Of a DNA stretch of 24,853 bases, positions 1 through 24,853 are shown piece after piece (the first letter of the stretch is position 1; the number at the start of each line of letters is the position of its first letter). Made by a program: the position numbers and the translations under genes. The notes below the pieces were generated by a model. It saw only the letters and a list, made by a program, of their open reading frames with translations, was not told the origin of the DNA and did no database searches. The DNA comes from a virus, in the IMG/VR virus record IMGVR_UViG_3300036715_002609, positions 1 through 24,853 of that record. One strand, given 5' to 3'.

Positions 1-762
1 TTAATTATTTAGTTTTTCTCTGATTTTAGTAAGAGTTGTTTCATTATAGAATTGACCATCTTCAAAGATTATCTGTAAAAGACCCTTTCTTTCTTCTTCC
101 CAAGTACATTGATCTTTTAGACATATTTTGTTATTTTCATCTTTATATACTTGTAAAAGACCTTTTGCCGATTTTTTAACTCCACCATCAGTAATTGGAT
201 CTTTGAATATCTCAATACCAATCCCATTTACTTCAATGTATGTTGCTTTTTGTGCAGAACCATGTGTATCACGTGTAACAAATGCTAAACTATAGCTTCC
301 CACACCTAAAACAACATTTGTAGAAGCAAAACCTTTAGATTCTAATCTTTCAAAGATTCTTTGAGCTCTATCATAGTTAATACTATCACCATAGATTGCT
401 CCAATATGTGAATCTAATACTTTGTACCCTGTAGATGAAACTGTGCCACCAAAGATGTCCCAAAGTAATTCAATAACACCTTTGTATTTAGGTAATCCTA
501 AATCTAAATATGATTCATTTTCTGTATCATATTTTTCTCCACAAAGAATATCAACAGGATCTCCAGAGTCAGGTCTGATTACTAATTTACCTTCACGAGA
601 CATAATCAAGTCTTTTAATTTTGGTAGGTATTCAGTGACTACTTTGAATAAATCAAATGTGTCTGATACTAATGAGATAATTCCAGTTGGATTATCTAAT
701 AAAAATTTTCTAAAAGTTGCAAATTCTGCAACATCTCTAATTTGTTCATCTGTTAATTTCAT
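1..762 (-). CDS. nampt: Nicotinamide phosphoribosyltransferase, C-terminal half (split gene)
   Basis: This encodes the C-terminal half (253 aa) of NAMPT, which makes nicotinamide mononucleotide from nicotinamide and PRPP. Visible motifs are SLVSDTFD (family SVVSDSYD), KLVIRPDSGDP (active-site Arg and Asp of the family IIRPDSGNP), and GIGIEIFKDP followed by KKSAKG, matching the conserved GLGINVFKDP...KKGR end. The frame stays open upstream to 870, but I chose the ATG at 760-762 (MKLTDEQIRD) because the extra 36 residues are hydrophobic, do not resemble NAMPT and lie antisense to the endonuclease start. The leader is A-rich with no Shine-Dalgarno site. The N-terminal half lies at 1590-2420. The two halves together hold the recognisable active-site motifs, so a two-chain enzyme is plausible. 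The stop lies at the window's first bases. Confidence 0.9.
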   Translation of the reverse strand: MKLTDEQIRDVAEFATFRKFLLDNPTGIISLVSDTFDLFKVVTEYLPKLKDLIMSREGKLVIRPDSGDPVDILCGEKYDTENESYLDLGLPKYKGVIELLWDIFGGTVSSTGYKVLDSHIGAIYGDSINYDRAQRIFERLESKGFASTNVVLGVGSYSLAFVTRDTHGSAQKATYIEVNGIGIEIFKDPITDGGVKKSAKGLLQVYKDENNKICLKDQCTWEEERKGLLQIIFEDGQFYNETTLTKIREKLNN

Positions 763-826
763 ATATTTATTTTTTTTTATACTTATGAGTTGTGGATTTA
801 ATTTATAATAATAAATTAAATCCATT

Positions 827-1618
827 ATGATTAAAATTAATAAGACAATAAATGATATAAATGCGTACACTTATTTATTGAAGTTTATTATAAATAATAA
901 CATATATTATTATGGTGTTCGTTATGGTAATATTAAATTAAATATTACACCTGAAAATGATTTATTTATTAAATATTTTTCTTCATCAAAATCAGTAAAA
1001 AATCTACTAAGTGATAATATATTTCCATTTGAGATTATTATACATAAGACATTTAATTCTATAAAAGATGCTTGTGAATTTGAAGTATCTTTTTTAACAA
1101 AGGTTGATGCAAAAAATAGATTTGATTTCCTGAATCAAACTAATAACTTTGATAATTCATTACCTTGTAACAAAGGTAGAAAAATAAATCAATTAATCAA
1201 AGAAAAAATGAGTATTTCTCAATCTAAATGGCAATCCTCTGATGAATATAAACTCTATAGAAGTAAACAAATGAAAACTAAATGGCAAGATATAGATTAC
1301 AAAGAGTATATGCAGGATAAAAATAATAAATTTTGGAATAGTGATAGAGGAATTGAATTTATAAAAAATAGAAAACCTGCATGGACTGGTCTTACACATA
1401 GTGAAGAAACAAAATCTAAAATGAGTATATCTGCTAAAATACATTGAGCTAATATTGATTGTAAAGATAGAGCAATGAAAAGAAAACGTTATGAATGTAT
1501 CATATGTGGTAAAAATAACTTAGATGGAGGTAATTTTAACTCACATATGATAACAAAACATAATTGGTCAAAAGAAGAATGTGTAGTATTTAAGAAAGAT
1601 TATAATACTCTTCTATAA
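827..1618 (+). pseudogene. GIY-YIG homing endonuclease with in-frame TGA, inserted in NAMPT
   Basis: This reads as a GIY-YIG family homing endonuclease lying antisense between the two NAMPT halves. The N-terminal YYYGVRYGN matches the variant GIY-YIG core seen in phage enzymes, and DACEFEVSFL carries the likely catalytic Glu. A helix rich in K/S/E (GLTHSEETKSKMS) is a NUMOD3-like DNA-binding motif. The frame stops at TGA (1445-1447) after 206 codons but continues for 56 codons with a Cys2-His2-type finger (CIICG...HMITKH) and stops at 1616-1618. The tail looks homologous to the finger at the start of the endonuclease at 22349-23335, so the TGA probably truncates a longer enzyme. The nuclease core is intact and the 206-aa product could still be active. 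It overlaps the NAMPT N-half by 29 nt. Confidence 0.8.
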
Positions 1619-2420
1619 TATCATCTAACATACCTTTTTTTATTAAATTTTCAAAATATCCAACATTTGCACTTGTCACTGCATGTTCTGTTGCAATTAC
1701 AGAGTTGATACAAGGTTCAACTTCATCATAGTACATTCTTGCTGCAGGAATTACTGGTAAAGTATCAGAACCTCTTGAACCAGTTGCAAAACCTAAACCA
1801 GAGTTAACAATTGCAGATTTACCACCCATACCTCTCATAGAGAAGTCATGTAATTGGAAGTCTAAGAAACCAATTGCTTCTGGATTAGTTTTCATAATCC
1901 ATTTTTTACCTAATTGTCTTAAAGAACGTACAAAGGTAGCTGATGTTTGACCTTGCCAAAACTCAGCAGATAAGATAGTTTCTAAATAGTTTACAATCCA
2001 GTCAGCAACATAACCATTTAATGGTTGAGTATTTACAATAGTAAAAGAAGGGATTTTGTAAGGAGTTACTGTTCCTTCTTCTAAAGATTTGATTCTAACA
2101 GGTAAGTAACCTAATTTGTGTAATTCTTTGAAGTGAGTTACATCATAAGGTTGAGATAAACCTAACATCATTGTCATATCTTCACCAAACTTATCAATTT
2201 CTTGAATAGGTCTGTTAAAGAAATTAACATTCCAATCATGATACATTTGTCTAACAAGTTTTTGTTGTCCAAATTGAACAACTTCACCATCATTAGGACA
2301 ATTACTATGTTTACCACTTCTTGGTGTGTTGTTTGAGTACATTAAAGTACTTCCTACAGGTAACATTGGTTTGTGTCCTGTTTTATATACGTCTGTCCAA
2401 TAAATTTCTAAAAAGTTCAT
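1590..2420 (-). CDS. nampt: Nicotinamide phosphoribosyltransferase, N-terminal half (split gene)
   Basis: This encodes the N-terminal half (276 aa) of NAMPT. Recognisable family motifs are YWTDVYKTGHKPMLP (family DSYKVTHYKQYPP), VNYLETILSAEFW (family TNWIETILVQSWY), QLHDFSMRG (family KLHDFGYRG, with catalytic Asp) and ATEHAV (family AAEHST, with the His phosphorylated during catalysis). The protein ends a few dozen residues after that His, in a region that is a variable loop in relatives, and its last codons overlap the endonuclease's 3' end. The ATG begins one base after the stop of the upstream PRPP synthetase gene, implying translational coupling and shared transcription. The reading frame is clean. 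With 253 residues from the other half the total is about 529, slightly longer than the usual 470-500. Confidence 0.92.
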   Translation of the reverse strand: MNFLEIYWTDVYKTGHKPMLPVGSTLMYSNNTPRSGKHSNCPNDGEVVQFGQQKLVRQMYHDWNVNFFNRPIQEIDKFGEDMTMMLGLSQPYDVTHFKELHKLGYLPVRIKSLEEGTVTPYKIPSFTIVNTQPLNGYVADWIVNYLETILSAEFWQGQTSATFVRSLRQLGKKWIMKTNPEAIGFLDFQLHDFSMRGMGGKSAIVNSGLGFATGSRGSDTLPVIPAARMYYDEVEPCINSVIATEHAVTSANVGYFENLIKKGMLDDIIEEYYNLS

Positions 2421-2421
2421 A

Positions 2422-3285
2422 TTAAAATATATTAAGTTGTTTTACTAATTCATTATCTACATCTTTAACTGAGTTGGTGCAATAAATACCATCAATCCAG
2501 TTTTTTAATTCACTAAATCCTGCAGAGAAGATTCCATGAGTAACTACTAAATAGATCTTGTCATTAAAGACAGAATCTTCTCTTTCTTTTCTGATTGTTT
2601 TTGCAATTTCTAAGAAAGTTCTACCACCATCACAAATATCATCAATGATAACAAAGTTTTTACTACCAGGTTCTTGAGTAAGTCCAGGAACTTCTGTGTG
2701 AGTAATTTTACCAGTTTTAATATCTCTGTGTTTATTTGCAATAACCATTTTGTCAATTCCAAAATGTTCTGAAACATGATACATTTTTTTAAGAGCACCT
2801 GCATCTGGAGAGACTAAGATAAGTTTTTCTCTTGCACCATTTGTGTTATCAATATCTGTTAAGGCAAACTTAACTAAACCAATGTTGTCAATCTTTCTGT
2901 AGTTATGAATACAAGCTTCAAGTACATCAGAGTGAGCATCTACAATAGTTACTGTTTCATAATCTTGTGAATTGATGATTGGTGTGATAATATCTTTAAG
3001 GTAATTGATACCTCCATCTTCAAATTGTCTGTCAGATCGTGCACCTAAGAAGTATGGTACATAAAGGTGAATTGTTTTTACTCCTATATTTCTAAGTGCA
3101 GCAGTTGCACATAAAATAACTTCTAAGTCTTTGAATCTATTAAGTCTTGAACTAATTTTTACTTCATCTTCAAGATGGATGAACTCAAGGTTGATTGATT
3201 GTTGACCATCAGGAAATTTAGAAATTTTGTATCTAAGGTTTAAATCACCTACTTTTTCTTGGTCAACTAAGTCTAATATTTTCAT
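2422..3285 (-). CDS. prs: Ribose-phosphate pyrophosphokinase (PRPP synthetase)
   Basis: PRPP synthetase transfers pyrophosphate from ATP to ribose 5-phosphate, supplying the PRPP that NAMPT consumes. The 287-aa product has the family landmarks: KFPDGQ near residue 24, VPYFLGARSDRQ (family PYARQDRK, ATP-binding), VDAHSD (metal-binding DLH region), SPDAGALKK (family SPDAGG), the PRPP-binding signature FVIIDDICDGGRTF, and THGIFSAG. It is slightly shorter than cellular Prs (about 310 aa), as phage homologues often are. It is first in the minus-strand operon with NAMPT one base downstream, and a TATATTTG box lies 27 nt upstream of its ATG. The gene pair is known from phages such as vibriophage KVP40. 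Confidence in the family is high; activity is inferred from motif retention. Confidence 0.94.
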   Translation of the reverse strand: MKILDLVDQEKVGDLNLRYKISKFPDGQQSINLEFIHLEDEVKISSRLNRFKDLEVILCATAALRNIGVKTIHLYVPYFLGARSDRQFEDGGINYLKDIITPIINSQDYETVTIVDAHSDVLEACIHNYRKIDNIGLVKFALTDIDNTNGAREKLILVSPDAGALKKMYHVSEHFGIDKMVIANKHRDIKTGKITHTEVPGLTQEPGSKNFVIIDDICDGGRTFLEIAKTIRKEREDSVFNDKIYLVVTHGIFSAGFSELKNWIDGIYCTNSVKDVDNELVKQLNIF

Positions 3286-3311
3286 AATATTTTATAGTTT
3301 GAATTTCTATA

Positions 3312-3319
3312 CAAATATA
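3312..3319 (-). promoter_or_regulatory. Bacteroidota-type -7 promoter box for the prs-NAMPT operon
   Basis: On the minus strand this reads TATATTTG, a match to the Bacteroidota sigma-A -7 consensus TAnnTTTG, 27 nt upstream of the prs start codon. I see no good -33 TTTG at the expected distance, so the call rests on the -7 box and position. Confidence 0.5.
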
Positions 3320-3372
3320 CAACTATTGTTTTAATATAATTAACTTTTTTCAATTATTTTTATATAAAATTT

Positions 3373-3557
3373 ATGGATGTAGAATTTGATGAAATGATAG
3401 ACTAATTTATAAAGGTGTTAAATTTGAAACAACTAGAGAACAGATATATCATCTACAAAATTATGGTATTGATGCTATGAACTATATAGAAGAAATGTAT
3501 AAGAAAAGTACCATTTATATTAGAGACCAAAAAATTGACCTTATATTAAAAAAGTAA
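3373..3557 (+). pseudogene. Small unknown gene broken by a frameshift
   Basis: An ATG at 3373 opens MDVEFDEMID then hits TAA at 3403. In the frame overlapping at 3402 translation continues as LIYKGVKFETTREQ and runs 51 codons to TAA at 3555-3557, with balanced coding composition. The simplest reading is a single gene of about 61 codons with one indel near 3400. I do not recognise the product. Its 3' end overlaps the end of the minus-strand gene at 3546 by 12 nt, so the two are convergent. An intact start further in (the Met in AMNYIEEM) would give only about 27 residues. Confidence 0.4.
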
Positions 3558-3950
3558 TTTCTTAATACTTAACTCTCTATTCCATTCTTTAAGTAAATCT
3601 AACTCATGGTCACTGAACTCTCCTAAATCTTCTTGATTAATGGTTTTATGATAATCTAATTTATAGTAAGTTGGATTCATATCTTTTAGATAAATAAATT
3701 CTTCTGAATTAGGAAAGAAAGAATTAAATACTTGTTGATTTTCCATTGTAAAATCTTCATAGTTTTGTAAGAATTGAAACTCATAATCACATATACCAAA
3801 GTGTAAACTATCTTCATATATAAAAAGAAAAAGAGGTTTTGGTTTTACATCCAATGAAAAATATGATGTAGTAGTTGTAATAAATAACAACTTAACATTT
3901 TCCCATAGTGGGTAAATTTTTACAATATTTCCTTGATATTTTTTTGACAT
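3546..3950 (-). CDS. Hypothetical protein (134 aa)
   Basis: I do not recognise this protein. It is 134 aa, rich in aromatic residues and Asp/Glu, with no signal peptide or membrane helix that I can see. The start MSKKYQGNIV at 3948-3950 follows an AT-rich leader. It is transcribed divergently from the zinc-array protein at 3972, and only 21 bases separate the two start codons; that gap contains the near-palindromic AATATATATT motif. The frame is clean and codon use matches the neighbours, so I take it as a real gene. Confidence 0.7.
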   Translation of the reverse strand: MSKKYQGNIVKIYPLWENVKLLFITTTTSYFSLDVKPKPLFLFIYEDSLHFGICDYEFQFLQNYEDFTMENQQVFNSFFPNSEEFIYLKDMNPTYYKLDYHKTINQEDLGEFSDHELDLLKEWNRELSIKKLLF

Positions 3951-3956
3951 AGATTA

Positions 3957-3971
3957 TTTAATATATATTAT
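3957..3971. promoter_or_regulatory. TTTAATATATATTA motif between divergent genes
   Basis: This AT-rich near-palindromic element fills most of the 21-base gap between divergent start codons. The same core (TTAATATATA) recurs before at least eight other genes in the window and may be a phage-specific promoter. Here it abuts the GTG start at 3972, which would make that mRNA nearly leaderless. Confidence 0.35.
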
Positions 3972-5549
3972 GTGAATAAAATTGTTAATGGTTATTTAGA
4001 ATTTATTACTGAAAGTAAATTAGAATTGCTTTTAGAGGCAAAGATACAGTTTATGCCAAAGTTTACCAAATTACTTAATAGAATAGATTCTCCAATTACT
4101 ACTGCATTGGAAGAAATAGCTGGTAAAGATGTTGATATTAATACTAATTTTATAGATATAAGTAATGATAAATATGATTATATTACTTTCATACCAGATG
4201 ATAAAGTAGAAATGGTTAATTATGTTGTTACTGGAGAACCTTTTATTACATATCATACTTTATCACAAACCGCAAACAGAAATAAAACTTACCCAATTGG
4301 TCAAGTTGCTGAACCAAGTGAAGGAACTATTGGTAAGATAGTTCATCAACTTACAATAGATGAATTGAATAATATTTTACCAAGTGATAATTGGGAAGAT
4401 TGGGAAGATGAGGATAGATTAGTTCATTTTAGTTGGAGTAATGGTAGATATAATGTTTTGATTAAAAAATCAGGATTACAGATAGATGTTACTAATTATA
4501 AACCCACTAATTATAAAGTAGGTAAGTTTATTAATGCTATTTTAACTAAGGCAGGATATACTTTTACACCTGTTCAGATAGAAGACTTTGTTAATAAGTA
4601 TAAAGCTCAAATGAAAGTTAGAAATAATACATTAAGTAGATTTGAGATTGTTAAAGGTGAAGATATAAGAAAGTATTACTTAGTTGATAATTATTTTACT
4701 AAGAAAGGTTCTTTAGGTGGTTCTTGTATGAAACATAAATATTGTCAACCTTACTTTGATATTTTTGTTGAAAACCCAGATGTAGTTTCTATGATTATAC
4801 TTAGACAAGAAGAAGGATATGTTGAAGATTATGTTGATGAAGATACTGGTGAAGTTGTTACGCTACCAATTGAAGATAAAATAACAGGTAGGGCTCTTTT
4901 ATGGACTGATAATAAAGGTAGAAGAATAATGGATCGTGTTTATGTAATTGATACTGCAGACATTGAGTTTTTTAAAGAATTTGCAAATAAGAATGGATTT
5001 TTATATAAAAAAACACAAGACTTTAATGAAGATACACCTTTGATGTTGAATGGTGTTCAATTAAGTGAAGAAGAAAGTATTATAAAAGTTCAATTACCAG
5101 AGAATAAAGATTATGAAAATGGTTATCCTTATATGGACACTCTTAAATATTATAAAATTAAAACTGGAATACTAACAAATGAAGAAAGTAGAGATAAAGA
5201 TTATTATTTAGAAGATACTGATGGTAATTTGGGTCCTTGTAGTTTCTGTGGTGGTAGAGGGGAACTTGATTGTCCTGAATGTTTAGGTGTTGGTATTGAG
5301 GATTGTCCTGAATGTGAAGGTGTGAGAGGTGAAACTTGTGATTTTTGTGATGGTCAAAAAATAATGCCTTGTCCTTCTTGTGATGGTGATGATCCGGATT
5401 GTGATTTTTGCAAAGGTAAAGGTGAGGTTAATTGTCCAGAATGTGATGGTGAAGGTTTAATTGATTGTGAGAAATGTGGAGGAGCAGGTGATATACAATG
5501 TACTATGTGTAATGGTCATAAAATAGTTGATTGTCCAGAATGTGGATAA
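3972..5549 (+). CDS. Large phage protein with C-terminal tenfold CxxC zinc array
   Basis: This 525-aa protein has three visible parts. Residues 1-15 (MNKIVNGYLEFITES) resemble the T4 capsid-targeting propeptide MKTYQEFIAEA, with ITE|S fitting the (L/I)xE cleavage rule of T4 gp21. The middle (about 230-350) contains GGSCMKHKYCQPYFDIF and ITGRALLW...DRVY, which I recall as a recurring domain of unknown function in large phages. From residue 423 to the end there are ten CxxC motifs, mostly with Gly-rich spacers, as in the DnaJ zinc finger, which has only four. It has no J domain, so it is not a DnaJ chaperone. The start is GTG at 3972; an ATG two bases upstream (3970) would run straight into TGA. 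A strong terminator follows. Its role is unknown; RNA or unfolded-protein binding is possible. Confidence 0.8.
   Translation: MNKIVNGYLEFITESKLELLLEAKIQFMPKFTKLLNRIDSPITTALEEIAGKDVDINTNFIDISNDKYDYITFIPDDKVEMVNYVVTGEPFITYHTLSQTANRNKTYPIGQVAEPSEGTIGKIVHQLTIDELNNILPSDNWEDWEDEDRLVHFSWSNGRYNVLIKKSGLQIDVTNYKPTNYKVGKFINAILTKAGYTFTPVQIEDFVNKYKAQMKVRNNTLSRFEIVKGEDIRKYYLVDNYFTKKGSLGGSCMKHKYCQPYFDIFVENPDVVSMIILRQEEGYVEDYVDEDTGEVVTLPIEDKITGRALLWTDNKGRRIMDRVYVIDTADIEFFKEFANKNGFLYKKTQDFNEDTPLMLNGVQLSEEESIIKVQLPENKDYENGYPYMDTLKYYKIKTGILTNEESRDKDYYLEDTDGNLGPCSFCGGRGELDCPECLGVGIEDCPECEGVRGETCDFCDGQKIMPCPSCDGDDPDCDFCKGKGEVNCPECDGEGLIDCEKCGGAGDIQCTMCNGHKIVDCPECG
5238..5546 (+). repeat. Ten-unit CxxC(x)G zinc-finger repeat array (coding)
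   Basis: Ten CxxC pairs lie within about 103 codons: CSFC, CPEC, CPEC, CDFC, CPSC, CDFC, CPEC, CEKC, CTMC, CPEC. This could fold into up to five zinc sites. The nucleotide repeats are imperfect, so it is an old or selected expansion rather than a recent tandem duplication. Confidence 0.85.
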
Positions 5550-5552
5550 ATA

Positions 5553-5578
5553 AAAAACCCACTTTTCAGTGGGTTTTT
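5553..5578. terminator. Bidirectional intrinsic terminator
   Basis: The stem AAAAACCCACT / AGTGGGTTTTT has a 4-nt loop, with A-tract and T-tract on either side. It lies between the convergent genes ending at 5549 (+) and 5582 (-) and should serve both. Confidence 0.9.
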
Positions 5579-5581
5579 ATT

Positions 5582-6310
5582 TTAAGAATTCATTTTTAAA
5601 ACTTCTTTCTTGTAGTAATCTTCAAAACCTTCAAGGTAAGAATCCATAGATTTATCATTATCCAATCCAATTACTTCATCTATTAAACCAAAAGATAATG
5701 CTTCATTTGAGAAAAACCATCTATCATGTCTTGAAATCTCATATATTTCATCAAAAGTTTTTCCACAATTTTCTGCTAATATTTTAAATAACATGTAGTT
5801 ATATTTTTCTGCTTCAAATTGATTTATTCTGGTATCTTGAATATTACCTTGACTACCATGACTTACCATATGTGTCATTACCTTTGCTGTTATTAGTGAA
5901 GTTCTTTTACCTTTGGTTCCTGAACTAAGAATTATTGAACCCATACTTGCACACATACCAACATTTGTTGTTGCTACATCTGATTTTATATAATTCATAA
6001 CATCTCTTATTCCTAATCCTGATAACACACTACCACCAGGTGTATCACAATATATATCTATATCTTTTTTATCAACGGAATCTAAATACATTAATTGTGC
6101 TTGTATTATAGATGCAACATTTCCATCTATACCACCAGATAACCAAATTATTCGGTCTTTCATAAGACGAGAGAAAACATCTAACTGTGAGACATTTAAT
6201 GCTCTTTCCTCTAAAATATAAGGTGTTAAATTTTTCTCATAGTAGTGTAAATTCATACTTGTTAAACCTTCACTCAATGCATACTTTTTAAAGTCTTTTC
6301 CGTAATCCAT
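5582..6310 (-). CDS. clpP: ClpP-like ATP-dependent protease proteolytic subunit
   Basis: ClpP subunits form the barrel protease that degrades proteins fed by Clp ATPases. In this 242-aa protein the catalytic Ser sits in GMCASMG (Ser122), the His in MTHM (His148), and the Asp in the SRHDRWFFSNEA segment (about Asp196), followed by FGLIDEVI as in the ClpP C-terminus. DTPGGSV matches the conserved oligomerisation strand (family NSPGG). The N-terminal 45 residues are longer than in bacterial ClpP and have no obvious match. No ATPase partner lies in this window, but a ClpS adaptor is at 19370. A prohead-protease role is an alternative, since ClpP/S14 folds serve there in some phages; the gene does not sit in a visible capsid operon. 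Confidence 0.88.
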   Translation of the reverse strand: MDYGKDFKKYALSEGLTSMNLHYYEKNLTPYILEERALNVSQLDVFSRLMKDRIIWLSGGIDGNVASIIQAQLMYLDSVDKKDIDIYCDTPGGSVLSGLGIRDVMNYIKSDVATTNVGMCASMGSIILSSGTKGKRTSLITAKVMTHMVSHGSQGNIQDTRINQFEAEKYNYMLFKILAENCGKTFDEIYEISRHDRWFFSNEALSFGLIDEVIGLDNDKSMDSYLEGFEDYYKKEVLKMNS

Positions 6311-6371
6311 AATTTTAATTTTAGTTATTTAATTTACTCACTCATCAATCTAAAAAAGGGACTAATGATTG

Positions 6372-6387
6372 TTTAATATATATTATA
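6372..6387 (+). promoter_or_regulatory. TTTAATATATATTATA motif upstream of the HNH gene
   Basis: The recurrent TTAATATATA core ends 16 nt before the ATG at 6404. It is a candidate phage promoter by recurrence only. Confidence 0.35.
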
Positions 6388-6403
6388 AAAAATAAAAAGG
6401 TTT

Positions 6404-7171
6404 ATGAAGAAATGTAAAATGTGTGAGATTGAAAAAGATTTTTCTGAATTTAGGCCATCTAAAAGACATAGTGATGGATATCTAAAAGAGTGTCAAGAGT
6501 GCATGTCTATAAAGAGAAGAGAGGATTATCTTAATAATTATGATATTCGTAGAGCTTCCAATAAAAAGTATTATGAGAATAATAAAGAAAAAATATTATT
6601 AAATTCAAATGTTGATAAAGAAAAGAAAAAAATAACCGATGCTAAGTATAGAAATAGTAATAAAGAGAAACTTAAAGAAAGAAGTAAAAAATATTATGAA
6701 AATAATAAAGAAAAAATAAAAAACAAATCAAAAGAGTACTATAAAAATAATAAAGAAAAAATAAATACACCTACTGATAGAAAACGTGAATTGAAAAGAC
6801 AATCTTATCAAAAAAGAAAACATCAATATGTTTGGAGAGAAATTTTAAGAAAAACTATAACACAATTAAAACTAAATAAGAATCAAACTACATTGGAAAT
6901 TTTAGGATATAGTTATGATATATTAAAATCAAATATAGAATCTAAGTTTAAAGAAGGTATGTCTTGGGAAAACCATGGTAATTGGCATGTTGATCATATA
7001 ATACCAATCTCTTTATTTAGAGAGGGTATAGATGCTAGTATAGTCAATAGATTAGATAATCTAAGACCATTATGGTCTAATGATAATTTAGTAAGACAGA
7101 ATAAAATTGATGATTTAGAAGATGAGTATAAATATTTATTAGAAGATTTTAAAGAATATCTTGTTAGTTAA
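6404..7171 (+). CDS. HNH homing endonuclease
   Basis: This is a free-standing HNH endonuclease of 255 aa. The N-terminus has a zinc knuckle (CKMCEIEKDFSEF ... CQECM). Residues about 50-125 are repeats of the K-x-Y-Y-E-N-N-K-E-K-I type, a lysine-rich helical segment typical of DNA-binding tails in these enzymes. The HNH core is WHVDHIIPISLF followed by NRLDNLRPLWSNDNLVRQNK, with the paired His and the distal Asn residues present. The frame is intact. The neighbouring genes (ClpP on the minus strand, the metalloprotease on the plus strand) look whole, so this one is intergenic rather than gene-splitting. Confidence 0.92.
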   Translation: MKKCKMCEIEKDFSEFRPSKRHSDGYLKECQECMSIKRREDYLNNYDIRRASNKKYYENNKEKILLNSNVDKEKKKITDAKYRNSNKEKLKERSKKYYENNKEKIKNKSKEYYKNNKEKINTPTDRKRELKRQSYQKRKHQYVWREILRKTITQLKLNKNQTTLEILGYSYDILKSNIESKFKEGMSWENHGNWHVDHIIPISLFREGIDASIVNRLDNLRPLWSNDNLVRQNKIDDLEDEYKYLLEDFKEYLVS

Positions 7172-7191
7172 TTTAATTTAATGTATATTTG
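7161..7191 (+). promoter_or_regulatory. Bacteroidota-type promoter TTG-N20-TATATTTG
   Basis: TTG at 7161-7163 is followed 20 nt later by TATATTTG (7184-7191), matching both boxes and the spacing of the Bacteroidota sigma-A promoter. The ATG of the metalloprotease is 21 nt downstream. The -33 box overlaps the end of the HNH gene. Confidence 0.6.
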
Positions 7192-7212
7192 TATCTAAAC
7201 TAAATTATATTT

Positions 7213-7824
7213 ATGAAAAACTCTTTTAAGTTATTTGATTTTATGGGAACACCAGTTTATTTGAAATATTGGTTCTTCCTCTTTTTGTTATTTGGTATCA
7301 ATGCATTTGTTACCTTTTTTATTACTGTATTAGTACATGAGTTAGCACACACTTTTGTTGCTAAGAAGTTTAATCTTACTGTAAGTACAGTTGTTTTAGA
7401 TTTTCTTGCAGGATCTGCAGGAATTGATACTACTTATACTCCTTATGGTCAAACAATTCTTGTTTCTATTGCAGGTCCACTTAGTAATTTACTTTTATCT
7501 GGTCTTGGTTGGTTATTACTTAATAATGGTGGTGGTGTAGATACTTTTTTAGCTAGTTTCTTAGTAACATTTATATCTTATAACTTTATTTTATTTATAT
7601 TTAATATCTTACCTATTTATCCTATGGATGGTGGTAGAATTTCAAAGGCCATTTGTCAGTGGGTTACTAAACCTTCAATTGGTAGAAAAATCAATGGATT
7701 TATTTCAGTAGTATCAAGTGTATTACTTTTAGTATTTTCAATTTATTCAAGTATGTATATTATGGCAATCTTTTGTTTACTTTTTATATATATGGGATAT
7801 ACAGAGATAAAACAAAAATACTAA
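7213..7824 (+). CDS. Site-2-protease family (M50) membrane metalloprotease
   Basis: Site-2 proteases cut membrane proteins within the bilayer. This 203-aa protein has the zinc motif HELAH at residues 42-46 (HExxH) inside a hydrophobic segment, the conserved IAGPLSN loop near residues 86-92, and NILPIYPMDGGR at 131-142, whose Asp139 would be the third zinc ligand (family NxxPxxxxDGGR). Five or six hydrophobic segments alternate through the chain. There is no PDZ or CBS domain, so it is a minimal M50 core like SpoIVFB-type enzymes. It has a good promoter and is first of three closely packed genes (next ATG 1 nt after its stop). The substrate is unknown; a host anti-sigma factor or a phage membrane protein are possibilities. 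Confidence 0.88.
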   Translation: MKNSFKLFDFMGTPVYLKYWFFLFLLFGINAFVTFFITVLVHELAHTFVAKKFNLTVSTVVLDFLAGSAGIDTTYTPYGQTILVSIAGPLSNLLLSGLGWLLLNNGGGVDTFLASFLVTFISYNFILFIFNILPIYPMDGGRISKAICQWVTKPSIGRKINGFISVVSSVLLLVFSIYSSMYIMAIFCLLFIYMGYTEIKQKY

Positions 7825-7825
7825 A

Positions 7826-8401
7826 ATGTTAGATATTGGTAGAGATAAGTTAGACAATACACTTTTTCTTGTAAAGAATGGTCAGAATATAGCAAACAGA
7901 ATAATTAATGCATTTGATTTAGAAGGTATTAATTGTTTGTTTATATCACATTCATATAAGTATGGTTCATTAAGACCAAATTGTTCAACTAAATACTACA
8001 ATACTTATTATGAAGAAATACCTGAATTATTGGTAGGTAATTTATTTAGAGTTGATGTTATAATTATTAGTGTTGATAAGAATTATCCAATTATTTTACA
8101 ATCAGTTAGAACAATAACAGATTTACCTATCATATTTATTGGTAATGATTTTGAAGATTTTTCATATACAAAAAGATATGTCAATGATTTTAAATATATT
8201 TATGAAATGTATAAGGATAATGGTGGAGTTTATTCTAATATTATGTCACAAATGGATGAAAATAAATGGGAAGAAAACTTTTTAACATCATCATATATAA
8301 AAGATATTAAAAATGATTGGGTAACAACATTAAAAGATTTAATAACAGAATATCATAGAGATAAAAAAATAGAATTAATATTAAAAAAGAAAGAAGAATG
8401 A
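7826..8401 (+). CDS. Hypothetical protein (191 aa)
   Basis: I do not recognise this protein. The ATG follows the metalloprotease stop by one base and the stop overlaps the next start (ATGA at 8398-8401), so it is translationally coupled on both sides. The middle has alternating hydrophobic strands (VDVIIISVDKN, DLPIIFIGNDF) suggesting an alpha/beta fold like a receiver or Rossmann-type domain, and the C-terminus is lysine-rich. I see no catalytic motif that would fix a function. Confidence 0.75.
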   Translation: MLDIGRDKLDNTLFLVKNGQNIANRIINAFDLEGINCLFISHSYKYGSLRPNCSTKYYNTYYEEIPELLVGNLFRVDVIIISVDKNYPIILQSVRTITDLPIIFIGNDFEDFSYTKRYVNDFKYIYEMYKDNGGVYSNIMSQMDENKWEENFLTSSYIKDIKNDWVTTLKDLITEYHRDKKIELILKKKEE

Positions 8402-8826
8402 AAAAAACTTATGTGATTTTAAAGAAAGGATTTGAGTATGATGATAACATTTACACTGAAGTAGATGGTGGTAGACCATCATTAGTTGTATTTGACAAAG
8501 AAGAAGCAAATCAAAAAGTATATGAATTGAATATTCAAGAGTATAAACAACTTAACCTTACAGACTATGGTTATGGTATTGATGAAGTAATTAAAGTAGA
8601 TAAAGAAGTTTATCTTGATTTCAATAAGTCATTGGTTGAAAAGTATGGTGAGATTACAAAACAAGGAAGTTGGGATAAAACAGATTATAGACTACACCCA
8701 ATGGCAAATGATGAAGAATCTAAAAAGTATGCAAAGATGCTTGAAATATCTTTTTATGAAGTTGTTGAAACAGATTTAGATATGAAATCATACAGAGATA
8801 CTAAGATTAATTCAATCTTAGACTAA
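8398..8826 (+). CDS. Hypothetical protein (142 aa)
   Basis: I do not recognise this protein. It starts inside the preceding stop codon (4-nt ATGA overlap). It is acidic and lysine-rich with no membrane segment; EADGG-like and WDKTDYRLHP segments do not match a family I know. The asparaginase relic that follows is in the same reading frame immediately after the TAA, so the relic's junction falls exactly at the end of this gene. Confidence 0.72.
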   Translation: MKKTYVILKKGFEYDDNIYTEVDGGRPSLVVFDKEEANQKVYELNIQEYKQLNLTDYGYGIDEVIKVDKEVYLDFNKSLVEKYGEITKQGSWDKTDYRLHPMANDEESKKYAKMLEISFYEVVETDLDMKSYRDTKINSILD

Positions 8827-9094
8827 GCTGTTGCTACATCAACTGGTAGAAAAGGATTTGAAATTCCGGGAAGAGTTTCTGACTCGGCAACGGTTGCAGG
8901 AAATTACGCAAATGAATTTTGTGGCGTGAGTTTAACCGGAGTAGGAGAAGATATTGTTAGCAATGCTTAGGCTGCTAAAATTGTTACTCGTGTTATAGAT
9001 GTTTTTTCATTAGAAGTGGCTTTCACTAAAACCTTTTATGAATTAAAACCTATGATGGTTTTGTAGCGCAATTGCCATTGATATCCACAATATT
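8827..9094 (+). pseudogene. Relic of an isoaspartyl peptidase / asparaginase beta subunit
   Basis: The frame starting at 8827 reads AVATSTGRKGFEIPGRVSDS and goes on with AGNYANEFCGVSLTGVGEDI and then AAKIVTRV. I recall these as the nucleophile region and following strands of Ntn-hydrolase asparaginases (family ATSTGGKGFEIPGRVSD...ATVAGNYA...SCTGVGEDIV). It has an internal TAG (after VSNA), then two frameshifts near 9045-9068 before the family motif AIAID returns at 9068-9082. The N-terminal three-quarters of the enzyme and the last strands are missing. It is a dead fragment of a cellular gene, with visibly higher GC than its surroundings, probably acquired from a host. Confidence 0.72.
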
Positions 9095-9208
9095 ACTTGG
9101 ATTAGTGAACATTGGGAATGGATTTTTGGTGTCATATTAATACCACTAATTAAATGGTTATATGATGAATGGAAAAAGAGAAGAGAAGAAAATAAAAAGA
9201 AGGTGTAG
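9095..9208 (+). pseudogene. C-terminal remnant of a small single-span membrane protein
   Basis: In frame with the end of the asparaginase relic, 37 codons read ...EHWEWIFGVILIPLIKWLYD then a very basic/acidic tail KKRREENKKKV and TAG. This is one membrane span followed by a charged cytoplasmic tail, the shape of small phage holin-like proteins. No in-frame ATG exists, so the start was probably lost at the junction near 9094. The holin suggestion is only from shape. Confidence 0.4.
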
Positions 9209-9276
9209 TGATACATCTTTTTTATTTCTAAACTTTTGTCAATTTCTATATAAAAAGTAAAACAAATAAATATATT

Positions 9277-10512
9277 ATGGATAATATAAATTTAATAGAC
9301 TCATTCTCAGAGTTAAAAGATGTTAAAAACATTGATAAAGAGACAATGATTAAAGTAATGCAGGATGTATTTAGAACAATTATTACTAAAAAGTATGGTA
9401 GTTCTGATAATTTTGATATTATTGTTAATCCAAATAAAGGAGATTTAGAAATCTGGAGAAATAGAACTATTGTTGAAGATAATTATGAAGACTTTGATGA
9501 AAATATACATATTAAATTATCAGATGCTCATAAAGTAGAATCTGATTTTGAAGTAGGTGAAGATTTAACTGATGAAGTTAAGATAGCTGACTTTGGTAGA
9601 CGTTCTATATCATCAATTCGTCAAGTTTTAAAATCTAGAATTTTAGATATTGGTAAACAAAGTTTACAAGAAAAATATGAAGAAAGAATTGGTGAACTTA
9701 TTACTGGTGAAATTTATCAGATTTTAAGAAATCAAGTTATTATCTTAGATGAAGATGGTACTGAATTAATATTACCTAAGTCTGAGCAAATACCTTCTGA
9801 CTTTTTTAGAAAAGGTGATTCTGTAAGATCTATAATTTCAGGAGTTGAGATGAGAAATAATAACATTGTTATTTTATTATCAAGAACTTCAAATGAGTTC
9901 TTAGAGAAAGTATTTGAAATGGAAATACCTGAGGTATTTGATGGTTTGATTACGGTTAAAGGAATTACAAGAGAACCTGGTGTTAAAGCAAAAGTTGCAG
10001 TTGAATCATATGATGATAGAATTGATCCTGTTGGAACTTGTGTTGGAACAAAAGGAAGTAGAATTAATGCTGTTGTAAGAGAATTAAGAAATGAACACAT
10101 TGATATTATCAATTATACAACTAATAAATCATTGTATATTCAAAGAGCATTAAACTTAGCTAAGGCAAGTAACATTGAAATCAATGAAGAAAAGAAAAGT
10201 GCAAGTGTTTATATTGGTTCTGATCAAATTGCAATGGCAATTGGTAAAGGTGGTATGAATATTAGAATGGCAAGTAAACTAACTGGTTATAAAATCAATG
10301 TATTTGCAGATGACCATGATGTTGAAGATGTTTTATTAGAAGATTTCTCAGATGAAATTGATGGTTGGATTATTGATATATTCAAGAATATTGGATTTGA
10401 TACTGCTAAGAGTGTATTAAAGGCTGACTTTAATTACCTTGTTAAACAAACAGATTTGGAAGAAGAAACAATAAGAGAAGTTGTTAAAATATTAGAAGTA
10501 GAATTTAACTAA
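9277..10512 (+). CDS. nusA: Transcription termination/antitermination factor NusA
   Basis: NusA binds RNA polymerase and nascent RNA and tunes pausing, termination and antitermination. The 411-aa product has the length and order of Bacteroidota NusA: an N-terminal RNAP-binding domain (LIDSFSEL..., NPNKGDLEIWRNR, DFEVGEDL), an S1 domain (about 135-200, ending QIPSDFFRKGD), KH1 (DRIDPVGTCVGTKGSRI) and KH2 (AMAIGKGGMNIRMASKLTGY), then a short acidic C-terminal helical part (DTAKSVLKADFNYLVKQTDL). The GxxG loops of both KH domains are intact (GTKG and GKGG). It is much closer to host Bacteroidota NusA than to other phages' antiterminators, implying transfer from a host. A terminator follows directly. 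A phage-borne complete NusA is unusual. Confidence 0.95.
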   Translation: MDNINLIDSFSELKDVKNIDKETMIKVMQDVFRTIITKKYGSSDNFDIIVNPNKGDLEIWRNRTIVEDNYEDFDENIHIKLSDAHKVESDFEVGEDLTDEVKIADFGRRSISSIRQVLKSRILDIGKQSLQEKYEERIGELITGEIYQILRNQVIILDEDGTELILPKSEQIPSDFFRKGDSVRSIISGVEMRNNNIVILLSRTSNEFLEKVFEMEIPEVFDGLITVKGITREPGVKAKVAVESYDDRIDPVGTCVGTKGSRINAVVRELRNEHIDIINYTTNKSLYIQRALNLAKASNIEINEEKKSASVYIGSDQIAMAIGKGGMNIRMASKLTGYKINVFADDHDVEDVLLEDFSDEIDGWIIDIFKNIGFDTAKSVLKADFNYLVKQTDLEEETIREVVKILEVEFN

Positions 10513-10541
10513 AAAAAGAGACTCAAATGAGTCTCTTTTTT
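10511..10541. terminator. Bidirectional intrinsic terminator
   Basis: GAGACTC / GAGTCTC with an AAAT loop is flanked by seven As and by a T run. It sits between the convergent nusA and the nuclease gene. Confidence 0.9.
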
Positions 10542-11121
10542 ATTTAATGATATATAATCTAAAATTTGATGATTTTGGTCTTTCATTTAGAAAGTAATAC
10601 TTTTCTGTAACTCCATTATATTTAATAATCTTTAAGAAAGCATCTGGAACTGTTGCACCAGTGGGTAGTTTGATAGACTTATCTGAATATATAAGTTTTA
10701 TTTCAACATCAACACTATATTTTTTTGATAATTCTCTTTCATATACTTCAAGAAATCTCCAAGTACCTCTATTTAAGTATTGATCTTGTAGAGCGCAATT
10801 AAGATAAGTAAATGTTTTATATAACATTACTTTATCACAATTAAAATCAGCAGCTGGTGCTAAGTGTCCTTTATCATAAACATTATTTTCATAATCTTTT
10901 GCATCAGAAGTTTTATATTCTTTTTCTGTGTAAAAATCCATACCTTGTCTTGATGCATGACCATCAGGACATGAAACATGATATTTTATTCTTAAAGGTT
11001 GTTGTAATGTTTCTGAGTAACTTACTTCGAATATATCCGTTTTAACATAAACACTATCTCTTAATTGACTAAATGATAAAAGTGGTGATGTAAATAATAA
11101 TAAAAATAATATTTTTTTCAT
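10540..11121 (-). CDS. Exported DNA/RNA non-specific endonuclease (NUC1/EndoG-like)
   Basis: This 193-aa protein begins with a signal peptide (MKKILFLLLFTSPLLSFSQ), the SFSQ ending being typical of Flavobacteriia, so it should act in the periplasm or outside. The nuclease core is the beta-beta-alpha-metal motif YDKGHLAPA, with His86 in the position of the DRGH catalytic His, and LNCALQDQYLNRGTW, with Asn117 as the metal ligand and the conserved following Trp. About 190 aa is short for the family, but all core motifs are present. A phage nuclease with an export signal could degrade extracellular DNA or host DNA released at lysis, or act against competitors. An AT-rich TATATATA leader precedes the ATG. 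Confidence 0.85.
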   Translation of the reverse strand: MKKILFLLLFTSPLLSFSQLRDSVYVKTDIFEVSYSETLQQPLRIKYHVSCPDGHASRQGMDFYTEKEYKTSDAKDYENNVYDKGHLAPAADFNCDKVMLYKTFTYLNCALQDQYLNRGTWRFLEVYERELSKKYSVDVEIKLIYSDKSIKLPTGATVPDAFLKIIKYNGVTEKYYFLNERPKSSNFRLYIIK

Positions 11122-11140
11122 ATTTTAACTTTTTGTTTTT

Positions 11141-11158
11141 GTTATATATATAAAAAAA
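11141..11158 (-). promoter_or_regulatory. TTTATATATATAAC motif upstream of the nuclease gene
   Basis: On the minus strand a TATATATAAC element preceded by a T run lies about 20 nt before the nuclease ATG, resembling the recurrent TTAATATATAA element. Confidence 0.3.
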
Positions 11159-11204
11159 GAAAAATCAATATTTTCACTAACATTGACTTATGCTGATGAG
11201 AAAA

Positions 11205-11375
11205 TTAAATAGTAACATAAATAATAATCTTACCATGTTCTTTGATGAATTTCAATTCACCATAGTAACCTAATTCTATAGCTTTTTTTGTATAGGAATC
11301 ACATACATTATCAAAATCTTTATTGACAACTTTTACTTTTTCAATTCCTAATTTCTTTAATAATTGACTTTCCAT
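11205..11375 (-). CDS. Small hypothetical protein (56 aa)
   Basis: A clean 56-codon frame starts MESQLLKKLGIEKVKVVNKD and ends GKIIIYVTI. I do not recognise it. The alternation of basic and hydrophobic residues and the codon use resemble real genes here, and it fills most of the gap between the nuclease and the gene at 11430. The rest of this gap (11122-11204) holds only the nuclease leader and AT-rich sequence. Confidence 0.55.
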   Translation of the reverse strand: MESQLLKKLGIEKVKVVNKDFDNVCDSYTKKAIELGYYGELKFIKEHGKIIIYVTI

Positions 11376-11412
11376 AAATTATATATTTTATTCTACCTAT
11401 TCTGATTAAAAA

Positions 11413-11426
11413 TTTTAATATATAAT
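11413..11426 (+). promoter_or_regulatory. TTTTAATATATAAT motif immediately before a start codon
   Basis: The recurrent element ends 3 nt before the ATG at 11430. If it is a -10-like promoter, the transcript would be leaderless; it could instead be an unstructured initiation region. Confidence 0.35.
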
Positions 11427-11429
11427 GTT

Positions 11430-12296
11430 ATGAAAAGAATACAATACTTTAAATTATTTGAAAGTAGAACAGCAAGATTATCTGATGAAGAGTTTATAAA
11501 CTTGGTTAAAACTAAATGTAAAGATTTTTTAGCAAATCCAAAATATTTACAAAGAATAAAAGCATCATATGATGGGGATTATTCTTATATCAATCCTAAA
11601 TTATCACATAGAAATCCACTTATGAAAGAAGAGGGAGCAGGTGGTGTTTTTTCAAGTCATCATACTTTGTTGATGGATAACTTACCATCTTGGAAAGGTT
11701 TTCCTAAAAGAACACAATCTATAATTGGTTCAATTAATTTTGGATTTGAACCTTCATTTGGTGACCATTACTATTGTATAATTCCTTATGATGGTGCTAA
11801 CTTTGCAGTTGCACCTGATTGTGATTTATGGATTTCATCTTGTGAAATTTCAAATAATGAATATAAATTTGATGATTATTTTTCAGATTCATTTTCTCAG
11901 GCAAGAATATCAGATGATACATATGATGATATGATGAATGATATTCAAAAATTATATGATGATTATTTAGGTGGTAAAGAACATCAAGTATCAGTTTATA
12001 TTACTGGAATACTTAAACAGATGAAAGAAGATAATGTGAAAGATGTTAGATTAGCATTTAATGAATATTTTGCACCTGATAAGTTTAGAGGATTAGTAAC
12101 AAAAATTAATGGATTTACTCTTATGAATTATTCAGAAATTTCTAATATACCAGAAAAAGATTCTAATGATAATCTAATTAAATATGGTAATGAATTTTGG
12201 ACAGATTCAGAATGTTTAATAGTTTATTTAGGTGTTACTTCGAGTCCACATGATATTTATGAAAAATATAATAAGATTTTAGAATTGCTTTCTTAA
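11430..12296 (+). CDS. Hypothetical protein with capsid-targeting-like N-terminus (288 aa)
   Basis: I do not recognise the body of this protein. The first 12 residues, MKRIQYFKLFES, resemble T4 capsid-targeting propeptides, with LFE|S fitting the (L/I)xE cleavage rule, so it may be packaged in the head. The body contains GAGGVFSSHHTLLMDNLPSW, then FGDHYYCIIPYDG and an acidic middle. The GVFSSH...W layout is suggestive of an ADP-ribosyltransferase-like or toxin fold, but I cannot support that. The start is the first ATG after the TTAATATATA element. The frame is clean. Confidence 0.75.
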   Translation: MKRIQYFKLFESRTARLSDEEFINLVKTKCKDFLANPKYLQRIKASYDGDYSYINPKLSHRNPLMKEEGAGGVFSSHHTLLMDNLPSWKGFPKRTQSIIGSINFGFEPSFGDHYYCIIPYDGANFAVAPDCDLWISSCEISNNEYKFDDYFSDSFSQARISDDTYDDMMNDIQKLYDDYLGGKEHQVSVYITGILKQMKEDNVKDVRLAFNEYFAPDKFRGLVTKINGFTLMNYSEISNIPEKDSNDNLIKYGNEFWTDSECLIVYLGVTSSPHDIYEKYNKILELLS

Positions 12297-12344
12297 AGGT
12301 ATTTCAGGATTTACGTAAAAATTATCATTAAGATAAGTTTTTAA

Positions 12345-12564
12345 TTAATTTACAATGTAGTGGTCAGGAACTACTGTATTTTCATCTTCTTGACTCACCT
12401 TCTGGATAACTTGAACACTGAGCAGTATTTTGATTTTGTAGTTTAACAGAATCAAATGTTTTGACAACTTTAACTTCAAGGTTTTCATACTTATATAAAG
12501 TTGGTGTATTCTGTTCAGTTTCTTTAAACTCTAATATGAAATTATTGAATTTTCTGATAATCAT
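12345..12564 (-). pseudogene. Small gene with capsid-targeting-like N-terminus, frameshifted near its end
   Basis: From the ATG at 12562-12564 the frame reads MIIRKFNNFILEFKETEQNT and stops at 12382 after 60 codons with a poor-looking tail (CSSYPEGESRR). Shifting one base near 12425 gives a better continuation, SVQVIQKVSQEDENTVVPD, to TAA at 12345. The simplest reading is a gene of about 73 codons with one indel. The N-terminus resembles those of the proteins at 3972 and 11430 (ILE|F fits (L/I)xE). The function is unknown. Confidence 0.45.
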
Positions 12565-12578
12565 AAAAACAAAGATTA

Positions 12579-12596
12579 TTTTTTACTATATATAAA
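12579..12596 (+). promoter_or_regulatory. T-run plus TATATATAAA motif before the topoisomerase gene
   Basis: A TTTTTTACTATATATAAA element lies 3 nt before the ATG at 12600. It is similar to the recurrent AT element upstream of other genes. Confidence 0.3.
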
Positions 12597-12599
12597 ATT

Positions 12600-13169
12600 A
12601 TGATAACAGAAAAAACAATTTCAGAATTCCTATCAGAAGAGTATAAAGAATTTGCAATGTATTCAATTGAGGGAAGAGCAATCCCTTCGGTGGTTGATGG
12701 TTTCAAACCAACACAGAGAAAAATTATACACATTTCCAACCAAATATGGAAGACAGGAAGTGAGAAAAACTTAAAAGTGTTCCAGTTAGCAGGTAAAGTT
12801 GCATCTGATGCTTTTTATCATCATGGTAATTGCTTAGAATATGATACTGAAATAATTACTGCAGATGGTGTAATTATCAAAATTGGTGAATGGTGTGAAA
12901 AATACACTGATTTAAAATTAGATTTAATTTCATATGATGAGAATAGATGTGAGTATGTGAGTGGTGTTGGACATTCCCCAAGAGTAGGTACTATAACTAA
13001 TGAAGAATATGAGATAGAAATGGAGGATGGTTCTATTTTTAAATGTACTAATAATCATCCATTCTACACACAAAGAGGTTGGGTAAAGGCCAAGGATTTA
13101 ACAGAACAAGATGATATTAAAAGTTTTATTGATTACCATGATGATAAAATTATATCCAAATATATTTAA
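12600..13169 (+). CDS. 52: Type II topoisomerase medium subunit (gp52-like), N-extein plus split-intein N-half
   Basis: Residues 1-77 match the start of T4 gp52 / GyrA: AMYSIEGRAIPSVVDGFKPTQRK (T4 AMYTVENRAIPNMIDGFKPVQR) up to AFYHHGN. Cys78 (TGC at 12831) then begins an intein N-half of 112 residues: block A CLEYDTEIITADG and block B CTNNHPFYTQRGWVKAKDL, with the family TxxH replaced by TNNH and the following hydrophobic segment present. The frame ends at 13167-13169 shortly after block B, where natural split inteins end. The complementary half and C-extein are at 13637-14869. Spliced length is 77 + 370 = 447 aa, close to T4 gp52 (442). Cys as first residue and Asn-Ser at the other junction are splicing-competent. 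Confidence 0.92.
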   Translation: MITEKTISEFLSEEYKEFAMYSIEGRAIPSVVDGFKPTQRKIIHISNQIWKTGSEKNLKVFQLAGKVASDAFYHHGNCLEYDTEIITADGVIIKIGEWCEKYTDLKLDLISYDENRCEYVSGVGHSPRVGTITNEEYEIEMEDGSIFKCTNNHPFYTQRGWVKAKDLTEQDDIKSFIDYHDDKIISKYI

Positions 13170-13640
13170 AGATAAATGGATTTTAACACATAATAAATTT
13201 ATCAATGAATTAGGATATGATCCAAGATTACATGTTTTTGGGAATGCATCAAAAGAATCATTAAAAGTATTTGAACCTTTAATTGATTGGTGTCTAAATA
13301 ATGATATTTTAAATGATGATATTTTTATAGTATATCTAATAAAAAAGAATATTTTATTAGAAGTGAAGAAAGTGTATATTTTTATGACTTTGTTATAAAA
13401 AGTAAAAAAATAATAATAGAATTTAATGGTGTTGTATTTCATGCTAAAAGGGAACAACTCAATAAAAATGAATGGTTCAATCCTTTTACTAAAGAAAATG
13501 CAATAGATAATATAAATAGAACAAAGATTAAATATGATGTTGCTAAAAATAAAGGCTTTGATATTTTAGAAATATGGAGTGATGAAAATCATTGTGTGAA
13601 TGTAGAATTATGTAAAAAATTTATAAAAGATAAGTTATGA
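13138..13640 (+). pseudogene. Vsr-like (EDxHD-type) homing endonuclease between the intein halves, frameshifted
   Basis: A start at 13138 or 13141 opens a frame reading KDKWILTHNKFINELGYDP that stops at 13398. After one missing T in the T5 run at 13322-13326 it continues in another frame: YDFVIKSKKIIIEFNGVVFH and KGFDILEIWSDE, ending at TGA 13638-13640. This aligns by eye with the terminase-associated endonuclease (YDFVDIDKKKIIEYNGDEYH ... GYNILYIWD). The acidic residue after NG is Val here, so besides the frameshift the active site looks damaged. The TGA overlaps the ATG of the intein C-half (ATGA), and the start overlaps the intein N-half, the layout expected of a gene once translated in series. 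Confidence 0.78.
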
Positions 13641-14869
13641 AAATAAAATCAATAAAAAAAAGAATATTAGATGAACCTAAAAAATTTTACGATATAACAG
13701 TGGATAAATATCATAATTTTTTAATAGGTAGTAAATCTATGATAATTACACACAATTCAAGTCTTGAAAATACGATTGTTACTATGGCACAAAGATTCAA
13801 AAACAATGCTGCTTTATTAGAAGAAGATGGACAATTTGGTTCATTACGTTCACCACAACCTGGTGCGGCAAGATATATTGGTACTAAACTAAGTAATAAC
13901 TTTAGACTTATTTACAAAGACTTTGACTTATTAGATTATAAAGAAGAAGAAGGTGAGTCAATTGAACCAAGATATTTTTTACCAATCATACCAACAGTAT
14001 TATTAAATGGGTCAAGTGGTATTGCAGTAGGTTTTGCTTCTAATGTGTTAAACAGAGAGATTAAGAGTATAATTGACAGTTGTGGTAGAGTTTTAATGGG
14101 TAAAGGTCCAGGTGTCATTAAACCCTCTCTAAATGAATTTACAGGTGAGTTCATACAAGACAAAGAAAATAGTAAGAGATGGATAATAAGAGGTAGATTT
14201 CAAAAAACAAATACTACAACTATTAAGATAATGGAGTTACCACCATCAATGACTTATGAAAAGTATGAAGAGTTATTGGATAAATTGTGTGATAGTAAAG
14301 ATATTGTATCTTATGATGATAATTGTAAAGATAATATTGATTATACAATAAAGTTTAACAGATCTGTTTTAGAGAAGTTAGATGATGAGAAGATAATTAA
14401 ACTTCTTAAATTAGAAGAATCATCTACTGAAATATTCTCAACACTTGATGAGTTTGGTAAGTTAAAAATATTTGAAACATCAGAAGAGATTATAGAATAC
14501 TTTGTTAATTTTAGATTGACTTACTATTATAAGAGAAAAGATTTTCAATTAGCTAAATTAAATAGAGATTTAAAGATATTGAGTAATAGAGGAAGATTTA
14601 TTAAAGCTATACTTGATGAGAAACTTAAAATCAATAATGTTTCAAAAGATGAAATTATTGTTGGTATAGAAGAATTGAAGTTAGAAAAGATAGATGATTC
14701 ATTTGATTACTTATTAAGAATGTCTATCTACTCTCTAACAAAAGAACTATTTGAAAAGATGAAAAAGGACTTCACTGATAAAAAGGTTGAAATAAAGACT
14801 TTGGAAGAGACTGATCCTAAAGATATGTATCTATTGGACTTGAGTGAATTAAAAAAGAAATTCAAATAA
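13637..14869 (+). CDS. 52: Split-intein C-half plus C-extein of type II topoisomerase medium subunit
   Basis: Residues 1-40 are a classic split-intein C-half: FYDITVDKYHNFLI (block F) and MIITHN|S (block G, with terminal Asn and +1 Ser). From Ser41 the chain resumes topoisomerase: ENTIVTMAQRF, EDGQFGSLRSPQPGAARYIG (with the DNA-cleaving Tyr in AARY), YFLPIIPTVLLNGSSGIAVGF (T4 FYLPIIPTVLLNGVSGIATGY) and MELPPSMTYEKYEE. It ends at the length of T4 gp52 with a lysine-rich tail. The ATG overlaps the upstream endonuclease stop by 4 nt. Trans-splicing with the 12600 product should rebuild the full subunit; the insertion point is the conserved HG(N/D)|S near the active-site region. The ATPase partner subunit is not in this window. 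Confidence 0.93.
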   Translation: MKIKSIKKRILDEPKKFYDITVDKYHNFLIGSKSMIITHNSSLENTIVTMAQRFKNNAALLEEDGQFGSLRSPQPGAARYIGTKLSNNFRLIYKDFDLLDYKEEEGESIEPRYFLPIIPTVLLNGSSGIAVGFASNVLNREIKSIIDSCGRVLMGKGPGVIKPSLNEFTGEFIQDKENSKRWIIRGRFQKTNTTTIKIMELPPSMTYEKYEELLDKLCDSKDIVSYDDNCKDNIDYTIKFNRSVLEKLDDEKIIKLLKLEESSTEIFSTLDEFGKLKIFETSEEIIEYFVNFRLTYYYKRKDFQLAKLNRDLKILSNRGRFIKAILDEKLKINNVSKDEIIVGIEELKLEKIDDSFDYLLRMSIYSLTKELFEKMKKDFTDKKVEIKTLEETDPKDMYLLDLSELKKKFK

Positions 14870-14893
14870 TTAGATTATATTAAACTTTTGTAT

Positions 14894-14901
14894 TACTTTT
14901 G
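14894..14901 (+). promoter_or_regulatory. TACTTTTG -7-like box
   Basis: This matches TAnnTTTG and lies 16 nt before the ATG at 14918. No clear -33 box is visible at the right spacing. Confidence 0.4.
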
Positions 14902-14917
14902 TATAAATTATAGTGAT

Positions 14918-16072
14918 ATGAAAGAAGAATTATTAAGATTAATTGAAGAAAAGTCACCAGGTGCACAACCTATGTATCTTGTTATACGAGGTTCTCGTGC
15001 TTATGGTACTAATATAGAAACATCAGATACAGACTTTGCTGGTGTTTTCATCCAATCTGTGGATGATATATTTGGGTTTAAATATAAAGAACAAATAAAT
15101 GATGATAAAAATGATACTGTTATCTATGAGGTAAAAAGATTTTTAGAATTGTTGGGTAGTAATAACCCTACTGTTTTAGAATTACTTAATACTCCAGAGG
15201 AATGTATTCTTTATAAACATCCAATTTTTGATATGATATTGAATGATAGAGATAATTTTCTATCAAAGAAATGTGCAAATTCTTTTAGTGGATATGCAGT
15301 TGGACAGATAGGTAAGGCAAAAGGTCAAAACAAAAAACAAAACTGGGAGAAAGATAAAGTAACTCGTAAAGACTTACTTGATTTCTGTTATGTTATTGAA
15401 GGTGAGAAAACAATCCCATTTAAGAAATCAAAATATGGTGATGAATACAAAGGAGGATTTTTCCACAAGTTTTTTGGTAAGAAATATGATGTTAGATCTT
15501 TTGGATTGACAAATGTTCCACATGCTAAAGATGTCTATGCTGTTTATTACAATGAGACACCAGGATTTTACAAAGGTCTTGTTAAAGTAGGTGATGAAGA
15601 TTCAGTTACACCTAACTATGGTATATCAAATCAGTTAAGATTATCTTCAATTCCAAAAGGTGAAGTTTCATTGTGTAACATTGTTTATAACAAAGATGGT
15701 TACTCTGAACATTGTAAAGATTACAGAGAGTATCAAGAGTGGTTAGAAAAGAGAAATCTTCAAAGATGGGTTGATGTTACATCACATGGTCAACAAATTG
15801 ATGGTAAAAATATGATGCATTGTCGTAGATTAGTTGATATGGCAAGAGAAATTGCAGAGGGTAAAGGTATTCTTGTTAAAAGAGATAATGCTCAAGAACT
15901 TCTTGCAATTAGAAGAGGTGAAGTGGATTTACAGACATTGATTGATTATGTTGAGAGTGAAATAAAAGTAATTGACCAATTGTTTAAAGATTCTGATTTA
16001 CCAGATAGTGTAGATCAAAAATTAATAAATACTTTATTAGTAAAAATAAGAAGAACTGTTTATGGATTATAG
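14918..16072 (+). CDS. Nucleotidyltransferase (polymerase beta superfamily)
   Basis: The 384-aa product carries the nucleotidyltransferase signature RGSRAYGTNIETSDTDFAGV: GS at 25-26 and the metal-binding D-x-D at 37-39. This family includes large phage and bacterial proteins with the same RGSRAYGT...SDxD start and long helical C-terminal parts. The frame is open further upstream to a TTG at 14888, but the ATG at 14918 fits the family start and the promoter box between. The substrate is unknown; tRNA or other RNA ends are possible, as with other free-standing members. It overlaps the next gene by 11 nt. Confidence 0.82.
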   Translation: MKEELLRLIEEKSPGAQPMYLVIRGSRAYGTNIETSDTDFAGVFIQSVDDIFGFKYKEQINDDKNDTVIYEVKRFLELLGSNNPTVLELLNTPEECILYKHPIFDMILNDRDNFLSKKCANSFSGYAVGQIGKAKGQNKKQNWEKDKVTRKDLLDFCYVIEGEKTIPFKKSKYGDEYKGGFFHKFFGKKYDVRSFGLTNVPHAKDVYAVYYNETPGFYKGLVKVGDEDSVTPNYGISNQLRLSSIPKGEVSLCNIVYNKDGYSEHCKDYREYQEWLEKRNLQRWVDVTSHGQQIDGKNMMHCRRLVDMAREIAEGKGILVKRDNAQELLAIRRGEVDLQTLIDYVESEIKVIDQLFKDSDLPDSVDQKLINTLLVKIRRTVYGL

Positions 16073-16685
16073 TATAGTGGGATTGATAGGTGCATTTTGT
16101 TTTGGTTACCTTTTTTCAGGACTTGTTAGAAAAGTTATGGATAAACTTTCTGATGAAGAAGTGACTAAGAAAGTAAACCTTGTTTATTCAAAACTATTGG
16201 AAAATGTTTATAGTAATAGAACAATTTTCACAAGTCGTATTAACAATACTGTTTCACTTGAAACATTGATTGATGGTGAGGGTAAAGTAAACATTATGTA
16301 TATGATGGATAAGAAAGACATTGCTATTTTTAAAAATGATAAATGTATCTATACATCTGATTCTGTTAGTGCAGACTTACTAGATGAAATAATTACTGCT
16401 ATTGATATTTATCATAAAGATAAGATTGTTGATACCGTTAATATGATGGGTTTAATATTTTCGAGAGAGGAATTTGAAAGAAAGTTCAATTTGAAAGTAG
16501 AAGATTTGAAAAAAGGTATGTATGCACCAATGGAAATGTCTGATATAGATAATATAATTAATGATAATGAGACAAAGTTTGATATTGATTATATTTTAGA
16601 TAGAATTAGTGAAATTGGTATTGATAATCTAACTCCTGATGAAAAAGAGTTTTTAGATAACTATAATAAAAAACCACTCATTTGA
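16062..16685 (+). CDS. Membrane-anchored hypothetical protein with a DUF6576-like C-terminus
   Basis: This 207-aa protein starts within the end of the nucleotidyltransferase gene. Residues 4-22 form one hydrophobic span (IVGLIGAFCFGYLFSGLV) followed by a basic stretch, so the bulk is probably cytoplasmic. The C-terminal FDIDYILDRISEIGIDNLTP and following EKEFLDN resemble the short helical motif (ILDKIsksGxxSLTxeEkefL) I recall at the end of Bacteroidota rhomboid proteases. I see no protease motif here. The stop codon lies inside the terminator stem. Confidence 0.7.
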   Translation: MDYSIVGLIGAFCFGYLFSGLVRKVMDKLSDEEVTKKVNLVYSKLLENVYSNRTIFTSRINNTVSLETLIDGEGKVNIMYMMDKKDIAIFKNDKCIYTSDSVSADLLDEIITAIDIYHKDKIVDTVNMMGLIFSREEFERKFNLKVEDLKKGMYAPMEMSDIDNIINDNETKFDIDYILDRISEIGIDNLTPDEKEFLDNYNKKPLI

Positions 16686-16700
16686 GTGGTTTTTTTTTTT
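16668..16700. terminator. Intrinsic terminator overlapping the gene's stop codon
   Basis: AAAAACCACTC / GAGTGGTTTTT with a 4-nt loop and a run of T. The 16062-16685 gene's last codons and TGA form part of the stem. It also faces the convergent gene ending at 16707. Confidence 0.88.
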
Positions 16701-16706
16701 ATTAGA

Positions 16707-17243
16707 TTAAAGTGGTAATTCTTCTTCCTCTTCTTCCTCTTCTTCTTGACCTTGTACTGGAGCTTGTCCTTCTACAGGTGCTTGAGCTTGTGCTTGAGGT
16801 GCTTCAAACTCACCTTCTGCAGGTTGTCCTTGAACTTGAGTTTGAACTTCTACAGGTGCTTGGGCTTGTACTTCTGGTTGAGCCTGAGGTTGAGCTTGTG
16901 GCATTTCCTGAGTTTGTGCTTGAGGTGCTTGAGCTTGTGCTTGACCTTGTGCTTGTGTTTGACCACCTAAGATGGCACCACCTGGTATTTTTTCAACATC
17001 TAAACCATTAGTTATAACCCATTTAGTTATTTCCTCAGCAAGTTGAACATCACCAAAGAATTGACGTAAGTTTTTACCTGTTGTTTCTTTTACTTTCTGA
17101 ACATATTTATTTATGGTAGCTTGAGTAATTGGAACAGTTACTTGTACATTATAGATGTCATTTACTTGGTAAACAGCTTCTTTAATAATGTCTTCTCTAT
17201 TTTTTTGAATACGAAATTTTTCAAATGCTTTAACGTGTTTCAT
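16707..17243 (-). CDS. Protein with Q/A/P-rich low-complexity tail and poly-Glu end
   Basis: Residues 1-90 look globular: MKHVKAFEKFRIQKNREDII and a helical segment ending ITKWVITNGLDVEKIPGG. Residues about 95-165 are QAQ, QAP and PVEGQ repeats, followed by nine Glu and LPL. The N-terminal MKHVKAFEKF loosely resembles the capsid-targeting-like N-termini at 3972 and 11430, but without a clear (L/I)xE site. Repetitive tails of this type occur in phage head-decoration or scaffold proteins; that is only an analogy. The opposite strand is also open through the repeat, as an artefact of the repeat composition. Confidence 0.72.
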   Translation of the reverse strand: MKHVKAFEKFRIQKNREDIIKEAVYQVNDIYNVQVTVPITQATINKYVQKVKETTGKNLRQFFGDVQLAEEITKWVITNGLDVEKIPGGAILGGQTQAQGQAQAQAPQAQTQEMPQAQPQAQPEVQAQAPVEVQTQVQGQPAEGEFEAPQAQAQAPVEGQAPVQGQEEEEEEEEELPL

Positions 17244-17260
17244 GTTAATTATTATTTTTT

Positions 17261-17278
17261 ATATGATTATATATTAAG
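17261..17278 (-). promoter_or_regulatory. CTTAATATATAATCATAT motif
   Basis: The recurrent TTAATATATAA element occurs on the minus strand, ending 17 nt upstream of the Q-rich protein's ATG. Confidence 0.38.
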
Positions 17279-17308
17279 TATAAAAACTCACTTTTTGTAA
17301 TTTTTATA

Positions 17309-17827
17309 TTATTTTATAATACCAACCACTTTTAGTACTAAAGGAACTATTATTGCAACTCCACCTATCCCACCAATAACCATTTTAACTTTTAATCTTG
17401 ATAATTGTTTATCTTTCTCATCAATTACCTGTTGTCTGTTAGCAACTTCTGTCTGTAGAACTTGATTTTTTTGCATCCATGCAATTATTTCACCTTGAAG
17501 AGCTTTTATTTTATCATCTTTTACAACTAACTGACCATCTTGCTTAGTGATAACTGCATCTAATTTACCAATTACTTCATCTTTTTCATTGATTACCTTT
17601 ACACAAATATTTTCATAATCTTGCATTTCTGCTTGTAGTTGTTCAAACTTACCCAATATGTTTGAATTGTTATTAAGTTTCATTGCTTGTGATATAGTCA
17701 TAACTATAACTTTTTGTCCAAGTGAATCCACTTCAAACTTTGGATATTTAATTTGTTGAGTAACCTGTGAAAACATTGTTGTAAAGGCTAACATTATTAG
17801 TATTATAAATAACTTTTTCATTTTCAT
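17309..17827 (-). CDS. Exported coiled-coil protein with C-terminal membrane span
   Basis: The 172-aa product begins with a signal peptide (MKMKKLFIILIMLAFTTMFSQ) and has a long heptad-rich coiled coil (about 55-145) and a C-terminal hydrophobic span (VIGGIGGVAIIVPLVLKVV). It has no lipobox Cys. The signal, coiled coil and C-terminal span are shaped like phage lysis-associated envelope proteins, and the adjacent gene (18020) has the complementary layout of an N-terminal span plus coiled coil. A spanin-type pair is a possibility I cannot prove from sequence. Confidence 0.65.
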   Translation of the reverse strand: MKMKKLFIILIMLAFTTMFSQVTQQIKYPKFEVDSLGQKVIVMTISQAMKLNNNSNILGKFEQLQAEMQDYENICVKVINEKDEVIGKLDAVITKQDGQLVVKDDKIKALQGEIIAWMQKNQVLQTEVANRQQVIDEKDKQLSRLKVKMVIGGIGGVAIIVPLVLKVVGIIK

Positions 17828-17844
17828 TTAATTTTTTTTATTAA

Positions 17845-18019
17845 TTAATTTTTAATTGTTAAAGTTTGTACTGCTTGTAAACCTTTTTTAGTTAAAAACT
17901 TATTTTGTTACATTATTTCAGAAATACTTATATTATATTGTTTAGATATAGAATATAGAGTTTCTCTTTCAGTCACCTTGTGTTTGATTTCTACTCTATT
18001 ATCAGTTTTTTCTGGTAAT
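17845..18019 (-). pseudogene. Detached LysM-domain tail of the 18020 gene
   Basis: The minus strand here reads (after VSKLPEKTDNRVEIK) HKVTERETLYSISKQYNISI followed by SEIM, TAA, QNKFLTKKGLQAVQTLTIKN. That is a LysM peptidoglycan-binding domain (HKVKKGETLYSISKKYNVS...GLQIGQTLTI). No start codon exists in this frame. Removing one G near 18030 joins it in frame to the end of the upstream protein (TEK|VSKLPEK). One more in-frame TAA lies inside the domain. It therefore looks like the decayed C-terminus of that gene. Confidence 0.62.
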
Positions 18020-18445
18020 TTACTTACCTTTTTCTGTAGTATTTTTTATTAAATCTTCTAAAAGTTCATCATCTGTTAAAACTTTTGGATTATTTTTCAT
18101 CTCTTCAATTTCTTTCCTAGTTTGTGTCATACCACCTTGAAGTTTTGATAATTCTACTTTAGTTTTTTCTGCATTTTGTTTAGCAACTATTGCATCACTC
18201 TTTGCTTTGCCTACTTCAATAGACATTTTTCTATCTTCTACATCTTTTTTATTGTAAATTTCCTGCCAAGCTAAAACTTTAGCCTCTGCTGCTGTTGCCT
18301 TTTGTTCTAATTTTTTATATTCTTCTTCAAGTTCTTTAACCTTTTGTTTTGATGCATCAAATCCACCAAAATACCAGGTAAGACCAAAACCAATTGTTGA
18401 TACCAATAAAAATAAAATTAGAATTTTTGTAAAATCAAGTTTCAT
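18020..18445 (-). CDS. N-terminally anchored coiled-coil protein (i-spanin-like shape)
   Basis: The 141-aa product has one N-terminal membrane span (ILILFLLVSTIGFGLTWYF) and then a continuous Glu/Lys/Ala-rich coiled coil (about 30-120). This layout matches i-spanins and other envelope-tethered phage proteins. It ends at ...NTTEKGK; the next frame carries a LysM domain (17845-18019), so the ancestral protein probably had a peptidoglycan-binding tail and this is a shortened form. The start has an A-rich leader and the recurrent TTAATATATAA element upstream. Confidence 0.68.
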   Translation of the reverse strand: MKLDFTKILILFLLVSTIGFGLTWYFGGFDASKQKVKELEEEYKKLEQKATAAEAKVLAWQEIYNKKDVEDRKMSIEVGKAKSDAIVAKQNAEKTKVELSKLQGGMTQTRKEIEEMKNNPKVLTDDELLEDLIKNTTEKGK

Positions 18446-18462
18446 AATTTTTACATTTTTTA

Positions 18463-18478
18463 GTTATATATTAAAAAA
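18463..18478 (-). promoter_or_regulatory. TTTTTTAATATATAAC motif
   Basis: The recurrent AT element occurs on the minus strand about 17 nt before the ATG of the 18020-18445 gene. It lies next to a plus-strand -7 box for the divergent HAD gene. Confidence 0.38.
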
Positions 18479-18485
18479 TTATATA

Positions 18486-18493
18486 TATATTTG
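18486..18493 (+). promoter_or_regulatory. TATATTTG -7 box for the HAD gene
   Basis: This matches TAnnTTTG 19 nt upstream of the ATG at 18513. No clear -33 TTG is present. Confidence 0.45.
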
Positions 18494-18512
18494 TATAAAA
18501 TAAAATAATAAT

Positions 18513-19031
18513 ATGAAATATAAGAAACTAATATGCTTTGACTTTGATGCAACCCTTTTCCACACTGCTTTGGAAGATGAAGGTAGAGTTATATGGAAAG
18601 AAAAGACAGGAGAAACCTGGCCATATGTGGGTTGGTGGTCAAAGCCAGAAACACTAGATACTACAATTTTTGATACACCTTTGAACAGAGAAGTTTATGA
18701 TGAATATCTTAAAGCTGTCTCTGATTCAGAAAACTTTGTTATTTTAGCAACTGGTAGAATTGAAAGATTAAGACCACAAGTAGAAGCTATCTTAAACAAA
18801 AACAACTTATCATTTGATGGGGTTTTCTGTAAAAGAGGACCTGGTGATACATTTTATTTCAAAAAAACTTTATTTGAAACACTTATCAATGATTTGAAAC
18901 CTGATGAATTTATCATGTATGATGATCGCCAATTACATCTTATTGAATTTGAAGAGTGGGCAAAAACAATTGATTGTAAAGTAACAATAATTGATGTAGT
19001 TAATAGAACAACTAAGAAAATTAATTATTAG
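18513..19031 (+). CDS. HAD-superfamily phosphatase-like protein (HAD_SAK-type)
   Basis: The 172-aa product has HAD motif I CFDFDATLFHT (nucleophile Asp10, acid Asp12), motif II ILATGR, a conserved Lys region (KRGPGD...FKK), and an acidic late motif YDDRQLH. The GWWSKPETLD segment and the YDDRxxH ending resemble the HAD domain that I recall being linked to RNA repair modules ('Swiss army knife' HAD). The substrate is unknown: a nucleotide or RNA 3'/5' phosphate is plausible, and it may partner with the nucleotidyltransferase at 14918. The frame is clean with its own promoter. Confidence 0.8.
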   Translation: MKYKKLICFDFDATLFHTALEDEGRVIWKEKTGETWPYVGWWSKPETLDTTIFDTPLNREVYDEYLKAVSDSENFVILATGRIERLRPQVEAILNKNNLSFDGVFCKRGPGDTFYFKKTLFETLINDLKPDEFIMYDDRQLHLIEFEEWAKTIDCKVTIIDVVNRTTKKINY

Positions 19032-19043
19032 ATGATAGATAGG

Positions 19044-19078
19044 AACACTTTTTTAATATATAAAACTAAAAAAGTGTT
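19044..19078 (+). terminator. Possible terminator hairpin containing the AT promoter motif in its loop
   Basis: A perfect 11-bp inverted repeat (AACACTTTTTT / AAAAAAGTGTT) flanks a 13-nt AT loop and is followed by TTTTT. It lies just after the HAD gene. The loop and left arm also contain the recurrent TTTTTTAATATATAAAA element, so the site could act as terminator, promoter, or both. Confidence 0.45.
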
Positions 19079-19084
19079 ATTTTT

Positions 19085-19154
19085 ATGTCAGATGATGAAA
19101 AGAAAGAAAAAATGGGTAAAAGAAAATCCAGATAAGGTTCATCCCTTTATTTAA
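19085..19154 (+). pseudogene. Tiny broken ORF
   Basis: The ATG at 19085 gives MSDDEKKEKMGKRKSR and TAA. With one base change in the A-run before TGGG it reads MSDDEKKEK..KWVKENPDKVHPFI to TAA at 19154. It is a fragment of an unknown gene, abutting the HNH relic on the opposite strand. Confidence 0.3.
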
Positions 19155-19325
19155 TTCAAAGACACCATCTTTTGGATTACCATAATTTTCCCATGTCATC
19201 CAATCCAAAAATTTAGATTCTATATATATTTTAAAATCATTTATAGTACATACTAGTATATCAACACTTTTAGAATTTTTAGAATAACCCTTTCTTTTTA
19301 AAGAATCTCTAATAATATACTTTGA
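19137..19325 (-). pseudogene. Truncated HNH homing endonuclease relic
   Basis: The minus strand reads, without a start codon, IIRDSLKRKGYSKNSKSVDI and then IESKFLDWMTWENYGNPKDG, VFELNKG. This is the region just before the WDIDHIIP catalytic motif of HNH homing endonucleases (family SKSVDILGCSxxxFKxYIESKF...WENYG). The catalytic HNH part is missing, replaced by the small plus-strand ORF at 19085, and the N-terminus is gone. It accounts for most of the otherwise empty 19032-19369 interval. Confidence 0.65.
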
Positions 19326-19369
19326 TTAATAAGAATAAATAATAAAAAAATAAAAAATATAGAGAAAAT

Positions 19370-19654
19370 ATGGCAACAATTACAAAAACAAGAACAAAGT
19401 CACAAGTAGAAACAATTCTATCTAAACCATATAGATTGATATTACACAATGACGATTTTAATTCATTTGAAACCGTCATTGAATGTCTAGTTAAAGTATG
19501 TAAACATGAACCTGAACAAGCAACACAATGTGCTCATATTGTTCATAATAATGGTAAGTGTGATGTTAAATATGGTGATTTAGAAACCATTTCAGAAATG
19601 AAGAATAAACTAAAATCTGCAGGACTCTCAGTCACTATGGAAGTGAATGAATAA
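19370..19654 (+). CDS. clpS: ClpS-like Clp protease adaptor
   Basis: ClpS delivers N-degron proteins to the Clp ATPase and modulates its choice of substrates. The 94-aa protein has the ClpS core: YRLILHNDDFNSFETVIECL (family YxVxLxNDDxxxxxxVxxxL) with the Asn-Asp-Asp of the N-degron pocket, then EQATQCAHIVHNNGKCDV and AGLSVTMEV, which match Bacteroidota ClpS closely. The N-terminal tail is short, as in host forms. Together with the ClpP-like gene at 5582 it suggests control of Clp proteolysis. A terminator follows immediately. Confidence 0.93.
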   Translation: MATITKTRTKSQVETILSKPYRLILHNDDFNSFETVIECLVKVCKHEPEQATQCAHIVHNNGKCDVKYGDLETISEMKNKLKSAGLSVTMEVNE

Positions 19655-19681
19655 AAAAAGACATCTTATGATGTCTTTTTC
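19653..19681 (+). terminator. Intrinsic terminator after clpS
   Basis: AGACATC / GATGTCT with loop TTAT, an upstream A run and a downstream T run. Confidence 0.88.
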
Positions 19682-19717
19682 ATTTTATTTTATTATCTTT
19701 ACTAAAATTTATTATTT

Positions 19718-20086
19718 ATGACAAAAAGAGAATTGTATGAGAGTGCTATAAGCATTCAAAAGAAATGTGGACAAGGTTTGTCTGGTATTGTTGGACAATG
19801 AATAGTGATATTCAAAATTTATTAGATGAACTTGTTGAAGAAGGAAGTCTTAAATTAATTCATCTGGTAAGTAATAATTACTTACCAGATGATTATTGAC
19901 TTTCCAACTAAAGGTTATTGTGTGTTTGACAAAAAAGGAGACTCAGAAAAAGAAATTGAAGAATGTGAGACAAGTATTGAAGATACAAAAAAACAAATTA
20001 AGTTTAGAAAAAGATTACACAACTATTTAGATGGTTTGGATCAGAAGAAAACAATTCAAGAACAATTTATGTTAGAAATGGTATAA
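19718..20086 (+). pseudogene. Small gene with two compensating indels
   Basis: From the ATG at 19718 the protein reads MTKRELYESAISIQKKCGQG..GIV and stops at TGA 19799. One T added near 19792 gives WTMNSDIQNLLDELVEEGSL...NNYLPDD; one T removed near 19893 returns to IDFPTKGYCVFDKKGDSEKE and a charged coiled-coil end stopping at 20084-20086. The joined product of about 122 aa has a plausible winged-helix beginning followed by a coiled coil, so this was one gene. The last part alone (start 19889, 65 aa) is an open frame. I do not recognise the family. Confidence 0.5.
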
Positions 20087-20113
20087 AAAAATCCCTCTTA
20101 TGAGGGATTTTTT
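20085..20113. terminator. Bidirectional intrinsic terminator
   Basis: ATCCCTC / GAGGGAT with a TTAT loop sits between an A run and a T run. It separates the small plus-strand gene from the convergent terminase gene. Confidence 0.9.
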
Positions 20114-20114
20114 A

Positions 20115-22373
20115 TTAGTATTGGTTATTACTATTAAACCAGTTAATACCATTACCTATATTATATGATTTCTGTCTATTAATAACTTGTTTTCTTACTC
20201 TTAATAATTGACCATAATCAACACTCTCAACATAGTCAAGGTTTTTCAAACAATCATTTACATAATTTTTAAACTCTGTAGTTGATATTAAGTCTAAGTA
20301 ATCTTGACACATTTCTCTAAAATCATTCTTTTGAAAAGCAGAAGTTGCATTTACAATAGTCATAACAGTATCATCATGTCCAACATCTGCAGCATATCTT
20401 GTATTACCTGATGTAGTAGTATGTTTAACAAATGTTGTTATCTCTCTAATAGTATCTTCATTGGTAATTGTAAATCCTTTAGACATCATTAAATCTTGAT
20501 AATCTTTAACTAATAAGTTTTTATTCTCACCAACTTTAAGACCAACTTTTTCATCTGTTGCATCAGCTCTATGTTTATATCTAAAAAATACTGATGAGCC
20601 ATAGTTATTATTACCTTCTAAAACATGTGGCATCTCAGCCAATAATGTATTACCATAGTTATTTAACTCTAATACAATCTTAACATTTTCAGGATTAAGA
20701 TATTCAAATACTAACATATATAATAACTCTGATAATTGTTTAACGGATACAAAGTTACTTCTGAATATCCCTACTTGTTCAAGTCTAAAAAAATCTATTA
20801 TAGACTTATAAGATGGTTTCTGTATTTCAATTAATTCTTTTGATTTCTCTGCTACTTTAAATATGTTTATGATTGAATAATCTTGTCCTAATCCTTCTGA
20901 TATATCCACAGATAGAATAAACTTATATTCATTTCTATTTATAGGACTAAATATTTCATCATCATCAATCCATTTTAAATCACTATAACTAAATTTCAAT
21001 TTATTTTCAAATTCTAATATTTCTTCAAACTTATAGTTTTTCTTACCTTTTAATAACTCATCAATAATTGCTTCATTTAATAATGATTTACTTGAGTTAA
21101 TAAATCTCAAACCATATTCTTGGTTAAATGCATCTTCACCACCAATATCTTTAATAGCTTCTTCTTTCCAAGTTGTCATCTCACCAATTGATCTTAAAGG
21201 TACTTCAAATCCTTTAGTGTTAATGAAGTTAAGATTCTTAACATCTTCATCAGTACACATTTCATTGTTATAAACTTCAATAATATCTTTTTGAAAGTCA
21301 ACATTCCAATACATTTTAGATTTTGTTACATCTTCTGGGAATACTTCTCTTACTTGTTCAAGTATTTGTTCTTTAGTTACTCCATTTTCATATAATCTAT
21401 GTGGGTTAAGTCTTATGTAAGTTACAAATCTACCTGGTACTTGATGCCAGTAAACCCTCATTGCTTTGTAGTTATTTTTAAGTGGATCACCTTCTGGTCT
21501 TTCTGCATCAGTTAATAACTTATGGAATAAGTTCATACCATTTGGTGTTGATGTAATAATAATTTTTGAGTTTTGTACTGCTGCTGTTGTTGGATAAGCT
21601 GCAGTATAGTAAGGTTCAATAATATTTGAAGGAATGTGTGCAAACTCATCTAAGTAAAGTACATCAATGGTAAAACCAATTGCTGGTGTTTTAGACCTTG
21701 CTGATGTTTTTATTCTACAACCATTTTCAAATGTTAATGATTTTTGATTCCAAGTTTTAATACCTGGTTTTAAGAAGAAAGGTAATAATGAGTAGATAGA
21801 TTTAATTTTATCTACAATCTCTACTGCAGTATCTCCTTTATTAGCAACAATCATTATATTCTTATCATTACTAAATAAAATTGTGTGTAACATGAAGATT
21901 GATGCTGAGATTGTATTGTGTGATAAAATACCATTTGTATAAAATCTATGGTTTGGATGATCAACTGTTAAATCAAACATTGAAAGTTTGTAATTATTTC
22001 TGAATATTTTAATTACCTTAGATATACCAATATCAGTATATAAATAATCACTTATTACCACATCTTTTATGAAAATTTCATTTAAGTTACTATCAAAGAC
22101 AATGTGTTTATCTGCACATTCTAAATAATAACCATTTTCCAATTCAACTCTAAATACATTGAATGGTTGTGTTATGTGCATTTCTGATACTGATTCAAAT
22201 CCGGTATCGGTCATTACTTTAATATTATCCAATTTAATAGAAGATAATATTTTCTTGGAAATATCATTCTGATCAAGTTTGATATTTCGATATTGATAAG
22301 TTTCTATTAATTCAATTAATTTATATAAACCATTAATTATGATACTCTTTATTCCTTTAAGAATTCTAAACAT
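20115..22373 (-). CDS. 17: Split-intein C-half plus C-extein of terminase large subunit
   Basis: Residues 1-153 are an unusually long intein C-half containing block B (ELENGYYLECADKHIVF), block F (MFDLTVDHPNHRFYTNG) and block G (ILSHN|T). From Thr154 the chain is terminase: the rest of the P-loop (TISASIF), Walker B (VLYLDEFAHI), the T4-like motor coupling segment IIITSTPNGMNLFH, and nuclease-domain acidic residues in FILSVDISEGLGQDYS, ELNNYGN and VGHDDTV. With the 119-aa N-extein the mature motor would be about 718 aa (T4 gp17 is 610). The start MFRILKG lies 25 nt inside the endonuclease gene. MFR starts and +1 Thr after SHN are shared with the AceL-TerL split intein I remember. Confidence 0.93.
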   Translation of the reverse strand: MFRILKGIKSIIINGLYKLIELIETYQYRNIKLDQNDISKKILSSIKLDNIKVMTDTGFESVSEMHITQPFNVFRVELENGYYLECADKHIVFDSNLNEIFIKDVVISDYLYTDIGISKVIKIFRNNYKLSMFDLTVDHPNHRFYTNGILSHNTISASIFMLHTILFSNDKNIMIVANKGDTAVEIVDKIKSIYSLLPFFLKPGIKTWNQKSLTFENGCRIKTSARSKTPAIGFTIDVLYLDEFAHIPSNIIEPYYTAAYPTTAAVQNSKIIITSTPNGMNLFHKLLTDAERPEGDPLKNNYKAMRVYWHQVPGRFVTYIRLNPHRLYENGVTKEQILEQVREVFPEDVTKSKMYWNVDFQKDIIEVYNNEMCTDEDVKNLNFINTKGFEVPLRSIGEMTTWKEEAIKDIGGEDAFNQEYGLRFINSSKSLLNEAIIDELLKGKKNYKFEEILEFENKLKFSYSDLKWIDDDEIFSPINRNEYKFILSVDISEGLGQDYSIINIFKVAEKSKELIEIQKPSYKSIIDFFRLEQVGIFRSNFVSVKQLSELLYMLVFEYLNPENVKIVLELNNYGNTLLAEMPHVLEGNNNYGSSVFFRYKHRADATDEKVGLKVGENKNLLVKDYQDLMMSKGFTITNEDTIREITTFVKHTTTSGNTRYAADVGHDDTVMTIVNATSAFQKNDFREMCQDYLDLISTTEFKNYVNDCLKNLDYVESVDYGQLLRVRKQVINRQKSYNIGNGINWFNSNNQY

Positions 22374-23335
22374 TTTTCAATAATATTATTTTTTTTTATT
22401 TCTGAAACTGTTCTATATTCAGAATCCCATATGTATAGTATGTTATATCCATTTTCGATGGCCACATTTTTCTTTTTGTCATCTTTAGACCATATATCAG
22501 AAGCTAATATATTTTTCCTGAATGGGTGTGGTGTGTCATTTGGTTTAAATTTGTTTGGATTTGCATGGTATTCATCTCCATTATACTCAATTATCTTCTT
22601 CTTATCAATATCAACAAAATCATATATCCATATACCACCATTATCTCTATTTAGACTAAATTCACCATTATTAGTTGCATATCTATAATTACCATCAAAT
22701 CTTCTTTTTATTTCATTAAAAAGAACTTGACTTATACCAGAATATCCACATTTCATATTACCATTGGTATTTAGTGAATTTTGCCACTTAATTTGTCTAT
22801 TGTTATATATCTTAATACCTTCTATATCACCAAACTTCTCTATACATTTTTCTAATGTAAATGTTCTTTGTCTTTCATATAGCATCTTCTTTGCTACTTC
22901 TTCATTATATCCTTTATCTAAATAATATTGTATTGTAGTATCTGAAATTCTATCTTTGATTGCTAGTTTTGCAAAACTACTTATATGTTCCTCAACATTT
23001 TCCATACCATTATATTTTATAAAATCTTTAGAAAATGGACTTCTACTTTTTCGTTCTAGTTCAGTTGTATTACTTCTGTGATTAGGATTTTTTTCACCTT
23101 TAACCTTATCCGAAAACATTTTTTTATATTTATCATCTTTCATGTGTTTACCACTATTTATGGTAGTTTTCTCTTTATCTGATAATGCCATTATTGGTGC
23201 ACCAGGGTATAACTTCTTATATTCATCAGTTGTCATATTATCATGTTTGAATTTTAAGTGTTTACCATATATTCTTTTACATTGTTCGCCACATATTCTA
23301 CAAGTTACCATTTCTATATTATCATTAATTTCCAT
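22349..23335 (-). CDS. Vsr-like (EDxHD-type) homing endonuclease between terminase intein halves
   Basis: The 328-aa product is intact. It begins with a zinc finger (TCRICGEQCKRIYGKHLKFK, a C2H2 arrangement with a MucR/Ros-like helix DEYKKLYPGAP), followed by NUMOD-like helices and a C-terminal nuclease domain: WIYDFVDIDKKKIIEYNGDE, YHANPNK and GYNILYIWDSEYR. This is the architecture of the endonucleases reported in 'fractured genes' between split-intein halves. The Asp and His around NGDEYH are present, unlike in the topoisomerase copy (NGVVFH). It overlaps the intein C-half start by 25 nt, consistent with translational coupling, and probably cleaves uninterrupted terL alleles. Confidence 0.9.
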   Translation of the reverse strand: MEINDNIEMVTCRICGEQCKRIYGKHLKFKHDNMTTDEYKKLYPGAPIMALSDKEKTTINSGKHMKDDKYKKMFSDKVKGEKNPNHRSNTTELERKSRSPFSKDFIKYNGMENVEEHISSFAKLAIKDRISDTTIQYYLDKGYNEEVAKKMLYERQRTFTLEKCIEKFGDIEGIKIYNNRQIKWQNSLNTNGNMKCGYSGISQVLFNEIKRRFDGNYRYATNNGEFSLNRDNGGIWIYDFVDIDKKKIIEYNGDEYHANPNKFKPNDTPHPFRKNILASDIWSKDDKKKNVAIENGYNILYIWDSEYRTVSEIKKNNIIEKCLEFLKE

Positions 23336-23390
23336 ATATAAATTTTATTTTATTTATGTGTTAAAAAGTTATGGGTTCCTTTCAAGTTGG

Positions 23391-23915
23391 TTATGTGAGT
23401 AAATCTATTAATCTATAAATAACAAACTTAATATAATCATATGTATTTTTATTTGGATTTAATATATGTAATAATTTATACATTGGTATATTTACTTCCT
23501 TTTCATTACCGAAATCATCAATTAATAAACATAACACCTTGGTAGTCAATACATTACATTTACCCACCTGCCTACTTGCCATTAAAATGTTGAATCTACT
23601 ATTAACAAAGTTATCTAATATTTCTTTTTGGTAATCTCTTAATTGTATATCACCAACTGATCCATCTTCTCTTTTTACTCTACAATATTTTTCGGTAAAG
23701 TAGTGAATATCAAGTGCACACTTAACATACTCTTGTTGTTCTTCTGGAGACATCTTAAAAGATACACCTGCTCTTCTTAGTCCTACTTCACTTTTTAACC
23801 ATGGGTTCTGAAATCTCTTTATTACAATACCATCATTAATCTTTTCTGTTGCTTCATCTACAAACTTTGTAGTGAATATCATTTGTTTTTCTACCACTTC
23901 TGCCATAACGGACAT
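23391..23915 (-). CDS. 17: Terminase large subunit N-extein plus split-intein N-half
   Basis: Residues 1-119 match the start of T4-type terminase ATPase: a leader, QLRDYQKEILDNFVNSRFNI, and LMASRQVGK, which is the Walker A loop cut right before its Thr (T4 SRQLGKT). Cys120 starts an intein N-half of 55 residues (CNVLTTKVLCLLIDDFGNEK...) ending at 23391. Block B is absent from this half and present in the C-half, so the split is earlier in the fold than in gp41- or NrdJ-type split inteins and resembles the atypical AceL-TerL arrangement, though its N-half is 25 residues and this one 55. The start Met (MSVMAEV) at 23913-23915 has a second ATG three codons in. A 55-nt gap with nothing recognisable separates it from the endonuclease. 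Confidence 0.9.
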   Translation of the reverse strand: MSVMAEVVEKQMIFTTKFVDEATEKINDGIVIKRFQNPWLKSEVGLRRAGVSFKMSPEEQQEYVKCALDIHYFTEKYCRVKREDGSVGDIQLRDYQKEILDNFVNSRFNILMASRQVGKCNVLTTKVLCLLIDDFGNEKEVNIPMYKLLHILNPNKNTYDYIKFVIYRLIDLLT

Positions 23916-23920
23916 TTATT

Positions 23921-23940
23921 TTTTTATATATATTGTAAAA
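23921..23940. promoter_or_regulatory. AT-rich element between divergent terminase genes
   Basis: The minus strand reads TTTTACAATATATATAAAAA upstream of the large-terminase start; the small terminase begins 12 nt further on. It resembles the recurrent TTAATATATAA element and lies where both terminase promoters are expected. Confidence 0.35.
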
Positions 23941-23952
23941 ACCCATCTACTT

Positions 23953-24576
23953 ATGTCAAAAACAGATAAAGAGAGAAATAGACTACAGGATGAATTTGAA
24001 CAAATACAATCTGAAAATAGTGAATTTGATATATCTAAACACTTAGCAACAACTGAATTCTTACCAGATTTAGGAGAAATAGAAATATTTGATTATGATA
24101 CAGAGATAACTGTATCAGTTCAACAATCATTAGATGTATTAGAATCATTAGTTGATTTATATCTAAGTGATGTACCACAATTAAAAGAACATCCATATAT
24201 TAGAAATAAAATGAGAGAGGATGCATCAGTTTATGCTGAGGCTGTATTCTTAGTTAAGATGACAAGAAAGAACTTCTTATCACAATTAAGACAAGTTGAT
24301 AATAGTGATAACTCTGCAAGAATGCATGAAGTTATTAATCAAACAATTGGTCAAATTAGAGAGAATGCTAAGTTTGTATCTAATCAAAGAACTGAATTAG
24401 AAAAATTTTATAAGAATCTAAGAAAGGATATGGGTTATAATGAAATTGAGAATCCTGAAATTAAGAAAGCTGAAGATTTAAAGCAAGAAGAACAAGCAGG
24501 AGAAGAAGGTGCTATTATGGATAATAGAAAACTTAATGAAATGATTAAAAATGCAATGACACAAAAAAAGGATTAA
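23953..24576 (+). CDS. 16: Terminase small subunit (T4 gp16-like)
   Basis: The 207-aa product is predicted almost wholly helical. Its core DNSARMHEVINQTIGQIREN and FYKNLRKDMG parallels T4 gp16 ([31 protein letters not shown]), and it sits directly divergent from the large subunit. I chose ATG 23953 (MSKTDKERN) rather than the open frame upstream to 23872, because the extension runs antisense through the large-terminase start and is hydrophobic. The C-terminal AEDLKQEEQAGEEG tail is acidic and disordered, then KLNEMIKNAMTQKK. The small subunit recognises DNA and regulates the motor. Similarity is modest, so confidence is moderate to good. Confidence 0.75.
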   Translation: MSKTDKERNRLQDEFEQIQSENSEFDISKHLATTEFLPDLGEIEIFDYDTEITVSVQQSLDVLESLVDLYLSDVPQLKEHPYIRNKMREDASVYAEAVFLVKMTRKNFLSQLRQVDNSDNSARMHEVINQTIGQIRENAKFVSNQRTELEKFYKNLRKDMGYNEIENPEIKKAEDLKQEEQAGEEGAIMDNRKLNEMIKNAMTQKKD

Positions 24577-24622
24577 TATTTTATTGATTGTCCGCAATTA
24601 CACATAATTGAATAAATAGCCT

Positions 24623-24630
24623 TATATTTG
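24623..24630 (+). promoter_or_regulatory. TATATTTG -7 box upstream of the rRNA-like segment
   Basis: This matches TAnnTTTG and lies about 64 nt upstream of the 23S-like block, pointing towards it. No good -33 TTG is present at 19-21 nt. Confidence 0.35.
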
Positions 24631-24693
24631 ATAAAAAAAAGCGATGAATCTATTCAATTTTACGGCAAATTTTGGGAGTGAAGAGTCTTGTAG

Positions 24694-24815
<122 letters not shown>

Positions 24816-24853
24816 GGGGAAATACGATAGTACTCGGAGGCTTCGGCCAAAGA
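24816..24853 (+). other. GC-richer tail with a UUCG hairpin at the window edge
   Basis: The last 38 bases are markedly less AT-rich than the phage and contain GGC-TTCG-GCC (24839-24848), a classic stable tetraloop hairpin of structured RNAs. I could not place it in 23S next to the preceding block. It is cut by the window edge. Confidence 0.35.

What the first reader, a model, noticed from the sequence alone, without database searches (positions are those of the whole stretch)
21915..23558. Large terminase split inside its P-loop by an atypically split intein with an intact EDxHD endonuclease gene in the break
The N-half ends LMASRQVGK|C and the C-half resumes SHN|T, so ATPase activity should exist only after trans-splicing. 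The N-intein piece is 55 aa and lacks block B; the C-intein piece is 153 aa and carries blocks B, F and G. Most split inteins are cut after block B. The AceL-TerL intein is a known atypical relative, but with a 25-aa N-piece. The endonuclease between is intact and overlaps the C-half start. Dassa and colleagues' 'fractured genes' describe this layout; the split position and lengths here look distinct.
Basis: partly seen in the sequence, partly recalled or inferred. Interest (0 to 1): 0.82.

Follow-up and report, generated by a model that had tools for sequence, protein, structure and literature searches.

The report
Packaging motor gene split by intein
In this phage the gene for the DNA-packaging motor is broken in two at its ATP-binding loop by a selfish DNA-cutting gene, and two self-splicing protein fragments almost certainly weld the halves back together; the kind of arrangement is known, but this version is unusually built and common in huge phages, with its "before", "after" and "cutter lost" stages all still visible.

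Summary
Confirmed. The large terminase (TerL) is encoded as two ORFs, 23391-23915(-) and 20115-22373(-). The break lies between Lys and Thr of the P-loop (GK|T). The N-half ends in a 55-aa intein piece without block B; the C-half starts with a 153-aa piece carrying blocks B, F and G. An intact 328-aa homing endonuclease gene (22349-23335) with a Vsr/EDxHD-like nuclease domain sits between them and overlaps the C-half start by 25 bp. A model of a close relative places both pieces in one HINT fold (pLDDT 89); best PDB match is the atypically split intein VidaL.

It is not unique: 58 distinct fractured pairs were found, N-piece median 55 aa, C-piece median 149 aa. The break falls between two helices that contiguous relatives (192-203 aa) carry side by side. 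L179 versus L188 shows a 1.1-kb endonuclease cassette in place of 5 bp. A phage with 99.6% identical TerL residues (L038) lacks the whole insert. The fracture persists after endonuclease loss, and with halves 12.4 kb apart in the 735-kb phage. TerL is very probably assembled by protein trans-splicing. It works like AceL/GOS-TerL, with a longer, helix-flanked split and Cys1/Thr+1: a new variant of a known kind. Splicing and cleavage are untested.

The parts
23559..23915 (-). TerL N-extein, 119 aa, ending in the P-loop ...SRQVGK
   Evidence: 70-86% identical TerL-N in the closer relatives; PHROG 5989 terminase E 4e-19
23391..23558 (-). N-intein piece, 55 aa (Cys1, block A, C-terminal helix) plus stop codon
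   Evidence: Cys1 in 58 of 58 distinct pairs
23397..23447 (-). helix at the end of the N-piece (about residues 38-54)
   Evidence: helix 39-56 of the L118 model, placed on the window by alignment A3; inferred coordinates
22349..23335 (-). free-standing homing endonuclease gene, 328 aa, intact
23207..23314 (-). Ros/MucR-like zinc-finger region of the endonuclease (residues 8-43)
   Evidence: Pfam ROS_MUCR E 0.0013, below its cut-off; PDB 2jsp E 0.16
22427..22687 (-). Vsr/EDxHD-like nuclease domain (about residues 217-303; conserved E225, D239, E250, H257; D285 in window-type members)
   Evidence: A1 and A10; profile hit 3r3p E 0.066; Foldseek 1vsr prob 1.00, 3r3p prob 0.96
22349..22373 (-). 25-bp overlap of the endonuclease end with the C-half start
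   Evidence: overlap also in many relatives
21915..22373 (-). C-intein piece, 153 aa, blocks B, F and G, ending GILSHN
   Evidence: profile hits to VidaL E 4e-10, gp41-1 3e-9, CatC 1e-8
22293..22367 (-). helix at the start of the C-piece (about residues 3-27)
   Evidence: helix 87-111 of the L118 model; present in the aligned relatives; inferred coordinates
22104..22118 (-). block B (CADKH; invariant A87, D88, H90)
   Evidence: A2
21915..21980 (-). blocks F and G (MFD...YTNGILSHN)
   Evidence: A2; NCBIfam intein_Cterm above cut-off
20115..21914 (-). TerL C-extein, 599 aa, starting with Thr+1 of the P-loop, plus stop
   Evidence: 68-87% identical in the closer relatives

Best explanation
A mobile intein at the Lys|Thr position of the TerL P-loop is encoded in two pieces. 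A free-standing EDxHD/Vsr-type homing endonuclease gene has moved into the loop between the two helices of an insertion that the contiguous intein already carried, bringing a stop for the N-half and a new start for the C-half. Three proteins are made: TerL-N with a 55-aa intein piece, the endonuclease, and a 153-aa intein piece with TerL-C. The intein pieces meet, fold into one HINT domain and splice by the class 1 route (Cys1, Thr+1, terminal His-Asn), giving a 718-aa TerL with a restored P-loop. The endonuclease probably cuts intein-free TerL alleles at the P-loop, so that repair copies the whole cassette (homing). Shown here: gene layout, homology, conserved residues, HINT fold (model of a relative), empty, contiguous and endonuclease-less alleles, selection on both pieces, horizontal spread. 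Inferred: splicing, pairing through the helices, cleavage site.
For: Anatomy. Homology: C-piece profile to VidaL, gp41-1 and CatC. Fold: 237-residue N+C chain of L118 modelled at pLDDT 88.7, pTM 0.82, both pieces well folded; best PDB match VidaL, target TM 0.85, E 9e-10. Residues: Cys1 58/58, Ser-His-Asn 57/58, Thr+1 57/58. Contiguous relatives with the two helices adjacent: L105, L147, L155, L179, L189. Before/after: L179 vs L188, 1,143 bp in place of 5 bp. Empty site: L038 and L029, 92-94% nt flanks, TerL-C first 250 residues 99.6 and 97.6%. Fracture kept without the endonuclease: L002, L118, L129, L150, L151, L174, L178, L182. Halves 12.4 kb apart in LR756501 with a radical-SAM gene and others between. 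dN/dS of both pieces mostly 0.02-0.4, one value 0.70. N- and C-piece distances correlate beyond TerL (partial r 0.36, 0 of 1000 permutations). Horizontal spread: dS of the cassette far below dS of TerL (L006/L002, L018/L025, L007/L156).
Against: No splicing or cleavage was measured. The fold model is of a relative (L118), read through stops with a 28-residue artificial linker. The match of the endonuclease to EDxHD structures is weak by sequence (E 0.066) and moderate by fold. LR756500 ends SSQ|T and LR756501 NLN|T, so not every member keeps His-Asn.
Confidence: 0.9

Rival explanations
1. RNA-level repair: the insert is a self-splicing intron, or ribosomes bypass or shift across the gap, so that TerL is made as one chain.
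For: Group I introns split terL in other huge gut phages (PMC12363816). The N- and C-halves of the window happen to be in the same frame.
Against: No intron family reached E 1 in Rfam. The gap begins and ends with conserved intein residues. Relatives have gaps of 18-80 nt or overlapping halves in other frames. In LR756501 the halves lie 12.4 kb apart with other genes between.
Confidence: 0.03
2. The intein is dead and TerL is a pseudogene, or the two halves work as two subunits without splicing.
For: No activity was measured; a few members lack the canonical terminal His or Asn.
Against: Both pieces stay open with low dN/dS and invariant catalytic residues. The break separates P-loop Lys from Thr, so unspliced halves would lack an intact ATP site. 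TerL is essential in tailed phages (general knowledge) and no second copy is in the window.
Confidence: 0.05
3. The fracture came first and the endonuclease settled in it later, the reverse of the proposed order.
For: Compact fractured loci without any endonuclease exist (L178 gap 18 nt, L150, L182).
Against: L179/L188 differ by exactly the cassette that brings stop and start; L002 and L174 keep the endonuclease tail, that is, a deletion scar. The order for the whole family is not settled.
Confidence: 0.25
4. Assembly artefact.
For: The far end of the contig (about 24691-24853) is 23S rRNA, probably a chimera.
Against: The same layout in 58 distinct pairs and in genomes LR756500 and LR756501.
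Confidence: 0.01

Closest known systems
AceL-TerL and GOS-TerL atypically split inteins (and consensus Cat, PDB 6DSL)
   Same: Split inteins in phage TerL, cut between block A and block B so that the N-piece is short and the C-piece holds blocks B, F and G; CatC is a profile hit at E 1e-8.
   Different: Fragments 25/104 and 37/115 aa, Cys1/Cys+1 or Ser1/Cys+1 (PMC11766414) against 55/153 and Cys1/Thr+1 here. Site here is P-loop GK|T; AceL lies, from my own memory of its flanking residues, near the end of the ATPase domain.
VidaL intein (PDB 6VGV)
   Same: Best match by sequence profile (E 4e-10) and by fold (target TM 0.85); atypically split (from memory).
   Different: Only 145 residues in the solved chain; room for the two long helices at the split is missing (inferred from length).
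PolB16 OarG atypically split intein
   Same: Short N-piece, long C-piece (15/168 aa; PMC10189870).
   Different: DNA polymerase host, Ser1/Ser+1.
TerL1-a inteins of mycobacteriophages
   Different: Mycobacteriophage Terminase_1 proteins; not described as split in the passages read.
Fractured genes with split inteins and a new endonuclease family (Dassa et al. 2009, NAR 37:2560)
   Same: Gene halves with intein pieces around a free-standing endonuclease gene of the family later called EDxHD (from memory; paper not held; its reference seen).
   Different: Helix-flanked split before block B; stages before and after fracture seen directly.
TerL inteins of Campylobacter phages CP220 (contiguous) and F379 (fractured, 30/111 aa)
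   Same: Same conversion of a contiguous TerL intein by an endonuclease gene in the interval between blocks A and B.
   Different: Slightly different P-loop position (RQ|S), shorter loop, different endonuclease.

Membership tests
Class 1 intein (HINT) | HINT fold formed by N- and C-blocks | tested here: met
   model of relative L118, pLDDT 88.7; inteins fill the best PDB matches
Class 1 intein (HINT) | Cys/Ser/Thr at position 1, block B His, block F Asp, terminal His-Asn, Cys/Ser/Thr at +1 | tested here: met
   Cys1, H90, D134, H152-N153, Thr+1 in the window; conservation in A2. The usual block B Thr is Ala here (A87)
Class 1 intein (HINT) | splicing activity | not testable with these tools
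   needs expression of both halves
Atypically split intein | natural split before block B, short N-piece and long C-piece in separate genes | tested here: met
   55/153 aa; 58 distinct pairs
AceL/GOS-TerL group | N-piece 25-37 aa, C-piece 104-115 aa | tested here: not met
   55/153; family median 55/149 against PMC11766414
Fractured gene arrangement | two gene halves with split-intein pieces and a free-standing endonuclease gene between | tested here: met
EDxHD homing endonucleases | Vsr-like nuclease fold related to I-Bth0305I | tested here: met
   1vsr prob 1.00, 3r3p prob 0.96, target TM 0.56-0.57, E 0.01-0.07; sequence profile E 0.066. Moderate support
EDxHD homing endonucleases | conserved E, D, H, D active-site residues | tested here: inconclusive
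   E225, D239, E250, H257 invariant in A1, D285 in window-type members; not superposed on the 3r3p active site
EDxHD homing endonucleases | cleavage of intein-free alleles at the insertion site | not testable with these tools
   empty alleles exist; cleavage not measured
Group I intron | ribozyme core in the insert | tested here: not met
   no intron match in Rfam up to E 1 in the window

The most novel reading that the evidence does not exclude
The two helices at the break are a natural docking module: a contiguous intein with a helical-hairpin insertion is pre-adapted to be cut between the helices, so one endonuclease insertion turns it from cis to trans splicing in a single step. The fracture is then hard to reverse and becomes a landing pad in which endonucleases are lost, swapped, inverted or joined by other genes, and across which the halves can drift many kilobases apart, as in the 735-kb phage.
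Probability: 0.4. Interest if true: 0.7.

Novelty: new variant of a known kind. Interest (0 to 1): 0.57.

Why it matters
How natural split inteins arise from contiguous ones is usually inferred. Here one family holds the intein-free, contiguous, fractured, endonuclease-lost and far-separated states at one site, some between close relatives, so the steps can be tested directly. It means that many huge phages probably depend on protein trans-splicing to make their packaging motor. It also offers a large set of naturally paired, helix-flanked split inteins (Cys1/Thr+1, about 55/150 aa) that protein engineers could try, and it warns that TerL-based phage surveys can miss or split such genes.

Tried and rejected
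Intron explanation: Rfam at E 1 gave no intron in the window. MAFFT put the N-piece tails on the C-piece heads or elsewhere in A4-A7; contiguous relatives as bridging rows solved it. One tblastn call failed through a frame error. A duplication of one helix across the fracture was considered because the two helices resemble each other; contiguous relatives show two separate, adjacent helices, so no duplication is needed. Dassa 2009 and Taylor 2011 are not held. NCBIfam gives no name to the endonuclease. The TerL tree shows at least 13 changes of intein state, but sampling was biased by intein-based queries, so I do not use it as a rate.

Full report
Observation. The window is a complete IMG/VR record of 24,853 bases. 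On the minus strand TerL is two ORFs: 23391-23915 (174 aa) and 20115-22373 (752 aa). Between them lies a 328-aa ORF, 22349-23335. The first ends ...LMASRQVGK followed by a 55-aa tail starting with Cys. The second has 153 aa ending GILSHN and then Thr and the rest of TerL, 599 aa in all. The finding's coordinates are exact to the base.

What the pieces are. The C-piece profile (A2) hits the solved inteins VidaL (4e-10), gp41-1 (3e-9) and CatC (1e-8). NCBIfam intein_Cterm passes its cut-off. Block B (A87, D88, H90), block F (D134) and block G (H152-N153) are conserved. For the fold test N- and C-piece were needed in one chain. L118 has both in one frame with only a short gap, so it was read through its stops (28-residue artificial linker) and modelled with contiguous relatives in the alignment. 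The result is pLDDT 88.7, pTM 0.82, low confidence only in the linker. Best PDB match is VidaL, target TM 0.85.

A family, not a single case. Scans with the C-half, the endonuclease and the C-piece profile brought in well over 100 loci. After removing duplicates there are 58 fractured pairs: N-piece median 55 aa (42-72), C-piece median 149 aa (143-212), Cys1 in all, SHN in 57, Thr+1 in 57. 39 have a full endonuclease in the gap. Five relatives are contiguous inteins of 192-203 aa at the same GK|T site. In these, the helix that ends the N-piece and the helix that starts the C-piece are adjacent. The model shows both as long helices. This explains the long fragments: the split is in the interval used by AceL and GOS-TerL, but inside a helical insertion.

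How the fracture forms. L179 (contiguous) and L188 (fractured) align at 78.6% up to the inter-helix point and 73.7% after it; L188 has 1,143 bp where L179 has 5. In L188 the cassette brings a stop that overlaps the endonuclease start (ATGA) and a new ATG for the C-half. The isolated Campylobacter phages CP220 (contiguous) and F379 (fractured, 30/111 aa) show the same conversion in a related TerL intein, with 95-97% identical flanks.

Recent gain or loss in the window's lineage. L038 and L029 have TerL C-halves 99.6% and 97.6% identical to the window over the first 250 residues, flanks 92-94% identical in DNA, and no insert at all. The junction is exact. Cassette dS is much lower than TerL dS in several pairs (for example L018/L025: intein pieces and endonuclease 0.18-0.29, TerL-C 1.6), which fits transfer between phages. 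In L007/L156 the N-piece and endonuclease are recent (dS 0.16) but the C-piece is not (1.1), so recombination has also occurred within the element.

After the fracture. L002 and L174 keep only the tail of the endonuclease, a deletion scar, and both intein pieces stay open. Other loci have gaps of tens of bases or overlapping halves. Some gaps hold unrelated endonuclease-like genes in antisense (L022, L131), an inverted relative (L169), or other genes (L026, L083, L088). In LR756501, the 735-kb genome of Al-Shayeb et al. 2020 (PMC7162821, whose main text does not contain the word intein), the N-half lies at 623,865-624,410 and the C-half at 609,226-611,493, with 13 other ORFs of at least 120 aa between. 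Cis RNA processing is hard to imagine there. N- and C-piece distances correlate beyond what TerL explains (partial r 0.36, 0 of 1000 permutations), as expected of partners.

The endonuclease. It has a Ros/MucR-like zinc-finger region and a C-terminal nuclease domain. By fold the domain matches Vsr (prob 1.00) and I-Bth0305I (prob 0.96), with modest E-values; by sequence 3r3p is the best but weak hit. E225, D239, E250 and H257 are invariant in A1. EDxHD membership is therefore likely, not proven. In a subset of relatives the nuclease domain looks exchanged for another PD-(D/E)XK-like one.

Verdict. It works like the AceL/GOS-TerL split inteins and the fractured genes of Dassa et al. It meets the tested features of an atypically split class 1 intein and of a fractured gene. 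It does not meet the fragment lengths of the AceL/GOS group. I call it a new variant of a known kind. Splicing, docking by the helices and homing are inferred.

Noticed in passing
window 12600-14869 (+): A second fractured gene: DNA topoisomerase II/IV subunit A with a canonically split intein (N-piece ending 13169 with block B, C-piece from 13637 ending THN|S) and a frameshifted remnant of an EDxHD-like endonuclease between.
   Followed up: partly
window 1-870 and 1590-2420 (-), 827-1447 (+): Nicotinamide phosphoribosyltransferase is in two pieces around an antisense homing endonuclease (phrog_314, NUMOD3); no Rfam intron found, mechanism unknown.
   Followed up: no
window about 24691-24853 (+): Fragment of bacterial 23S rRNA at the contig end, 81-88% to E. 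coli; the phage relatives L038 and L029 have other sequence there, so probably a chimeric contig end.
   Followed up: partly
LR756501.1 609226-611493 and 623865-624410 (L191): TerL halves 12.4 kb apart in the 735-kb phage, with other genes and no endonuclease recognised between.
   Followed up: yes
L007, L015, L019, L020, L023, L093, L120 endonucleases: Same N-terminal part but a different nuclease domain (LPDFFIPSLNLILEFDGTYYHRD...), an apparent domain swap.
   Followed up: partly
L093 (LR756500) and L094 (LR756501) C-pieces: Intein ends SSQ|T and NLN|T, without the usual His-Asn; activity uncertain.
   Followed up: no
L022, L026, L083, L088, L116, L131, L142, L169: The fracture gap holds unrelated or inverted endonucleases and non-endonuclease genes, as if it were a landing site.
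   Followed up: partly
L103 (Campylobacter phage F379) vs L098 (CP220): Isolated phages with fractured and contiguous forms of one TerL intein.
   Followed up: yes
L100 (Delftia phage PhiW-14) 2467-4743: TerL intein with two in-frame stops in the loop between blocks A and B and no endonuclease; annotated TerL starts after it.
   Followed up: no
window 6404-7171 (+): Endonuclease VII/HNH-like gene, probably another free-standing homing endonuclease.
   Followed up: no
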